The position numbers and the translations under genes were made by a program. Below the pieces are notes generated by a model, which saw only the letters and a list, made by a program, of their open reading frames with translations, was not told the origin of the DNA and did not search any database. From Candidatus Erabacter solicola (GTDB lineage: Bacteria; Vulcanimicrobiota; Vulcanimicrobiia; Vulcanimicrobiales; Vulcanimicrobiaceae), in the NCBI GenBank assembly GCA_003136895.1, contig PLDY01000029.1:1-59404 (forward strand): a stretch of 59,404 nt of DNA, read 5' to 3'. Positions within the stretch are counted from its first letter, which is position 1. Each line of letters opens with the position of its first letter. Positions 1 to 59,404 of this stretch are shown here, one piece after another.

Positions 1-248
1 CGGAATTCGGCGGCGTACTTGACCACGATCGTGGTCAAGATCAGCGACGGCACCGCAAGGATCGCCAACCCGGCAAGGAGCGCATTCAACGAGCCATACG
101 TCGCGACGCCAAGCCTGCGGCTCACCAGGACGTGAAACGCGAAGCTCAAGACGTTGACGAGCATCGTCGAGATGAAGACCAGCGCGCCGTGCCGGATCAA
201 CTCGTTGTTCGCCAACCGGCGCCAGCGGCCGGCGGCGCTATCAGGCAA
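1..248 (-). CDS. Oligosaccharide flippase (Wzx/MATE-like), N-terminal fragment
   Basis: Only the first ~82 codons are inside the window; the gene runs off the left edge. Reading leftward, the protein begins with a short charged stretch (RWRRLANNELIRHG), then a hydrophobic helix (ALVFISTMLVNVLSFAFHVL), the polar loop VSRRLGVATYGSLNALLAG and a second hydrophobic helix. This pattern, with a conserved-looking RRLGVATYG, is typical of polysaccharide flippases that move lipid-linked sugar units across the inner membrane. The start is uncertain: a TTG at 248 overlaps the murJ stop by a few bases, and a second TTG lies at 212. It follows the sugar transferase and murJ, so a role in exporting a surface polysaccharide fits. 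The family call is by pattern only. Confidence 0.55.
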   Translation of the reverse strand, partial: MPDSAAGRWRRLANNELIRHGALVFISTMLVNVLSFAFHVLVSRRLGVATYGSLNALLAGLAILAVPSLILTTIVVKYAAEF

Positions 249-1830
249 TCGGTGCCTCGCTGCTATCCGACGGGCTCGGGACGCCGCGCTCGAATTTCTG
301 CACGATCAGTTTGAGCGCGGTGCCGAGTTCCTCGACACCGAGGAGGCGCGCGGCGCCGATGAAGACGAGCGTCCCAATCGCAAGTTCGCCGAGCAAGAAC
401 GAGGCGCGCGAGACGAGACTCGGATCGGGGTGCACGCCGAGCGCGGCGATCCAGTGCAACGTCGAGACCATCACGACCGAGCAGAGAACGATGCGCAGCG
501 CCGAAGCGGCGATCGCTTTCCAATCCAGCCCGCGTACGAGCCGGAAGACCAGCACGAACAGGAGCGCGGCTTGCATCCACTGGCTGATGCCGTTGGCGAG
601 CAGCAAGCCTCGCGCGCCGAGCGTCGGTAACCAGACTACCGAGAGCACGACGTTGAGCACGACAGCGAAGACGGAGATCACGACCGGCCAGCGCGTCTGT
701 TTGCACGCGAAGCAGCAGCGGGTCAGTACGATGCTGGCGGCCGCACCGACCAGACCGATCGCCGCAAAGGGTAGGAGGCCGGCGCACAAGGCGGTCGCGC
801 TCGGGTTGAATGCGCCGCGTTCGAAGAGCGCTTCGACGATCGGGTAGCCGAGGGCGATCAGACCGAAGACCGACGGGATCGTCACCAGGTTGACCATGCG
901 CAGGCCCATAACGACGCTGCGCTTGATGCCGCCGGGGTTGGCGCTCGCGAACTGCGAGGCCAGCAAGGGAAAGATGACGGTCGCAATCGCGGCGGCGAAG
1001 ACTTGGAGCGGGAAACCCACGAGTTTGGTCGCGTAGTTCATTCCGGACATGTAGCCGGGCGTCAGCGTCGAGGCGAAGTGCCGGTCGAAAAAGATCGCGA
1101 TCTGCCCCGCCGCCGATCCCACCATAATCGGGCCGAGCATCTCCCAGATCTTCTTCAGCCCCGGATGCGAGAGATCGATCACGGGCCGCCAGATGCGCAT
1201 CTGCAGGATCGCCGGCAGTTGCACGGCGAGCTGCGCCACGAGTCCCAGCGCCGTCCCGAGCACGAGCGCAAAGATGCCCAGCTTCCCGTTGAAGGCGAGC
1301 ACGATCCCGATCGTCACCAGGTTGATCGCCGTGCCCTGCACCGCCGACCAGAAAAAGCGTTGGTGCGCGTTCAGCATCGCGCTCGCAACGCCGGCCAAAC
1401 TCGTTGCGATGATGCTCGGCATGAGCCAGCGCGCCATCTCGATCGTCATGCTCAGTTGCTGCGGCGGGAAACCTTGCGCCACGAGCGGCACGAAGTCGGG
1501 CGCGAGCGCCCAGCCGAGTGCCGCGAACATCGTCAGCGCGAACAGCAATCCGTTGAAGACGGTGCTCGCCAAGCGGCGCAGGCTCTCCCAGTCGTCGCGC
1601 GCGACGTATTCGGTGAAGACCGGCACGAGCGCGCTGACCAGCGCACCGTTGAAGATGCCGAACAGGATCGTCGGGATCGTGGCGGCCGCCAAGAATGCAT
1701 CCATCTGCCGCCACGCGCCGTAGTAACGAGCGTTGATCATCTCGCGACCGAACCCGAGCACGGCCGAACCCAGCGTCGCCGCCATGACCAGCAGTGTCGA
1801 ACGCGCCAGCGAGACGCGCGTCGGCAGCAT
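241..1830 (-). CDS. murJ: Lipid II flippase MurJ (MVF family)
   Basis: The product is 529 residues of almost continuous hydrophobic helices (about 14), the usual MurJ length. It moves lipid II, the peptidoglycan precursor, across the inner membrane. Near the N-terminus it reads SAVLGFGREMINARYYGA, the familiar MurJ segment where the flippase fold begins (GFxRexxiAxxfG), followed by a long FLAAATIPTILFGIFNGAL helix. I chose the ATG at 1830; a longer reading frame to 1971 would overlap the upstream sugar transferase and lacks family similarity. The spacer to that gene is 25 bp. It could instead be a MurJ-like O-antigen flippase, given the polysaccharide neighbours, but the N-terminal motif favours MurJ. 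Confidence 0.85.
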   Translation of the reverse strand: MLPTRVSLARSTLLVMAATLGSAVLGFGREMINARYYGAWRQMDAFLAAATIPTILFGIFNGALVSALVPVFTEYVARDDWESLRRLASTVFNGLLFALTMFAALGWALAPDFVPLVAQGFPPQQLSMTIEMARWLMPSIIATSLAGVASAMLNAHQRFFWSAVQGTAINLVTIGIVLAFNGKLGIFALVLGTALGLVAQLAVQLPAILQMRIWRPVIDLSHPGLKKIWEMLGPIMVGSAAGQIAIFFDRHFASTLTPGYMSGMNYATKLVGFPLQVFAAAIATVIFPLLASQFASANPGGIKRSVVMGLRMVNLVTIPSVFGLIALGYPIVEALFERGAFNPSATALCAGLLPFAAIGLVGAAASIVLTRCCFACKQTRWPVVISVFAVVLNVVLSVVWLPTLGARGLLLANGISQWMQAALLFVLVFRLVRGLDWKAIAASALRIVLCSVVMVSTLHWIAALGVHPDPSLVSRASFLLGELAIGTLVFIGAARLLGVEELGTALKLIVQKFERGVPSPSDSSEAPIA

Positions 1831-1855
1831 TGCCGGCAGTGCGTGAAGCTGTGGC

Positions 1856-2530
1856 TTAATGAGCGCCCTCGCCGAAGATGACCGAAGGAATCGTGCGCAG
1901 CACGATCCACAGATCGCCGAGTGGTGACCAGGTATCGATGTACAGGTTGTCGAGACGCATCCACTCGTCAAACGAGACGTTCGAACGGCCCGAAACTTGC
2001 CAGAGACAGGTGATGCCCGGTTTGACGATCAGGCGGCGTTGCGCGAACTCGTCGTAGTCCTCGACCTCGCAGGGCAGCGGCGGCCGCGGGCCGACGATCG
2101 ACATCTCGCCGCGTAGCACGTTGATCAAGTTCGGGAGTTCGTCGATGCTGGTCCGGCGCAGCAGCTTTCCAAGGGGATGGAGCCGTGGATCGTTCCGGAT
2201 CTTGAAGACCGGGCCCTCGACTTCACTGCGCTCCCGCAATTCCGAGTGTTGCAGGTGCGCGCCATCGACCATCGTGCGCAGCTTCCAAAGTTTGAAAGGA
2301 CGGCCGTTCTTGCCAACCCGCTCCTGCAAGAAAAACGCCGGGCCGGGCGAGACGACCGCGATTGCGGCGACGGCCAAGGCCACGAGCGGCGCGCTCGCGA
2401 CGAGCAGCGTGCCCGCGATCGTCACGTCGATCGCGCGCTTGGCGGCCTTCCACGACTCCGGTACGTGCCGAAGGCGCGAGGCCTGTCGCGCGACGAGAGG
2501 GCGTCCCAATTCCGCGTTGACCGGCGTCAC
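1856..2530 (-). CDS. Polyprenyl-phosphate sugar-phosphate transferase (bacterial sugar transferase family)
   Basis: This 224-residue monotopic membrane enzyme moves a sugar-1-phosphate from a nucleotide sugar onto undecaprenyl phosphate, the first step of capsule, O-antigen or glycan assembly. It has one N-terminal hydrophobic segment (about residues 34-60), then the family signature: FFLQERVGKNGRPFKLWKLR, RTSIDELPNLINVLRGEMS, the VGPRPP motif, and a GITCLWQVSGR C-terminal block. It lacks the extra N-terminal membrane helices of WcaJ-type proteins, so it is a short 'PglC-like' form. Start is GTG at 2530, overlapping the stop of deoB (GTGA). Its substrate cannot be read from sequence. Confidence 0.85.
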   Translation of the reverse strand: MTPVNAELGRPLVARQASRLRHVPESWKAAKRAIDVTIAGTLLVASAPLVALAVAAIAVVSPGPAFFLQERVGKNGRPFKLWKLRTMVDGAHLQHSELRERSEVEGPVFKIRNDPRLHPLGKLLRRTSIDELPNLINVLRGEMSIVGPRPPLPCEVEDYDEFAQRRLIVKPGITCLWQVSGRSNVSFDEWMRLDNLYIDTWSPLGDLWIVLRTIPSVIFGEGAH

Positions 2531-3642
2531 GGAAGCAAGGTCTCCATGACGCGCGCGCCGACCGCATCCATCCCGACGATCGTTCCGCCGTCGCCCGTGC
2601 GCAGACCGAGTTCGATAAACGGCACCGACTCACGCGTGTGATCGCTGCCCGGCGCGGTCGGATCGCAACCGTGATCGGCCGTAAAGATCGCGAGGTCGCC
2701 GGGGCGCAGCGCCGCCTCAAGCCGCGGGACGTGCAGGTCGAGGCGCTCCAAAGCCGCTGCGTATCCGCGCACGTCGCGCCGATGCCCGTACTTCGAATCG
2801 AAGTCGTTGAGGTTCACAAAGACAAAGCCGCGTTCCAGGTCGTTGAGAATCTCAAAGGTGCGGAGCATCGCTTCCTCATTATCTGCGACGCGAACGGTCG
2901 ACGCGACCCCTCGCCCGTTGAAAATGTCGCAGATCTTTCCGACCGCATATACCCCAACGTCCGCCGAAGACAACCGATCCAAGATATTAGCGGGCGGGTC
3001 CAGTGCGTAATCACGACGGTTCGGCGTGCGTACGAAGGCTCCAGGACTCCCGACGAAGGGACGCGCGATCACTCGGTTGACCTCGTGCGGAGGCACGAGC
3101 ATCGCGCGCGCTCGCTCGCACCAATCGTACAGCGTCGCCAGCGGCACGACCTCCTCGTGCACCGCGACCTGAAACACGGAATCGGCCGACGTATAAAGGA
3201 TAGGTCGGCCAGTCGCGATGTGCTCGGGGCCCAGGACCTCGATGATCTCGGTCCCCGAAGCCGCATAGTTTCCCAGGGGCGGCTTGCCGCAGATGGCGCC
3301 GAACGCGGCGATTACCTCGGGGGGGAAGCCCTGGGGGAAGGTCGGAAACGGTACCTCGGTGTGGATTCCGGCCATCTCCCAGTGCCCAGTGATCGTATCT
3401 TTGCCCTTCGATGTCTCGTTCAGCCGCGCTACGTACGCAGCCGGCGACGCGGACGTCGCGAGCCCCCGAATCTCAGTCAGGTTGCCTAGCCCAAGGCGCT
3501 CGAAATTGGGTAGAGTCAGGCCACCGACCCGGCGGGCGGTGTTGCCGATGGTGTTCGCGCCGGGAGCGTCACCAAAGCCGGCGGCGTCAGGCAAAGCGCC
3601 GATGCCGCCCGAATCGAGAACGATCACGATGCAGCGTGACAT
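2527..3642 (-). CDS. deoB: Phosphopentomutase
   Basis: DeoB (371 residues) interconverts ribose/deoxyribose 1-phosphate and 5-phosphate, linking nucleoside breakdown to central metabolism. It belongs to the alkaline-phosphatase superfamily with two metal ions. The N-terminus reads VIVLDSGGIGALPDA, with the metal-binding Asp, then GANTIGN with the Thr that is phosphorylated. Later come GKDTITGHWEMAG and the C-terminal metal site TADHGCDPTAPGSDHTRE. The ATG at 3642 is chosen because it precedes MSRCIVIVLDSGG directly. Thymidine phosphorylase (11151) and a purine nucleoside phosphorylase (27572) elsewhere in the window supply its substrates. Divergent from the barrel gene at 3712. Confidence 0.93.
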   Translation of the reverse strand: MSRCIVIVLDSGGIGALPDAAGFGDAPGANTIGNTARRVGGLTLPNFERLGLGNLTEIRGLATSASPAAYVARLNETSKGKDTITGHWEMAGIHTEVPFPTFPQGFPPEVIAAFGAICGKPPLGNYAASGTEIIEVLGPEHIATGRPILYTSADSVFQVAVHEEVVPLATLYDWCERARAMLVPPHEVNRVIARPFVGSPGAFVRTPNRRDYALDPPANILDRLSSADVGVYAVGKICDIFNGRGVASTVRVADNEEAMLRTFEILNDLERGFVFVNLNDFDSKYGHRRDVRGYAAALERLDLHVPRLEAALRPGDLAIFTADHGCDPTAPGSDHTRESVPFIELGLRTGDGGTIVGMDAVGARVMETLLP

Positions 3643-3711
3643 ACGGCGACGCGCTTCGTACTCAACGAAACGATGCCTCCCGCGCACCCGTTTGGCGAAT
3701 GAAAGGGATAC

Positions 3712-5604
3712 TTGAGGATCCGAACGCTCATCATCGCGCTGCTGCTCGTGCTAGCGTGCGTTCCCGCCTTCGCCGCGAGTGACAACTCGGGAACTGCGCC
3801 GCGACGCGAGGCCGAGCCGGCCTCGGCCTCGCCCTCGCCTGAGCCCGCGGTCTCGCCGGAACCCACCGCGACGTCTTCGCTCTCGTCGACCGGCGCCTTC
3901 AGCCTGAAAGCGCATCGCATCGCGTTCTACAGTGCGCGTTACATCTTGACCGGCGACGGCGACGTCGAGGTCAAGCTGGCCGACGGCGCCCGCGTGACCG
4001 GAAGCCGGTTCGCGATGGATATCCGGCTCAATCGCTTCGTCGTCGCCGGAAATGTGAAGCTGTATGCTCTCGGTCACGAGTATGACGGGGCGGCGTTCTC
4101 AGATTACTTCGATTTCGACCGCCAGTATTTCGTACCGGTGACCGACGAGCCCGACCGTTGGACGTACGCGCACGGCGAGTATGGCCAGCCCTATCGCGGT
4201 CGCGAGATGCCCGGCGACACGTTTTTCCTCCCCGACGTCAGCCGCGACAAAGTGTTCATCTACGCGCAAAAATGCGTCGTGCAGCCGCGCGAGAGCATCA
4301 AGTTCATCACGCCCACGATCAACTTCGGTCTGGCCTACATTCCCTGGCCAAGTTTCTTCGTAAACTTCACGGCCAATCCGAACTTCGCGCAAAACTCGAT
4401 GCCCGGCGCGTTCATCGACGGACCGTACGATGCGTTCGGCGGCGGGCACGGGCTGTTCACGTTGAACCTGCGCTACGACAGACCGAATGGCGTCTATCTG
4501 GCGCCTGAGTTTCATCAGGTCAGCGACAAGCACTACATCGTGGGGTCGGTCAGTCCGTTCACGCGCCCCTTTAAGCAGTACAACTTTGACGTCTACGACC
4601 GTATCTCGCCGAAGATGCAGGTCCAAGCCTCATTTCAAGAAAGCGCGTTTCAGCTCGGCCTGCACACGCCGCTTGCGGCGTCGGCGTACAGCAGCCTCGC
4701 TCTGACCGGTGGCTTACCGAACTCTTACCTTCAACTCGTCGCGCATCAGTACTGGACGAGTCTTCTGGCGCAACCGGCGCCCGGCATCAACGGGCTCCTC
4801 TACTATTTCGACCCGACGCACAACTGGATCCCGAATCACCCCAATGACATCCAATTGACTTGGAACGGCTTTCGTCACCGAATCAATAAACTGCCTGTTT
4901 ACTTCACTTTGCGCTCGGGAATCGGGGTAGCGCACGAAGGCTACGGGCTCCAGTTTCTCGGCGGCGTCGAATCGCCGACGATCTGGAATAAGACGGTTGG
5001 CGTGAACGTCACCGCGCCGTCGCTGACGCTGATCAAAGACGAGAGCGGTTTCAGGCGCGACATTTACCTCAACCTCTCGCTCGATAAGACGCGAACCTGG
5101 TACGACACGCCTCACCATATCGATATCTCGATCGTGAACGGATCGATTAGCCGGCAATTCGATCGCCATTTCGCCGGCTTATTCGGATACACGAACCAGA
5201 ACATCGGCGATTACTGGGGGGCGCGTCAAAACGAAGTCTATCCCCTGAATCAGTCCTACTTCAGCCCGGTGACGAACCAAATCTATCCCAGCTACGGAGC
5301 GTTCCAAGGCCTCGGCACGACCCGCTCGCTTTTCGTGCAGATGAACTACGTCGCCAGCACGTCCTTCGCAGCCAGCGTCAATCTGCGCAAGAACCACGAC
5401 TTCCCCGAAGCGGTGCCCGGCGTCTTTCCCGCCTACGGCGCGCTGAGCTTTCAGAACTACGGAAACGTACCGAACCAAGCGACCGTCGAGGTACGCTTCA
5501 GGCTCAGCCCGATCTTGGTGCTCGATTTCCAGGATGCCTATTTCTTCAACTTCGGCGGAGTCCAAAAGTGGAGCCCGAACTTCCAATTCCAGGCACTACG
5601 ATGA
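3712..5604 (+). CDS. OstA/LptD-like outer-membrane beta-barrel protein, copy 1
   Basis: 630 residues with a Sec signal peptide (RTLIIALLLVLACVPAFAAS), a Pro/Ser-rich linker to about residue 60, an OstA/LptA-like beta-jellyroll segment (about 65-150; ...AHRIAFYSARYILTGDGDVEV, FVVAGNVKL), and a long region of alternating polar and aromatic strands typical of an outer-membrane barrel. Architecture resembles LptD, which inserts lipopolysaccharide, but it is shorter than proteobacterial LptD and I do not see the LptD cysteine pairs. Start is TTG at 3712 with AAAGG about 9 bases before. It is followed, overlapping by ATGA, by a starch-binding-like protein, and the same gene pair repeats at 6501-8818. 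Could be a true LPS assembly factor or a specialised barrel. Confidence 0.6.
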   Translation: MRIRTLIIALLLVLACVPAFAASDNSGTAPRREAEPASASPSPEPAVSPEPTATSSLSSTGAFSLKAHRIAFYSARYILTGDGDVEVKLADGARVTGSRFAMDIRLNRFVVAGNVKLYALGHEYDGAAFSDYFDFDRQYFVPVTDEPDRWTYAHGEYGQPYRGREMPGDTFFLPDVSRDKVFIYAQKCVVQPRESIKFITPTINFGLAYIPWPSFFVNFTANPNFAQNSMPGAFIDGPYDAFGGGHGLFTLNLRYDRPNGVYLAPEFHQVSDKHYIVGSVSPFTRPFKQYNFDVYDRISPKMQVQASFQESAFQLGLHTPLAASAYSSLALTGGLPNSYLQLVAHQYWTSLLAQPAPGINGLLYYFDPTHNWIPNHPNDIQLTWNGFRHRINKLPVYFTLRSGIGVAHEGYGLQFLGGVESPTIWNKTVGVNVTAPSLTLIKDESGFRRDIYLNLSLDKTRTWYDTPHHIDISIVNGSISRQFDRHFAGLFGYTNQNIGDYWGARQNEVYPLNQSYFSPVTNQIYPSYGAFQGLGTTRSLFVQMNYVASTSFAASVNLRKNHDFPEAVPGVFPAYGALSFQNYGNVPNQATVEVRFRLSPILVLDFQDAYFFNFGGVQKWSPNFQFQALR

Positions 5605-6485
5605 AGAGACTCGGCAAACGCCCCTTCTTCGCGCTCGTCGCGGCGCTCGCGCTGGTCCTCGCCGGCGGCGGGTTCGTGCCGTTCGGCAGCGCGCTGCAAG
5701 CCGCCACGCCGCCGCCGCTCACGGGGATTCCGGCGACGCCGCCGCCGCTGAGCGCAACCGCGACGCCTTCGCCTTCCGGGTTCCTCGTGCGTTTCTCGGG
5801 ACAGCTGCTCGATTTTCGCAACGGTTTCGTCTTCTTTACGACCGGCGACGGCTTCCGTATCGGTCCGGCGCTCAAGCTCACCGATCCGAGCGGTGCGGCC
5901 ACAACCTTGGCGCCGTCGACCGGCGGTTACGCGCGCGCCGCATTCGATACCGGTACGGGCGATGTCGTCGAGCTCGCGCTCTCGGCCAAGCCGCTGCCGA
6001 ATGAGGCACGCTACGAAGACATCAAGCATTTCGCGGTCGCGTTGTCGCCGATGACGCAGAATACCGACCTGCGCGGCGGCGAAGGCTTGAACGGCAAGCC
6101 CGTGCTCGTCATCTTCACGGTCGAGGTGCCGCCCAAAACGCCCTTCGGCGACACCGTCTACGTGGCGACCGACGTAAGCGGCTGGAGCGCGACCGCGATT
6201 CGCATGGATCGCGTTGACTCGCTGCACTATCGCGTCTCGCAGGACTTCAGGTCGGGGACGAAGTTCCTCTACCGCTTCACGCGCGGTTCGTGGCGCTCGG
6301 CCGAACGCGGCCAAGACGGCTTGGAAGTCGCTCCGCGGAAATTCTCCGTGGGGAACGCCGACGTGCAACGCATCACCAGTACCGTGTATCATTGGGGCGA
6401 TGAAGACCAATCGGCGCCGGACCTCGGCTCGAGCATCCCGACGCCGTTCAATCCGATCCCGTTCAATACGCCGCCGCACCATTAG
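5601..6485 (+). CDS. Secreted starch-binding-like (CBM20-type) domain protein, copy 1
   Basis: 294 residues, exported: MKRLGKRPFFALVAALALVL signal, then a Pro/Thr linker. The middle (about 65-150) reads like a small beta domain (FSGQLLDFRNGFVFFTTGDG). The C-terminal part (about 165-275) looks like a starch-binding immunoglobulin-like fold: FTVEVPPKTPFGDTVYVATD, SGWSATAIRMDR, then FLYRFTRGSW. In CBM20 proteins the same layout binds alpha-glucans and the FTRGSW strand is characteristic. No catalytic domain is present. The ATG overlaps the stop of the barrel gene (ATGA), so the two are probably made together. Function inferred only: a periplasmic or surface partner of the barrel. A close paralogue follows at 8111. 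Confidence 0.6.
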   Translation: MKRLGKRPFFALVAALALVLAGGGFVPFGSALQAATPPPLTGIPATPPPLSATATPSPSGFLVRFSGQLLDFRNGFVFFTTGDGFRIGPALKLTDPSGAATTLAPSTGGYARAAFDTGTGDVVELALSAKPLPNEARYEDIKHFAVALSPMTQNTDLRGGEGLNGKPVLVIFTVEVPPKTPFGDTVYVATDVSGWSATAIRMDRVDSLHYRVSQDFRSGTKFLYRFTRGSWRSAERGQDGLEVAPRKFSVGNADVQRITSTVYHWGDEDQSAPDLGSSIPTPFNPIPFNTPPHH

Positions 6486-6500
6486 GCCGCAAGCGCTGAC

Positions 6501-8114
6501 GTGAAGTTGCGCATCCTCGCCGCCGCGCTCGGCGGCGCGCTCTTCTTTGGAGCGCCGGGGTTCGCCGCGGCCGCGTCGCCACGCGTCGACCTGCAAGCGG
6601 CGAGCATCGGACTCTATCCCCTGGCCGACGGTTCCGCACTGCTCGCCGCCGACGGCCACGTGATCGTGCGCGCCGGCGAACGCACGATCGCGGCGGACGC
6701 GGTTCGTTTCGATCTGCGCAAGAACCGGCTGATCGCTTCGGGCAACGTCCGCGTGATGCGCGGCGCACGCGCCTTCGGCGGCGCCGCCTACGCGCTCGAC
6801 CTGAGCTCGGGCAAGGCGATCTTGCTGCAACTGGAACCATTGCCCGCGACGCTGAACCTGCGCGACGACGACCCGGCGACCGGTAGCGAGGCGCCCGCGC
6901 CGCCGGCGACGTTCGCTGCACTGGACCTCACGGGAAGCCGCCCGTATATGCGTACCCGGCACGCGGTCGTAACGCAGAATGCCAACGTGCGGCTCACCCC
7001 CGCCGAGATCTCGACCGGTCCGGGACCGTATTTCGTGACGCCGACCTACCTCTTTACGTTCGCTCCGACGAACTTTTCGCAGAGCTCGCTGCCGGGCGCG
7101 ACGTTCGATCAGCCGTACCCGCTGTTCGGGACCGCGAACTCGCTCGCGGCGGGACACCTGCGCTACGATTCGGTCAACGGTCCGACGCTCGCCTTCGACG
7201 AGCACCTGGTGCAAGGCAACAACGCCTACGTCGTCGCCTCGATTCTTCCGTTGCGCGGCAAGCGCATCGATTTCAACGCCTTCTCGCAGATCGCGCCGGG
7301 CGTCACGCAATCGATCGGCGGTTTCCACCAATACGGTCTGTACTACAACAACTTCGCACAATACAACGCGCAGTGGACGAGCCCGTCGAGCCGCCTGAGT
7401 TTCGCCGCGCAGCAGTTTGACAGTTCGAACTCGGCCGGCCTCACGCTGAGCACGCTCGATCATTTCATCGCGCCGCTCTTGACGTACAAACTGCAGGTCG
7501 GCTACGGGTACGATCACACGCCCGGACAGGTCCCGTTCAACAACGATTTCCGCATCACGACCTACGGGTACGTCGCATCGCCGAACGTGCGCCTCCCGCT
7601 CGGCGTCGCCGCCAGCCTCAAGTACGAGTACTCGATCGTCAAGTACGACTTTCCGCACGAGGTGACGAGCGGCACGGCGACGCTCACGCTCTCACGCAAG
7701 GTGAACCGCAGCCTCTCGTTCGTAGGATTCGTCTCGGTGCAAGAGACGGCCAACCGCTACCGCGATAACGCGGCTCAATATCTGTTTCTGCCCGATCCTG
7801 CCTTTCCGTACTTCGCACCCGACGGAACGCCGTACCCGGGCTTCTTCGCGTACTCCGGCCTCAGCACGTTCCGGACGTACTCGCTGCAGACGACGTGGCG
7901 GCCGCGCGGCGGCGAGAACAGCGTTCAGCTCTATCTGACGCGCAGCGCCGACTTCCCGCAGTTTCACGGGTTCGGGCGGCCCCCCTATTACGCCACGCTC
8001 GACGTGACGCAACGGCTCGGCAACACGTTCCGCCTCGACCTCGCGCGCTCGTATGCGTTCGGCTGGTCCGGCCAATACTTTTCACCGCAATACTCGATCA
8101 GTATCTCGCCGTGA
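6501..8114 (+). CDS. OstA/LptD-like outer-membrane beta-barrel protein, copy 2
   Basis: 537 residues, paralogous to the protein at 3712. A signal peptide (MKLRILAAALGGALFFGAPG) precedes an OstA/LptA-like segment (about 28-110: IVRAGERTIAADAVRFDLRK, LIASGNVRV) and a barrel domain. Both copies share the motif TPTxxF...NFxQxSxPGAxxDxPY and the following HLRYDxxNG strand. It lacks the long Pro/Ser linker of copy 1. Start is GTG at 6501, 15 bases after the previous stop. The barrel ends with a terminal strand (QYFSPQYSISISP) rather than a clear C-terminal aromatic residue. Role may be in LPS or glycolipid assembly; divergence from copy 1 suggests the two are not redundant. Confidence 0.58.
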   Translation: MKLRILAAALGGALFFGAPGFAAAASPRVDLQAASIGLYPLADGSALLAADGHVIVRAGERTIAADAVRFDLRKNRLIASGNVRVMRGARAFGGAAYALDLSSGKAILLQLEPLPATLNLRDDDPATGSEAPAPPATFAALDLTGSRPYMRTRHAVVTQNANVRLTPAEISTGPGPYFVTPTYLFTFAPTNFSQSSLPGATFDQPYPLFGTANSLAAGHLRYDSVNGPTLAFDEHLVQGNNAYVVASILPLRGKRIDFNAFSQIAPGVTQSIGGFHQYGLYYNNFAQYNAQWTSPSSRLSFAAQQFDSSNSAGLTLSTLDHFIAPLLTYKLQVGYGYDHTPGQVPFNNDFRITTYGYVASPNVRLPLGVAASLKYEYSIVKYDFPHEVTSGTATLTLSRKVNRSLSFVGFVSVQETANRYRDNAAQYLFLPDPAFPYFAPDGTPYPGFFAYSGLSTFRTYSLQTTWRPRGGENSVQLYLTRSADFPQFHGFGRPPYYATLDVTQRLGNTFRLDLARSYAFGWSGQYFSPQYSISISP

Positions 8115-8818
8115 ACGTGCTGCGCGCAATCGCCTTGGCACTCGTGGCGGCGCTCGGAGCGCCCTGCGCCGCCGGCGCGCAGGGCGTTGCTTCGCCGAGT
8201 CCCGCGCCGGCGACCGTCTCGGTCGTAGGCCAAGTGCTTTCGGCCGGCTCCGGGTACCTCGTTTTCACGACCGGCGACGCGCTGCGGCTCGATTCCGCAG
8301 TGACGCTGCCCAAAGGCCTGCGTCTGGGTCAGACCGTTCGCGCCCTGATCGACGCACGATCGCATGCGATCACGTCGCTGATCCTCGAGCCGAAGGCGCT
8401 CCTGCCGGCCGACATCGACGCCACCAAAATACCGCGTGAGTTCGTCGTGGCGTCGCCGGGCTCGACGCGAACCGGCGCGCTTCTCGACAGCCAGACCGGC
8501 GCCGCCGTGCACGGCGTTACCGTGACGATCAACGTGCGCGTTCCCGACAACACGCCGATTACCGACGACGTCTACCTCGCAACCGACCGCACCAACTTCA
8601 GCCCGGCCGAGATTCGCATGATCCGGATGGACGCGCGCACCTGGAGCGTCTCCGTACAGATCGCATCCGGAACGCAGTTGCGCTATGAATTCACGCGCGG
8701 CAACTTCGCCAACATCGAACGCGACAAACTCGGCAGCATCGTCAATCCGCGCACGATCACCGCGGCCGACAACCTGCAGACGCACGATGCGGTCGCGCAT
8801 TGGGCCGATATCAACTAG
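8111..8818 (+). CDS. Secreted starch-binding-like (CBM20-type) domain protein, copy 2
   Basis: 235 residues, paralogue of the protein at 5601. Signal peptide (VNVLRAIALALVAALGAPCA), short Pro linker, small beta domain (VVGQVLSAGSGYLVFTTGDA) and a C-terminal starch-binding-like domain (VTINVRVPDNTPITDDVYLA, FSPAEIRMIRMD, LRYEFTRGNFANIE). The pairing of TTGDA/TTGDG and FTRG motifs with copy 1 is clear by eye. GTG at 8111 overlaps the barrel stop as GTGA, exactly mirroring the ATGA junction of the first pair, so the whole two-gene unit was probably duplicated. It is the last gene of the operon and converges on a lipoprotein gene four bases away. Confidence 0.6.
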   Translation: MNVLRAIALALVAALGAPCAAGAQGVASPSPAPATVSVVGQVLSAGSGYLVFTTGDALRLDSAVTLPKGLRLGQTVRALIDARSHAITSLILEPKALLPADIDATKIPREFVVASPGSTRTGALLDSQTGAAVHGVTVTINVRVPDNTPITDDVYLATDRTNFSPAEIRMIRMDARTWSVSVQIASGTQLRYEFTRGNFANIERDKLGSIVNPRTITAADNLQTHDAVAHWADIN

Positions 8819-8822
8819 AGTT

Positions 8823-9356
8823 TCACTCGATTTTCAGCGAGAGTTGCGAGGTCGCCGATGCCCCCGTTGCGGTGCGCGCCTCGAGCGTGACCGCGTACGT
8901 ACCGTGGAAGAACGACGGCGTCTGCGGCGGAATCACAAACGAGAGTCCGAAGACGCCCGGACCGCGCTTTTCGAGTGGAATCGTAAAGCCCGCGGACTTG
9001 GCCGTGACGCTTGCGATCGCCCGGCTCGTTCGCACGTTCCAGACGATCGTGTCCCCCGCGTGCGCGACGCGCGGAGTCGCCGACGCGGAATAGATCGCTG
9101 CGAGCGGCGGCGTGATGGGCGTCGCACTCGCCTGGACTTCGATCGGCGGCGCAACGCGCGCCGATGACGCAGGCGGCGCCGGAGTCGAATGCGGCGCAGG
9201 CGCCCGCGGAGGCGAGCTTTGAAGCGGTCGCGTCGTGGCCGAATGCGAACACGCGCTTGCGACCGCGAGCGCGAGCACAAGGGCTCCCACCCCAGTGGTG
9301 GAACCCGCACGCGATGGCCTATCAGCCGATTGATTTACGGCCGCTTCACGTAACAT
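8823..9356 (-). CDS. Putative lipoprotein with C-terminal Ig-like domain
   Basis: About 177 residues. A hydrophobic stretch VGALVLALAVASAC ends in a plausible lipobox (ASAC), followed by a Pro/Ala/Ser linker and one beta-rich domain (about 95-177; DTIVWNVRTS, FSFVIPPQ-like strand, TSQLSLKIE). The domain resembles those in the proteins at 13867 and 14428. No function can be assigned. Start is unclear: ATG at 9356 gives a positively charged n-region but overlaps the divergent gene that starts at 9314; a GTG at 9290 avoids the overlap but leaves no basic residues before the hydrophobic core. It converges on the starch-binding-like gene. Confidence 0.5.
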   Translation of the reverse strand: MLREAAVNQSADRPSRAGSTTGVGALVLALAVASACSHSATTRPLQSSPPRAPAPHSTPAPPASSARVAPPIEVQASATPITPPLAAIYSASATPRVAHAGDTIVWNVRTSRAIASVTAKSAGFTIPLEKRGPGVFGLSFVIPPQTPSFFHGTYAVTLEARTATGASATSQLSLKIE

Positions 9357-10252
9357 CGCTGGACGATCGCCCTTCAAAAGTGCGGAGCGCGGATGGAGGC
9401 AAGACCGTTCCGGCCGATGCTTCCTTCCGAACGTGGTTCGACGCGCTGCCCAATATCCTCGCGGGCGAGAGCCTGCGCGAACTCGTCGGGCGCACTGCCC
9501 AGGCGATCCGCACGCGCCGTCCCGTCTTGCTCGGCATGGGCGGGCACGTCATCAAGGTTGGCCTCTCCGGGATGGTCTGCGACCTGGTCCGCGGTGGTCT
9601 GATCTCCGCGATCGTCTCGAACGGTTCGGTGACGATCCACGATACCGAATTGGCGCTGGTCGGCAAGACCTCAGAAGACGTCGACGTCGCCCTGCAAGAC
9701 GGAACCTTCGGCATGTCGGGCCGAACCGCGGATTTCATTCTCGGCGCCATCTCGCGCGATCGCGCGCGCGGCATCGGACGCGCGCTTGGCGACGCGCTGC
9801 TCGCCGCCGATGCACCGCACGCCGAGAGTTCCGTGCTCGCAACGTGCGCGCGCAGCGACGTCTCGCTCTGCGTCACGGTCGCCATCGGAACCGATATCAT
9901 CCACGCCCACCCTCAAGCCGACGGGGCGGCCCTGGGCGAAGCGGCCCTGATCGATTTTCGCACGCTCTGCTCGGTCGTCGCCGATCTGCTCGACGGTGGA
10001 GTCTACTTGAACTTCGGTTCGGCCGTGCTCTTGCCCGAGGTCTTCCTCAAAGCGGTAAGCGTCGCACGCAACCTGGGACATCGCGGCGACTTCACGACCG
10101 CGGATTTCGACTTCATTCGCCAGTACCGTCCGATGACCAACGTCGTGCGCCGACCGCATCTCGGCACGGACGGCAAAGGTTTCTCGTTCACGGGACCCCA
10201 CGAGTTGCTCTTCCCGCTCTTCTGGCAAGCCGTGCGAAGCGAGTTGGGATGA
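9314..10252 (+). CDS. Conserved protein, resembles bacterial deoxyhypusine-synthase-like family
   Basis: 312 residues, cytoplasmic. It carries a glycine-rich nucleotide-binding type segment (LLGMGGHVIKVGLSGMVCDL), then ISAIVSNGSVTIHD, and GTDIIHAHPQADGAALGE, and ends near GKGFSFTGPHELL. From memory these blocks are shared with a bacterial family annotated as deoxyhypusine-synthase-like, which binds NAD and whose bacterial role is mostly unknown. I see no obvious eIF5A-like substrate, and the active lysine is not clear to me. ATG at 9314 precedes IDLRPLHVTSLDDRPSKV, the expected N-terminal block. The next gene, a glycosyltransferase, overlaps by ATGA, so they are coupled. The family name is uncertain; real coding is not. 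Confidence 0.6.
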   Translation: MAYQPIDLRPLHVTSLDDRPSKVRSADGGKTVPADASFRTWFDALPNILAGESLRELVGRTAQAIRTRRPVLLGMGGHVIKVGLSGMVCDLVRGGLISAIVSNGSVTIHDTELALVGKTSEDVDVALQDGTFGMSGRTADFILGAISRDRARGIGRALGDALLAADAPHAESSVLATCARSDVSLCVTVAIGTDIIHAHPQADGAALGEAALIDFRTLCSVVADLLDGGVYLNFGSAVLLPEVFLKAVSVARNLGHRGDFTTADFDFIRQYRPMTNVVRRPHLGTDGKGFSFTGPHELLFPLFWQAVRSELG

Positions 10253-11226
10253 CGATCAGCGTCGTCGTGCCGCTCTGCAACGAAGAAGGGAACGTCCCCG
10301 AACTCTTCGCACGCATTAGCGCCGTCCTCGACCGCGTCACGGCCGCGCGCGGCGACCGGTATGAGATCGTCGCCGTCAACGACGGTTCGCGCGACGGAAC
10401 GCTCGAAGCGCTGCGCGCGCAACAACAGACGCAGCCGCGTTTGGTCGTGGTGAATCTCTCGCGCAACTTCGGCCATCAGATCGCAGCGACCGCGGGGCTC
10501 GAAACGGCGAGCGGCGATGCGATCGTCCTGTTGGACGGCGATCTGCAAGATCCGCCCGAACTCATCGAGACCTTTCTGGCGAAGTGGCGCGAAGGCTACG
10601 ACGTCGTTTACGCGACGCGCAAGGCGCGTCGCGGCGAGAGTCCGTTCAAGATCTTTACGGCGCGCGCGTTCTACCGCATCATCCGGCGTATGACCAACGT
10701 CGAGATCCCGGTCGATACCGGCGATTTCCGTTTGATGGATCGCAAGGTCGTTGACGCGCTGGCGCAGACGCGCGAACGGCATCGCTTCCTGCGCGGCTTG
10801 GTCAGTTGGGTCGGCTTCAAGCAGATCGGCGTCGATTACGAACGCGACGCGCGCTCGTCGGGTGCGACCAAGTACCCGTTCTCGAAGATGATGCGCTTCG
10901 CGTTCGACGGCATCACCTCGTTCTCGGAAGTGCCGCTGCGCCTAGCCACCTACCTCGGCTTCATCGTGAGCGCGTTCGCATTCTTCTACACGATCGTCGT
11001 GCTGGTGTTCAAGTTTCTCGGCCGCAACGATCCGGGATACACCTCGACGATGGTCGCGATCCTATTCTTAGGCGGCGTGCAGCTGATCGGAATCGGCATC
11101 CTCGGCGAGTACGTCGGACGCATCTACGATCAGGTCAAGGGACGCCCGCTCTACCTGATCTCGAGCGTCGAGCGCGCCCCCGCCGCTGTGCCCCGGGCGT
11201 CCGAATCGGAAGCTGTCTCGAAGTAG
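10249..11226 (+). CDS. Membrane-anchored family 2 glycosyltransferase (DPM1/ArnC-like)
   Basis: 325 residues. The N-terminal GT-A domain (about 1-230) has VVPLCNEEGNVPEL, the VNDGSRDGT sugar-nucleotide site and LLDGDLQDPPE with the metal-binding Asp pair. Two C-terminal membrane helices follow (about 238-265 and 275-300). This is the layout of polyprenyl-phosphate glycosyltransferases such as dolichol-phosphate mannose synthase and ArnC, which load one sugar onto a lipid carrier at the inner face of the membrane. The GT-C enzyme at 12488 could be a downstream user of such a donor (inference). Its 3' end overlaps the convergent thymidine phosphorylase gene by 76 bp. Confidence 0.85.
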   Translation: MTISVVVPLCNEEGNVPELFARISAVLDRVTAARGDRYEIVAVNDGSRDGTLEALRAQQQTQPRLVVVNLSRNFGHQIAATAGLETASGDAIVLLDGDLQDPPELIETFLAKWREGYDVVYATRKARRGESPFKIFTARAFYRIIRRMTNVEIPVDTGDFRLMDRKVVDALAQTRERHRFLRGLVSWVGFKQIGVDYERDARSSGATKYPFSKMMRFAFDGITSFSEVPLRLATYLGFIVSAFAFFYTIVVLVFKFLGRNDPGYTSTMVAILFLGGVQLIGIGILGEYVGRIYDQVKGRPLYLISSVERAPAAVPRASESEAVSK

Positions 11227-12464
11227 ACCAGCGGCCGTTTCGGCGGCGGCGCATCGTCTAACGTAAATGCTTGAAATGCGCGGGCTGCGGCGCTCGCGAC
11301 GCTACCGTATGCGGTCGCCAGCGCTTCGCCCACGCGCACCGCATCGCCGATGCGCTTGTGCACGATCAGACCCGCGTTCGAACCGTCGGCGTCGACGAGT
11401 TCGCGTCCGAGCCGGCCGAGCGCGCCCGCGTCGATGGCGGCGACGAAGCCCTCGCGTCCGGCGTTCGCCGGCGCCGACTGCGCGTGCGGTGCGAGCCTCT
11501 CCAAAGCACCGGGCCGCATCCCTTGCGCCGCGAGCATGCGCTCGAAACGTTCGTAGGCGGCGCCGCTTGCCAGCATCGCGTCGAAGTTTGCGCCCGCGTT
11601 CTCGCCGCGCCCGCCCGCGGCCAGGAGCGCGCTGCCGAGCGTTCGCGCCAGCGCCAGCAGCCGCGCGTCGCGCCGTTCGCCGTTCAAAAAGTCGCGCGCT
11701 TCGAGCGCTTCGAGTCCCGTACCGATCGAGGTACCGAGCGGTTCTTCCATGTCGGTGACGAGCGCCACCGCGCGCCGGCCGAGCGATGCGCTGAGATCGA
11801 CCAGCCGCTGCGCGAGTTCGCGCGCGTCGTCGAGGTTCGCGAAAAAAGCGCCGCTGCCGACTTTGACGTCGTAGACGATCGCCTGCGCGCCCGCCGCGAT
11901 CTTCTTGGAGACGATCGAGGCGGCGACCAGGCCCAGCGACTGTACGGTCGAGGTGCGATCGCGCAAGGCGTACATTCGTTTGTCGGCCGGAACGAGACGC
12001 TCGCTCTGGGCGGCGATCGCGCAGCCGATCTCTCGAACCTGCGTGGCGAATCGCTCCGGCGAGAGGTCGGTGCGCACGCCCTCGATCGCCTCGAGCTTAT
12101 CGAGCGTTCCGCCGGTGTGGCCGAGCGCGCGGCCCGATAACTTCGCAACCGGAACGCCGCACGCGGCGACGATCGGCACGATAACGAGCGACGCGGTGTC
12201 GCCGACGCCGCCCGACGAATGTTTGTCGACGCAGTTCGGCGCCGGCGGCTCGAGCGTTTCGCCGCTGTCGATCATCGCACGCGTCAGCGCGGCGGTCTCG
12301 GCCACGTCAAGACCGCGCAGAAAGCAGGCCATCAGCAGCGCGGCCATCTGCGCGTCGTCGGCCTCGCCGCACTGATGCGCCGCCACGATCGCTTGCCACT
12401 CTTCGGCGCCGAGCCGGCCGCCATCGCGTTTGTGCGCGATCGCGCGCCGCATATCAAAACCCAT
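11151..12464 (-). CDS. deoA: Thymidine/pyrimidine-nucleoside phosphorylase
   Basis: 437 residues, normal family length. It cleaves thymidine (or uridine) with phosphate to the free base and (deoxy)ribose 1-phosphate. Visible motifs: CVDKHSSGGVGDTASL (phosphate-binding loop), SGRALGHTGGTLDKLE (family signature), MYALRDRTSTV and YDVKVGSGAF. ATG at 12464 leads straight into MGFDMRRAIAHKRDGG, the usual start. The deoxyribose 1-phosphate feeds DeoB encoded at 2527. Divergent from the GT-C gene with only 23 bp between starts. Its last 25 codons overlap the end of the glycosyltransferase gene on the other strand. DeoA versus Pdp specificity cannot be decided by eye. Confidence 0.92.
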   Translation of the reverse strand: MGFDMRRAIAHKRDGGRLGAEEWQAIVAAHQCGEADDAQMAALLMACFLRGLDVAETAALTRAMIDSGETLEPPAPNCVDKHSSGGVGDTASLVIVPIVAACGVPVAKLSGRALGHTGGTLDKLEAIEGVRTDLSPERFATQVREIGCAIAAQSERLVPADKRMYALRDRTSTVQSLGLVAASIVSKKIAAGAQAIVYDVKVGSGAFFANLDDARELAQRLVDLSASLGRRAVALVTDMEEPLGTSIGTGLEALEARDFLNGERRDARLLALARTLGSALLAAGGRGENAGANFDAMLASGAAYERFERMLAAQGMRPGALERLAPHAQSAPANAGREGFVAAIDAGALGRLGRELVDADGSNAGLIVHKRIGDAVRVGEALATAYGSVASAAARAFQAFTLDDAPPPKRPLVYFETASDSDARGTAAGARSTLEIR

Positions 12465-12487
12465 CGCGAGCCCGGGTTTCGCGATGG

Positions 12488-13870
12488 ATGGGGCGAAGCC
12501 CGCACCGCGTGCCCATTCCTTCGGCTCGCGGCGTCGCTTTGGCCGCGGTACCCGCCGCCTTCGCCGTGGGCGCCGCCGCCGCGCACGTGTTGCTGCATAG
12601 CGCACCCGCGCGGCTTGCGAACGATCTCGCGCAACCGCTCGTCGTCGTCACCGCTTGGGGCGCGTACGGTCTGGGCTTCTTCGCGGTGCTGGCAGCGGCC
12701 GTCGCGGCCGGCGTCGCCGGAGTGTTCGTGGCACTGTGGCCCGCATGGCGTCGCGGCAGCGGGCCCTCGTTGCGCGCGACGCTCGTCCTGGCCGCGTTCG
12801 CGCTCGCTGCCGCGCTCGCGTGGCCGGTCGTCTTTTCAAGCGACGTCTACGCCTACGCCGCCTACGGCAACGCGCTGCTGCACGGCCGCGACCCATATGT
12901 CGCGGTAGCACGCTCGTTCCACGATGCATTCGCCGATGCCGCGCGCTGGCAGTGGGGCGGCGTATCGTTTCCGGCCTGCATCTACGGTCCGGCATTCGTC
13001 GCGTTCGCAGCGCTCGCGGTGCTGCTCGGCGGCGGCAAACTCGGCGCGACGCTGTGGGTTTTGCGCATCGCGACATCGCTCGGATTTCTCGGCAGCATCG
13101 TCCTCTTGAATGCCGCGCTGGCCGGCTCGGCGCGGCGCCGGCTCGCGGTCGCCGCATTCGCGCTCAACCCGGTCGCGCTCTGGAGCGCGGCCGAAGGTCA
13201 CAACGATGTGCTCGTGCTGCTCTCCGTCTTCGCCGGCTTTCTTTGGCTGCGGCGCGGCCGCAGCGGGCTCGCCGGCTTCGCACTCGGCCTCGCGCCGCTG
13301 ATCAAAATAATCGGCGCGATCGCGGGGCCGGTCGCGCTCGTCTTCCTTTTGGTGCGTCGCGCGGCGTGGACTCGGCGCTTTGCCATCGGGCTGCTGCTCG
13401 GCTGCGCGCTCGCCGTCGCACTGATCGCCCCGTTGCAGTTGCGAGCGCTCGAGGCGCTCGGCGCGCACGGCCACTACGCGCCGAAGTTTTCGTTACAGGC
13501 GCTGCTCGGCGCGATCCCGGCGATCCTCGTTGCCTGCGCGATCGCGGCGCTCGGCGTGCGCGACGTGGCACGCGGACGTTTTTCCGGCATCGTGTGGCTG
13601 GCGATCGCCGCATGGCTTGCGATCCCCAATCCATACCCCTGGTACGCGCTGTGGATCTTGCCGGTCGCGGTCGCCGCACCGCCGGGACGCGCCGCACTCG
13701 CGCTCTGGGCGGCGACGATTTCCGGCCTGCTGCGTTATCTTCCCGAAGCGTTTGGAAACATCGACCATCTGGAAGCCGCCGTCCTGACGCTCGCGCAACT
13801 GGCACCCCTCATCTGGAGCGCGAGCCAAGTAAGCGGTAGGCTTACTGCGAAAGTGAACTCCGAAGCATGA
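12488..13870 (+). CDS. Polytopic GT-C type glycosyltransferase (MptB/GT87-like)
   Basis: 460 residues with about 11-12 membrane helices. After the second long helix comes VFSSDVYAYAAYGNALLHG followed by RDPYV; the acidic loop and 'DxYxYaxyGrxxxxGxNPY' pattern is the hallmark of lipid-linked mannosyltransferases and related GT-C enzymes, which take sugars from polyprenyl phosphate on the outer side of the membrane. Further on, ALNPVALWSAAEGHNDVLVL and LIKIIGAI are also common to this group. Sugar and acceptor are unknown. ATG at 12488 is used; an alternative ATG four bases upstream is out of frame. It overlaps the next secreted-protein gene by ATGA. Confidence 0.75.
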   Translation: MGRSPHRVPIPSARGVALAAVPAAFAVGAAAAHVLLHSAPARLANDLAQPLVVVTAWGAYGLGFFAVLAAAVAAGVAGVFVALWPAWRRGSGPSLRATLVLAAFALAAALAWPVVFSSDVYAYAAYGNALLHGRDPYVAVARSFHDAFADAARWQWGGVSFPACIYGPAFVAFAALAVLLGGGKLGATLWVLRIATSLGFLGSIVLLNAALAGSARRRLAVAAFALNPVALWSAAEGHNDVLVLLSVFAGFLWLRRGRSGLAGFALGLAPLIKIIGAIAGPVALVFLLVRRAAWTRRFAIGLLLGCALAVALIAPLQLRALEALGAHGHYAPKFSLQALLGAIPAILVACAIAALGVRDVARGRFSGIVWLAIAAWLAIPNPYPWYALWILPVAVAAPPGRAALALWAATISGLLRYLPEAFGNIDHLEAAVLTLAQLAPLIWSASQVSGRLTAKVNSEA

Positions 13871-14421
13871 CCGTCCCTTGGCTGCTGTTGGCCCTCGCAC
13901 TTGCGGTGCCGGCCGCGACCCCGGCACCGCCCGCCTCGCCGACCCCGGGCGTGGCGCCCGACGCCGTGCTCACTCCGATGCCCAGCCTAGAGCCTACTGC
14001 GAGCCCATCTCCCTCTGCGCTGCCGGGAACGACGCCGTCTGCGACGCCGAGCGTGATTCCGAGTGCGATCCCAAGTCAATGGCCGACGCGTCCGCCGTTG
14101 CCGGCGATGAATTATCAGACCGTGCCGAAACCGGCCGCGAGCGTCGATCCCGCCCAACCGGCCATCATCGAGATCGACCTCAACGAAAAGGTGCTGACCG
14201 GCGTAATCGCAATTCGCGTCATCACAAGCGCCGCCGTCGTCAAGGTCACGAGCAGCAGCAACGGACATTCGGGCGATCTTCCCCAAGTCGGTCCGGGTGA
14301 ATTTGAGGCGATCTCCAAACTGCCCAAATTGCCGTTCACGTTCTCGACCACAATTCTGTTCATTGCAACCAGCGCCGACGGCCGCAAGGCAAGTGTCAAA
14401 GTGCCGGTCAAAATCAAGTAG
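13867..14421 (+). CDS. Secreted Pro/Thr-rich protein with C-terminal Ig-like domain, copy A
   Basis: 184 residues: short signal peptide (VPWLLLALALAVPAATPA), a low-complexity Pro/Ser/Thr/Ala linker to about residue 95, then one beta-sandwich-like domain (about 97-184) starting IIEIDLNEKVLTG and ending DGRKASVKVPVKIK. No enzymatic motif. The gene overlaps the GT-C gene by ATGA and is followed six bases later by a paralogue. The extended Pro/Thr linker looks like a cell-wall or periplasm-spanning spacer, and Thr/Ser residues there might be glycosylated by the neighbouring enzymes, but that is speculation. Function unknown. Confidence 0.65.
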   Translation: MTVPWLLLALALAVPAATPAPPASPTPGVAPDAVLTPMPSLEPTASPSPSALPGTTPSATPSVIPSAIPSQWPTRPPLPAMNYQTVPKPAASVDPAQPAIIEIDLNEKVLTGVIAIRVITSAAVVKVTSSSNGHSGDLPQVGPGEFEAISKLPKLPFTFSTTILFIATSADGRKASVKVPVKIK

Positions 14422-14427
14422 GTTTTC

Positions 14428-14931
14428 GTGTCCAAATTCTTCTTTCTGATCGTCGCTTCGGCGCTCTTGGCCGTCGCCGCGGTCGCGCAACAGCCGCCGT
14501 CGCCGGCGCCGAGCCCGCTCGTCACAACGTCGAGCCCGGCGCCAACGCCGGCGGCAACGGCATCACCCACGGCGACCGCGACGCCGGCGTATCGCTTCGT
14601 CTATCTGCCGACGCCGTCGCCGGGCACGACGCCGTTCCCAGGCCCGCACCCGCCGCAGATCCTCGAAATCGATCTGAACGATCAGACGATTGTGACGCCG
14701 GGCGAACTGCGCGTGCGCGTGTTGACGAGCGTCGACGTCGTCTCGGTTGTAGCGCGCGCAGTCGGGCGCGAAATCGCGTTGCCGCGCGTTCAAGCCGGCG
14801 AGTTCGGCGGCTCGTACCAACTGCCGCAGGTTCCTTCGTTCTTGAGCGGACAGACCTTCGATGTCGACTTCGTCGCGGCCGTCGCCGACGGGCGCATTTC
14901 GACCATCACGTTGCCGCTCGGTTTGAAATAA
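14428..14931 (+). CDS. Secreted Pro/Thr-rich protein with C-terminal Ig-like domain, copy B
   Basis: 167 residues, tandem paralogue of the preceding gene: signal peptide (SKFFFLIVASALLAVAAVAQ), Pro/Thr/Ala linker, then ILEIDLNDQTIVTPG and a domain ending DGRISTITLPLGLK. The alignment ExDLNxxxxxxG ... VLTSxxVVxV ... LPxVPxF ... DGR is visible by eye against copy A and more weakly against the lipoprotein at 8823. GTG at 14428 is the start. No function can be given. The TAA stop overlaps an in-frame ATA that may begin the mfd reading frame. Confidence 0.65.
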   Translation: MSKFFFLIVASALLAVAAVAQQPPSPAPSPLVTTSSPAPTPAATASPTATATPAYRFVYLPTPSPGTTPFPGPHPPQILEIDLNDQTIVTPGELRVRVLTSVDVVSVVARAVGREIALPRVQAGEFGGSYQLPQVPSFLSGQTFDVDFVAAVADGRISTITLPLGLK

Positions 14932-15023
14932 TCGCAACCTTAGCACCCACGGTCCCGTCGCCCGCAGGCCTCGCACCGGCGCTCGTCCGCGCCCTGCCGA
15001 GTTCGAGCCGTCCGCTCGCCGGA

Positions 15024-18000
15024 TTGATCGAACGCTTGCGTCAGCACAACGCGGCCTTCGGTTTGCACGAGACGACGCAGGCCGCCCGCCCGTATCTACT
15101 CGCCGGGCTGTATCGAGCGATGCGCGCACAGTTTTGCGTCGTCGTTCCGACCGCCGATGTCGCCGAACGAACCTTCGCCGACCTCACCTACTATCTCAAT
15201 GAGGACGTTGCGAATCTGGCGCTCGTTCGTCCGCGCGAGGAGAGCGTGGGCGTGATCGAGAGCCCCTCCGAACGCAGCGCGCGGATGACGCTCTTCGCCG
15301 ATCTGGTCGCGGGAAAACCGCTCATCGCCATCGTGCCGGTCGCGGCGCTGCGACAATACGTGATGCCAAAGACGGTCTTCGCAGCGCTTTCGTTTGAACT
15401 GGGCGCCGGCGACGAATACGGTTTCGAAGCGCTGCAAGAACGCTTGTACCTGCTCGGCTATCACCGCAGCGACGTCGTTTCGGCAGCCGGGGAGTATGCG
15501 GTGCGGGGCGGCATCCTCGATCTCTGGGCGGCGAGCGCGGCGGCGCCCGCGCGCGTCGAGTTCTTCGGCGACGCGATCGAGAGTCTGCGCGCGTTCGATT
15601 TGACGACACAGCGCAGCACCGAAGCCCTCGAGCGTCTGGCGGTCGCGCCGTGGAGCGAGATTCCGCGCGATGACGCTTCGCGCGAATCTGTTCTCGCGCG
15701 CATCGAGGGGAGTCCCGGCACGGTCTCGGCGGCGCGCGCCTACATCGCGAGCGGTGCCGATATTCCCGAAGCCTGGCTGCCACTCGCCTACGACGAACGC
15801 CAGACGCTGCTCGACTATTTCGACAGCGAGGCGTTGGTCGTACTCGAAGAGCCCGCGATGCTGGCGACCATCGAGCGAGGCCTCGACGACGACCGCTCGC
15901 GCGAGGAACAAGTCCTACTCGCCGCGGTCGAATCGGGCGAGCTCTCGGTCGACGAAGATGCGGTCGGCGAAGCGCTGCTGGCCGACGTGGTCGCACCGCA
16001 TCCCAGCCTCGGATCGCTTGAAGCGACGTTCGCGCTGCGACGTACGCTCGTGATTCCGGGCGCGATCGAAGGCGGAGCGACGCCCTGGCTTCCGCGCACG
16101 CTCGAAACGTTCGCCATCGAGACGCGACCGGCGGAGCACTTCAACCGCCAGATCGATCTCTTTCTCGCGACCATCAGCGAGCGCGTCGCCGCCGGCGAAA
16201 CGGTCGCGCTCGTCTCGTCAGGCGCCTCGCGTCTGGTCGAGATGCTGCGCGGCGCTGGTTTGAGCGTCGAGCGCAGCGCGTCGCTGTTGCATCTGCGCGA
16301 GAGCGGCGCGGCCTCGTTCGTCGGCGCGCGCCCCGGGATGACGCGCGGCGGTGTCGTCTTCGTCGACCAAGGCAACGTCGAAGCCGGCTTCGCAATTCCG
16401 GGGCTACGCTTGCACGTGCTCGGCGATCGCGAGATCTTCGGTCAACCTTCCAAACGCGTCAAGTTGCGTGCGGTCAAGGAAGGCGTCCCGGTCACGCTCG
16501 CCGATCTCAAGGTCGGCGATCACTTGGTGCACGCGGTGCACGGCATCGCTCAATACCTCGGCTTGCGCACCGAGAAAATCTTGGGCGCGACGCAAGACTA
16601 CCTCTACTTCAAGTACGCGGGCACCGATACCATGCTCGTTCCCGTCACCCAGATGCATCAGGTCACGAAGTACGGCGCGAACGAAGGCGTAGCGCCGCGC
16701 CTCTCCAAGATGGGCGGCTCCGACTGGGCGCGCACCAAGACCCGCGTCTCCGAGAATCTGGCGAAGATCGCCGACGGGTTGGTCAAACTCTATGCCGAAC
16801 GCGAACTCGCGAGCGGCCGTGCGTTCGGGCCCGACACGCCGTGGCAAGCCGAACTCGAGGAGGCCTTCCCCTACGAGCCGACGCCCGACCAAGCGAAAGC
16901 GATCGATGACACCAAGACCGATATGGAACGCGGCCGCCCGATGGATCGCCTCGTCTGCGGCGACGTCGGATATGGCAAGACCGAAGTTGCCGTTCGCGCC
17001 GCGTTCAAGGCGGTTGCCGATCGCTGTCAAGTCGCGGTGCTCGTGCCGACGACCTTGCTCGCGGCGCAGCACCACCGCACGTTCTCGACGCGCTTCGCGA
17101 GTTTTCCGGTGCGCATCGAAGAACTCTCGCGCTTCAAGACAAAAAAAGAGCAGCAGTCGATTCTCAAGGATCTCGCCGATGGAAAAGTCGACGTCGTCGT
17201 CGGCACGCACCGGCTCTTGCAGAAAGACGTCGTCTTCAAAAACTTGGGCTTGATCGTGGTCGATGAAGAGCAGCGCTTCGGCGTCATGCACAAGGAGCGG
17301 CTCAAGACGATGCGCGCGTCGGTCGACGTGCTCACGCTCTCGGCGACGCCGATTCCTCGCACGTTGCATATGTCGCTGCTCGGTATGCGCGATCTCTCGC
17401 TGATTCAGACGGCGCCGAAGAATCGCATGTCGATCAAAACGGTCGTCGTTCCGGCTTCGGATGCGATCGTGCAAAAAGCGATCGCGCAAGAGCTGGACCG
17501 CGGCGGCCAAGTCTACTACTTGCACAACCGCATCGAGTCGATCTACGGAGTCGCGCGCGCACTCGAACAACTCGTTCCGAAGGCACGCGTCGCGATCGGT
17601 CACGGGCAGATGTCCGAATCCGAGCTCGAACCAATCATGGCGAGTTTCATCGAAGGCGAAATCGACATTCTGGTCGCGACCACGATCATCGAGAACGGGA
17701 TCGATATTCCCAACGTCAATACGATCGTTGTGAACGACGCCGACAAGTTCGGTTTGGCGCAGCTCTATCAGTTGCGAGGCCGGGTCGGGCGCTCGAACCA
17801 TCAGGCCTATGCCTATCTGTTGTATCAGGCGCACAAGGCGCTCAGCGAAGATGCGAAAGCGCGACTCGAGGCGATTCGCGAGTTCGCCCATTTGGGAAGC
17901 GGCCTGCAAGTCGCGATGCGCGATCTCGAGATTCGCGGAGCGGGAAACTTGCTCGGCGCCGCGCAGTCGGGCTTCATCGGAGCGGTCGGCTTCGAAACGT

Positions 18001-18494
18001 ATTGCGAACTCTTAGGACAGGCGATCGCCGAGCGCAAAGGTCAACAGGCGCAGCGCGAAGCCAAGCGCGAAGCCGTCATCGACGTCAAACTCGACGCCTT
18101 CATTCCCAATGACTACATTCCGCAGGTCTCGCAGAAGATCGCCGCTTACCAGCAGCTGGCCGACGCCCGCAGCGAAGCCGAGGTCGATGAGGTCGCGGCC
18201 GGCCTGCGCGATCGCTTCGGCGCCATGCCGGACGCGCTCGGCAATCTGGTCGCGGTAACGAAGCTGCGGACCCTCGCGCTGCACAAGGGTGTTACTCGGG
18301 TCGTCGTCGCCGAGAGCCGCCTGACCCTCGGCGTCGGCAGCGGCTTTGAGATCGCCCCGACCGCCATCTCCAAGCTCCAATCGCTGACCAGGAACCGGTT
18401 CCGTTTCGGCGATTCCAAGATTACGGTCGACCTGCCTGACCGTAAACCCGCCGAGCATCTGCCGCTGCTCAAGGCGCTGCTCGAGGCTCTCTAG
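15024..18494 (+). CDS. mfd: Transcription-repair coupling factor
   Basis: Mfd removes stalled RNA polymerase and recruits UvrA to the lesion. Order of parts: UvrB-like N-terminal region, CarD-like polymerase-interaction domain (LKVGDHLVHAVHGIAQYLGL), then a RecG-type translocase with Walker A GDVGYGKTEVA, the box VDEEQRFG, LSATPIPRTLHMS, RGRVGRSNHQAYAYL, and the C-terminal TRCF domain. From the TTG at 15024 the product is 1156 residues. Upstream, the frame stays open to 14928 and the extra residues (PALVRALPSSSRPLAGL) look like the normal Mfd start, yet hold no ATG, GTG or TTG; the true start may be an ATA/ATC at 14928-14933. A terminator hairpin follows. Confidence 0.95.
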   Translation: MIERLRQHNAAFGLHETTQAARPYLLAGLYRAMRAQFCVVVPTADVAERTFADLTYYLNEDVANLALVRPREESVGVIESPSERSARMTLFADLVAGKPLIAIVPVAALRQYVMPKTVFAALSFELGAGDEYGFEALQERLYLLGYHRSDVVSAAGEYAVRGGILDLWAASAAAPARVEFFGDAIESLRAFDLTTQRSTEALERLAVAPWSEIPRDDASRESVLARIEGSPGTVSAARAYIASGADIPEAWLPLAYDERQTLLDYFDSEALVVLEEPAMLATIERGLDDDRSREEQVLLAAVESGELSVDEDAVGEALLADVVAPHPSLGSLEATFALRRTLVIPGAIEGGATPWLPRTLETFAIETRPAEHFNRQIDLFLATISERVAAGETVALVSSGASRLVEMLRGAGLSVERSASLLHLRESGAASFVGARPGMTRGGVVFVDQGNVEAGFAIPGLRLHVLGDREIFGQPSKRVKLRAVKEGVPVTLADLKVGDHLVHAVHGIAQYLGLRTEKILGATQDYLYFKYAGTDTMLVPVTQMHQVTKYGANEGVAPRLSKMGGSDWARTKTRVSENLAKIADGLVKLYAERELASGRAFGPDTPWQAELEEAFPYEPTPDQAKAIDDTKTDMERGRPMDRLVCGDVGYGKTEVAVRAAFKAVADRCQVAVLVPTTLLAAQHHRTFSTRFASFPVRIEELSRFKTKKEQQSILKDLADGKVDVVVGTHRLLQKDVVFKNLGLIVVDEEQRFGVMHKERLKTMRASVDVLTLSATPIPRTLHMSLLGMRDLSLIQTAPKNRMSIKTVVVPASDAIVQKAIAQELDRGGQVYYLHNRIESIYGVARALEQLVPKARVAIGHGQMSESELEPIMASFIEGEIDILVATTIIENGIDIPNVNTIVVNDADKFGLAQLYQLRGRVGRSNHQAYAYLLYQAHKALSEDAKARLEAIREFAHLGSGLQVAMRDLEIRGAGNLLGAAQSGFIGAVGFETYCELLGQAIAERKGQQAQREAKREAVIDVKLDAFIPNDYIPQVSQKIAAYQQLADARSEAEVDEVAAGLRDRFGAMPDALGNLVAVTKLRTLALHKGVTRVVVAESRLTLGVGSGFEIAPTAISKLQSLTRNRFRFGDSKITVDLPDRKPAEHLPLLKALLEAL

Positions 18495-18507
18495 GGCTGA
18501 TGTCTCC

Positions 18508-18536
18508 CCGGCCAAGCAGGGCCGGAGCATCTTTTT
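18508..18536 (+). terminator. Rho-independent terminator after mfd
   Basis: A perfect 6-bp stem (CCGGCC / GGCCGG) with a six-base loop, followed within seven bases by TTTTT. It sits 14 bases after the mfd stop and 71 bases before the next gene's ATG, so it likely ends the upstream transcript and the isomerase gene has its own promoter. Confidence 0.5.
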
Positions 18537-18606
18537 GCGCGAAAGGGGCAGGGTTTGCGGGGTCGATTTGACTCCGCGTTTTATGTCACCACCTGGAGTT
18601 TTTCTG

Positions 18607-19572
18607 ATGTCCAACGCGTCTCGCGCACTCGCCGGCCTGGCGACCGCCGTCTTCGGCTTCATGCTCGCCGGTTGTGCCGGCTCGGGCGGCGACGTCGCCT
18701 CCGTCAACGGCGAAAAGATCTCGCGCTCTGATTTCGATTCGAAGACCGAGGTCTCGCCCGCATCGAAAGCGGTCCTCAATCAGATGGTGCAGGGCATCCT
18801 GATCGATCAGTACGCGCGTGACAACAAGATCACGATTCCCGACGCCGACGTCGCAAAACAAGAGAGCGACATCAAGGCGCGCTATCAGCCCGGCCAGTTC
18901 GAGCAGATTCTCAAGTCGCAGAACTTGACCGAGGCCGACGTGCAGCGGATTCTGCGCCAGAAGCTGATCGTCGAAAAGGCCGTCGCGCCGAGCGTCAAGG
19001 TCAGCGACGCCGATATCAAGGCGTACCTCGATAAGAATCACGCCACCCTCGATACGCCCGCGCAAGTGCAGGCGCGCCACATTCTGGTCGCCGATCCAAA
19101 GACCGCCGCCGACGTCGAAGCTCAGCTCAAAGCCGGTGCCAAGTTTGAAGATATGGCCAAGAAGTATTCGACCGATCCGTCCAGCAAAGATAAGGGCGGC
19201 GAGCTCGGTCTCTTCGGCAAGGGTCAGATGGTGCCGGCCTTCCAAGCTGCCGCATTCTCGCAAGCGGTCGGCGCAATCGGACCGCCGGTGAAGTCGCCGT
19301 TCGGCTACCACATCATTCAAGTTGAAAAGAAAAACCCGGCGACGGTCGCCACGCTCGCGAACTCGAGCGACAAGATCAAGACGATGCTCTCGCAAACTCA
19401 AGAACAGCAAGTGCTCCCGGCGTTCCTCGCCGGTTTGCGCGCCAAGGCGAACATCCAGATCTTCGATCCGTTGCTCAAGGACGCGATGCCGCCGCTCCCG
19501 CCGAGCCCGGCCCCGTCGGTCGCTCCCGCCGCGCCCGCGACCCTCGCGCCCGCGACGCCCGCCCAGAAGTAG
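18607..19572 (+). CDS. Lipoprotein peptidyl-prolyl isomerase (PrsA/SurA type, parvulin domain)
   Basis: 321 residues. The signal peptide ends in a lipobox (FMLAGC), so the protein is a membrane-anchored lipoprotein. A SurA-N-like helical chaperone region follows (about 35-150; VASVNGEKISRSDFDS), then a parvulin domain (about 150-250: VQARHILVADP, GGELGLFGKGQMVPAF, SPFGYHIIQVEKK). It probably helps exported proteins fold; in a diderm it may serve outer-membrane barrels, several of which are encoded here. The tail is a Pro/Ala-rich stretch. ATG at 18607 is preceded by TGGAG. The mfd-isomerase-mazG order is also seen in clostridia and relatives (from memory). Confidence 0.85.
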   Translation: MSNASRALAGLATAVFGFMLAGCAGSGGDVASVNGEKISRSDFDSKTEVSPASKAVLNQMVQGILIDQYARDNKITIPDADVAKQESDIKARYQPGQFEQILKSQNLTEADVQRILRQKLIVEKAVAPSVKVSDADIKAYLDKNHATLDTPAQVQARHILVADPKTAADVEAQLKAGAKFEDMAKKYSTDPSSKDKGGELGLFGKGQMVPAFQAAAFSQAVGAIGPPVKSPFGYHIIQVEKKNPATVATLANSSDKIKTMLSQTQEQQVLPAFLAGLRAKANIQIFDPLLKDAMPPLPPSPAPSVAPAAPATLAPATPAQK

Positions 19573-19602
19573 CCTGCCCGGACGCCGTTTGGCCGAACTC
19601 AC

Positions 19603-19640
19603 GGTTCCCTGAGATGCGTCGCGGCGCGTCTCGGGGAACT
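19603..19640 (+). other. Long stable hairpin just before mazG
   Basis: Two arms, 19605-19618 and 19625-19638, pair over 14 bp (two G-U pairs in RNA) around a six-base loop; flanking bases add a G-C and a G-U pair. It ends 12 bases before the mazG ATG and lies 33 bases after the isomerase stop. No T-run follows, so it is not a classical intrinsic terminator. It could protect mRNA ends, help Rho, or control mazG translation. Confidence 0.5.
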
Positions 19641-19650
19641 CTCGTTAACT

Positions 19651-20835
19651 ATGGCGTTGATTCGCATCGTGGGGCTGGGACCGGGGGATCCGGACCTCGT
19701 CACGCTCGGCAGCCTCGAGGCTCTGCGCCGGGTCGGGCATGCCGTCACGCTGCTCGCACCGCCCGACCTGATGCTCTTTCTTCAAAGCGAGGGCGTGAGG
19801 ATCGAACGCGATCGGATCGCCAAACCATCGCTCTTCGTGCGCGGCTCGGCCGATGAGATCGAGACGTTCGTTGCCTCGCTGGGCGACGAAGACGTCGCGC
19901 TCGGCGTGCTCGGAAATCCACTCTCGGACTTCCCCGGTCTGCCGATCCTATTGCGCGCGCTCGAACGGCGCGAGATCCGCTGCGAGCTCGTCCCCGGCAT
20001 GCCGCGCGCGACGCTCTCGGCCTCGATCTCGATGCCGCTCGTTCCGTTGCCCCCGGCATCGGATCACTATACCTGGGACGACTTGATCGAAGTGATGGCG
20101 CGTTTGCGCCGATCCTGCCCGTGGGATCGCGAGCAGACGCACGAGTCGCTCGTCCCATACTTGATCGAGGAGACCTACGAGGTCGCCGACGCGATCGAAG
20201 CTCACAACGCAGGCGATCTCTGCGAAGAGTTGGGCGACTTGCTGCTGCAGATCGTCTTTCACGCCCAACTCGCAACCGAGCGTGGAAAGTTCTCGATCGC
20301 CGATGTGGTGGATGGGCTCTCCAACAAAATGATTCGCCGGCATCCGCACGTCTTCGGCGACGTTGCGGTCGCCGACGTCGCTGAGGTGTGGCAGAACTGG
20401 GATCAGCTCAAAGCGCTCGAACCCGCTGGGAAGCTGCGCGATTCGCGCTTGGACGGCATTCCCAAAGGTCTCGGCTCGCTGCAGCGGGCGCAGAAGATGC
20501 AAGAGAAGGCCGCTCGCGTCGGATTCGATTGGCCGAACCTTGCGGGCGTTCGCGCCAAGCTCGCCGAGGAGGTCGCCGAACTCGAGAACGCTCGGCGTGA
20601 CGGCGACCAGGAAGCGATTCGCGAAGAACTCGGCGACGTGATCTTCACCTTCGTCAACTTCGCACGCGCGCTCGGCGTCGATGCCGAGGGCGCGTTACGC
20701 GACGCCAATGCTAAGTTCTACCGCCGCTTCACCTTCATGGAACGCCGAGCTGAGAAGGAAGGCCGCAAGCTCAACGACCTCAGCCTCGACGAACTTGACG
20801 AACTCTGGCAGCTCGCCAAGACGCAGGCCGCATGA
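19651..20835 (+). CDS. mazG: MazG-family nucleotide pyrophosphohydrolase with shortened tetrapyrrole-methylase-like N-domain (YabN-like)
   Basis: 394 residues. Residues about 1-130 look like a tetrapyrrole (corrin/porphyrin) methylase: [20 protein letters not shown] is its classical start, but the region is only about half the usual 230 residues. From about 140 there are two MazG domains: [46 protein letters not shown], then a second EEVAELENA...[15 protein letters not shown]. MazG hydrolyses NTPs to NMP and pyrophosphate, clearing faulty nucleotides. Bacillus YabN has the same fusion and also sits downstream of mfd. The methylase part is probably inactive, given its length. It overlaps the next gene by ATGA. 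Confidence 0.9.
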
Positions 20836-21221
20836 GCGAGCGGGGTGGCAGCAAACCTGTCGTGATTCGCGTGCGGATGAGCGCGCACGATGCGCACTAC
20901 GGAGGCAATCTGGTCGAAGGCGCGCGCGTGCTGGCACTCTTCGGCGACGTCGCGACCGAACTGTTGATTCGCAGCGACGGCGATGAAGGCTTGTTCGCCG
21001 CGTACGAATCGGTTGAGTTTCTCGCGCCGGTTCACGCCGGCGACTTCATCGAAGCCGAAGGCCGCATCGTGCGCTTCGGCAATCGCTCGCGAGCAATCGA
21101 GTTCGAAGCGCGCAAAGTCATCGCGGCGTGCCCCGATCTTTCGGCGACCGCGGCCGAGGTCATCGATCCGCCCGTCGTCGTCTGCCGCGCTCGGGGAACA
21201 TGCGTCGCGCCCCGGCGTTAG
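20832..21221 (+). CDS. 3-aminobutyryl-CoA ammonia-lyase-like hotdog protein
   Basis: 129 residues in a single hotdog fold. The blocks [56 protein letters not shown] and [10 protein letters not shown] match, from memory, the Kal enzyme of anaerobic lysine fermentation, which removes ammonia from L-3-aminobutyryl-CoA to give crotonyl-CoA. No other lysine-fermentation gene (kamA, kdd, kce, kamDE) is in this window. So it may serve a different acyl-CoA or lysine-related pathway; the operon partners (mazG, S4 protein, whiA) say nothing about substrate. ATG overlaps mazG stop. Fold and family are secure; activity is inferred. Confidence 0.72.
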
Positions 21222-21733
21222 CGTTCGCGCTCGCGCTCGTTCTGGCCGCAGGTGCCGGAGCGAATGCTGAGCCTGCGCCCCCGACGCCGGGCCCGGGCGG
21301 AACCGCAACGGCCGAGATCACGCGTTATGACGTGGGAGCGCTGCTCCAGGCGGTCGATCTCGCCGCCAAATCACCGAAGATCAAACTCCAGGTCGTGGCC
21401 AAACCGGCAGCCGAGATGCCGCCGTACGATCAGATCTACTGGTATGCCGGCATCAGCACCGATGGCGACAAGAAGGTGGCACACATTTGGAAGAATGCCG
21501 TGCTCGCCGCGCGGCCTTCGGTTGAAAACAACGACCGTTTGGACGACGCGCGAATGCTGGCGGTGATGGACTACGGTTTTGCCGGCGAGAAGTGGAAAGC
21601 GCTCTACGACTCGGTTGCCAAGACCGATGGGGCGCTTGGCCCGTCGGTGACCGACCGGTACCAGACCCGCCACGCCCTGATCAAGACGGTCCAAGACTTC
21701 ATCGCCGACGCGCAACGCCGGCCGCATACATAG
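21200..21733 (+). CDS. Exported protein of unknown function
   Basis: 177 residues: signal peptide [20 protein letters not shown] followed by a short Pro-rich stretch and a soluble, probably mixed alpha/beta domain (about 45-177) without motifs I recognise. It is rich in charged and aromatic residues ([32 protein letters not shown]). The ATG at 21200 lies inside the end of the preceding gene (22-base overlap) and its TAG shares a base with the GTG of the S4 gene, so it is part of the same translationally coupled run. No second cysteine-rich or lipoprotein signal. Confidence 0.6.
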
Positions 21734-22029
21734 TGCGGATCGACAAGTTTCTCAAGGTCTCGCGTTTGGCCAAGCGCCGCAGCGAAGCTCACGAGGCGCT
21801 GGTCGCGGGCCGGATCACGCGCGATGGCCGCGCGCTAAAACCGGGCTATGAGGTTCGCGTCGGCGACGTCCTGCTGTTGCACTATGCTCGCAAGTTCTTG
21901 ACCGTGCGGATCTTGTACGTTCCCGAGCGCGTCACGCCCGCACTACGCGATATGCTGATGTACGAGATCGTCGAAGAACGTCGCGACGATCCGATCGATT
22001 GGCTCGAGGCCTCAGTCCCGGCGCCGTGA
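21733..22029 (+). CDS. S4-domain RNA-binding protein (RqcP/YabO- or Hsp15-like)
   Basis: 98 residues; GTG start shares one base with the upstream TAG. The S4 domain opens with [20 protein letters not shown] and continues EALVAGRITRDGRALKPGY, EVRVGDVLLLHYARKFLTVR. S4 proteins of this size bind rRNA or tRNA on the large ribosomal subunit; RqcP helps poly-Ala tailing in ribosome rescue, while Hsp15 rescues nascent-chain-tRNA complexes. RqcP (yabO) follows yabN/mazG and mfd in Bacillus, and that context favours RqcP here. The C-terminal extension (about 30 residues, DMLMYEIVEERRDDPIDWLE) is longer than in YabO. Confidence 0.8.
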   Translation: MRIDKFLKVSRLAKRRSEAHEALVAGRITRDGRALKPGYEVRVGDVLLLHYARKFLTVRILYVPERVTPALRDMLMYEIVEERRDDPIDWLEASVPAP

Positions 22030-22889
22030 GTTCGACGCTTTCGGCCGACGCGAAGGACGCGCTGGCGCGCGACGTGCCGGCAAGCGAACATTGCCGCAAC
22101 GCGCTACGCGAAGGCCTCTACTACTACGGCGGCGCCGCGGACCGGACGACCTTTCGAACGCAGCGCGCCTCGATCGCGCGACTGGCCTGGAGCCTGCTCG
22201 AGGATCGAACCTCGCGCCGCATACGCAAGACCGCGGGAACGCGTTTGCGCCGGTTGCCGATCTACGAGATCGACCGCGACGCCGCAAGCGCCCCGCCGAA
22301 GCCGCGCGCACGCTGCGACCGGCGCATGGAGTTGCGCGGCGCCTTTCTCGCATGCGGTTCGATCGCCGTCCCGGCGCGAGGCTATCACCTCGAATTCGCG
22401 CCGCCCGGCGAGGCCGAAGCAAAGCGGCTCCTGAGCTTGCTGCGCGCCGACGGGCGGCATCCGAAATCGGCGCCGCGCAAACGGCGGACGGTCGTCTACT
22501 TCAAAGATATCGACGAGATCGCGCACGTTCTCACCTCGATCGGCGCCTTCGGCGCCGTGCTGCACCTCGAAGACGTTCGCGCGCTCAAAGAGACCAAGAA
22601 TCGTATTCATCGCTTGGTCAACACCGAGACGGCCAACGTCGACCGCGCGGCGAGTGCCGCCGCCGCGCAGCGCGAATCGATCGCGCTCTTGGCCGACGCA
22701 TACGGCTTGCGCAATCTTTCCGCAGCGTTGCGCGAGATCGCCGAATTACGCCTGGCCCATCCTACCGAAACGCTCGCCGAACTCGGGCGGCGCTGCAATC
22801 CCGCCGCCAAGAAGTCAACCGTGAACGGACGCATCGCCCGGCTCCTAAAACTCGCGCGTGGTTTGCACCGCGGTCGCTCCGAAGCTTAA
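22026..22889 (+). CDS. whiA: Transcription factor WhiA
   Basis: 287 residues. The N-terminal two-thirds is the LAGLIDADG-endonuclease-like domain (blocks [37 protein letters not shown] then [16 protein letters not shown]), and the C-terminus is the WhiA helix-turn-helix ([36 protein letters not shown]). WhiA controls cell division and sporulation genes in actinobacteria and affects division and DNA segregation in firmicutes. GTG at 22026 overlaps the S4 stop (GTGA). In actinobacteria whiA also sits just before gap-pgk-tpi, as here. The LAGLIDADG catalytic residues are not retained, as usual. Confidence 0.92.
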
Positions 22890-22892
22890 TAC
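22863..22892 (+). promoter_or_regulatory. Candidate sigma-70 promoter for the gap operon
   Basis: TTGCAC (22863-22868) and TAATAC (22887-22892) are separated by 18 bp; the -10 box includes the whiA stop codon. The next gene begins 95 bases later, leaving a leader of about 85 bases in which I see no riboswitch. Confidence 0.4.
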
Positions 22893-22986
22893 TCTTAACG
22901 CGATCGGACCAGGGCCGGCCGCCAGGAGGGCCTCGCGGCGACCGGCGCCTAAACGAGTCGAACTGCAGGTTTTCGAGGGAGAGCAC

Positions 22987-24000
22987 ATGCGCATCGGGAT
23001 CAACGGATTCGGGCGGATCGGCCGTAATTTTCTCAAGGCTCTGATCGAGCGTCAGCCGCAGATCCAAGTGGCGGCGGTCAACGATCTCACGAGCGCCGCC
23101 GAATGCGCGCATCTCTTCAAGTACGACTCGAACTACGGCACCTACGAAGGTTCGGTCACGCACACCGCCGATTCGATTACGCTCGATGGGCGCACGATCG
23201 CGGTGCTGGCCGAACGCGACCCGGCAAAGCTTCCCTGGAAGGATCTCGGCGTCGACGTCGTCATCGAATCGACCGGCTTCTTCACCGACGCGACCAAGGC
23301 GCGCGCGCACATCGACGGTGGCGGCGCGAAGAAAGTCATCATCTCGGCGCCGGCCAAGGACGAAGACATTACCCTCGTCCTCGGCGTCAACGAGCGCGAC
23401 TACGATCCTGCCAAGCACCACATTATCTCGAACGCATCGTGTACGACGAACTGTCTCGCGACGGCGGTCAAGCCGATCGTCGATCATCTCGGGTGGGTCA
23501 AGGGTTTCATGACCACGATCCACTCGTATACGAACGATCAGAATATTCTCGACGCGCCCCACAAGGATCTGCGCCGCGCGCGCAACGCCGCGACCAACAT
23601 CATTCCAACCTCGACCGGCGCGGCCAAGGCGCTCTATCTGACGATTCCCGAGATCAAAGGAACCTTCGACGGGTTCGCGCTGCGCGTGCCGACCGCGACG
23701 GTCTCGATGGTCTACTTGGTCTGCCAAGTCAAGCGCGACACGACGAAAGATGAAGTCAATGAGATTCTGCGGCGCGCGGCCGGGACCGATATGAAGGATC
23801 TGGTGCATTACTGCGACGTGGAGTTGGTTTCGAGCGACTTCAAACGTTCGCCGTACAGTTCGATCGTCGACTCCGGTTTGACCAACGCTAACGGCGACCT
23901 CGTGCAGATCGCGGCCTGGTACGATAACGAGTGGGGCTATTCGTGCCGGCTCGCGGACGTGACCGCGATGGTATTGACGAAGCAGCCGGCCGGCGTCTGA
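22987..24000 (+). CDS. gap: Glyceraldehyde-3-phosphate dehydrogenase
   Basis: 337 residues. NAD-dependent oxidation and phosphorylation of glyceraldehyde 3-phosphate in glycolysis. The N-terminal Rossmann motif is [20 protein letters not shown]; the catalytic cysteine is Cys152 in [12 protein letters not shown]; the later GAAKAL and [16 protein letters not shown] blocks complete the family pattern. ATG at 22987 is preceded by GAGGGAGA, a good ribosome-binding site, and the operon gap-pgk-tpiA-gpmI follows. The residues after the second beta strand do not by themselves decide NAD versus NADP use, but the general sequence is glycolytic type. Confidence 0.96.
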
Positions 24001-24020
24001 CGGACGGTCGTGCGGGCGGC

Positions 24021-25226
24021 ATGAACTTCCGATCGCTGCGCGACGTCGACGTCCGCGGCAAACGCGTGATCGTACGCGAAGACTTGAACGTGCCGCTGAA
24101 AGATGGACACCTCGGTGACGATACGCGGATCGTCGCGGCGTTGCAAACGCTGCGCTGGTTACGCGAACGCGATGCGCGCACGATCGTGCTCGCGCATTTG
24201 GGCCGGCCCGACGGAAAAGTCGTGCCGCAGCTCTCACTGCGGCCAATCGCTACCGAACTTGGCGTTCGTTTGGGCGGTCGCGTCGGGTTTGCCGGCGATT
24301 GCGTCGGACCCGTCGCCGAGGCGGCGGTCGCAGCCTTGCACGACGGGGATACGTTGCTCCTCGAAAACGTTCGCTTTCATCCCGAAGAAGAAGCGAACGA
24401 TCCGGTCTTTGCCCGCGCACTCGCGGCGCTCGGTGACCTCTATGTGAATGACGCGTTCGGAACGGCGCATCGCGCGCACGCGTCGACCGAGGGGATCGCG
24501 GCCTACGTGCCCGCGGTCGCCGGTTTTCTGATGGAGGCCGAACTCACGGCGCTCGGCAGGTTGACGAACGACCCCGCGCTGCCCTTCGTCTGCGCGATCG
24601 GCGGCGCCAAGGTCAAAGATAAAGTCGGCGTCTTCTCGCACCTGCTGCAACGCGTCAGCGCGTTCGTCATCGGCGGTGGGATGGCCAACACGTTCCTGGC
24701 TGCGGCGGGCATCGACGTCGGCACGTCGTTGCGCGACGACGATCTCTCGCCGGCGAAGGCGATCATCGCGCAAGCAAAGCTCAAGAATATCCCGCTGCAC
24801 GTCCCGAGCGACGCCGTGGTCTCGACCGCGTTCGATGCGGATGCGTCGGCGGAGACCGTCCCTATCTCGGAGATCGGCGCACGCATGATTCTCGATATCG
24901 GACCGCAGACGGCCGCCGCGTACGCTGCGGTCCTGCGCGACGCGCGCACGATCGTCTTCAACGGCCCGATGGGCGTCTACGAGAAACCCGCATATCAGAA
25001 CGGCACGCGAACCGTCGGCGAGGCGATCGCCGAAGCGACCCGCAACGGTGCCGTCAGCGTGGTCGGCGGCGGCGATGCCGCCGCCGCCGCGCACGAACTT
25101 GGTTTTGCGGCGGCGATGACGCACGTCTCGACCGGTGGGGGGGCGACCCTCGAATTTCTCGAAGGCAAGACGCTCCCCGGCGTCGCCGCGCTCGAGCGAT
25201 CGGCGCAGGAAGCCGGAATCCGATGA
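24021..25226 (+). CDS. pgk: Phosphoglycerate kinase
   Basis: 401 residues, full length. Transfers phosphate from 1,3-bisphosphoglycerate to ADP. Motifs: [79 protein letters not shown] and [18 protein letters not shown] at 24021 starts 20 bases after the gap stop. The tpiA start overlaps its stop by ATGA. Nothing unusual beyond the expected order of glycolytic genes. Confidence 0.96.
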
Positions 25227-25978
25227 GACGCCGGCCGCTGATCGTCGGAAACTGGAAGATGCACAAGACGATCGCGGAGACGCGCGCGCTCTTGCGCGAG
25301 CTTCGCGCCGCTCCACTGCCGCCCGGCGTGGAGGTCGTCGTCGCCCCGCCGTTCACCGCGCTCCCGGCGGCACGCGAAGAACTGCGCGAGGGCACGATCG
25401 AACTCGGTGCGCAGACGATGCATCAAGCAAACCACGGACCCTACACCGGCGAGATCAGCCCGGTCATGCTGCACGAACTCGGCGTACGCTGGGTCATTCT
25501 CGGACACTCCGAACGGCGCGCCTATTTCAGCGAGACCGACGATGCGGTCGCCCACAAAGTGCGGGCGGCGTTGGCGCACGGCATCACGCCGATCGTCGCG
25601 GTCGGTGAGACCGCGACCGAACATGAAGAGCATGCGACGCTGACCAGAGTAACGCTGCAAGCGCGGGCGGCGTTCGCCGGACTCGCGCCCGAGGACGTCG
25701 GCCGTTGCGTCGTTGCCTACGAACCGATTTGGGCGATCGGCTCGGGTCTCGTCGAGGAGCCCGCTGGCGCCAACGCCGTCATCGGTTCTATTCGCGCAGC
25801 CGTCGAAGGCCTCGAGCAAACGCGCATGCTGTACGGCGGAAGCATGAAGGGCGAAAACGCTGCGGCCCTGCTGGCGCAGCCGGAGATCGACGGCGGCCTC
25901 ATCGGCGGCGCGAGCCTGCAGGCGGCATCATTCCTCGCGATCGTCGAAGCGGCGCGCGCGCGCGCGCAGACGCCGTGA
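25223..25978 (+). CDS. tpiA: Triosephosphate isomerase
   Basis: 251 residues, TIM barrel. The catalytic set is in place: Asn10 and Lys12 (VGNWKMHK), His95 (ILGHSERR) and Glu167 (AYEPIWAIG), with the phosphate-binding GGSMKGENA near residue 212. Interconverts dihydroxyacetone phosphate and glyceraldehyde 3-phosphate. Overlaps pgk (ATGA) and gpmI (GTGA). The C-terminus is an Ala/Arg-rich helix. Confidence 0.96.
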
Positions 25979-27534
25979 CCCGCGCGCGCAAGGGGCCGCT
26001 CGTGCTCGCGATTCTCGATGGCTGGGGAGAACGCGTCGAGGTCCACGGGAATGCGATCGCGTCGGCGGATCTGCCGAACTGGCGCCGCATCCTCGCGACC
26101 TATCCCAACACGCTCTTGGCCGCGAGCGGCGAAGACGTCGGCCTGCCCGAAGGCATCATGGGCAACAGCGAAGTCGGACACATCAACATCGGCAGCGGAC
26201 GAATCGTTCCGCAGGGCCTCGTCGTGATCAACGAGTCGCTGGCCGACGGCAGCTTCGCGCGCAATCCCGTGCTCGCGTCGTGCCTCGATCACGCCAAACG
26301 CTCCGGTGGCCGCCTGCACGTGATGGGACTGCTCTCCGACGGTTGCGTGCACAGTTCGATCGACCATCTCTTCGCGTTGATCGACGCGGCCGCACTGGCC
26401 GGCGTGCCGCTCGCCGTCCATCCCTTCGGCGACGGACGCGACGTGCCGCCCGCCTCGATGGCGGGCTATCTGGACGCGCTCGAAGCACACTTAGCGGAGA
26501 CCGGCAACGCGGGCGCGATCGCAACCTTGATGGGGCGCTTCTATGCGATGGACCGCGACAAGCGCTGGGAGCGGACGGAGAAAGCCTACCGCGCGCTCGC
26601 CGGCGCGCAAGCGCCGCACGCCTTCCCCGATGCACGCGCCGCTTTGGAAGCCGCCTACGCGCGCGGCGAGACGGACGAATTCATCCTCCCCACGCTGATC
26701 GGCGAGGCACGGCCCGTACGCGACGGCGATGCGGTCGTCTTCTTCAACTTCCGACCCGATCGCGCGCGCCAACTGACGATGGCATTTTCGAAGCCCGGCT
26801 TCAAAGAGTTCGCCGTCGAAGAGTTTGCGAACTTGATCTTCGCGACGATGACGCGCTATGAGGAGGACTTCTCGAATCCCGTGCTCTTCGGCCCGCGGCC
26901 GCAGCGCGACACCTTCGGCGAGATCGTCGCGGCGGCGGGCCTCTCGCAGCTGCGGCTGGCCGAGACCGAGAAGTACGCGCACGTCACCTACTTCTTTAAC
27001 GGCGGTCGCGAAGATGTCTTCGAACGCGAAGATCGCGTCCTGATTCCATCGAACCGCAACGTGCCGACCTACGACCTCGCGCCGGAGATGCGCGCCGGCG
27101 AGATCACGACGACCGCCGTCGAAGATATCGGCGATCGCGCGCACGACCTGATCGTGATGAACTATGCCAACGCCGACATGGTAGGACATACCGGCGTCAT
27201 GCCGGCGACGATCTCGAGTTGCGAGACGCTCGACGTCGCTTTGGGCCGTTTGGAGAAGGCCGTGCTCGACGCGGACGGCATCCTCGCGATCACTTCCGAT
27301 CACGGCAACGCCGAGGACAAGATCGGCAAGGATGGAAGCCCCTTGACCGCGCACACGACGAACCCCGTGCCGTTCGTACTCATCGCACGCGAGCCGCTCG
27401 GCACGCTCGCCGGCGGCGGACGCTTGGGCGATATCGCGCCGACGCTCCTACCGCTCTTAGGTTTGGAGGTTCCCGCCAATATGACCGGACGAAATCTCTT
27501 GGTGCCCGGACCAGCGAGCGTCGGCGACCATTAG
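25975..27534 (+). CDS. gpmI: 2,3-bisphosphoglycerate-independent phosphoglycerate mutase
   Basis: 519 residues, alkaline-phosphatase superfamily with two metal sites. Converts 3-phosphoglycerate to 2-phosphoglycerate. VLAILDGWGER holds the first metal Asp (Asp15); Ser65 in IMGNSEVGHINIGSGR is the phosphorylated serine; FNFRPDRARQLT, YANADMVGHTG and TSDHGNAEDK supply the rest of the active site. GTG at 25975 overlaps tpiA's stop. A downstream enolase would complete the classical operon, but the next gene is a nucleoside phosphorylase. Confidence 0.95.
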   Translation: MTRARKGPLVLAILDGWGERVEVHGNAIASADLPNWRRILATYPNTLLAASGEDVGLPEGIMGNSEVGHINIGSGRIVPQGLVVINESLADGSFARNPVLASCLDHAKRSGGRLHVMGLLSDGCVHSSIDHLFALIDAAALAGVPLAVHPFGDGRDVPPASMAGYLDALEAHLAETGNAGAIATLMGRFYAMDRDKRWERTEKAYRALAGAQAPHAFPDARAALEAAYARGETDEFILPTLIGEARPVRDGDAVVFFNFRPDRARQLTMAFSKPGFKEFAVEEFANLIFATMTRYEEDFSNPVLFGPRPQRDTFGEIVAAAGLSQLRLAETEKYAHVTYFFNGGREDVFEREDRVLIPSNRNVPTYDLAPEMRAGEITTTAVEDIGDRAHDLIVMNYANADMVGHTGVMPATISSCETLDVALGRLEKAVLDADGILAITSDHGNAEDKIGKDGSPLTAHTTNPVPFVLIAREPLGTLAGGGRLGDIAPTLLPLLGLEVPANMTGRNLLVPGPASVGDH

Positions 27535-27571
27535 CGCGCCGCAGAAGCTGGTCAAGGCGGCAGCGCGCATC

Positions 27572-28324
27572 GTGCGCCGCGCGGGTGGCACGCTGGACGC
27601 GGCCATCGTTCTCGGCAGCGGGCTCTCCGCGGCGGTGAGCGCGCGCATCGTCGGCAGCGAGATCCCTTACGACAAGCTCGAGGGGGCGCCGCTCTCGCAT
27701 CTGGCCGGCCATCCCGGCATCGCCTTCGCCGGTTCGTGGGCCGGCAAGCGCGTCGTGGCCTTCGCCGGACGCGCGCATCTCTATCAGGGACGCACGCCCG
27801 ACGAAGTGACGTATTTCGTGCGACTTGCGGCGAAAGCGGGCGCGCGCACGATCGTGTTGACCAATGCGGCCGGTGGTCTCAACACGTGGTACGCTCGCGG
27901 CGACCTGATGCTGATCTCCGATCATCTCAACCTGACCGGCGCGACCGCGATCGCGCCCGACGATTCGCAGCCGTTCCTGAACATGCTCGACGCCTACTCG
28001 CCGCGCTTGCGCGCGTTGGCGCGCGCGCACTGCGGCGATGGCCGTACGCAAGAGGGCGTCTACGCCGGGTTGCGCGGCCCCGCGTATGAGACGCTGGCCG
28101 AAGCCGCAGCGCTGCGCCGTCTCGGCGCCGACGCGGTCGGGATGTCGACGGTGCTCGAAACAATGGCGGCGCGCAAGCTCGGCCTCGAAGTGCTCGGCAT
28201 CAGCCTGATCACCAACCTCATCGGTCCGGCCCAGGACGTATCGCACGAAGACGTTTTAGAAGCCTCAAAAGAAGGCGGCGAGCGGATCGCGACGCTCTTG
28301 GAAGGTGTCCTGGGCTCGCTCTAA
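27572..28324 (+). CDS. Purine nucleoside phosphorylase (PNP/MTAP family)
   Basis: Trimeric-type PNP: IVLGSGLSAAV, FAGRAHLYQGRTPDEVTYFV, VLTNAAGGLN, ISDHLNLTG, GVYAGLRGPAYET, GADAVGMSTVLE and ISLITNLIG are in the expected order. It splits inosine/guanosine (or methylthioadenosine) with phosphate. From the GTG at 27572 it is 250 residues, slightly short; in-frame residues PQKLVKAAARIV upstream look like the missing N-terminal helix, but no ATG/GTG/TTG precedes them. An ATT at 27530 overlapping the gpmI stop would restore the usual length. Last gene of the glycolytic operon. Confidence 0.9.
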   Translation: MRRAGGTLDAAIVLGSGLSAAVSARIVGSEIPYDKLEGAPLSHLAGHPGIAFAGSWAGKRVVAFAGRAHLYQGRTPDEVTYFVRLAAKAGARTIVLTNAAGGLNTWYARGDLMLISDHLNLTGATAIAPDDSQPFLNMLDAYSPRLRALARAHCGDGRTQEGVYAGLRGPAYETLAEAAALRRLGADAVGMSTVLETMAARKLGLEVLGISLITNLIGPAQDVSHEDVLEASKEGGERIATLLEGVLGSL

Positions 28325-28380
28325 TCGAGCCAACACTCTCGTCTCGGGGAGCCTCTTAAGAGATAGAGGAAAGAGTCAGT

Positions 28381-28935
28381 GTGAACGACGGGACGGTGCG
28401 CCTCGCGCAAGCGGGCGATCGCGATGGTCTCAACGCTCTGATGAGCGCGGCTTGGCCGCGCGCATTCCGTCTCGCCTACGGTGTGCTCGGAAATCGCGAG
28501 TCCGCCGAAGACGTCGCACAGGACGCGCTCCTCACCGTCCACCGGACTCTGCGAGGATTGCGAGATGTTCAATCGTTCGACGCATGGCTATCGAGCATCG
28601 TCGTGCGCGCCGCCGTTCGAGCCGCAAAATCAGCAAAACGGCAACGTCACGAAGCGCTCGAGGACTTCGCTGCGCTGCTCGACGGATCGGGCTCGATCAA
28701 CGAACGCCTCGACCTCGCAAACGCAATGCGGCGATGCACGCCGCTCGAGCGTGCCGTCTTGCAACTCGCCGCACTCGGCTACACGAGCGCCGAGATCGGA
28801 AAGATGGTCGCAAAACCGCCGGGCACCGTACGATATCACCTTTCAGTTGCCCGCTCGCGGCTGCGCGATGCGGTCGACACGCGAGACGAACCCGAGCCGG
28901 TTCTGCCTCCGGGGATAATGCTGCATCATGCGTGA
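28381..28935 (+). CDS. ECF-type RNA polymerase sigma factor
   Basis: 184 residues with region 2 (about 20-85: AFRLAYGVLGNRESAEDVAQ, DALLTVHRTLRGL) and region 4 (about 115-165: CTPLERAVLQLAALGYTSAE, GTVRYHLSVARSRLRDAV). This is the two-domain ECF build. GTG start is preceded by AGAGGAAAG. The bases CCTCT (28352-28356) could pair with AGAGG (28365-28369) and hide that site. It overlaps by eight bases a small single-helix protein gene, and then a TonB receptor. A FecI-FecR-FecA type surface-signalling trio is suggested but not proven. Confidence 0.88.
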   Translation: MNDGTVRLAQAGDRDGLNALMSAAWPRAFRLAYGVLGNRESAEDVAQDALLTVHRTLRGLRDVQSFDAWLSSIVVRAAVRAAKSAKRQRHEALEDFAALLDGSGSINERLDLANAMRRCTPLERAVLQLAALGYTSAEIGKMVAKPPGTVRYHLSVARSRLRDAVDTRDEPEPVLPPGIMLHHA

Positions 28936-29215
28936 CGAACTTGGCGCGCTACGCGCCGCTCTGGACGATATCGCCGCTCCACCATTCAACGGCAAAGCGC
29001 TCGCTTCGCGACGCGTGGTCGCCGAACATCGGGCGCGGCGCCGCACCTTCGCACTCGCCGCGTGTGCGGCACTGGGTCTACCGGCGCTCGTCGCCGCCGG
29101 GCTTCTTCTCTTGAACGGCGCCGGAGCGTCGCGGCCGATGGCCGACGTTCATCCGACGCCGGTCTCAACGCCGAACCCGGCCTTCGGCTTAGCTGGATAC
29201 GGCCAGCGACGATGA
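28928..29215 (+). CDS. Putative anti-sigma factor (single membrane helix)
   Basis: 95 residues: a charged cytoplasmic part (about 1-39) with a run of arginines before the membrane, one helix (about 40-64: LAACAALGLPALVAAGLLLL) and a short Pro-rich outer tail. Encoded between an ECF sigma factor and a TonB receptor, and overlapping both neighbours (8 bases with the sigma gene, ATGA with the receptor gene). Location and layout suggest an anti-sigma factor; it lacks the zinc-binding HxxxCxxC and the long FecR periplasmic domain, so the signalling mechanism, if any, would be unusual. The product is too short for a domain match by eye. Confidence 0.55.
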   Translation: MRDELGALRAALDDIAAPPFNGKALASRRVVAEHRARRRTFALAACAALGLPALVAAGLLLLNGAGASRPMADVHPTPVSTPNPAFGLAGYGQRR

Positions 29216-32200
29216 ACGCTCGGCTTCCCGCGCTCGCGGCGGCGATCGTATTCGCCCTCGCCGGCTTCAACCTGCCCGCGCTCGCCGCCGACGAAGCCAG
29301 CGACATCACGATCGACGTCGTCGATGCGCAGAGTGGCGCCCCGATCGCGCTGGCGCGCGTGCTGTTGCAAGGCGAGACGGGAACGATCGGGTACACCGAT
29401 GCCGAAGGCCACGCCCGCTTTGAATCCGTCGCCACCGGAACGTATCGCGCGCGCGTCGTCAAACGCGGATACGATGCGGCAAATTCGCCGCTCTTCGAAG
29501 TCATCACCCATCGCACTAGCGGCATTCGCGTGCAACTCAACAAGACCGGTTCCCTCAAGAAGATCGGCAGCATTACCGTTACCAGCTCACCCGCGCACGC
29601 TTCGCGCGAGGTCGGTCAGAACGATTCGTTGCGGTACCTCGACGGTTCGTTGCGCGCTGCGCTCGGCGATCTTCCGGGATTGACCTCGAGCGGCGACGGC
29701 ATTTCGGTCGACGGTAACGATCCTTCGCAAACTGGCATGTCGCTCGACGGCGTGCCGATTCCCGGAGCGGGCGGATCGTTCGGCGCGCACGGCTTGAACG
29801 GCGACCTCTTTGCGGGCGCGAGCGCGAGTTCGGGCGCCTCCAACGGCGGACTCGGCGGAGGCGTCGGTTTCAGCACCTTACAGCCCACACGCTTCGCGCA
29901 ACAACTCGGCACGGCGCAGTACGGAAGCCTGAACGACTCTTCGGCATTGCTGGTCGCGCGCGGTTCGATCCACAATCTCGGGTACGTCGTCGAACATGCC
30001 GTTCGCGGGACGACCGACCCGTTGACCGGTGCGACGTTCACCGACGAGAGCGGCTTGACGTACCTGCACGATGGAAATCTCACGACCTCCGGCAACCTCG
30101 CAAAACTGCGCTGGGCCCCGGCGCTCTCACAGACGCTGACCTTGACCGCGGCCTCGACCGATACGCAAAGCGCGCTGGCCTGCCATCAACTCACGGCGCT
30201 TTTTCCGTGCGGCAACGGGCCGCGCGAGTTCGGTTACCAGCACGGCGCGCTGGCGACGCTCGTTGAGAGCGCGACCATCGGCGCGACGACGCTCTTTGTG
30301 GCCGGCGTCCTCAATCAATCGCGCTTCGATACCGATCAGGGCCTGCGTTTCTTCGCCGGTCTGCCCGCGCCGGAGACGGACTCCGCGCGTTCCTTTGCCC
30401 GAGGTCTCACGTTCTCGCTGCAACTGCCCGCTTCCGAGGTTCACGAACTCTCGTTTGCCGGCACCGCATACGGCACCACCTTCAGCGGCTCGACGACGAA
30501 CTCGCTCGGCACGACGCCATTCGTTCAATCCGTCTCGTTTCGTTCCGCGAACATGATCGATCGCATCCATCCAAGCCGGCGTTTCACGCTGACGGCGCGC
30601 GCCGGCGTCAACGGCGGAAGCGGCAACTCGAGCCTGACGAGCGGGCTCGACCTGCGCTGGCAACCGACGAAAGATCTCGCATACAGCCTGAGCGGCGCGA
30701 GCGGCGACGCCGGCGGCAACATCGTCATCAATGGCTTGGCGCTGCCCGATCCGCGTTCGCTGACGTACGATTGCGCGGACGGAACTGCGAACGGCACGCT
30801 CCCCGCGACCAACGCGTCGCGACAACGTTCATCGTCGTTGCGGGCGAGCGTCGAACGCTCCGGCAAGCGCGGGCGCCTCGCACTCACGACCTGGACGCAA
30901 TGGCTGCAGGCGGCTCCGGTGCTCGCGGCCTTCGACAGTACGGCTATCGGCCTGCCGGCAGGCTACACCGCGAGCGTCGCCGCGCTCGCGGCTTCGCCGT
31001 TCGTTTGCGGCGCAAGCCCGCCGCTGGCGCTTGCGTTCACTTCGTTCGTGCCGGCCGATCAACTCGCGCGCGGTGCGACGCTCTCGGGAACGCTGAATAT
31101 CGGCACCGGATTGCTAGCGGGGTACGCCTCGGTGCAATCGCGCTTCGTGACGGGTGCGACCGGCGCCACGCTTGGGCTCACGCCGGGCGGGATGCAAGTC
31201 CCCGGCACGCCGCTGCATCGCGCCGGCCTCGTCGCGACCGTGAAGCTCGGCCGCGTGGTCGATGCGTTAGCAAACCTGAGTTATACGAGCGCGAACAATC
31301 CAAGCCGCTTGCCGGCGTACACGCTCTTCAACGCTGGGTTCGCGACGCCGTTGAAGTACGGTTCGCTCGCGCTCGTCGGCACCAACCTCACCAATGCGCT
31401 CGCCGATCCGTTCGCACGTGGGCTCCCGCTCTCGTTTACCGGTCACGCGCCGCTCGTGCTTTCCGCGACGCCGTTGCGCGGACGCGCCGTGCAGGCGACC
31501 TACACGCTGCGAGTCGGCCGAGCCGGCGCGACCGGCAGCGGCGCGGCTTCGGCCGAGCCGACCGCCGGCGAACAGGATGGTGGCCTGCGCATCATGATTC
31601 AGGCGACCGACTTCCCGGCCGCCCCGCCGGCGGACGCACTGACGATCGATCCCGACAACGAGGCGTGCACGCCCGTCGCGGCTCGCGCCGCGCAGTCCGT
31701 TCTCGACGCGATCGGCACGATTCGCACTGCGGCGGAACGCGCCAAGCGCGACGGACGCTATCCCGAGACGCTCTCCGGCATTCCATCGATCGTCTCGAAG
31801 ATTCCACTTCGCTACGTTGCGTACGAAGACGGCGCTCGCTACGCCGTCGTAGCGACCGGCGTCATTCCCGCGGCGGCCGCGCTCCTCAGCTGCGCGCGTT
31901 TGCACGGCGGTGGCCCCGAAGACCTCACCCAACGTCACCTCTATCAGCCGTCCGGCGGACGCACCGCCTTCCTGATTATCTACGCACCGTCGGTCGGACT
32001 CTACCTTATGGCGCCGACCCAAGCGCCACGCGGCGGAGTCATGCTGCACGCCGAACTCGAGCCGGTACCCGATGCGGCGCCGGTGGACCCGTTCGCGCGC
32101 AAGGCTTCGTGCCCGGTCTCATCCAAGCCGATCATCGACGCGCTCGTCGACGCGGTGCGGACTGCGCACGCCGCGCCACCGGGTACTCCGGCCGCAACTT

Positions 32201-32460
32201 CCGACGTCGCCGTCATTACGCCGCACGACGGCAGCGCCCGCTGGTTCGAGATCGCCCCGCGCGATCAAACGGCGTTCGGGATCGTCCTGAACTGCTTGCA
32301 CGTCGCCGGCGTCTCAGCCGAACTGCTGAAGACCGCCGGCATCGACGACACGCGCCGGCAAGGATTCGGCTTCAGCGATCGCTTCGGGTTCTACACCATC
32401 GGTGGAGCGCAAGGGCCGTCGCGGCCGCCGGCACCGGCTTCTTCGCCATCCCCGCACTAG
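29212..32460 (+). CDS. TonB-dependent receptor-like outer-membrane protein with long duplicated C-terminal tail
   Basis: 1082 residues. Signal peptide (LPALAAAIVFALAGFNLPAL), a carboxypeptidase-regulatory-like beta domain (about 28-115: ITIDVVDAQSGAPIALARVL), a plug-like region (SLRAALGDLPGLTSSGDG, TGMSLDGVPIPGAGG) and a barrel to about residue 768 (QATYTLRVG). Then ~310 residues follow, which is unusual because the barrel normally ends the protein. The tail has two similar halves, each opening with a Cys (CTPVAARAAQSVLDAIGTIR; CPVSSKPIIDALVDAVRTA) and holding a second Cys after a hydrophobic helix (LLSC; VLNC). It may take up a nutrient or act as a sensor, given the sigma/anti-sigma genes before it. 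Confidence 0.72.
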   Translation: MNARLPALAAAIVFALAGFNLPALAADEASDITIDVVDAQSGAPIALARVLLQGETGTIGYTDAEGHARFESVATGTYRARVVKRGYDAANSPLFEVITHRTSGIRVQLNKTGSLKKIGSITVTSSPAHASREVGQNDSLRYLDGSLRAALGDLPGLTSSGDGISVDGNDPSQTGMSLDGVPIPGAGGSFGAHGLNGDLFAGASASSGASNGGLGGGVGFSTLQPTRFAQQLGTAQYGSLNDSSALLVARGSIHNLGYVVEHAVRGTTDPLTGATFTDESGLTYLHDGNLTTSGNLAKLRWAPALSQTLTLTAASTDTQSALACHQLTALFPCGNGPREFGYQHGALATLVESATIGATTLFVAGVLNQSRFDTDQGLRFFAGLPAPETDSARSFARGLTFSLQLPASEVHELSFAGTAYGTTFSGSTTNSLGTTPFVQSVSFRSANMIDRIHPSRRFTLTARAGVNGGSGNSSLTSGLDLRWQPTKDLAYSLSGASGDAGGNIVINGLALPDPRSLTYDCADGTANGTLPATNASRQRSSSLRASVERSGKRGRLALTTWTQWLQAAPVLAAFDSTAIGLPAGYTASVAALAASPFVCGASPPLALAFTSFVPADQLARGATLSGTLNIGTGLLAGYASVQSRFVTGATGATLGLTPGGMQVPGTPLHRAGLVATVKLGRVVDALANLSYTSANNPSRLPAYTLFNAGFATPLKYGSLALVGTNLTNALADPFARGLPLSFTGHAPLVLSATPLRGRAVQATYTLRVGRAGATGSGAASAEPTAGEQDGGLRIMIQATDFPAAPPADALTIDPDNEACTPVAARAAQSVLDAIGTIRTAAERAKRDGRYPETLSGIPSIVSKIPLRYVAYEDGARYAVVATGVIPAAAALLSCARLHGGGPEDLTQRHLYQPSGGRTAFLIIYAPSVGLYLMAPTQAPRGGVMLHAELEPVPDAAPVDPFARKASCPVSSKPIIDALVDAVRTAHAAPPGTPAATSDVAVITPHDGSARWFEIAPRDQTAFGIVLNCLHVAGVSAELLKTAGIDDTRRQGFGFSDRFGFYTIGGAQGPSRPPAPASSPSPH

Positions 32461-32461
32461 C

Positions 32462-32776
32462 TCAATCTACGCGGTAACAGCCCCCGGCGTCGATCGAGAG
32501 CGTGCGCCCTCCCACCATAATCGAACGCACTCGGTGTTCCCAGGCGGTAAAGACCTTGAGGACGATCGGGCGCAGCGTAGCGAAGAGCGCGCGCGCACGT
32601 TGGGAGAGCGAGACGACGTCGCGCGCCCACGCCGGGTGATCGTTCGGCAGCCGGCACTCGGGCTCCGACTCGGGATCGAGCGCGACCGGTGGCGGCCCGG
32701 TCGTTGCTAGCGCTGCGGGTAGACTCGTCGCGGTCCCGGGCGGCAAGCCGCTTTCGCGCTCTACCGCATGGCTCAC
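32462..32776 (-). CDS. Small protein, possible FlgM-like anti-sigma-28 factor
   Basis: 104 residues, GTG at 32776 overlapping the sigma-28 gene stop (GTGA). The C-terminal half reads VVSLSQRARALFATLRPI and ends VRSIMVGGRTLSIDAGGCYRVD-like (GCYRVD at the end), which resembles the FlgM pattern of a Ser-rich start followed by VR...I.sGxYxvd. The N-terminal half is Pro-rich and probably disordered, as in FlgM. Position just after a FliA-like gene supports the idea. The match is weak and rests on short stretches; an unrelated small protein is possible. Confidence 0.45.
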   Translation of the reverse strand: MSHAVERESGLPPGTATSLPAALATTGPPPVALDPESEPECRLPNDHPAWARDVVSLSQRARALFATLRPIVLKVFTAWEHRVRSIMVGGRTLSIDAGGCYRVD

Positions 32777-33453
32777 GTGCGCGGCACGATCGTGCGCAGC
32801 TTGGCGAGCGCACTCAGGTGAATCTGCGAAACGCGTTGCGGCGAGATGCGCAATTGACGCCCGATCGCGTGCAACGAGAGGTCGCCATAATAATGAAGCG
32901 ACAGAATTTCGCGCTGACGCGGCGGCAAGAGTGCCAACGCCTCTTGCAGTTCGCGCTTGATCGCCGAGCGCACGGCGTACTGTGACGGTTCGTCGCGCCA
33001 ATCCGCCAGCGCTCCGCCGACGCTGCCGAGCGGCGCGTCGATCGAGTGCGACGAGTGGAGGAAGGCCGTCAGACGCGCGCGGCGCAGCGCCGGGTCGTCG
33101 CGTTCGAGTTCGCCGAGCGCCGGTAAACGATCGCGCTCCTGCGCCATCGCATAGCGCCGGCGCTCGGCGATGCGCAACGTCCGGCGCACGCGCTCGGAGA
33201 CCGGATCCATTCGCCGTAACCCGTTGAGCATCGATCCCAGGATCAGGCGGCGCGCGTACTGCTCGAGCGTCGTTCCGTGCGACGGGTCGTAGGTATTCAT
33301 CGCGCGCAGCAGCCCGACGGAACCATCGCTCATCAAGTCGTCGAGTTCGGCCGCCGGCACCGCGCGCGCCACACCGCCCGCGATGCGTCGAATGACCGGA
33401 AAGAAACGGCGCACCGTCTCCTCGCGTTCGTCGATCGTAGCCAGATCGCTCAC
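32773..33453 (-). CDS. RNA polymerase sigma factor of the FliA/WhiG (sigma-28) group
   Basis: 226 residues. Region 2 (RRFFPVIRRIAGGVARAVPA, LDDLMSDGSVGLLRAMNTYD, TTLEQYARRLILGSMLNGLR), region 3 (SERVRRTLRIAERRRYAMAQ) and region 4 (ALALLPPRQREILSLHYYGD, LSLHAIGRQLRISPQRVSQI) are all present; the lack of region 1 and the overall length fit sigma-28. This class transcribes late flagellar and chemotaxis genes or, as WhiG, differentiation genes. It lies downstream of two flagellar rod genes and upstream of a FlgM-like gene. GTG start overlaps the small rod-binding gene by GTGA. Confidence 0.88.
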   Translation of the reverse strand: MSDLATIDEREETVRRFFPVIRRIAGGVARAVPAAELDDLMSDGSVGLLRAMNTYDPSHGTTLEQYARRLILGSMLNGLRRMDPVSERVRRTLRIAERRRYAMAQERDRLPALGELERDDPALRRARLTAFLHSSHSIDAPLGSVGGALADWRDEPSQYAVRSAIKRELQEALALLPPRQREILSLHYYGDLSLHAIGRQLRISPQRVSQIHLSALAKLRTIVPRT

Positions 33454-33623
33454 GCGCGTTCGATCAACCGTTCGAAGGTTGCGGTGAGCCCGGTGCTCTT
33501 GCGTGCCATCGCAAGCGCGGTCTGCTCTATTGCGGCTTCCCCGAAGAAGCCGAGCGGTTTTGCGAGCGGCGCGAGCGCTGCTCCGAAGAGCAGCGCTTCG
33601 AAACGTGCAGCCACCTCGCGCAC
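33450..33623 (-). CDS. Short FlgJ-like rod-binding protein
   Basis: 57 residues, GTG start. VREVAARFEALLFGAALAPL and the following LGFFGEAAIEQTALAMARKS fit the small rod-binding domain of FlgJ (pattern aaxxFEallxxxllkpm...). The muramidase half of FlgJ is absent, as in many bacteria. It sits seven bases after flgG, where a flgJ gene is expected. Too short for confident assignment, but the FEALL block and gene order support it. Confidence 0.55.
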   Translation of the reverse strand: MREVAARFEALLFGAALAPLAKPLGFFGEAAIEQTALAMARKSTGLTATFERLIERA

Positions 33624-33630
33624 GCGCGGC

Positions 33631-34347
33631 TCAGCCGCGGTGCAAGTTGTTGGCGATGCGTTGCATCTCATCGGCCGCCTGGACTCCTTTCGCATTGGCT
33701 TCGTAGGCGCGTTGCGCGCTCAGAATAGCCATCATCGACTCGACGATCGAGACGTTGGCGCGTTCCAGCGCGCCGAAGACGAGCTTGGGACCGTGCTCGG
33801 CGCCGGGCGTAACGAGGCGCGCGCGGCCCGATTCGTTCGTCGCGGCAAAGCGCGCGGAGCCGGCCGTACGCAAACGTTCCGGCGCGGCGAACGTGGCCAA
33901 GCGGATCCGGCCGGCTTCTTGACGAGCGCGGTTCGCGAGCGTTACGAAGACGCGCCCATCGGCGCCGACATCGAGCGCGGTCGCGTCGGCCGGAATGCGC
34001 ACACCGTCGAGCCGCCAGCCTTCGGCATCGCGTAGCGCGCCGTCGCTCGCGCGCGCGAACGCGCCCGCCCGCGTGTAGGCGCGCCGTCCATCCCGCTCAA
34101 CGCTGAAGAAGCCTTCGCCCTCGATGGCAACGTCGAACGGGCCGCCGCTTTTCTCCAGCTTGCCCTGTTCGAAGAGCCGTCGAACGCCGGCCGGCGCGGT
34201 GCCGAGATCGCCGCCCAGCGACGCGAAGGTCGCCGTGGCGCGCTTGAACCCGGTGACGTCGGCATTCGCCAGATTGTCGGCAACGACGTCGAGTGTCTGC
34301 TGCTGCGCCGCCATCCCCGTCGCGGCCGCGTAGAGCGCGCGGTTCAC
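33631..34347 (-). CDS. flgG: Flagellar distal-rod protein FlgG-like
   Basis: 238 residues. The N-terminal flagellar rod motif is MNRALYAAATGMAAQQQTLD then VVADNLANADVTGFKR, and the C-terminal rod motif is LERANVSIVESMMAILSAQR then AYEANAKGVQAADEM. FlgG proteins form the distal rod. It is shorter than the usual 260 residues, so the middle D1 domain is reduced. GTG start overlaps flgF stop (GTGA). Only rod and regulatory genes are present nearby; hook, filament and motor genes would have to be elsewhere. Confidence 0.82.
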   Translation of the reverse strand: MNRALYAAATGMAAQQQTLDVVADNLANADVTGFKRATATFASLGGDLGTAPAGVRRLFEQGKLEKSGGPFDVAIEGEGFFSVERDGRRAYTRAGAFARASDGALRDAEGWRLDGVRIPADATALDVGADGRVFVTLANRARQEAGRIRLATFAAPERLRTAGSARFAATNESGRARLVTPGAEHGPKLVFGALERANVSIVESMMAILSAQRAYEANAKGVQAADEMQRIANNLHRG

Positions 34348-34946
34348 GCTTTCACCCGCACGACATCGTTCACGTCCTTGGCGCGCGCCTCGTCGATCGC
34401 CGAGAGCGCCTTCTGGGCGGTCTCGAACGCGCGCTGCGCGGAGAGCACGTCGACCATCTCGTGCACGGCATCGACGTTCGAGCGCTCGAGAAATCCGCTT
34501 TCGACGCTCGTCCCCGGCGTTAGCCGCAGCCGGCCGGTCACGTTGCCGGCCTCGCGCACAACACCTTGCGCGTCGATCGTCGCGCCGGCGCTCGCGCGAA
34601 GCGCGCCGCTCGCACCGAGTAGCGCGCGCCCGCGTTCGTCGAGCAGTGCGCCGTTTGCGTCGAGCGTCAGCGAAGCCGAGCGGACCGGGATCGCATTGCC
34701 GTGCGCGTCGCGCACGAACAGCGTTCCACCGACCGTGGCCAGATCGAAGACGCGTCCGGTTCGTTCGAGCGGACCCTGCGTGCGATCGATGCTGCTCGAG
34801 ACGCTGAGGCCCCGCTCGCCCAGCGTTGCGTGAGCGATGCGGCGCTGGAAACCCGCGCTCGAGAGATTGGAGAGATTAGCAGCCGAGACGTCGAGCCGCG
34901 CTTGCGCGGCGTGCATCGCCCCGGCCATGAGTTCGATGCCATCCAT
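34344..34946 (-). CDS. flgF: Flagellar basal-body rod protein (FlgF/FlgG-like)
   Basis: 200 residues. N-terminal rod pattern MHAAQARLDVSAANLSNLSS; C-terminal SNVDAVHEMVDVLSAQRAFE then TAQKALSAIDEARAKDVNDV. It is the first gene of the flgF-flgG-flgJ-like-sigma-FlgM-like run. Naming as FlgF follows from order and from being the more divergent of the pair. ATG start is preceded, after ~200 bases, by the GvpL/F-like gene, so this run may have its own promoter; I could not find a convincing sigma-28 site. Confidence 0.7.
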   Translation of the reverse strand: MDGIELMAGAMHAAQARLDVSAANLSNLSSAGFQRRIAHATLGERGLSVSSSIDRTQGPLERTGRVFDLATVGGTLFVRDAHGNAIPVRSASLTLDANGALLDERGRALLGASGALRASAGATIDAQGVVREAGNVTGRLRLTPGTSVESGFLERSNVDAVHEMVDVLSAQRAFETAQKALSAIDEARAKDVNDVVRVKA

Positions 34947-35018
34947 AGCGCGAGCCTACGGGCCCGAGGTTACGCTACGGTTGCTCTCGGCTTACGCCGC
35001 CGCTATTCCGGTCGGGCC

Positions 35019-35111
35019 TTACTGGGTGGCGAAACTCACGTCCGCCACAGGACGGCGCGCAGCCCATCCGACGTTGAACTTGACCGCGGCCTCCGATCGG
35101 AGGTCCTTCAT
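35019..35111 (-). pseudogene. Possible fragment of an outer-membrane protein C-terminus
   Basis: The 207-base gap between the GvpL/F-like gene and flgF holds this 30-codon frame, MKDLRSEAAVKFNVGWAARR and a tail VADVSFATQ, which looks like the last strands of a beta-barrel. The upstream bases in a different frame read DVTPAFGATFSGYEG, also strand-like, so a frameshifted remnant of a longer gene is possible. The remaining bases (34947-35018) hold nothing I recognise. Evidence is slight. Confidence 0.25.
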
Positions 35112-35153
35112 AACCGGAGAACGTCGCGCCGAACGCCGGCGTGACGTCTGCCG

Positions 35154-35912
35154 TCAACTAAAGACGAACGGCGCGCGCGGGCCTTCCAAATAATACGTGA
35201 GGCCGGCGGCGGCGCCGATCTCGGATGCGGTCGCGATCGCGGAGCGCAGTGCGCTTGCCTGATGTTCCGGCACGAGATACGCCACGCTGCCGAGCGCGCC
35301 GCGCATCGGTGGGCCCACGATTCGGCGCGAACCGGTCGCCAGCGCACCGCACGCGCGCCACATGGCTTGCAGCTGCGTTACGATCTCGACGCCCAACTTC
35401 GGCGTGAGGAGCCGCGGCGAACGCGAAGCGTTCGCGACGACGCGCAGCACGTACGGCGCGCCGCCCGGCGCGACGTGCGGTCCGGCGAAGGCGTGGACGA
35501 CAAATTCGCGTTTCGCGCCGAGGCGCGTGAGCGTGCGGCACCAGCGGGCGTAGTTCTCCGTCACCGATTCTTCAAGCGCCGCGGGGTGCGGGAAGACGCT
35601 CAGCAGGCGCGCCGGTACGAGCACGCCGTGAAAGTTCGCGCGTTCGACGGCGCGCTCGTGCACACGCGCTTCGATCCGCAGCCAACCGTCATCCGAACGG
35701 CGCCGTTCGACTTCATCGGCCGTATAGTCGGTCTGCGCGACGAACGCGACGAGCAATGCGAGCCGGCCGTACCGGAGCGCTTGAACGCGACGGCCCTCGA
35801 CCGTGAAGCGCCGGCCCGCCAACTCGGGCGCTCCGAAGCCGTGAAAGATGACGGCTCGTCCCGCCGGGTAGACCCGGGGTTGGACGGTCGGAGCGGTCTG
35901 AGCCTTGGCCAT
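35154..35912 (-). CDS. GvpL/GvpF-family protein (solitary)
   Basis: 252 residues, cytoplasmic. Layout fits the gas-vesicle GvpL/F family: a first alpha/beta half with LRYGRLALLVAFVAQTDYTA, WLRIEARVHERAVERANFHG and VLVPARLLSVFPHP, then REFVVHAF and, in the second half, GALGSVAYLVPEHQASALRS and the closing GLTYYLEGPRAPFVFS, which is close to the usual 'LtGPwPPYsF' ending. No gvpA or other gas-vesicle gene is nearby. It lies 11 bases after divIVA in the lgt-yggS-sepF-divIVA operon. A solitary member must have some other task, unknown to me. Confidence 0.72.
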   Translation of the reverse strand: MAKAQTAPTVQPRVYPAGRAVIFHGFGAPELAGRRFTVEGRRVQALRYGRLALLVAFVAQTDYTADEVERRRSDDGWLRIEARVHERAVERANFHGVLVPARLLSVFPHPAALEESVTENYARWCRTLTRLGAKREFVVHAFAGPHVAPGGAPYVLRVVANASRSPRLLTPKLGVEIVTQLQAMWRACGALATGSRRIVGPPMRGALGSVAYLVPEHQASALRSAIATASEIGAAAGLTYYLEGPRAPFVFS

Positions 35913-35923
35913 ATCTCTCGTGT

Positions 35924-36478
35924 TTAAACGTCGATGAACGCGGTGGCGCTGCCGTTCGGCGCCAGATCGCCTTCGCTGCCGGAATCAGCGGCGGGCGCGC
36001 GGGCCGGTCGCGACGGCGGCGCGCTGACGTGCAGCTCCGTCTTTTCGAGCAGCGCGAGATGCGTCATCAGCAAACTGCGAAGTTCGCTCTTGGCTTTCTC
36101 TGAGGTCTCGAGGTGACGCTGGCACTCGCGACGCGCTTCGGTCGCGCGGTCGCCATAGGCCGCGATCTCCTTCTCGATTGACATGCGCGCCTCGGCACGA
36201 ATCAAGTCGGCTTCCTTGTGCGCCGAGCCTTTGACCTCGTCGGCAGTGCGCTGCGCGAGCAGCAGCGTATTCTGCAGCGACTCTTCCATCGCTTTGAAGT
36301 GGCTGATGCGTTCCTTCAGATCGGAGATCTCGGCCTCGAGCGCCGCGCGCGACGACGCCTCGTCCTCAAGCGCTTCGATCACGTCGTCGAGGAACTGATC
36401 GACGTCGGCGGGATCGTAGCCCTGCAGTTTCTTCTTGAAGGTCTTGTGCTGGATATCGATGATGGTTATCTTTTGCAT
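35924..36478 (-). CDS. divIVA: DivIVA-domain cell-division/polarity protein
   Basis: 184 residues, ATG at 36478. The N-terminal lipid-binding segment MQKITIIDIQHKTFKKKLQG then YDPADVDQFLDDVIEAL is the DivIVA hallmark; a long coiled coil follows (about 35-150) and a Pro/Ala-rich tail. DivIVA binds curved membrane at poles and septa and recruits partners. It lies six bases after sepF. This is a monoderm-associated gene that also occurs in some diderm phyla, here supporting the Terrabacteria placement. Confidence 0.9.
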   Translation of the reverse strand: MQKITIIDIQHKTFKKKLQGYDPADVDQFLDDVIEALEDEASSRAALEAEISDLKERISHFKAMEESLQNTLLLAQRTADEVKGSAHKEADLIRAEARMSIEKEIAAYGDRATEARRECQRHLETSEKAKSELRSLLMTHLALLEKTELHVSAPPSRPARAPAADSGSEGDLAPNGSATAFIDV

Positions 36479-36484
36479 CGTGCT

Positions 36485-36958
36485 TTATCCTCGGTCCATG
36501 AAATCGAGCGAGCCGTCACGGCCCAACAACGAATCGCGCAGGCCTTGCGAGTTCACCGCAACGCCCGACGGTACGACCAAGTACATCGCCTCGGCCAGTT
36601 TTTGAATCTTCCCATCGAGCGTGTACGCCACGCCTGAAGTGAAGTCGACGATGCGTTGCAGCAAGGGACGTTCGATGCCCTGCAGATTGACGATGACGAC
36701 CCGGTTGCCGCGCAGAGCGTCGGCGATCTCCGTGACGTCGCTAAACGAACGCGGCATGAAGACCGAGACCTCGGAGCCCGCCGCCGAGAGCCGCCGGCCC
36801 TCGCGTCCCGCGATCGAGACTACGTTGCGGCGCGGCTGCGCTTCCTCTTCGTACTGCTCTTCTTCGTCGTCTTCGTGCAGCGCGAAGAACGAAGTGATGC
36901 GGTGCAAGACACCCACTTTTCCCCCTTGCCGGTCGTCGACCAGGCGTTCGTCGCTCAT
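36485..36958 (-). CDS. sepF: Cell-division protein SepF
   Basis: 157 residues: acidic linker (FFALHEDDEEEQYEEEAQPR) then the SepF core from about residue 70: SVFMPRSFSDVTEIADALRG, NRVVIVNLQGIERPLLQRIV, DFTSGVAYTLDGKIQKLAEA and MYLVVPSGVAV. SepF rings tether FtsZ to the membrane through an N-terminal amphipathic helix. ATG at 36958 overlaps the yggS stop (ATGA). SepF replaces FtsA in actinobacteria and archaea, so its presence here is informative about the division machinery. Confidence 0.92.
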   Translation of the reverse strand: MSDERLVDDRQGGKVGVLHRITSFFALHEDDEEEQYEEEAQPRRNVVSIAGREGRRLSAAGSEVSVFMPRSFSDVTEIADALRGNRVVIVNLQGIERPLLQRIVDFTSGVAYTLDGKIQKLAEAMYLVVPSGVAVNSQGLRDSLLGRDGSLDFMDRG

Positions 36959-37650
36959 ATTCTGGTTCCAAAAATCGCGGTACCGATGCGCAGCATCGTC
37001 GAACCGCAAGCAATCGCTTCACGCCAATCGCCGGACATCCCGATCGAAAGCGTGGTTCCGCCGACGCGCTCGAAAGCTCGAGCCGCTTCGCCGAACGCGC
37101 TGACGATCGAAGCTCGGTCGTTCGTCAACGGTCCGATCGCCATCACGCCGTCGATTTCGAGATCTTCCTCATCGCGCAGTTGCGCGGCCAAAGCGGGCGC
37201 ATCAGCCGGCGCGACGCCGAAACGATCGTCCCGCGAAATATTGATCTGCAAGAGCGCGCGCAGCCGCTTTCCGCGCAGACGTTGCGCGCGCGCGATCGCG
37301 CGGCCGGTTTCGAGCCGGTCGATTGTTTGGACCAGGTCGAACGTGTCGACGATCGCCTTGGCTTTGTTGCTCTGCACGTGACCGACGAAATGTTTGCGCA
37401 CCGGCGGCAGCGCCACAAACTTCTCGGAGGCCTCGTGCGCGTAGTTCTCAGCGATATCGGTGAGGCCGGCTTCAATCGCTTCGAGCAGCGCGGCGCGCGG
37501 CTGTTTCTTGCTGACGCCCACCAGCGTGATCGTTGCCGGATCGCGCCCGGCGGCGTGCGCGGCTTCGGCGATATTCGCTCGCATCGTGGCGATGCGCGCT
37601 GCGAGCGAACTCGGAGCGCCCGACGGCGGGACTCCGACCTCGAGCTTCAT
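36955..37650 (-). CDS. YggS/YlmE-family pyridoxal-phosphate homeostasis protein
   Basis: 231 residues. ITLVGVSKKQPRAALLEAIE holds the PLP-binding lysine (Lys in VSKKQP); ENYAHEASEKF, HFVGHVQSNKAK and LSIGMSGDWREAIACGSTML then RIGTAIFG complete the pattern. Binds PLP and balances it without catalysing a known reaction. Its place before sepF matches ylmE-ylmF in firmicutes. ATG at 37650; 34 bases after lgt. Confidence 0.9.
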   Translation of the reverse strand: MKLEVGVPPSGAPSSLAARIATMRANIAEAAHAAGRDPATITLVGVSKKQPRAALLEAIEAGLTDIAENYAHEASEKFVALPPVRKHFVGHVQSNKAKAIVDTFDLVQTIDRLETGRAIARAQRLRGKRLRALLQINISRDDRFGVAPADAPALAAQLRDEEDLEIDGVMAIGPLTNDRASIVSAFGEAARAFERVGGTTLSIGMSGDWREAIACGSTMLRIGTAIFGTRI

Positions 37651-37684
37651 GAACGTTGGGGGTTCCCCGCACCGGAGGCTTTCC

Positions 37685-38542
37685 CTAGTTGGCCGCGCTC
37701 TCCGGAGCCGGGGACGGCAGGCTTGCATCGGTGCGCCGGCCGGCGCGGACCGAGCGCCAGATCATGACGACGCCGATCGCGATCATCGCCAGCGAGAAGA
37801 GTTGTCCGCCGGTGAACGGGCCGACCGCGAGGTCGGTCTGGCGCCAGATCTCGGCCAGCGAGCGGGTCACGCCGTAGAGCGTGAACCAGGTCCAGGCCAC
37901 GACGCCGTCCGGCGGGCGCCGCCGGTAGAGCAGCAGCATGATCGGCAGCACCAGGATATCGAGAATCGATTCGAAGATCTGCGAGGGATAACGGTAATCG
38001 GTGGGCGCGCTTGGGAACTTGATGCAATACGGTCGATCGGGATTGCAGACGTTCCCCACCAGTTCGTCGTTGATGAAGTTGACGATCCGGGTCAGGGCTA
38101 GCCCGATGGGAAGCAAGACGACCGTCTCGTCGGCCATGACGGTGAAACGAACTTGCGGATGGCGCCGGATGAAGAGCGCGATCGCCACGATGACGCCGAT
38201 CAGCCCGCCGTAGAAGCCCATGCCGCCGTTCCAAACGGCGACGATATTGATCAGGCTCCGGGGCATGTCGCCGAAGTATTGCGACGCCGTATGCTTGGTG
38301 ACGATATCGGCGAGTACGAAGAACAGCCGTCCGCCGATCAGAACGCCGCCGAGCGCGTAGACCAGGAAATCTTGGACTTGTTCGGCCGTCAGGCCGAGCC
38401 GCTTGCGCCCGGCGGGCCGCGCCATCCAGAGGCCGACTGCCAGGAAGCCCACCAGGTACGATAAGCCGTACCAGTGGATTGCCAAGGGGCCGAGACGGAA
38501 AGCGACCGGATCGATATTGGGGTACGTGAACCAATGCTGCAC
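37685..38542 (-). CDS. lgt: Prolipoprotein diacylglyceryl transferase
   Basis: 285 residues, seven membrane helices. Transfers diacylglycerol from phosphatidylglycerol to the lipobox cysteine of exported lipoproteins. Key blocks: IHWYGLSYLVGF, WNGGMGFYGGLIGV, ALTRIVNFINDELVGN, YPSQIFES and GVTRSLAEIWR. The segment around the E. coli His103 reads GFYGGL, with Tyr in place of His, as I recall in several other phyla. It acts with lspA, encoded across the divergent 101-bp gap. Substrates in this window include the PrsA-like protein at 18607. Confidence 0.93.
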   Translation of the reverse strand: MQHWFTYPNIDPVAFRLGPLAIHWYGLSYLVGFLAVGLWMARPAGRKRLGLTAEQVQDFLVYALGGVLIGGRLFFVLADIVTKHTASQYFGDMPRSLINIVAVWNGGMGFYGGLIGVIVAIALFIRRHPQVRFTVMADETVVLLPIGLALTRIVNFINDELVGNVCNPDRPYCIKFPSAPTDYRYPSQIFESILDILVLPIMLLLYRRRPPDGVVAWTWFTLYGVTRSLAEIWRQTDLAVGPFTGGQLFSLAMIAIGVVMIWRSVRAGRRTDASLPSPAPESAAN

Positions 38543-38643
38543 GGCTGACCAGCTTGCCTGGGGCCCGCCGTGCGACCTGCCTCCAGCCGAGCGCCGCTAG
38601 GCGCAGGCGCCCAAGCCGTATTGTCGTAGGGTTAGGGCTGCCT

Positions 38644-39369
38644 ATGCACCCCCAGTTGAACATTCTGACCGCGTTTTTGGCCGGTCTCGTCTCCTTCGTC
38701 TCGCCCTGCGTCCTGCCACTGATCCCGTCGTATCTGTCGTTCTTGACCGGGACCAGCCTCGAAGATCTCAAGGCCGCGGACACCGCTGCCGCCAAGGCCC
38801 GCGTGCTCGCGCACGCCCTCGCGTTCGTCAGCGGCTTCACGCTGATCTTCGTTCTGCTGGGCCTCTCGGCAAGCACCGTCGGCGCCTTCTTCGCGGATTA
38901 TAAGGATACCGTCGCCCGAATCGGCGGCGTCATCATCATCATCTTGGGCCTCAACATGATGGGCGTCTTCAAGATTCCGGCGCTGATGATGGATAAGCGT
39001 TTTCATCTGCGCCCCCGCAAGCAATCGCTCGCGATTTCGTTCTTGGTCGGCATCGGTTTCGCGGCGGGTTGGTCGCCCTGCATCGGCCCTATTCTCGCGG
39101 CCGTCCTTCTGCTCGCGCAAAACGAAAAGATCCCGCAGGCGACGTTCTTGCTCTTCGTCTACTCGATGGGCTTGGCGGTCCCGTTCCTGATCACCGCAGC
39201 CGCCATAACGCAGACCCTCGGTTTCTTGAACCGGATCAAGCGTTACTTGCCGGCGATCGAGTTCGTCTCCGGCCTGATCCTGGTGGGAACAGGACTCGTA
39301 CTCGTGACGCTTTCGTTCACCCGCGTCGCGGGGTTCTTCTACCAATTCGTCAAACCGCCAAGCCTCTGA
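38644..39369 (+). CDS. ccdA: CcdA-type thiol-disulfide (cytochrome c biogenesis) transporter
   Basis: 241 residues, six membrane helices. The N-terminal SFVSPCVLPLIPSYLSFLTG and the second GFAAGWSPCIGPILAAVLLL hold the two conserved cysteines that carry electrons across the inner membrane from thioredoxin to periplasmic thiol proteins. ATG at 38644 is preceded by AGGGTTAGGG. It starts the operon ccdA-lspA-rluD-tgt. The paired cysteines of the TonB-receptor tail and the SCO1 protein are possible clients of such a pathway (inference). Confidence 0.9.
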   Translation: MHPQLNILTAFLAGLVSFVSPCVLPLIPSYLSFLTGTSLEDLKAADTAAAKARVLAHALAFVSGFTLIFVLLGLSASTVGAFFADYKDTVARIGGVIIIILGLNMMGVFKIPALMMDKRFHLRPRKQSLAISFLVGIGFAAGWSPCIGPILAAVLLLAQNEKIPQATFLLFVYSMGLAVPFLITAAAITQTLGFLNRIKRYLPAIEFVSGLILVGTGLVLVTLSFTRVAGFFYQFVKPPSL

Positions 39370-39896
39370 TGATTCTCGACGACCAAGCATCTGTGATCCA
39401 TCGTCTGCTGACCTGTTTTTCGGACCCGCGTCTTAAGACGGTATCGGGTTTCCCCATCGCCATCGCGGCCGTGATCGGCCTCGATCAGTTCTCGAAGCAT
39501 CGCGTCGTTGCGACCTTCGTGCCGAACGAGAGCCGCGCGGTGATCCCGCATCTGTTGTACTGGACGTACGTGCAGAACCACGCCGGCGCGTTCGGTCTCT
39601 TCGGAACCCAGCCGTGGTTGCTCGTCGGAATGGCGCTCGTGGTCCTCGGCGTCTTCTGGTACGCGTTTCGCGAATATGCCGCCAATTCGGCAATCGTGCG
39701 GCTGGCGTTCGGAGCGATCGCCGGCGGCGCGGTCGGGAACATCATCGATCGCTTTCACTACGGCTCGGTGGTCGACTTCATCGACCTGCGCTGGTGGCCC
39801 GTCTTCAACGTCGCCGATTCGTGCATCACGATCGGCGTGCTGTTGCTGATCGTCACGACGTTCCGGCGCGAGCGGGCTCCGCGCCCGGCGAACTGA
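39369..39896 (+). CDS. lspA: Lipoprotein signal peptidase II
   Basis: 175 residues, four helices. An aspartyl protease that cuts the signal peptide from diacylated prolipoproteins. Active aspartates are Asp127 (GNIIDRFHYGSVVDFI) and Asp150 (FNVADSCITIG). ATG shares one base with the ccdA stop (TGATG). The N-terminal extension of about 25 residues before the first helix is longer than usual. It continues lgt's pathway, so both lipoprotein maturation genes lie within 2.2 kb. Confidence 0.92.
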   Translation: MILDDQASVIHRLLTCFSDPRLKTVSGFPIAIAAVIGLDQFSKHRVVATFVPNESRAVIPHLLYWTYVQNHAGAFGLFGTQPWLLVGMALVVLGVFWYAFREYAANSAIVRLAFGAIAGGAVGNIIDRFHYGSVVDFIDLRWWPVFNVADSCITIGVLLLIVTTFRRERAPRPAN

Positions 39897-40786
39897 CCGC
39901 GCACACGGTCGAGGCCGCGGAAGCCGGCCTGCGGATCGACGTCGCGATCGCCCGCCTGACGGGCGCGCCGCGCTCCTCGATCGCCGATGCGGTCAAGGCC
40001 GGCGACGTGCGCCTCAACGGCGCGCCGGTCCGCGCCAGCACGCCGGTCGCCACCGGCGACCGACTCGAATTCGTCTTGCGGCAACGCGCCATACTCGAAG
40101 CGACGCCGCAAGCGATGCCGCTCGACATCGTCTACGAAGACGACTCGCTGGTCGTAGTGAACAAGCCGGCCGGAATGGTCTCACATCCGGCGCACGGCGC
40201 GCGCGACGGGACGCTGGTCAACGCGATGCTGGCGCACGCCGGCGCGCTGCCGGGCGATCCGTTGCGCGCGGGGCTCGTCCATCGCCTCGACCGCGATACC
40301 TCAGGCTTGCTCGTCATGGCGAAGACCGACGGCGCGCTCCGCGCGCTGGGTGTCGCGATGATGCGACGCTTCATCGAGCGCGAATACCTCGGGCTCGTCG
40401 TCGGTATTCCCGAACAGGCCGAGGGCCGCATCGAGGGAGCGATCGGACGCGACGAACACAATCGCTTACGCTTCGCGATTCGCGCGGAGGGACGTCCCGC
40501 GGTGACGCACTATGCGCTGCGCGAGGTACTGCGGGACGCGAGCGAACTGACGTTTCGCTTGGAAACCGGACGCACGCATCAGATTCGCGTGCACATGGCA
40601 GCTTTCGATCATCCGATCGTGAACGACCCGGTCTACGGAAAACGCGATCCGCGCATCGACTTGCCGGGACAGGCGCTGCACGCCTGGCGCCTGGTCTTTC
40701 GCCACCCGGCAACGCGCGAAGACCTGTCGTTCGAAGCGGCCCCGCCCGACGCATACGTCCGCGCGCGCGATATTCTGCGCGGATGA
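39893..40786 (+). CDS. rluD: Ribosomal large-subunit pseudouridine synthase (RluD family), probable CTG start
   Basis: 297 residues from a CTG at 39893: an N-terminal S4 domain (LRIDVAIARLTGAPRSSIAD), then the RluA-type catalytic domain with LVVVNKPAGMVSHPAHGARD, the catalytic Asp in HRLDRDTSGLLVMAK, and LETGRTHQIRVHMAAFDHPI. It isomerises uridines in 23S rRNA. No ATG, GTG or TTG is available close to the S4 start; the CTG overlaps the lspA stop as CTGA, like the ATGA/GTGA junctions elsewhere. A later GTG would cut the S4 domain. RluD versus RluB-like specificity is not decided. Confidence 0.88.
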   Translation: MTAHTVEAAEAGLRIDVAIARLTGAPRSSIADAVKAGDVRLNGAPVRASTPVATGDRLEFVLRQRAILEATPQAMPLDIVYEDDSLVVVNKPAGMVSHPAHGARDGTLVNAMLAHAGALPGDPLRAGLVHRLDRDTSGLLVMAKTDGALRALGVAMMRRFIEREYLGLVVGIPEQAEGRIEGAIGRDEHNRLRFAIRAEGRPAVTHYALREVLRDASELTFRLETGRTHQIRVHMAAFDHPIVNDPVYGKRDPRIDLPGQALHAWRLVFRHPATREDLSFEAAPPDAYVRARDILRG

Positions 40787-41904
40787 ACGGTGTGCCCGGC
40801 GCGTTTGCGCTGCGCGCCACAAGCGGAAACGCGCGCCGCGGATCGCTGACGCTCGCGCACGGCGTGGTCGAGACGCCGGTCTTCATGCCCGTCGGCACCG
40901 CCGCGACCGTAAAGGGCCTGACTCCGGGCGACCTGTTCGAACTCGGAGCGCGGATCGTCCTCGCCAACTCGTATCACCTGTGGTTGCGCCCGGGACGCGA
41001 GACGATCGTTGCGGCCGGCGGGTTGAATGCGTTCATGCGCTGGGAGCGCCCGATCCTGACCGATAGCGGCGGCTTCCAAGTCTTCAGCCTCGAATCGCGC
41101 CGCGTCGTCAGCGATGCCGGCGTGCGCTTCCGTTCGCACATCGATGGCAGCGAACACGAGTTTACGCCCGAGAACATCGTCGCGTTCCAAGAAGCACTCG
41201 GCGTCGATATCGCGATGGCGCTCGACGTCTGCGTCAAACTGCCCGCGGAGCAGACGGAGATCGACGAGGCGGTGCGGCGCACGACGTTATGGGCAGAGCG
41301 GTGCGCCAACGCACGCTCGCGCGCCGCGACGCTGCTCTTCGGCATCGTGCAGGGCGGTCTCGACGAGAGCGCCCGGGCGCGCAGCGCTGCGGGATTGACC
41401 GCGCTCGAACTGCCGGGCTACGCGGTCGGCGGCCTCTCGGTCGGCGAGACGCGCGATGAGTTCGAACGCATGACCCGCTTCAGCGCCGGGCTGCTGCCGG
41501 CCGGGAAGCCGCGCTACCTGATGGGCGTCGGTACGGTGCGCGACCTGCTGACGGCGGTCGACGCCGGGATCGATATGTTCGACTGCGTCTATCCGACGCG
41601 CTGCGGTCGCAACGGCCGCGCCATCACGCGCGCGGGCGATCTGAACATTCGAAATGCCGTCTTCGCGCGTGATTTTCGCCCGCTCGACGAGCGCTGCTCC
41701 TGCTCGGTCTGCGCAACCTTCACGCGCGCCTACCTGTCGCATCTCTTCCGCGCCGAAGAGATGCTCGGGCCCCGTCTCCTCTCCTATCACAATCTTGCGG
41801 TCCTGATCGACCTGCTCGCGGAAGCGCGCACTGCGATCGAGCGCGACGAATGGGCCGCCTTCCGTAGCGCGAACCTGGCCGCGCTCGCGCCGGCCGGCGA
41901 TTGA
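40783..41904 (+). CDS. tgt: tRNA-guanine transglycosylase
   Basis: 373 residues. Exchanges the guanine at position 34 of His, Asp, Asn and Tyr tRNAs for preQ1 in queuosine synthesis. Motifs: VETPVFMPVGTAATVKGLTP, YHLWLRPGRETIVAAGGL, ILTDSGGFQVFSLE with the catalytic Asp, GGLSVGETRDEFERM, AGIDMFDCVYPTRCGRNG with the nucleophile, and the zinc ligands CSCSVC plus His. ATGA overlap with rluD. A complete, typical enzyme. Confidence 0.95.
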   Translation: MNGVPGAFALRATSGNARRGSLTLAHGVVETPVFMPVGTAATVKGLTPGDLFELGARIVLANSYHLWLRPGRETIVAAGGLNAFMRWERPILTDSGGFQVFSLESRRVVSDAGVRFRSHIDGSEHEFTPENIVAFQEALGVDIAMALDVCVKLPAEQTEIDEAVRRTTLWAERCANARSRAATLLFGIVQGGLDESARARSAAGLTALELPGYAVGGLSVGETRDEFERMTRFSAGLLPAGKPRYLMGVGTVRDLLTAVDAGIDMFDCVYPTRCGRNGRAITRAGDLNIRNAVFARDFRPLDERCSCSVCATFTRAYLSHLFRAEEMLGPRLLSYHNLAVLIDLLAEARTAIERDEWAAFRSANLAALAPAGD

Positions 41905-41952
41905 TTGATGTCATAGCTCGCCGCCGGGCGAATGCGGAGCCGTTTTGCGTCG

Positions 41953-41958
41953 TATACT
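41953..41958 (+). promoter_or_regulatory. Candidate -10 box very near the start codon (leaderless transcript?)
   Basis: TATACT at 41953-41958 lies only seven bases before the ATG at 41966. Transcription from it would begin at or just before the ATG, giving a leaderless message. GGAG at 41961-41964 is too close to the ATG to act as a normal ribosome-binding site. No clear -35 box. Confidence 0.3.
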
Positions 41959-41965
41959 TGGGAGC

Positions 41966-44221
41966 ATGCGTGTTCCCGCGAAGCTCCTTTTTCCCGTCCT
42001 CGCCCTGGCCGTCGCGGGAGCGCTAGCGCAGTCTGCGCCGGCGCTTGCCGTGGTCGATGCGAGCAAGATCTATCCGGCGATCATCGTCGCCACGGCGCCG
42101 CCGCTGCAGGCCGATTTTAGCGTAGCGCCGTGGACGCAAGCGCCGCCGCTCGATGGTTTCGAAGTGTTGACCACGCGCACGCCTGCGACGGCGAATCCGA
42201 CCGTCGCGAAGCTCGTCTTGGATGCCGCGAACCTCTACGTCGCGATCCACAGCGTGCAAACCACGCCGATCGTCGCAACCCAAACGACGAACAACGTCGG
42301 CTTCGGGATCGACGACTACGTCGGCGTCGGCATCGATACGAGCGGCAACGGGCAGGTCTACTACTTCGAGGTCACGCCGGGCAGCGTGCGCTACCAGCAA
42401 GCAACCGAATCGGCGCGCTACAATCCGCAGTGGAATGCGGTGGTCCGGCGCGTCGACGGGGGCTGGGACGCGCTGCTGATCATCCCGCTCAACGTGCTGC
42501 GCACGCCGGGCGGCGCGGAACAGCGCTGGCGCTTCAACGCAATCCGGCACATTGCGACGTCGAACGAAAATGAGACCTTCGCCTACGATCCGGTGATGAC
42601 CGACTCGCCCAACGGCGGTGGCTTCCCGCAGGCGGGCGACGCGCGCTTCTGGCCCTACCTGGCCGGCATCAAATTCGCCGGTCACACGGTGCGGCCCAAA
42701 CCGCGCGCCGAGGTCTTCGCACTCGGCAGCATGGGGCGCGATGCAACGCAGTATCAGCAAGCCAACGGCGCATACGCGCCCCAAGGCACCCGTAACCTCG
42801 GGCTCGACGTCAACGTCCCGTTGACGGGCACGATCGCGTACGTCGGCGCGTTCGCGCCCGATTTCTCAAACGTGGAGATCGACCAGCAGACGATCGCGCC
42901 GCAAGAGTTCCGCCGAAACCTCCAAGAATACCGGCCGTTCTTCGCGCAGGGCGCGAACTTTTTCGTGCCGTCCTACAGCATCGGCGTCAACTCGGCGCCG
43001 AACACATTGTTCTACTCACCCGGAATCGGCCCGTTCACGCAAGGTCATAAGCTGGAAGGCTCGTACGGGTTGCAATCGTTCGGGCTGCTCAACGTCGCCG
43101 GCGCCGGCTTCGACGACACGGCCTTCGGCTACAAGCACGGGCTACCCGACCGTTCGTTCGCCTATGCCTTCGATGCGATCAGCGTGCATCACGCCGACGG
43201 CAACGCGACGGCCTACGCCGCGGCGGCTTCGGACGTAACCTGGGATGGAACGGTCAGCGGACGCAATCCGCATACCGGCTTCGTCTACGGATTCGAATAC
43301 GGCGCCGAGAACGGCGCGGTTCCCGGTACGACGCCGAGCCTCGCACACAAATCCGAAGACTTCATCGACGTCCACAAAGCGAATTACGAGGTCTATCTCG
43401 GCTACAAGGATATCGGGCCCAAATGGAACCCGATCGACGGATTCACGAACCTCGCCGACATTCGCGGACCGCAGATCTACGTCGACCTCAACAGCAATCC
43501 ACCGGCATCGAGTCCGTTCAAGCGCGTCGAACTCTTCCTCATCGCCGACCGTTTCGTCGACCGTTCGGGCGCCGCGCACCAGAGCGACGCGTCGGCCTTC
43601 CTCGATGTGATCTTTCGCAATCAGCTGCAGTTGAGCGGCGGCCCAAGCTTCAGTTCGCTGCGACTCTACGACCACGGATTGTCGGCGGTCGGCTACGACT
43701 TCGGCTACGCGAACGGCGTCTCGGTTCCGTTCAACGGACACAACTTCAGCCTCGGATACAAAGATGGAACTCCGACGCCGATCGACTTCGCGACATATTG
43801 GGGACCATTCACAACGTTCAATCCGGACGGCACGATTCGCCCGACTTACCTGCGCGGATACGCCACGACGACCTCGCGGCCGATCGGCAAGCATCTGACG
43901 CTTGGCCTCGAGTACGACGGAACCTTTGAGATATTCCCGACGGCCAATCCGATGATCGCGACCTACGATGGTCAGACTTTGCGACGCGTCTCGATTGTGG
44001 AGTCGCTCGGAAATGAATCGAGTTTCACACTTTCGCTGCGTTCGATCAACGGCAACGGTGGATTTGCCGCGCCCGGTATCAATCTTGCGGCCGCCTTTCA
44101 CCGGCGCTTCAAGAACGATAGCGAGCTATTTGTGAACTACGGCACACCCGCCGCAAACTCGACCTTGCAGCGCGTGATCGTAAAGTACTTGGTGCGGGTG
44201 GGTAGCGGAGCGGGCACCTAG
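41966..44221 (+). CDS. Outer-membrane barrel with N-terminal carbohydrate-binding-like domain (CBM9/DUF5916-like)
   Basis: 751 residues. Signal peptide (RVPAKLLFPVLALAVAGALA), then a CBM9-like beta domain (about 30-220: DFSVAPWTQAPPLDGFEVLT, LVLDAANLYVAIHSVQ, GIDDYVGVGIDTSGNGQVYY), then ~500 residues of barrel strands (ALGSMGRDATQYQ, RPFFAQGANFF, LFVNYG-type repeats). The 'EYRPFFxxGxxFF' block is typical of DUF5916 proteins, often found with carbohydrate-related genes. Substrate unknown. ATG at 41966 is used; a TTG at 41945 would lengthen it by seven residues. It stands alone, with a candidate terminator after it. Confidence 0.65.
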   Translation: MRVPAKLLFPVLALAVAGALAQSAPALAVVDASKIYPAIIVATAPPLQADFSVAPWTQAPPLDGFEVLTTRTPATANPTVAKLVLDAANLYVAIHSVQTTPIVATQTTNNVGFGIDDYVGVGIDTSGNGQVYYFEVTPGSVRYQQATESARYNPQWNAVVRRVDGGWDALLIIPLNVLRTPGGAEQRWRFNAIRHIATSNENETFAYDPVMTDSPNGGGFPQAGDARFWPYLAGIKFAGHTVRPKPRAEVFALGSMGRDATQYQQANGAYAPQGTRNLGLDVNVPLTGTIAYVGAFAPDFSNVEIDQQTIAPQEFRRNLQEYRPFFAQGANFFVPSYSIGVNSAPNTLFYSPGIGPFTQGHKLEGSYGLQSFGLLNVAGAGFDDTAFGYKHGLPDRSFAYAFDAISVHHADGNATAYAAAASDVTWDGTVSGRNPHTGFVYGFEYGAENGAVPGTTPSLAHKSEDFIDVHKANYEVYLGYKDIGPKWNPIDGFTNLADIRGPQIYVDLNSNPPASSPFKRVELFLIADRFVDRSGAAHQSDASAFLDVIFRNQLQLSGGPSFSSLRLYDHGLSAVGYDFGYANGVSVPFNGHNFSLGYKDGTPTPIDFATYWGPFTTFNPDGTIRPTYLRGYATTTSRPIGKHLTLGLEYDGTFEIFPTANPMIATYDGQTLRRVSIVESLGNESSFTLSLRSINGNGGFAAPGINLAAAFHRRFKNDSELFVNYGTPAANSTLQRVIVKYLVRVGSGAGT

Positions 44222-44223
44222 CG

Positions 44224-44267
44224 AACGAGCTCGCGCGACCGGCATCACACCCGGTCGCGCGTTCGTT
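44224..44267 (+). terminator. Hairpin after the barrel gene (probable terminator)
   Basis: Perfect 10-bp stem (44233-44242 with 44251-44260), eight-base loop, extended outward by AACGA/TCGTT. It starts two bases after the stop codon. No long T-run follows, so termination may be Rho-assisted. The rest of this 117-base gap holds the AAGGAGG site of the next gene. Confidence 0.45.
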
Positions 44268-44338
44268 AGATCGCCCGAGGCGCGGGTAAGCGAATCACAA
44301 GCCGTCACCGGCTTCGCCGTCCCGGCAAGGAGGCCGCA

Positions 44339-44710
44339 ATGAACCCCTTACCTGTTGAGATCGCCACCGAGATCTTCGTCCCGCTTGACCGGGTTCGGCC
44401 CGGTACGATCGACCGCGCTTTGGCCGCTATTTCCAAAGCCGGTTGCCGCATCGAAGGCTACGCCGCGATGGGCGGCGTGCTCCACGTGTTGACCGACGAT
44501 CGTTCGGCCTCGCGCGCTGCGCTCGCGGCGGCCGGCTTCGCGCCGCGCGAAGCCGAAGTGCTGGTGCTCGAGGTCGTCGGACGGCCCGGCATCGCGCAAC
44601 GCGTCTTCCGGCGAATCGCCGACGCGCACGTGCACGAAAACTTCAGTTATGTGGCGAGCGGGAATCGTCTGGTGATCGGAGTCAACGAGACCTTCGCCAG
44701 CGCGGCGTAA
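44339..44710 (+). CDS. ACT-domain protein
   Basis: 123 residues, with AAGGAGG seven bases before the ATG. Two ACT-like halves: IFVPLDRVRPGTIDRALAAI with EGYAAMGGVLHVLTDD, and VLVLEVVGRPGIAQRVFRRI then ADAHVHENFSYVASGNRLVI. ACT domains bind amino acids and control enzymes or transporters. No catalytic domain is attached, so it may be a separate amino-acid sensor. ilvE follows 43 bases later, so branched-chain amino acid metabolism is one possible link. Confidence 0.72.
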   Translation: MNPLPVEIATEIFVPLDRVRPGTIDRALAAISKAGCRIEGYAAMGGVLHVLTDDRSASRAALAAAGFAPREAEVLVLEVVGRPGIAQRVFRRIADAHVHENFSYVASGNRLVIGVNETFASAA

Positions 44711-44753
44711 ATCGGCGGAAGGATGGACGAGCCGGGCCGCCGACTGAGACGAG

Positions 44754-45662
44754 GTGAGCGAGAGACCGGTTCGGACCTATTGGATCGATGGCGAACTCGT
44801 GCCGCCGGAGAACGCGCACGTGTCACCGCTGGCCCACGGCTTGCATTACGGCACGAGCGTCTTCGAAGGCATCCGCGCGTACCCGACGCCGCGCGGCATC
44901 GCGATCTTCCGGCTCGACGACCATCTGCGGCGTTTCTTCGCCTCGGCCGAGCACTATGCGCTGAAGATCGCGTACTCGCTCGAGGCCCTGCACGACGCAG
45001 CGGTCGCGACCTTACGCGCAAGCGGAATGAGCGATGCGTACCTGCGGCCGCTCGCATACTTCGGCGACGAATCGATCGCGCTTGCACCGGGCCTGCGCTG
45101 CTCGACGCACGTCGTACTCGCGGTCTTCGAATTTCCGCCGCTCAGCCAAGGCGCGCCCGGATTTCGGGCGACGATCTCACCGATTCAGAAGTTCTCTTCG
45201 CGGGCGCTGCCGGCCACCGTGAAAGCCGGCGGTCACTATACCAATTCGGTGCTCGCGCTGCACGATGCTAAAGCGCGCGGGTTCGACGAAGCGATCTTAC
45301 TCAACATCATGGGCGAAATCGCCGAGGGGACCGGCGAGAACATCTTTATCGTCGTCGGCGGCGTCCTCCGCACGAACGACGCATCGGCGGACGCACTCTA
45401 CGGCATCACCCGCGACTCGGTTCTGCAGATCGCGGAACGCGAAGGCATTCCGACCGCGATCGGACCGATCACGCTCGACCAACTGCTCGGCGCGGACGAG
45501 GCGTTCTTCACGGGAACGGCCGCCGAAGTGATTCCGATCTTGGCGGTCGACGATCACGAGTATTCGTCACAGCGGCCGATCACCGATCAACTCCGCACGA
45601 TCTACGCCGGCGCCGCGCGCGGCGCCGATCCGCGCTTCGAGAGCTGGCTGACCCTCATCTAG
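44754..45662 (+). CDS. ilvE: Branched-chain amino acid aminotransferase
   Basis: 302 residues, class IV PLP enzyme. TYWIDGELVPPENAHVSPLA, HGLHYGTSVFEGIRAY, PIQKFSSRALPATVKAGGHY with the PLP lysine (VKAGGHYTNS), GFDEAILLNIMGEIAEGTGE and AFFTGTAAEVIPI are visible. Last step of leucine, isoleucine and valine synthesis. GTG at 44754 is preceded by GACGAGG. Its last 96 bases overlap the convergent DAHP synthase gene. A D-amino-acid or aminodeoxychorismate lyase role is less likely given the GTAAEV ending. Confidence 0.93.
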   Translation: MSERPVRTYWIDGELVPPENAHVSPLAHGLHYGTSVFEGIRAYPTPRGIAIFRLDDHLRRFFASAEHYALKIAYSLEALHDAAVATLRASGMSDAYLRPLAYFGDESIALAPGLRCSTHVVLAVFEFPPLSQGAPGFRATISPIQKFSSRALPATVKAGGHYTNSVLALHDAKARGFDEAILLNIMGEIAEGTGENIFIVVGGVLRTNDASADALYGITRDSVLQIAEREGIPTAIGPITLDQLLGADEAFFTGTAAEVIPILAVDDHEYSSQRPITDQLRTIYAGAARGADPRFESWLTLI

Positions 45663-46463
45663 CGCGGCGCGAACGGCGCGCACCCGCGCGGCCAGACGCG
45701 CGAACGCCGGCAAGTCGATCGCCTGCGCGGCATCCGAGCGCGACGCATCCGGTTCCGGGTGCGTCTCGACGATCGCGCCGTCGAGTCCGGCGGCGGCGGC
45801 GGCGAGCGTCAGCGGCTCGATCATGCTGCGCCGTCCCGAGGCGTGCGATGGGTCCAGGATCACCGGCAAGTGCGTCAACTCTTTCAGGCGAATCGCGCCG
45901 CCCAGGTCGCAGACATTGCGCGTCTGCGGATCGAAGCCGCGAATACCGCGCTCGCATAAGATCACGCGCTCGTTCCCTTCGAGCAGAATATACTCGGCGG
46001 CGAAGAGAATCTCGTCGAGGGTCGCCGCCGCACCGCGTTTGACTAAGATCGGCATGCCGCTGCGCGCCGCGGCACGCAAGAGCGGAACGTTCTGCATGTT
46101 GCGCGCGCCGATCTGCAGCATATCGACGTAGGCCGCCATCAGCGCCACCTGGGCCTCGGCCAAGACTTCGACGACGGCCGGCAACCCGCTGCGCTGCGCG
46201 GCCTCGTTGATGAGCGGCAACGCATCCGCGCCGAGGCCCTGAAAGTCGTACGGCGAGGTACGCGGCTTGTACGCGCCGCCGCGCAACATCGCCCCGCCCG
46301 CGGCGCTGACCGCGGCGGCAATCGTGTCGATCTGCGTCGCGCTCTCGATCGCGCAGGGCCCGCCGATCAAGACGAATCCCCCATCGCCGAAGCGGACAGG
46401 GCCGACTTCAACCACGGTAGTTCGAACGGATCGGCGTGAAGCCAGAGTGGGTCCGGTAAGCAT
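45567..46463 (-). CDS. aroF: 3-deoxy-7-phosphoheptulonate (DAHP) synthase
   Basis: 298 residues, the type I-beta form related to KDO8P synthase. First step of the shikimate pathway, joining PEP and erythrose 4-phosphate. Blocks: FVLIGGPCAIESATQIDTI, RGGAYKPRTSPYDFQGLG, DMLQIGARNMQNVPLLRAAA, PILVKRGAAATLDEIL and LPVILDPSHASGRRSMI with the metal His. No ACT or chorismate-mutase domain is attached, so feedback control must come from elsewhere; the leader and terminator upstream suggest transcript attenuation. AAGGAG precedes the ATG. Its end overlaps ilvE by 96 bases. Confidence 0.95.
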   Translation of the reverse strand: MLTGPTLASRRSVRTTVVEVGPVRFGDGGFVLIGGPCAIESATQIDTIAAAVSAAGGAMLRGGAYKPRTSPYDFQGLGADALPLINEAAQRSGLPAVVEVLAEAQVALMAAYVDMLQIGARNMQNVPLLRAAARSGMPILVKRGAAATLDEILFAAEYILLEGNERVILCERGIRGFDPQTRNVCDLGGAIRLKELTHLPVILDPSHASGRRSMIEPLTLAAAAAGLDGAIVETHPEPDASRSDAAQAIDLPAFARLAARVRAVRAALDEGQPALEARIGAARGAGVDRAELIGDRPL

Positions 46464-46476
46464 TGCGGCTCCTTGT

Positions 46477-46505
46477 AAAATAAAAAACCACCCGGTGAGA
46501 GGTGG
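46477..46505 (-). terminator. Attenuator terminator in the DAHP synthase leader
   Basis: On the minus strand, CCACC and GGTGG pair over 5 bp around an eight-base loop, directly followed by TTTTTT, an A and TTTT. It ends just before the AAGGAG site of the DAHP synthase gene. The loop and inner stem (46492-46500) are exactly complementary to 46542-46550 in the leader, so a competing structure can prevent it. Confidence 0.7.
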
Positions 46506-46550
46506 CTGCGAACGAAATGACGTTTCGATCGGGCGCGACTATCTCACCGG
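46492..46550 (-). promoter_or_regulatory. Alternative antiterminator pairing in the DAHP synthase leader
   Basis: On the minus strand CCGGTGAGA (46550-46542) and TCTCACCGG (46500-46492) are fully complementary over 9 bp. The first segment is exactly the last three codons of the leader peptide; the second includes the inner stem of the terminator. A ribosome stalled further upstream would leave the first segment free to pair, blocking the terminator; one that reaches the stop codon would cover it. This is the region 2:3 versus 3:4 logic of amino-acid attenuators. Confidence 0.65.
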
Positions 46551-46610
46551 CACATTCCTATGTGGCGTGTAGTACCAATACCAATAGTTCGCGGCGAGTT
46601 GAAGCGTCAT
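46539..46610 (-). CDS. Aromatic-rich leader peptide (attenuator) for DAHP synthase
   Basis: 23 codons, ATG at 46610 to TAG at 46539: MTLQLAANYWYWYYTPHRN, then VPVR. Codons 9-14 encode Tyr-Trp-Tyr-Trp-Tyr-Tyr, so four of 23 residues are Tyr and two Trp. Scarce charged tRNA-Tyr or tRNA-Trp would stall ribosomes there. Ribosome-binding site is weak (TAGAG), and a -10 box lies nine bases upstream, so the message may start only a few bases before the ATG. It is too short to have another role and its position relative to terminator and antiterminator is as expected for a leader peptide. Confidence 0.7.
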   Translation of the reverse strand: MTLQLAANYWYWYYTPHRNVPVR

Positions 46611-46619
46611 GGGAGCTCT

Positions 46620-46648
46620 ACGCTATCACCCGGCCTGACGCATGTCAA
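46620..46648 (-). promoter_or_regulatory. Candidate sigma-70 promoter of the DAHP synthase leader
   Basis: On the minus strand TTGACA (46648-46643) is a perfect -35 box; 17 bases later TAGCGT (46625-46620) is a partial -10 box with TGA just before it (extended -10). Start of transcription would fall near 46613, about three bases before the leader ATG. Confidence 0.5.
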
Positions 46649-46650
46649 CC

Positions 46651-46680
46651 GGCGCTCGCTAGACACTGGCGCTCGCTAGA
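46651..46680. repeat. 13-bp direct repeat beside the DAHP synthase promoter
   Basis: GGCGCTCGCTAGA occurs at 46651-46663 and 46668-46680, with four bases between. The second copy overlaps the stop codon of the AttH-like gene. The pair lies just upstream of the -35 box, so it could be an operator or merely a small duplication. Confidence 0.5.
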
Positions 46681-47803
46681 TCACGACCGGCTCGGCGTAC
46701 CCGGTCAACTCGACGTAGGCTCGCCCGAGCGTGCGCACGCTCTTCGCATCGCGAACCTCGGCCGCACCTTCCCAATACGAGGGCCCCGTACTCAGGACGA
46801 TCTCTTGATCCGCCACGACCGGCGCCAGATTCACGTCGATGCCGGCGCTGGGCACTTGCACGCGCCATCCGCTCGGGTAGTCCGCCTGCGTCTTCGAACT
46901 GCGCCAGCGACCCGCCGCCGTCACCGCAAACTGCCCGGCGCCGAGCGAGCGTACGCGGCCGGCGCGATCGATGAGGCTCCCGAGCGCTTGCGGCGCGTAG
47001 CTTCCATCCTTGCGGCGGAAGCGGTAGAGCATCAGTTCGCGGCCGTCGTCGAGCTGCAGCGAGAACCAATCCCAGCCCACTTCGTCTTGCGTCAATTGAT
47101 TCGTACCGAACTCGTGGTCCATCCACGAAAGGCCATCAACTTTGAAGTTCGTGCCTCCGTACGCGAGCACGCCGCGCGTCGTCAAACGTGAATATGAATA
47201 GTAGTGCGACGCGCACGTAGCGCATGCGCCCTTGCGGACGACACCCTCTTTCCCATGAATCGCCGGCGGCTTGAGCGGCGTCACGACGAGATCGAGCCGA
47301 TTCGCCGCGGCGGCGGCATGTAGCGTCATACGTTCGCGCGCGGAGTCGGCCAGCGCCGTTCCGAGCAGCGACCAGTCGGCCGCGCGCACTTCGAGCCGGC
47401 CCGTCGCCGCCGAGCCCAGGCCGAGCGCCTGGCGCGCGGCGCGCTCGGTATGAAAGAACGTTCGGCCGGCTTCATCGGTAATCGCAAAGTGCGCCGCATA
47501 GACCTGATCGCCGCGCCAATGGCTTCGCCCGGTGACTCCCGGAGCCGGCACCTCATCTGCATCCTCGCGCCGCAAGCGCGCTCGAAAGAACGTCAACTCG
47601 TAACCGAAGCGCCGTCCGTCCGCGGCGCGCAAGTGGCCGGTGAAATACCACCATTCGGTTTGGTAGAGCGAGTGCGCGCCGTGGTCGCTCGGGAAATGAA
47701 AGACGAACGGCGCCCTAACGACGGCGAACGGAGCCTCGGCCGGCGCACCGCTCGCGCCCAGCAGCGCGAACGTCGAAAAGAGCACTGCGAGCGCGCGCTT
47801 CAC
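46676..47803 (-). CDS. AttH/CrtC-type lipocalin-like exported protein
   Basis: 375 residues from GTG at 47803 (GTGA overlap with the permease gene). Signal peptide VKRALAVLFSTFALLGASG, then the two-lobed AttH fold: HSLYQTEWWYFTGHLRAADG, RFGYELTFFRARLRREDADE, VYAAHFAITDEAGRTFFHTE, and in the second lobe VDGLSWMDHEFGTNQLTQDE then VGWDWFSLQLDDGREL. Similar proteins are hydrolases or carotenoid 1,2-hydratases (CrtC). Gene order ATPase, permease, AttH-like matches AttEFGH systems. Likely a periplasmic component or a lipid-acting enzyme; I cannot identify a substrate. Confidence 0.75.
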   Translation of the reverse strand: MKRALAVLFSTFALLGASGAPAEAPFAVVRAPFVFHFPSDHGAHSLYQTEWWYFTGHLRAADGRRFGYELTFFRARLRREDADEVPAPGVTGRSHWRGDQVYAAHFAITDEAGRTFFHTERAARQALGLGSAATGRLEVRAADWSLLGTALADSARERMTLHAAAAANRLDLVVTPLKPPAIHGKEGVVRKGACATCASHYYSYSRLTTRGVLAYGGTNFKVDGLSWMDHEFGTNQLTQDEVGWDWFSLQLDDGRELMLYRFRRKDGSYAPQALGSLIDRAGRVRSLGAGQFAVTAAGRWRSSKTQADYPSGWRVQVPSAGIDVNLAPVVADQEIVLSTGPSYWEGAAEVRDAKSVRTLGRAYVELTGYAEPVVI

Positions 47804-50391
47804 TCCGTCCGCACCGCCTCGGCCGTCCGAATACGCGACGCGACGCGCGCGGGATAGAGGCCGGCCAGAATGGCCGCGACAACCACGAGCAGGAGCGATC
47901 CGGCCAGCGATCCATACGGCACTTGCACCGCGACGGCCGCGCCGAAGGCCTGACGATCGATCACGAGCACGAGCAACAATCCGAGCAGCGTACCGCAAAC
48001 GAGGCCGAAGAGGCCGCCCAGAACCCCGATCAGCGCCGCTTCGTAGAGCACCATGTTCCGCACCGCGCCGATCGAAAGACCCAGATAGCGCATCACGCCG
48101 ATCTCGCGCCGGCGTTCCAAGACGAGCGCGAACAAAGTGCTGACGACGCCCATGACCGCGATCGTGATTGCGATGACGTTGAGCGCCTGGGTCAGTTCGA
48201 AGGTCCGGTTGAAAATCGAGACGATCAGCGAACGCAACTCGGCCGTCGTTTCGACGTCGAGGCGCAGCGGCGAGACGCTGCGAATAACGCGCGTGCGCAG
48301 ATCGAGGACGTCGACGCCCGGCTTTGCGTAGACGGAGAACATGGCGACCGAATCGTCGTGATAGAGCCGCGCGAAGGTACCGGCATCGACGATCGCGGTC
48401 CCGGAGTCGTTCGAATAGTCGTCGTAGATCGCCGCAACCCGGAACGGAACTTTTCCGGACGGCGTGTCAAGCACGAGAGCATCGCCGACGCGCAGCCCGG
48501 AACGGGCGACGAGTTGCGCGCTGACAACGCCCCCGGTCGTTCCCGGCAACGTTCGCGCCAGCGTTCGCGCATCGGCCCCGCTCTCGAGGCGCAGCCAGTT
48601 GTGCTCGGCGATCGCGGCCAGGTTCGTCGTCGCGAGCGTTATCAGGGAGCCGCGAAACGGCAGCGATATCCCACGGAACGTGCTGACCTCGGCCACGCCG
48701 GTCAGCGCTCGGATGCGCGCGGGCAATTGCGCCGAGAGGCGCGCGTCGTAGGCCGCGCCCGAGATCCCGAGCGGCCGCACGAAGAGGTCCGCCTTGAATG
48801 TTTCGTCGACCCAGCCGACGACCGTTAAACGCAGCGAACTGATGCTCACCGCGACGCTGACGATCATCGCAACCGCGATCGCCAGCGACGCCACCGCGAT
48901 GCTGTTACGGCGCGGCGTACCGCCGAAGTTACTAGCGGCGAGCAGCGCGGACGAAGAATATCGATAGACGAGCCGTTGCAACAGGTACGAGGTCGCGATG
49001 ACCGCCAGCGGCACGCAGAACGACGCGCCCAAAATCGTGCAGATCGCGGCTGCGTATCCGAAGAGCGAGAGCCCGTCGATGGCGGGCAAGAGCGCGCTCA
49101 GCCCGGCCAGGACCAAGAGCGCGACCCCGCCCAGCGCCAGGCCGATTCCCAGACGCCACATGCGCGTTTCGTAGCCGCGCGAACGCATCGTTTGGGCCGG
49201 TCGTGTTGCGGCAGCTTCGAACGCCGGCGCAGCCGCCGAAGCCGCGGCCACGATGGTACCGAACGCCAGCGCTTGCAGCATCACGAGCGGATCGTAGACG
49301 ATTCGGTCGACGTGCGTGCCGACGTAGAGCGTGTCGACGGTACGCGCGACCGCGCCGACCGCGAAGCGCGCCAAGAGCGAGCCGAAGAGCAGGCCGAGCA
49401 ACGAACCCAGGACGCCGAAGATCGTCCCCTCCAACAGAAAGACTCCGAAAATTTGCCGGCGCGTCGCCCCAAGCGCTCGAAGAGTTCCGATCTCCGTGCG
49501 CCGTTGCACGGCCGAGATCGCAACCGTGTTGTAGATCAAGAACGCGCCGACCAAAAGCACGATGTACGAAATCGCGGCGAGATTCGATTGGAAACTGCGC
49601 AACAAACGCCGTACTTCATCGTTGCGCGTCCCCGGGGCGACGATGCGCGTGCCCGGCGGCAGCAGGCGCGCGATCGCCGCACGCACTTCCGCCAGACGTG
49701 CGGGTTCGACGACGCAGTCGACACGGTCGATCAGGCCGACCTTTCCGAAGATCTCTTGCGCCGTGACGATGTCGACGAAGACGACGCTCGAATCGGCCGC
49801 GCCGACGGTGCGCGGCAGAATGGCGGCGACACGCAGACGAACCGGGCGCCCGTCGGCCAAAACTGCGAGCGTTCCGCCGACGCGAAGGCGGTAGCGATCG
49901 ACGACGCGTTGCGAGACGATCGCTCCCCGGCCCGCGATCAGCCCGTACGGGTCCGGTCCTGAGCCTTGCGGCGCGAAGCCGCCGGGCAGCTCGGCTCGCT
50001 GCTCCACGCCCTCCGGCAGCGGACGCAGCAGATCGACCCCCAGCACGCGCAGAATCTCTCCCGAGAGGGGATCGCCTTGCCGCGCACCGATCACGACGGA
50101 ATCCTCGATGATCGGGTCGGCTTGCACCACGTTGGGAAGCCGTTGCACCGCGACTAACGTACGCTCGTCAAAGCCCCGGCCCAGGCCGAGGATCTGGAGA
50201 TTGACGCGGCTCGCGACGATGTTGACGTTCGAGGAGAACGAGGCCAGCGCCGTCGTGTTGGCAAGATCGATGGCAAGACAAACCGCGACGCCGAGCCCGA
50301 TCGCGAGCAGTGTCACGAGCGAGCGCAGCCGATTCGTGCGCAGATATCCCAGGACCAAACTTTGAAAGAGTGCGGTTTCCGGCCGCGTCAT
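47800..50391 (-). CDS. FtsX-like ABC transporter permease (fused, two FtsX units; LolCE/AttFG-like)
   Basis: 863 residues with about ten helices in two FtsX-like blocks. First: TNRLRSLVTLLAIGLGVAVC near the N-terminus, a periplasmic (MacB-PCD-like) region, then VGAFLIYNTVAISAVQRRTE and GTLRALGATRRQIFGVFLLE. Second: SIAVASLAIAVAMIVSVAVS, another periplasmic region, then IAVMGVVSTLFALVLERRRE and IGVMRYLGLSIGAVRNMVLY. The EIGTLRALG and EIGVMRYLG patterns are typical of MacB/LolC transporters that extract lipids or proteins from the inner membrane. The ATPase gene overlaps by ATGA. Could move lipoproteins or the lipid ligand of the AttH-like protein. Confidence 0.85.
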   Translation of the reverse strand: MTRPETALFQSLVLGYLRTNRLRSLVTLLAIGLGVAVCLAIDLANTTALASFSSNVNIVASRVNLQILGLGRGFDERTLVAVQRLPNVVQADPIIEDSVVIGARQGDPLSGEILRVLGVDLLRPLPEGVEQRAELPGGFAPQGSGPDPYGLIAGRGAIVSQRVVDRYRLRVGGTLAVLADGRPVRLRVAAILPRTVGAADSSVVFVDIVTAQEIFGKVGLIDRVDCVVEPARLAEVRAAIARLLPPGTRIVAPGTRNDEVRRLLRSFQSNLAAISYIVLLVGAFLIYNTVAISAVQRRTEIGTLRALGATRRQIFGVFLLEGTIFGVLGSLLGLLFGSLLARFAVGAVARTVDTLYVGTHVDRIVYDPLVMLQALAFGTIVAAASAAAPAFEAAATRPAQTMRSRGYETRMWRLGIGLALGGVALLVLAGLSALLPAIDGLSLFGYAAAICTILGASFCVPLAVIATSYLLQRLVYRYSSSALLAASNFGGTPRRNSIAVASLAIAVAMIVSVAVSISSLRLTVVGWVDETFKADLFVRPLGISGAAYDARLSAQLPARIRALTGVAEVSTFRGISLPFRGSLITLATTNLAAIAEHNWLRLESGADARTLARTLPGTTGGVVSAQLVARSGLRVGDALVLDTPSGKVPFRVAAIYDDYSNDSGTAIVDAGTFARLYHDDSVAMFSVYAKPGVDVLDLRTRVIRSVSPLRLDVETTAELRSLIVSIFNRTFELTQALNVIAITIAVMGVVSTLFALVLERRREIGVMRYLGLSIGAVRNMVLYEAALIGVLGGLFGLVCGTLLGLLLVLVIDRQAFGAAVAVQVPYGSLAGSLLLVVVAAILAGLYPARVASRIRTAEAVRTE

Positions 50392-51065
50392 GCGATGATT
50401 TTTCCATCTTGCATGCGGATCGTGCGATCGCACGATTGCGCGGCTTCCGGCGAGTGCGTCGCGAGCAGCAGCGCTTGGCCGGCGTCCGCGACCCGGCGCA
50501 GTACGTTCAAAACGACCGCGCCGCTCTGCGAATCGAGATTTCCGGTCGGTTCGTCGGCGAGCACGATCGCCGGCTGATGAATCATCGCGCGCGCCAAGGC
50601 CGCGCGCTGCGCCTGTCCGCCCGAAAGTTGTGCCGGATAGACGCCGGTCTTATCCGCGATACCGACGGCGTCGAGTACGCGGGCGACACGCTCGTCGATT
50701 TCGGCACGCGCGACGCGCTGCAAAATCAGCGGCAAAGCGACGTTCGCAGCGACCGTCATCGCCGGCAAGAGATTGAAGAACTGGAAGACCGTTCCGACGC
50801 TGTCGCGGCGCAGTGCCGTCAGCGCATCGTCGTCGAGCGCGCTCGTCTCGTGACCGCCGACGATCACGCTGCCGGCTGTCGGCAGATCGATGCAGCCGAT
50901 CAGGTTGAGGAGCGTACTCTTGCCGCAGCCGCTCGGACCGACGAGCGCCACCATCTCGCCGGCGCGAATCTCGAGCGAGACGCCGTCAAGCGCGCGCACG
51001 GCGATGCCGCCATTCGAATAGACTTTGGAAACATCGACGACCCGGACCGGCGCTTGGGACGGCAT
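50388..51065 (-). CDS. ABC transporter ATP-binding protein (LolD/MacB type)
   Basis: 225 residues. Walker A is GPSGCGKSTLLN, Q-loop in FQFFNLLPAMTV, signature LSGGQAQRAALARAM, Walker B IVLADEPTGNLDS, switch His in LATHSPEA. The 'FQFFNLLP' and 'DEPTGNLD' forms are typical of LolD/MacB exporters that pair with FtsX-type permeases such as the one encoded next. ATG at 51065 directly follows (one base after) the stop of the PhnB remnant. Confidence 0.93.
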   Translation of the reverse strand: MPSQAPVRVVDVSKVYSNGGIAVRALDGVSLEIRAGEMVALVGPSGCGKSTLLNLIGCIDLPTAGSVIVGGHETSALDDDALTALRRDSVGTVFQFFNLLPAMTVAANVALPLILQRVARAEIDERVARVLDAVGIADKTGVYPAQLSGGQAQRAALARAMIHQPAIVLADEPTGNLDSQSGAVVLNVLRRVADAGQALLLATHSPEAAQSCDRTIRMQDGKIIA

Positions 51066-51227
51066 CTACTCTCGATCGTAGGCGCGTTGCAGGAGTGGGA
51101 TGTCGATCTTCGTCATTTGCATCATCGTTTCCCAAACTCGCCGTTCCGTCCTAAAAATCGAGACGTAGAACTTCATCGCCTCTTCGGCGTTATCGTCGAA
51201 CCACAAGAATGGGATGATCTGTTGCAT
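51066..51227 (-). pseudogene. PhnB/VOC-family protein with large in-frame internal deletion
   Basis: 53 codons, ATG at 51227 preceded by AGAGGG. The first 25 residues, [20 protein letters not shown] then YVSIF, are the standard N-terminus of PhnB/3-demethylubiquinone methyltransferase-like proteins, and the last ~20, [20 protein letters not shown], are their standard C-terminus. About 100 middle residues, carrying the rest of the VOC fold, are missing with the frame kept. So this is either a decayed gene, or a shortened one still translated before the ABC operon. The adjacent gap to 51274 holds nothing else. Confidence 0.7.
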
Positions 51228-51274
51228 GCCGCCCTCTTCTCTCTCTCGGCCTTAGGCACTTTCCGCGCGGCGGC

Positions 51275-52372
51275 TCAGCGCCGGGGCGTAACGACGGAGC
51301 CTCCTCGTGCCAGCGCCGCGAAGGGGGCGAGCTTCGTCATGATCTCTTCCCATTCGCCGGCGACCGTGGAATCGGCAACGACGCCGCCGCCGATATCGAG
51401 ATGCCCGCGCCCCGTCGCCTTATCGATCGTCGCGGTGCGGATCGCAACGTTCCAGCAGGCGTTGCGATCGGGTCCGATGGCGCCGATCGCTCCGCAGAAG
51501 ATGCCCCGCTCGCGCCGCTCGGTTCGCGCAATGCACTGCATCGCCGCCACCTTGGGGGCACCCGTGACGCTCCCGCATGGAAACATGGCCGCAAAAATCT
51601 CACGTAACGTGAGGGTCGAGCCGATCGTCCCGACGATCGTCGAGGTCATCGTAGCGAAGTCGCGGTAGCGTTCGATCTCGCAGAGCCGTTCGACCGTGAC
51701 GTCTGCGGCGATGCGATGCACGTCGTTCCGGAGCAGATCGACAATCATGACGTGCTCGGCGCGGTTCTTCGGATTCTCGAGGTCTCGAGCGTACTCGAAC
51801 TTTGCCGTGCCTTTCATCGGCTTGGCGGTGAGGCGGCCTGCATCGAGCGCGAGGAACAGCTCGGGCGAAGCGGAGACGATCGCGTGCGCCGGAGTATCGA
51901 CGAAGGCGGCGTAGGGATAGTTCTCGTGCGCCAGCAGGCCGGCGAACAGCGCAAACGGCTCGCCTTCAAGCGCGAACGCGAACGGCGCCGAGTAATTGAC
52001 CTGATAGACGTCGCCGTCGCGGATCGCCGACAGGATCGAATTGACATCTTCGGCGTAGCGACGCGCATCGACCACCGGTTCGAGCGAGCCGAGTGAGTAG
52101 CCGGCGCTGCAAACGAGCGTCGCCTCCGCCGGCTCACCATAGACGCCGAAAGCGAGTAACGGTAGCGTCCCCGCGGCCGGTTGCACCTGCTTCGGCACGA
52201 AGTGCGCGCCGAGTTCGTAGGTCGCATAGCCTGCGACGTGCGCGCCCGCGTCAAGCGCCGCTTCGACTTGATCGAAGGCGCGCTCCACTTCGTCGCCGTT
52301 TCGTGCGACGATCAGCCGCTCGGGCGCGTCAAACGAACGGAGCCGGCCGCCGAGTTGCGCGACGACCCTCAC
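51275..52372 (-). CDS. pabB: Aminodeoxychorismate synthase component I
   Basis: 365 residues. Makes 4-amino-4-deoxychorismate for folate synthesis, with a glutaminase partner (pabA) not seen here. GDVYQVNYSAPFAFALEGEP, LFLALDAGRLTAKPMKGTAK with the ADC synthase lysine motif (KPMKGT; anthranilate synthases have PIAGT), RNDVHRIAADVTVERLCEIE, FPCGSVTGAPKVAAMQ and GHLDIGGGVVADS are visible. GTG at 52372 overlaps the MFS gene stop (GTGA). No PabC domain is fused. Confidence 0.9.
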   Translation of the reverse strand: MRVVAQLGGRLRSFDAPERLIVARNGDEVERAFDQVEAALDAGAHVAGYATYELGAHFVPKQVQPAAGTLPLLAFGVYGEPAEATLVCSAGYSLGSLEPVVDARRYAEDVNSILSAIRDGDVYQVNYSAPFAFALEGEPFALFAGLLAHENYPYAAFVDTPAHAIVSASPELFLALDAGRLTAKPMKGTAKFEYARDLENPKNRAEHVMIVDLLRNDVHRIAADVTVERLCEIERYRDFATMTSTIVGTIGSTLTLREIFAAMFPCGSVTGAPKVAAMQCIARTERRERGIFCGAIGAIGPDRNACWNVAIRTATIDKATGRGHLDIGGGVVADSTVAGEWEEIMTKLAPFAALARGGSVVTPRR

Positions 52373-53583
52373 GCGATCGCCGGGCGCGCGACGAAGCGCG
52401 GCAGATCGCGGATCGCGAGGACCATGATGCTCGCGAGTAGCGCCAGAATCGCGGCCGAGACGTAGGCGGGGCCGTAGCTGTGTGCGGACGTGTAGACGAC
52501 GCCGCCGACCCAGGCCCCGAGCGCCGCACCGACTTGATGCGATACGAAGATCCAGCCGTACAGTTCGCCCGCGGAACGCGCGCCGAAGATACGTGCGGTT
52601 AGGCTCGATGTCGGAGGCACCGTCGCGATGTAATTTAAACCGAACGCCGCCGCGAAGACGAACAAACCGATCGGCTCGTGCACGAAGATGAGCGCGACCA
52701 GCGTCAAGCCACGAAAGAGATAGAACGCGGCGAGCGGCACGACGCGTCCGAAGCGATCGCAGACCCAGCCGGCGCCGAGCGTTCCCACGATGTTCAGTGC
52801 GCCCATCACGCCGAGCGCAAGCGACGCCGTCTGTCCCGTGAAGCCGCGATCCATGCAGTCCGGAATGAAATGCGTGAGCACGAGCCCCGTCGAGGTGTAG
52901 CCGCAGACGAAGAAACTTCCGGCGAGTAGCCAGAACGGCAAGGTTCGAATCGCGGCGAGGATCGAGTGGCCGTCACCGGCGTGCCCGCTCGACGCAGCCG
53001 TTCCATCGGTTGCCGCGGGCCGGTCGCGCACGAGCAAGAAGACCGGGACGGCGGCGGCAAGCGAGACGAATCCGAGAATCGTGAGGCTCGTGCGCCAGCC
53101 CGCATGATCGGTGACCCATTGCGCGCCCGGAATCACGAGAATCTGTCCGGCCGACATGCCCGCGCTGAGAATCCCGAGCGCAAGCCCGCGTCGCTCCGAA
53201 AACCAGCGCGCCGCAAGCGAGGTCGCACTCGGCATTCCGGTTGCACCCGCGCCGAGGGCTACGACGACGCCGAGCGTGATGTAGACGGCGAGAAGCCCGT
53301 TCGCATGCGAAGCGAGCAACTCGCCGATCCCGAGCACGAGAAGACCAAGCGCGAGAACGGCGCGCGTGCTCCAGCCGTCGGCAAGCCGGCCGGCGAGCGG
53401 ACCCATCGCTCCGTAGAGAAAGAGCGCGAGCGCGCCGACGGCGCCGAGCGTCGCGCGATCCAAACCGAATTCACGCTCGAGCGGCCCGATCAAGACGCCG
53501 AACATCGAACGTAGCCCCGATGCGAGCAGCAAGGCAAACGTGGCAACCGCGATGACGATCCATCGAACTCGGGCCGACGGCAT
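52369..53583 (-). CDS. MFS transporter
   Basis: 404 residues, 12 membrane helices in two halves. RSMFGVLIGPLEREFGLDRA then GAVGALALFLYGAMGPLAGR and LADGWSTRAVLALGLLVLG show the MFS loop 2-3 motif; the second loop is GAGWVCDRFGRVVPLAAFYL. The pattern fits monocarboxylate or nitrate/nitrite-type (OFA-like) carriers; substrate unknown. ATG at 53583 used; a GTG three codons upstream is possible. It overlaps pabB, perhaps only by chance of dense packing. Confidence 0.85.
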   Translation of the reverse strand: MPSARVRWIVIAVATFALLLASGLRSMFGVLIGPLEREFGLDRATLGAVGALALFLYGAMGPLAGRLADGWSTRAVLALGLLVLGIGELLASHANGLLAVYITLGVVVALGAGATGMPSATSLAARWFSERRGLALGILSAGMSAGQILVIPGAQWVTDHAGWRTSLTILGFVSLAAAVPVFLLVRDRPAATDGTAASSGHAGDGHSILAAIRTLPFWLLAGSFFVCGYTSTGLVLTHFIPDCMDRGFTGQTASLALGVMGALNIVGTLGAGWVCDRFGRVVPLAAFYLFRGLTLVALIFVHEPIGLFVFAAAFGLNYIATVPPTSSLTARIFGARSAGELYGWIFVSHQVGAALGAWVGGVVYTSAHSYGPAYVSAAILALLASIMVLAIRDLPRFVARPAIA

Positions 53584-53633
53584 ATCGCGCACAACCCGCG
53601 GGGGCTCGCAAGGTTTTCGGAAAAGAACGGAAG

Positions 53634-54623
53634 ATGATCGAAATGCCCACGCTCGCTCGCATCGCCGAGGTCCGTTCGCTCATCGGCGACCGCGTCGCGC
53701 TCACGCCCGTGCATCGGTGGCGCAGCCGGACGCTCGACGAGCGCCTAGGTCGCGCGGCGGCGGTCCATCTCAAACTCGAACTCTTCCAGCACACCGGCAG
53801 CTTCAAACCGCGTGGGGCGCTCGCGGTCATGCTCCATCTCACGCCCGAAGCGCTGCAGCGCGGCGTAACGGCGGTCAGCGCCGGCAACCACGCGATCGCC
53901 GTATCCTACGCGGCGTCGGTGCTCGGCACGTCCGCCAAGGTCGTGATGCCCAAGACCGCGAGCCCGTTTCGTATCGCGCGCTGCCGCGATTACGGCGGTG
54001 AGGTCGTACTGGCCGAAGATACTGCGGGCGCGTTCGCGCTGATGAATGAGATTGCCGAAAACGAAGGGCGAGCGCTGGTTCACCCCTTCGAAGGTCCGTT
54101 CACGGCGCTCGGCACCGGAACGCTCGCCGTCGAGTTTCTCGCGCAGACGGGCGAACTCGATGCGGTCGTCATTCCGATCGGAGGCGGCGGGCTCTGCGGC
54201 GGTATGGCGGCGGCGATCAAAGCGCTGCAACCGAACTGCGCGGTCTACGGCGTCGAACCCGAAGGAGCGGATTCCATGAGCCGCAGTCTCGAAGCCGGCA
54301 AGCCGGTCACGATGGAGGGCACCCAAACGATCGCCGATAGTTTGGCGCCGCCCTTCTCGTTGCCGTACAGTTTCGAGCTCTGCCGCCGCTACGTCGACGA
54401 GGTCGTGCGCATCCCGGATCGCGCGATGCAGTTGTCGATGGCGACCCTCTTCTACGAGATGAAGCTCGCAGTCGAGCCCGCCGGCGCGGCCGCGACCGCC
54501 GCGGCGCTCGGTCCGCTCGCCAGGCGCTTGCGCGACAAGCGCGTCGGCCTCGTGATCTGCGGCGCGAACATCGAAGCCGCGAAATTCGCGGAGCACTTGA
54601 ATGCAGCCGGGTCCGCCGCGTGA
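53634..54623 (+). CDS. PLP-dependent threonine/serine dehydratase family enzyme
   Basis: 329 residues, fold-type II. The PLP lysine is in LELFQHTGSFKPRGALAVML; TAVSAGNHAIAVSYAA, IPIGGGGLCGGMAAAIK and GLVICGANIEAAKF are standard. It lacks the C-terminal ACT regulatory domain of the neighbour at 55238, so it may be a serine racemase, catabolic threonine dehydratase or hydroxyaspartate dehydratase. ATG at 53634; a SCO1-like gene overlaps its end by GTGA. Confidence 0.85.
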   Translation: MIEMPTLARIAEVRSLIGDRVALTPVHRWRSRTLDERLGRAAAVHLKLELFQHTGSFKPRGALAVMLHLTPEALQRGVTAVSAGNHAIAVSYAASVLGTSAKVVMPKTASPFRIARCRDYGGEVVLAEDTAGAFALMNEIAENEGRALVHPFEGPFTALGTGTLAVEFLAQTGELDAVVIPIGGGGLCGGMAAAIKALQPNCAVYGVEPEGADSMSRSLEAGKPVTMEGTQTIADSLAPPFSLPYSFELCRRYVDEVVRIPDRAMQLSMATLFYEMKLAVEPAGAAATAAALGPLARRLRDKRVGLVICGANIEAAKFAEHLNAAGSAA

Positions 54624-55228
54624 TCCCGCAACGGCGGATCGCAAACCTCGTCGGCGCGGGCACGCTCGTGACGGCGGCGATCGTCGTGGCGTTTCAATTG
54701 TTCGCGGCGATGCACGCCTCCAAGAACAGCGTTGGCACGTTGAGCGGCACGCCCGTCGTTCCCGAACGCTCGGCCCCCGTCGTGACGATGCGGGATCAGC
54801 GTGACCATCCGGTCGCGTTGATCGCTCCGGGCGCGCGGGCGACGTTCGTTTTCTTCGGCTACACGCACTGCAAGGACACCTGCCCACTGGCGCTCGCAAC
54901 CTTAGCGAAAGCCTACAAGACGTTGCCTGATCCGGGGCGCGTGCGGGTCGAGATGGTCACGGTCGATCCGGCGCACGACGATCCAGCCGCGCTGCGCCGC
55001 TTCGTCGGGCTCTTCGACCCGCACCTTATCGGCCTGACGGCCGCAAAGCCCGATCTCGACCGGATCTGGTCGACCTTCGGCGTCGTGGTCGACAACCGAA
55101 CGCGCGAGGTCGCGCACGGCGACGGCATCTACCTCGTCGACGCGCAGCGGCGCATCCTGACGATCTACCCGCCCGACGTCACTGCCGCCGATCTCGCGCA
55201 CGACGCGCGCATTGTCGCCAACTCCTAG
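54620..55228 (+). CDS. SCO1/SenC-family copper/thiol protein
   Basis: 202 residues. One N-terminal membrane anchor (NLVGAGTLVTAAIVVAFQLF), then a thioredoxin-fold domain with the copper-binding cysteines in FFGYTHCKDTCPLALATLAK and a conserved-position His in REVAHGDGIYLVD. SCO1 delivers copper to the CuA centre of cytochrome oxidase or reduces it. No oxidase gene is in the window. GTG start overlaps the dehydratase stop. Confidence 0.9.
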   Translation: MIPQRRIANLVGAGTLVTAAIVVAFQLFAAMHASKNSVGTLSGTPVVPERSAPVVTMRDQRDHPVALIAPGARATFVFFGYTHCKDTCPLALATLAKAYKTLPDPGRVRVEMVTVDPAHDDPAALRRFVGLFDPHLIGLTAAKPDLDRIWSTFGVVVDNRTREVAHGDGIYLVDAQRRILTIYPPDVTAADLAHDARIVANS

Positions 55229-55237
55229 CAAGAGACG

Positions 55238-56467
55238 TTAACGCGATTTCGCCATGGAGTCGAGGACGCTCGTCGTATAGCCCACATCGCGTAAACCGTC
55301 TTCGATTTTCTCAACGACGGCCGGAGAGCGGCATTCGAAAGTGATATCTAGCTCCGCATTCTTCGAGGAGACATCGGCGAACATGCGCTGATGCGTCACG
55401 TCGAGAATATTGGCGCCGCACTCGCCGATGATGTTCGCCACATCGGCCAGCACGCCGGGGCGATCGGTGATGGCAACCCGCATGCGGATGACACGGCCCT
55501 CGTGCAGACGAACGCGGCTGATGACGTTTGCCAGCAAGCCGGTATCGATGTTCCCGCCGCCGATGACGAGTCCGACGTTGCGGCCGCGAAAGCGTTCGGG
55601 CTGCGCGAGCAGCGCGGCGACCGGCGTCGCGCCGGCGCCTTCCGCCAAGAGTTTCTCATCCTCGAGCATCAGATGAATCGCGAACTCGATCGCCTGTTCC
55701 CCAACGAGAATCACGTCGCTGACCAGCTCGCGCGCGATCGCGAGCGGTATCGCGCCGATCGACGTGACCGCGATGCCCTCGGCCACGGTCTGCGCGCCGA
55801 GCACAGGTTCCAGACCGTTGAGGATGCGGAAGAGCGACGGGTACTCTTCCGTTTGAACCCCGAGGATCTCGATCGATGGTTTTAGATGCTTCGCGGCGAC
55901 CGCCATACCTGAGATGAGACCACCGCCGCCGATCGGAACGATCAACACATCCAGTTCGGGAACGTCGTGGAGAAACTCGAGACCTGCGCTCCCCTGCCCG
56001 GCGACGACGCGCGCATCGTCGTACGGGTGGATGAGCGTCAACCCTTCTTCGGCGGCGATCGCGGTCGCGCGCGTACCGGCTTCGGCCAGACCCTCCCCGG
56101 CGAGGACGATGCGCGCGCCGAACTGTTCGGTGCGGCGAACTTTGGTGAACGGCGTCGCTTCCGGCATCACGATCGTCGTTGGGATGCCGAGCCGCATGCC
56201 CTGATAGGCCACGGCCTGCGCGTGGTTTCCGGCGGACATCGCGATCACGCCCTGCGTGCGCTCGGCATCCGATAGCGCGAGGAGACGGTTCGCCGCGCCG
56301 CGATCCTTGAAGGAGCCGGTCCGCTGGCGCGTCTCCAGTTTGAGCCAGACATGCGCGCCGGTTCGATCGTTGAGCGCCGTCGCCGGAAGCGCCGGCGTGC
56401 GAACGATGTATCGTTCGATGCGCTTGGCCGCTGCGACGATATCCTGGTACTCGACGGGCAATCCCAT
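55238..56467 (-). CDS. ilvA: Threonine ammonia-lyase with C-terminal ACT domain
   Basis: 409 residues. Makes 2-oxobutanoate and ammonia from threonine, the first step to isoleucine. PLP lysine in LETRQRTGSFKDRGAANRLL; IAMSAGNHAQAVAYQGMRLG, IPTTIVMPEATPFTKVRRTE, IVPIGGGGLISGMAVAAKHL and GLVIGGGNID follow. The ACT domain is at about 330-405 (MRVAITDRPGVLADVANIIG, ANILDVTHQRMF). A single ACT domain is like the shorter catabolic/biosynthetic forms. ATG at 56467; the long open frame upstream has no family similarity. Pairs logically with ilvE. Confidence 0.92.
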   Translation of the reverse strand: MGLPVEYQDIVAAAKRIERYIVRTPALPATALNDRTGAHVWLKLETRQRTGSFKDRGAANRLLALSDAERTQGVIAMSAGNHAQAVAYQGMRLGIPTTIVMPEATPFTKVRRTEQFGARIVLAGEGLAEAGTRATAIAAEEGLTLIHPYDDARVVAGQGSAGLEFLHDVPELDVLIVPIGGGGLISGMAVAAKHLKPSIEILGVQTEEYPSLFRILNGLEPVLGAQTVAEGIAVTSIGAIPLAIARELVSDVILVGEQAIEFAIHLMLEDEKLLAEGAGATPVAALLAQPERFRGRNVGLVIGGGNIDTGLLANVISRVRLHEGRVIRMRVAITDRPGVLADVANIIGECGANILDVTHQRMFADVSSKNAELDITFECRSPAVVEKIEDGLRDVGYTTSVLDSMAKSR

Positions 56468-56539
56468 GCAGAGTCCTACGACGCCGTCGTGTGAGTTCCG
56501 GCCCAGGGCTCGCTTGCGGTCACGCAAAACTCGCAAGAG

Positions 56540-57361
56540 ATGAGCGCCACGGACGCGATCGCCGTTCGCGAGTTTCATTTGAGCGACGCTCCCGCCATCG
56601 AGGGCGTTCTGCTCGACGCATTCGGACGGCCGATGAGTACATCGCTGCCGGCGAGGCTCGCGACGGCACACGATTGGCTCGTCGTCGAGGTCGACGGCGT
56701 GCTTGCCGGAGTTGTTTCGGCCCGGCGCTACGGCTCGGTCGCGTACATCGGCATGATGGCGGTGCACGCGCGCGCCCGGCGGCGCGGCGCGGGAAGCGGC
56801 CTGCTGGCTGCCCTCGTTTCGCGCCTCGAGAGTCGCGGCGTCGCGACGATGCTCTTGGATGCAACCGATGAGGGAGCCCCGCTGTACGAGCGATTCGGAT
56901 TCGCCGATGTGGACCGGACGCACATCTACGAACTCCCGAATCCCATTTCACCTCAGCCAAACGATGCGCCCGATGTCGACCCCGCGGAACTGGCGCGCGC
57001 GATCGTGCTGGACGCGGATTTCTACGGTTGCGATCGTTCCGAACTGCTGGCCCATCTGGCAACCGAACATTACGGATTTGCGGCGACCGAGGCGGACGGT
57101 TACGCGCTGGCGCGCGGTCCCGTCATCGGTCCCTTTGCCGCACACTCCGACGCGAGCGCTCGCCGGCTGCTCGAACGCGTGCGGGCGCGCCGTCCGGCGA
57201 TCTCGCGCGCATTCGCACCGGCATCGAATCCAAGCGCCGCTGCGCTGTTCGAGTCTCACGGTTTCGAACGCACGCGCTCGCTCCGTCACATGGGACGCGG
57301 CGCGCCCTCGCCGTTTCGCCGCTCGCGCATCTTCAGCCAGGCCAGCCTCGGCCACGGTTGA
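56540..57361 (+). CDS. GNAT-family N-acetyltransferase (double-domain)
   Basis: 273 residues. The first GNAT domain (about 8-140) has AYIGMMAVHARARRRGAGSG, the acetyl-CoA-binding pyrophosphate loop, and MLLDATDEGAPLYERFGFAD. The second half (about 150-270) lacks that loop and ends PSAAALFESHGFERTRSLRH and MGRG, resembling the C-terminal domain seen in YitH/Acetyltransf_18-type proteins. Substrate unknown. It begins 72 bases from the divergent ilvA and its stop lies three bases from the convergent ileS. Confidence 0.85.
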   Translation: MSATDAIAVREFHLSDAPAIEGVLLDAFGRPMSTSLPARLATAHDWLVVEVDGVLAGVVSARRYGSVAYIGMMAVHARARRRGAGSGLLAALVSRLESRGVATMLLDATDEGAPLYERFGFADVDRTHIYELPNPISPQPNDAPDVDPAELARAIVLDADFYGCDRSELLAHLATEHYGFAATEADGYALARGPVIGPFAAHSDASARRLLERVRARRPAISRAFAPASNPSAAALFESHGFERTRSLRHMGRGAPSPFRRSRIFSQASLGHG

Positions 57362-57364
57362 GCG

Positions 57365-59404
57365 TCAGACCAAACGGTCCACGATCGTCGCGCACGGCGT
57401 GCAGAGCATCGGGTGCGCGTGATCCTGGCCGAGCGGCAACGTCTTCCAACAGCGCGAGCACTTGCCGCCTTCGGCCGGTGCGAGCACGACGCGCGGATCG
57501 GCATCGGCGGCGATCCCGGAATCGACATCCAAGCTGAGCGCCGAAACGACGAGCGCCTCGCGCAGATTGTCGCCGAGCGCGCGCAACGCGGGCTCGAGGG
57601 CGGACGCGGCGTGGACGTGGGCTTGAAGTTGAAAGTCGCGCATGCCCTCGGCGGCGGCAACCACGGCGCGCATCCGCTTGAGACGATCCCACAGCGCACG
57701 TTCGGCCGCCTCGTGCGTGCCGCGTTCGCTCGCGCGCGGCAACTCGAGATCGAAGACCGAGAGCGCCTCGCCGCGCAATCGCGCCGGCACGCTCTGCCAC
57801 GCTTCTTCCGCGGTGAAGGATAAGATCGGCGCCATCAGCGCGCAGAGCGAGCGTAGGATCGCAAATAGTGCGGTCTGTGCACTGCGGCGGCGCTTTCCAC
57901 CACGTTCTCCCGAATACATCGGGTCCTTGAGTACGTCGATGTAAAATCCGGAGAGATCGTCGCCGTCGAACTCGATCAAGGCGAGGTAGACGTCGTGCAG
58001 TCGATACTCTTCGTAGGCCTTGACGATCGTGTGCGACAGATCGTCGAGGCGGGCCAGGGCCAACCGGTCGATCGGCTCGAGATGCTCGCGCGCAACGAGC
58101 TGATCGAGTTCGAGATCGTCGATCAGGCCGAGCAGCATCCGCAGGCGATAGCGCAGATTGCGGTAGACGCTGCCGACCGAGTCGAGCATCGTGTCGCCCA
58201 GACGCATATCGGCGGTGAACTCAACCGAAGCCGTCCACAGGCGCAGCACGTCCGCACCATATTTCTTCATCGCGTCATCGGCCGCGACATAGTTTCCGGT
58301 CGACTTGTGCATCGCGCGGCCTTCGGCATCGACGACCCAGCCGGTCGAAACCGCGGCCTTGTACGGCGGCGCGCCCGCCGTCGCGACGGCCGTGATCAGA
58401 TTGCTGCGAAACCAGCCGCGGTACTGGTCGCTGCCCTCGAGGTAGAGGTCGGCCGGCCAGTGCAAACCCTCACGATGCCTGAGCACCGCGCGGTGCGTGA
58501 CGCCGGATTCGAACCAAATATCGACGATGTTGAACTCTTTGTCGAACGACGTGCCGCGGCATTTCGGGCAGGCGAAACCGGCCGGCAAGAACGTCTCGAC
58601 CGGTTCGGTCCACCAGAGATCGGAGGCGTTGGTTCCCTCGACGCCCCGCTCGCGAAAGATCCGCGCAACGTTGTGCGCGACTTCGGGGTCGAGAAACGTT
58701 TCGCCGCAATCGCGGCAGACCAGTGCCGGAATCGGCGTACCCCACGTGCGCTGGCGCGAGATGCACCATTCGGGGTGATTCGCGATCATCTGCAACATGC
58801 GGCTCTCGCCCCACGCCGGGTACCAATGGATGTCGGGGATCTTTTCCTCGCAGCGCTTGCGCAACCGGTTGACATCCATCGCGATGAACCATTGCGAGGT
58901 CGCCCGAAAGATCACCGGATTCTTGCAGCGCCAGCAGTGCGGATACGAATGCGAATACTGTTCCTGGGCGAAGAGCGCGCCGCTTGCAGCCAGATCGTCG
59001 ATGATTCGATCGTTCGCTTTGAGGATATGCATCCGTGCATACGGTCCGGCTTCGCTAGTGAAGATGCCGCGCGCGTCGACCGGATTGAGGACGGGCAGAT
59101 TGAAGCGCAGGCCGGTCTCGAAGTCGTCGACGCCGTGGCCGGGCGCGGTGTGCACGGCGCCCGTACCGGTCTCGAGTTCGACGTACTCGGCGCCGGCCAA
59201 AAGTGAGTCGCGCTGCATGAACGGATGGCGCACGTTGGCGCCGACGAAAGCCGTTCCGGCCGCGCCGCCAAGGCGTGTCGCGGCGGGGCCCGGCGCGCGC
59301 GCGAAGACTCCATCGGCAAGATTGTCGGCGAGCAAAAGCAGCTCGTCGCCGCGCCGGTAGACTCCATATGCGGCGTCGGGTTTGAGCGCGATCGCCAAGT
59401 TCGC
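57365..59404 (-). CDS. ileS: Isoleucyl-tRNA synthetase, C-terminal part (runs off right edge)
   Basis: About 680 codons are inside the window, from ANLAIALKPDAAYGVYRRGD in the editing (CP1) region to the C-terminus; the HIGH-motif N-terminus is outside. Seen: editing-domain VHTAPGHGVDDFETG, the catalytic-domain SRQRTWGTPIPALVCRDCGE with zinc-like cysteines, DIWFESGVTHRAVLRHREGL, YLEGSDQYRGWFRSNLITAV, the KMSKS-equivalent AEGRAMHKSTGNYVAADDAM, and the C-terminal zinc site CSRCWKTLP...CTPC. The KMSKS loop reads MHKST here, a variant I have seen in some bacteria. Convergent with the GNAT gene. Confidence 0.95.
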   Translation of the reverse strand, partial: ANLAIALKPDAAYGVYRRGDELLLLADNLADGVFARAPGPAATRLGGAAGTAFVGANVRHPFMQRDSLLAGAEYVELETGTGAVHTAPGHGVDDFETGLRFNLPVLNPVDARGIFTSEAGPYARMHILKANDRIIDDLAASGALFAQEQYSHSYPHCWRCKNPVIFRATSQWFIAMDVNRLRKRCEEKIPDIHWYPAWGESRMLQMIANHPEWCISRQRTWGTPIPALVCRDCGETFLDPEVAHNVARIFRERGVEGTNASDLWWTEPVETFLPAGFACPKCRGTSFDKEFNIVDIWFESGVTHRAVLRHREGLHWPADLYLEGSDQYRGWFRSNLITAVATAGAPPYKAAVSTGWVVDAEGRAMHKSTGNYVAADDAMKKYGADVLRLWTASVEFTADMRLGDTMLDSVGSVYRNLRYRLRMLLGLIDDLELDQLVAREHLEPIDRLALARLDDLSHTIVKAYEEYRLHDVYLALIEFDGDDLSGFYIDVLKDPMYSGERGGKRRRSAQTALFAILRSLCALMAPILSFTAEEAWQSVPARLRGEALSVFDLELPRASERGTHEAAERALWDRLKRMRAVVAAAEGMRDFQLQAHVHAASALEPALRALGDNLREALVVSALSLDVDSGIAADADPRVVLAPAEGGKCSRCWKTLPLGQDHAHPMLCTPCATIVDRLV

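Follow-up and report, generated by a model that had tools for sequence, protein, structure and literature searches.

The DNA upstream of an aroF-like DAHP synthase gene of Candidatus Erabacter solicola contains a short reading frame rich in tyrosine and tryptophan codons, and the question is whether this frame controls transcription of the gene, and which amino acids it would sense. It had been predicted from the letters alone that ribosomes stalling at Tyr and Trp codons act on a terminator at this locus. The window, i.e. the whole stretch of DNA that was analyzed (59,404 nt), comes from an assembly of 2.85 Mb in 176 contigs that is 91.6% complete. We conclude, with a probability of roughly 0.93, that a ribosome-mediated transcription attenuator is located before aroF, although support from transcripts, ribosome profiling or reporters is lacking. 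The anatomy of the locus, its conservation, some covariation, the coding content of the leaders and the agreement of sister leaders with the pathways of their genes form the basis of this conclusion. The features of the locus are as follows:

46643–46648, minus strand: −35 box TTGACA, read from the sequence
46620–46625, minus strand: putative −10 box TAGCGT, spacer 17, 9 nt upstream of the leader ATG
46539–46610, minus strand: leader peptide frame of 23 codons, MTLQLAANYWYWYYTPHRNVPVR and a stop codon
46569–46586, minus strand: control codons 9–14, Tyr Trp Tyr Trp Tyr Tyr (TAT TGG TAT TGG TAC TAC)
46572–46580, minus strand: segment 1, inside the control codons, from the minimum-energy fold of 46610–46477
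46542–46550, minus strand: segment 2, CCGGTGAGA, codons 21–23, adjoining the stop codon; 5′ half of the antiterminator
46492–46500, minus strand: segment 3, TCTCACCGG, overlapping the terminator loop and 3′ arm; 3′ half of the antiterminator
46482–46507, minus strand: intrinsic terminator, hairpin 46507–46486 with 8 pairs and a loop of 6, then a T-run
46469–46474, minus strand: Shine-Dalgarno-like AAGGAG of aroF, 3′ of the terminator, read from the sequence
45567–46463, minus strand: aroF-like type I-beta DAHP synthase, 298 aa, profile match to TIGR01361

The original prediction was right to the base about the 23-codon frame (46610–46539) and its Tyr-Trp-Tyr-Trp-Tyr-Tyr run at codons 9–14, and exact about the 9/9 complementarity of CCGGTGAGA (46550–46542) and TCTCACCGG (46500–46492). 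The intrinsic terminator that it placed between the leader and the Shine-Dalgarno sequence of aroF was found there, and it was the only terminator-like site in a 501-base region, compared to a mean of 0.4 in shuffled sequences. The TTGACA announced just upstream is at 46648–46643, and the −10 box was added by us. This hexamer matches TATAAT at 3/6 positions and is thus weak; a consensus promoter scan of the 501-base region returned no promoters and did not list TTGACA/TAGCGT. The pattern TTGAC-N16..19-TAnnnT-N6..11-ATG/GTG occurs a single time in the 59.4 kb window, at the promoter of the aroF leader. A run of at least six Trp/Tyr codons in a short ATG frame likewise occurs once, in MTLQLAANYWYWYYTPHRNVPVR, and even runs of at least four were confined to this leader in the window and absent from 2.38 Mb of simulated sequence (40 first-order Markov copies of the window). 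Chance was set aside because the layout is kept in all 30 readable orthologous loci, as described below.

The comparison with related genomes had been proposed as a check, and it showed that the frame, the aromatic codons, the pairing of segments 2 and 3 (2:3 pairing) and the terminator are kept. Orthologues were called with a gene profile, which scored at least 376 bits in 31 of 99 genomes of the family and at most 368 bits for the remaining matches. Upstream DNA was readable for 30 of them; G120 was left out, as its gene is truncated by the end of a contig. Every readable locus has an aromatic leader with a TTGAC promoter and, judged by eye, a GC-rich hairpin and a T-rich stretch; the T-run of G020 is poor and was not picked up by script. 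TTGAC followed by A or G (the script sought TTGAC) is at the matching place in 30/30 leaders, and in all of them the −10 hexamer ends 7–10 nt 5′ of an in-frame ATG, with G058 counted at its second ATG, since the first is 1 nt after its −10. The last control Trp codon is 17–24 nt 5′ of segment 2 in 27 leaders, and the other three have a further Trp codon near segment 2. Two classes of leaders were observed: short ones (23/30) with the stop codon in or beside segment 2, and long ones (7/30) that read through segment 2 and whose stop codon begins 27–30 nt past it. A covariance model built on the 30 aroF leaders (R1) detected the leader in 32 of 149 genomes of Vulcanimicrobiota, to which the taxonomy resolves the name Ca. 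Eremiobacterota, with E-values of at most 1.6e-14; G120 and G123 were added in this way, their leaders being situated at contig ends.

The aroF leader is probably leaderless, as inferred from the distance between the −10 box and the ATG in the absence of start-site data. The predicted transcription start is too close to the ATG to leave room for a Shine-Dalgarno sequence of the leader. In the accessible part of a study on Streptomyces lividans, the mean distance from −10 box to transcription start is given as 6.3 nt, and several leader peptides, trpL1 among them, are leaderless (PMC8079986).

Segment 2 has the sequence CCGGTGAG in most of the 30 leaders, and segments 2 and 3 pair over 5–8 consecutive positions, with G-U allowed, in all of them. 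Across genomes, segment 2 is translated in three frames, as PVR/PVS, CR-stop or AGE, which indicates that the RNA and not the peptide is conserved. A compensatory change from C-G to U-A was seen in G014, where CTGGTGAG pairs with CTCACCAG; G122 and G057 have CCGGTAAG with CTTACCGG, and another 2:3 pair varies as G-C, G-U and A-U. In the 2:3 alignment, 92.4% of the cells were paired, compared to 28–59% when the segments were slid. Column shuffles gave 91.4% and were as high in 36/500 cases. Five cells were changed on both sides (2/500 shuffles as high), and these fell in only two pairs, a number reached by 70/500 shuffles. True 2:3 partners scored 231 versus 224.35 (sd 2.50) for swapped ones, with 71/10000 as high (17 distinct pairs). 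The covariation and swap statistics were not corrected for relatedness. Of the covarying 2:3 stem that had been foreseen, the pairing was seen throughout, and the covariation is modest. Judged by the three frames and the few compensatory changes, the antiterminator element is selected as RNA.

Structures with a ribosome footprint were modelled. When the ribosome covered the last control Trp codon and the RNA reached only to segment 3, the predicted mean probability of 2:3 pairing in the 30 leaders was 0.92; for a ribosome at the stop codon it is 0, which is true by construction of the mask. Segment 2 of the window leader remained free in the model with a ribosome on any of codons 9–14 and 12 nt covered downstream. 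For the full-length RNA of the window, the predicted terminator probability changed from 0.00 when stalled to 0.98 at the stop codon. The switch of the window leader is thermodynamic in this model, and so are those of G014, G016 and, for the most part, G037 (0.21 when stalled); G015 (0.71) and G056 (0.78) were intermediate. In the other 24/30 leaders, the equilibrium fold kept a terminator probability of 0.97 or more even when stalled, so that the switch would have to be kinetic there. Masking of segment 2 by a ribosome at the stop codon is not simply applicable to the seven long leaders, because the ribosome translates through segment 2. Without a ribosome, the minimum-energy fold of the window leader pairs segment 1 (46572–46580) with 46553–46545, i.e. 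most of segment 2, and the terminator is formed. In 21/30 leaders, the predicted partner of segment 2 (P > 0.5) was leader sequence located at the last control Trp codon or 3′ of it; the window leader is not among these (P 0.02) and has weak 1:2 pairing under that definition.

Accounting for this layout, we propose a mechanism in which the transcription start, the stalling and the starvation response are all inferred. RNA polymerase would start at or beside the leader AUG, and the transcript would be translated as leaderless mRNA. When Trp-tRNA, and in the clade of the window also Tyr-tRNA, is uncharged, the ribosome would stall on codons 9–14 and leave segment 2 free to pair with newly made segment 3; no terminator would then form, and aroF would be transcribed. 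When charged tRNA is plentiful, the ribosome would reach the stop codon and cover segment 2, leaving segment 3 free, whereupon the terminator at 46507–46482 would form and transcription would end before aroF. In the absence of translation, upstream leader sequence would hold segment 2, and termination would be favoured too.

The same layout was found before other genes. R1 gave 49 further matches beyond the 32 aroF leaders; 20 were read, and 16 of them were same-layout leaders before other genes (not L222, L223, L225 and L226). A sequence-only model that includes the promoter (R2) was built on 17 aroF leaders and these 16 sister leaders and gave at least 102 matches outside the aroF leaders and model members. 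Forty of these were read, selected by rank and model coverage, and 35 had a short leader frame before a gene (not L344–L347 and L349). E-values of both models are rough. Gene families were tested for 23 sister genes, and the rest were named by eye or by their place in profile listings.

Pro-rich leaders, e.g. one ending in PCPPQPHQEMPVR and a stop codon, precede proC in 14 genomes (L212, L207, L208, L210, L211, L213, L214, L221, L292–L297), with 33 genomes of the family having a proC match; they are candidates for a proline-codon attenuator on proline biosynthesis. Ile/Leu/Val-rich leaders were found before the acetolactate synthase gene (ilvB), ilvC and ilvE. Leaders with FFF, FSF, YWYFY or YAYWY precede prephenate dehydratase (pheA) or its DAHP synthase fusion, and Trp leaders precede trpE (through R1/R2 in five genomes, G028, G034, G006, G040 and G001) and a class I Trp/Tyr-type tRNA synthetase gene (trpS by eye). 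Also observed were a YFAYWYF leader in G061, where the gene is a DAHP synthase from a different family, a YFYRWY leader before EPSP synthase (aroA), a Thr-rich leader before a threonine-synthase-like gene (thrC) and a leader with Thr/Cys/Met codons before homoserine dehydrogenase (hom; L336 in G067). G067 is from a different family within the class, so the set extends beyond a single family. Cys/Met-rich leaders (L217, L220, L310, L341, L305, L335, L303) precede genes for SsuA-like substrate-binding, PAPS reductase, sulfite-reductase-like and metB-like proteins and are candidate sulfur-sensing attenuators. At L302, L306, L311 and L330, 3–6 consecutive Tyr codons precede the gene of a conserved protein of ~250 aa, whose L311 copy had no Pfam, NCBIfam or PDB sequence match; the poly-tyrosine leaders suggest regulation of this uncharacterized gene.

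In 31 R2 leaders with an assigned pathway, the fraction of cognate codons was 0.278, compared to 0.120 (sd 0.019) after shuffling (0/20000 as high). These leaders had not been used to build R2, and their pathways were assigned by the analyst. The Trp/Tyr, Pro, Ile/Leu/Val and Cys/Met types are favoured because R2 was trained on them; its training material contained no Thr type and no leader with purely Phe or purely Tyr codons. The aroF attenuator is one member of a phylum-wide attenuator set in Vulcanimicrobiota.

In the genome of the window itself, R1 gave, down to E 10, the aroF leader and four weak matches, the best of which (C62, E 0.016) looked coding-like by eye. R2 gave 18 matches besides aroF at the same limit; no leader layout was seen by eye in the seven that were inspected, and none was detected when all 18 loci were scanned for promoters and terminators. 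Other attenuators may be missing from this genome or have been missed, because the assembly is 91.6% complete. No Trp leader was seen by eye before its trpE, and a scan that required a TTGAC promoter and a perfect stem of 6 or more detected no trpE leader in 30 trpE loci or at the trpE of the window genome (L063). The latter is no evidence of absence, as the scan misses the aroF leader of the window. Its background was one leader-like match in 618,109 bases (80 loci); these loci were drawn from at least 592 matches, and none was closer than 57% identity and hence none of the aroF subfamily.

As to the amino acids sensed, the proposed input of Tyr and Trp stood for Trp, which is in the aromatic run of 30/30 leaders, and did not stand for Tyr in the whole group, since Tyr is in the run of only 13/30 leaders from two clades. 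Tyr-bearing runs occur in two parts of the gene tree, and well-supported branches force at least two changes. One group comprises five genera including the window genome (YWYWYY, YWYWY, YWYWF, FWYWFF, WYWYF), and the other has YSYWWY/SYSYWW. From the leader sequences, Trp appears to be the invariant input, and “Tyr and Trp” would fit the clade of the window and one other, not the whole group. Judged from sequence alone, Trp starvation almost certainly switches aroF on via a stalled ribosome. The end of trpG lies 14–81 nt 5′ of the leader ATG in 13/30 genomes, in keeping with a link to Trp; in the window genome, trpE is on another contig (C173), where trpG and trpD were also located by eye. Starvation for Tyr is probably sensed likewise, with less certainty than for Trp.

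The same attenuator could also sense Trp only, with the Tyr and Phe codons being neighbours without regulatory weight. The universal presence of Trp, the restriction of Tyr to 13/30 runs and the adjoining trpG in 13/30 genomes would all agree with such a role for Trp alone, which we regard as unlikely though worth keeping in mind, since the clade of the window alternates Trp with Tyr/Phe in five genera, and a stall at any of codons 9–14 is predicted to free segment 2. Furthermore, the four poly-tyrosine sister loci have leaders without Trp, and YAYW/YWYFY-type leaders precede prephenate dehydratase-DAHP synthase fusions. The Tyr-rich sister leaders suggest a sensor role for Tyr codons in this phylum. 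Five loci are such fusions (L027, L030, L031, L300, L338; L028 and L029 were outside the test), and leaders of the YAYW or YWYFY type were found before four of them (L030, L031, L300, L338). A wider scan located the YAYW leaders at L030 and L031, found without a terminator check, and no such leader at L001, L026–L029 and L032. The DAHP synthase paralogues L026–L032 were also considered as clean controls without a leader and rejected, as the DNA examined at L027, L030 and L031 lay inside the fusion gene.

A different signal is conceivable, in which the nascent peptide binds a free amino acid and arrests the ribosome without involvement of uncharged tRNA. Leader peptides are able to act in this way, with TnaC as an example in the portion of the literature source available (PMC8429421), but the aroF leader peptides vary outside the aromatic run and have their C-terminal part in three frames. 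Sister leaders carry codons cognate to their own pathway, and arrest at excess Trp that turns on a biosynthetic gene would have the wrong sign, so that this possibility is very improbable. Slightly weaker still is the idea that a functional micropeptide is the purpose of the small frame, with the terminator serving only to end a transcript that comes from upstream. Trans-acting leader peptides do exist, as the accessible text on peTrpL of Sinorhizobium indicates (PMC7298713). Against such a function, the peptide is poorly conserved and complementary segments are present, the last control Trp codon keeps its distance of 17–24 nt to segment 2 in 27/30 leaders, and the promoter is directly 5′ of the leader ATG. 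T-boxes, riboswitches and protein-binding leaders also put terminators before biosynthetic genes. This shared placement is all that speaks for one of them here, and such control is scarcely credible, as the RNA from promoter to terminator is largely the frame and Rfam covariance models found no family (T-box, Trp leader etc.) at gathering score in the whole window, only RF01405 on the other strand (E 7.1) in the leader when E-values of up to 10 were admitted, and nothing relevant at lower thresholds in six related loci.

The target of ribosome-mediated attenuation at this locus matched TIGR01361 with 322.8 bits (cut-off 267.75) and contains PF00793; the ferredoxin-like regulatory domain PF18152 was not found in it. 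The second DAHP synthase of the window genome has PF18152 (58.3 bits), and the domain was tested in these two enzymes only. Aligned aroF orthologues (n=22) were recorded as similar or shorter, and also as 20–29 residues shorter. The best PDB sequence matches of the aroF product were 1vs1, 4grs, 5j6f, 4c1k and 1zco. With a target that lacks the allosteric domain, attenuation may replace end-product inhibition, and the aroF subfamily may escape feedback inhibition; this link to the missing domain is inferred. Combining these observations, we hypothesize with moderate confidence that Vulcanimicrobiota run much of their amino-acid metabolism via one re-codable module, which consists of a leaderless-placed promoter, a short ORF that varies chiefly in its sensing codons, a stop-codon/antiterminator element and a terminator. 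Codon swaps would have given sensors for Trp, Trp+Tyr, Tyr alone, Phe, Pro, Ile/Leu/Val, Thr/Met and Cys/Met, and at aroF the module would stand in for the missing allosteric domain of DAHP synthase.

The mechanism is classical ribosome-mediated attenuation, and a DAHP synthase gene was already known as an attenuator target in bacteria. The nearest precedent is aroR-aroF of Corynebacterium glutamicum, described in the available sections of two papers as a leader-peptide attenuator with Phe-Tyr-Phe codons that responds to Phe and not to Tyr (PMC11802643, PMC4046766). Both systems have a leader-peptide attenuator with aromatic codons before DAHP synthase (the layout, not the sequence, was compared); the C. 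glutamicum leader differs in its Phe-Tyr-Phe codons and belongs to another phylum, whereas here Trp is invariant and Tyr/Phe occur in part of the group. Tandem Trp codons and a terminator/antiterminator switch are shared with trpL of E. coli (PMC11802643) and with Streptomyces trpL1 (MFAHSTRNWWWTAHPAAH), which is leaderless (PMC8079986), as the aroF leader probably is. In Actinobacteria, Trp leaders have been described for trp operons and trpS (PMC1262725, PMC8079986). As far as these sources were accessible, the trp attenuators that they name precede trp operons or trpS, whereas the attenuator described here precedes the first enzyme of the common pathway, has Tyr codons added and directly follows trpG in 13/30 genomes. 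Ribosome-mediated control of aromatic-amino-acid genes is also known from pheA and pheST of E. coli, which, in the part of the source available, differ in being proteobacterial and responding to charged tRNA-Phe (PMC11802643). Pro codons like those of the sister proC leaders occur in the Salmonella mgtCBR/mgtA leaders. According to the accessible text, the latter sense charged tRNA-Pro and control Mg2+-transport/virulence genes, mgtP having a Shine-Dalgarno-like sequence (PMC3641672), in contrast to the proC leaders, which are probably leaderless and precede a proline biosynthesis gene. No precedent for a proline-biosynthesis gene under proline-codon control was found in the open literature, partly judged by title, and none for pure tyrosine-codon leaders among the open-literature matches listed. 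The original prediction knew of no description in this phylum, and none was found in the open literature, where Eremiobacterota or WPS-2 did not occur together with “leader peptide” (subscription papers were outside the scope).

These results extend textbook attenuation to a little-studied phylum, represented here mostly by multi-contig assemblies, and allow sequence to predict which input a key metabolic gene responds to. The leaders form a natural attenuator series that differs mainly in the sensing codons and lends itself to testing the choice of codons, leaderless initiation and the position of the stop codon against one another.

Some further observations were made on neighbouring and related genes. 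The trpE of the window genome (L063, G000:C173) was matched in two overlapping pieces in different frames, 8417–8851 and 8847–9611, which represent either an assembly error or a real frameshift. A TIGR00564-like (chorismate-binding) match under the family cut-off is present at 51326–52081 of the window (minus strand). The aroF gene and a convergent ilvE frame (44754–45662, plus strand) share 96 bases at their 3′ ends (45567–45662).
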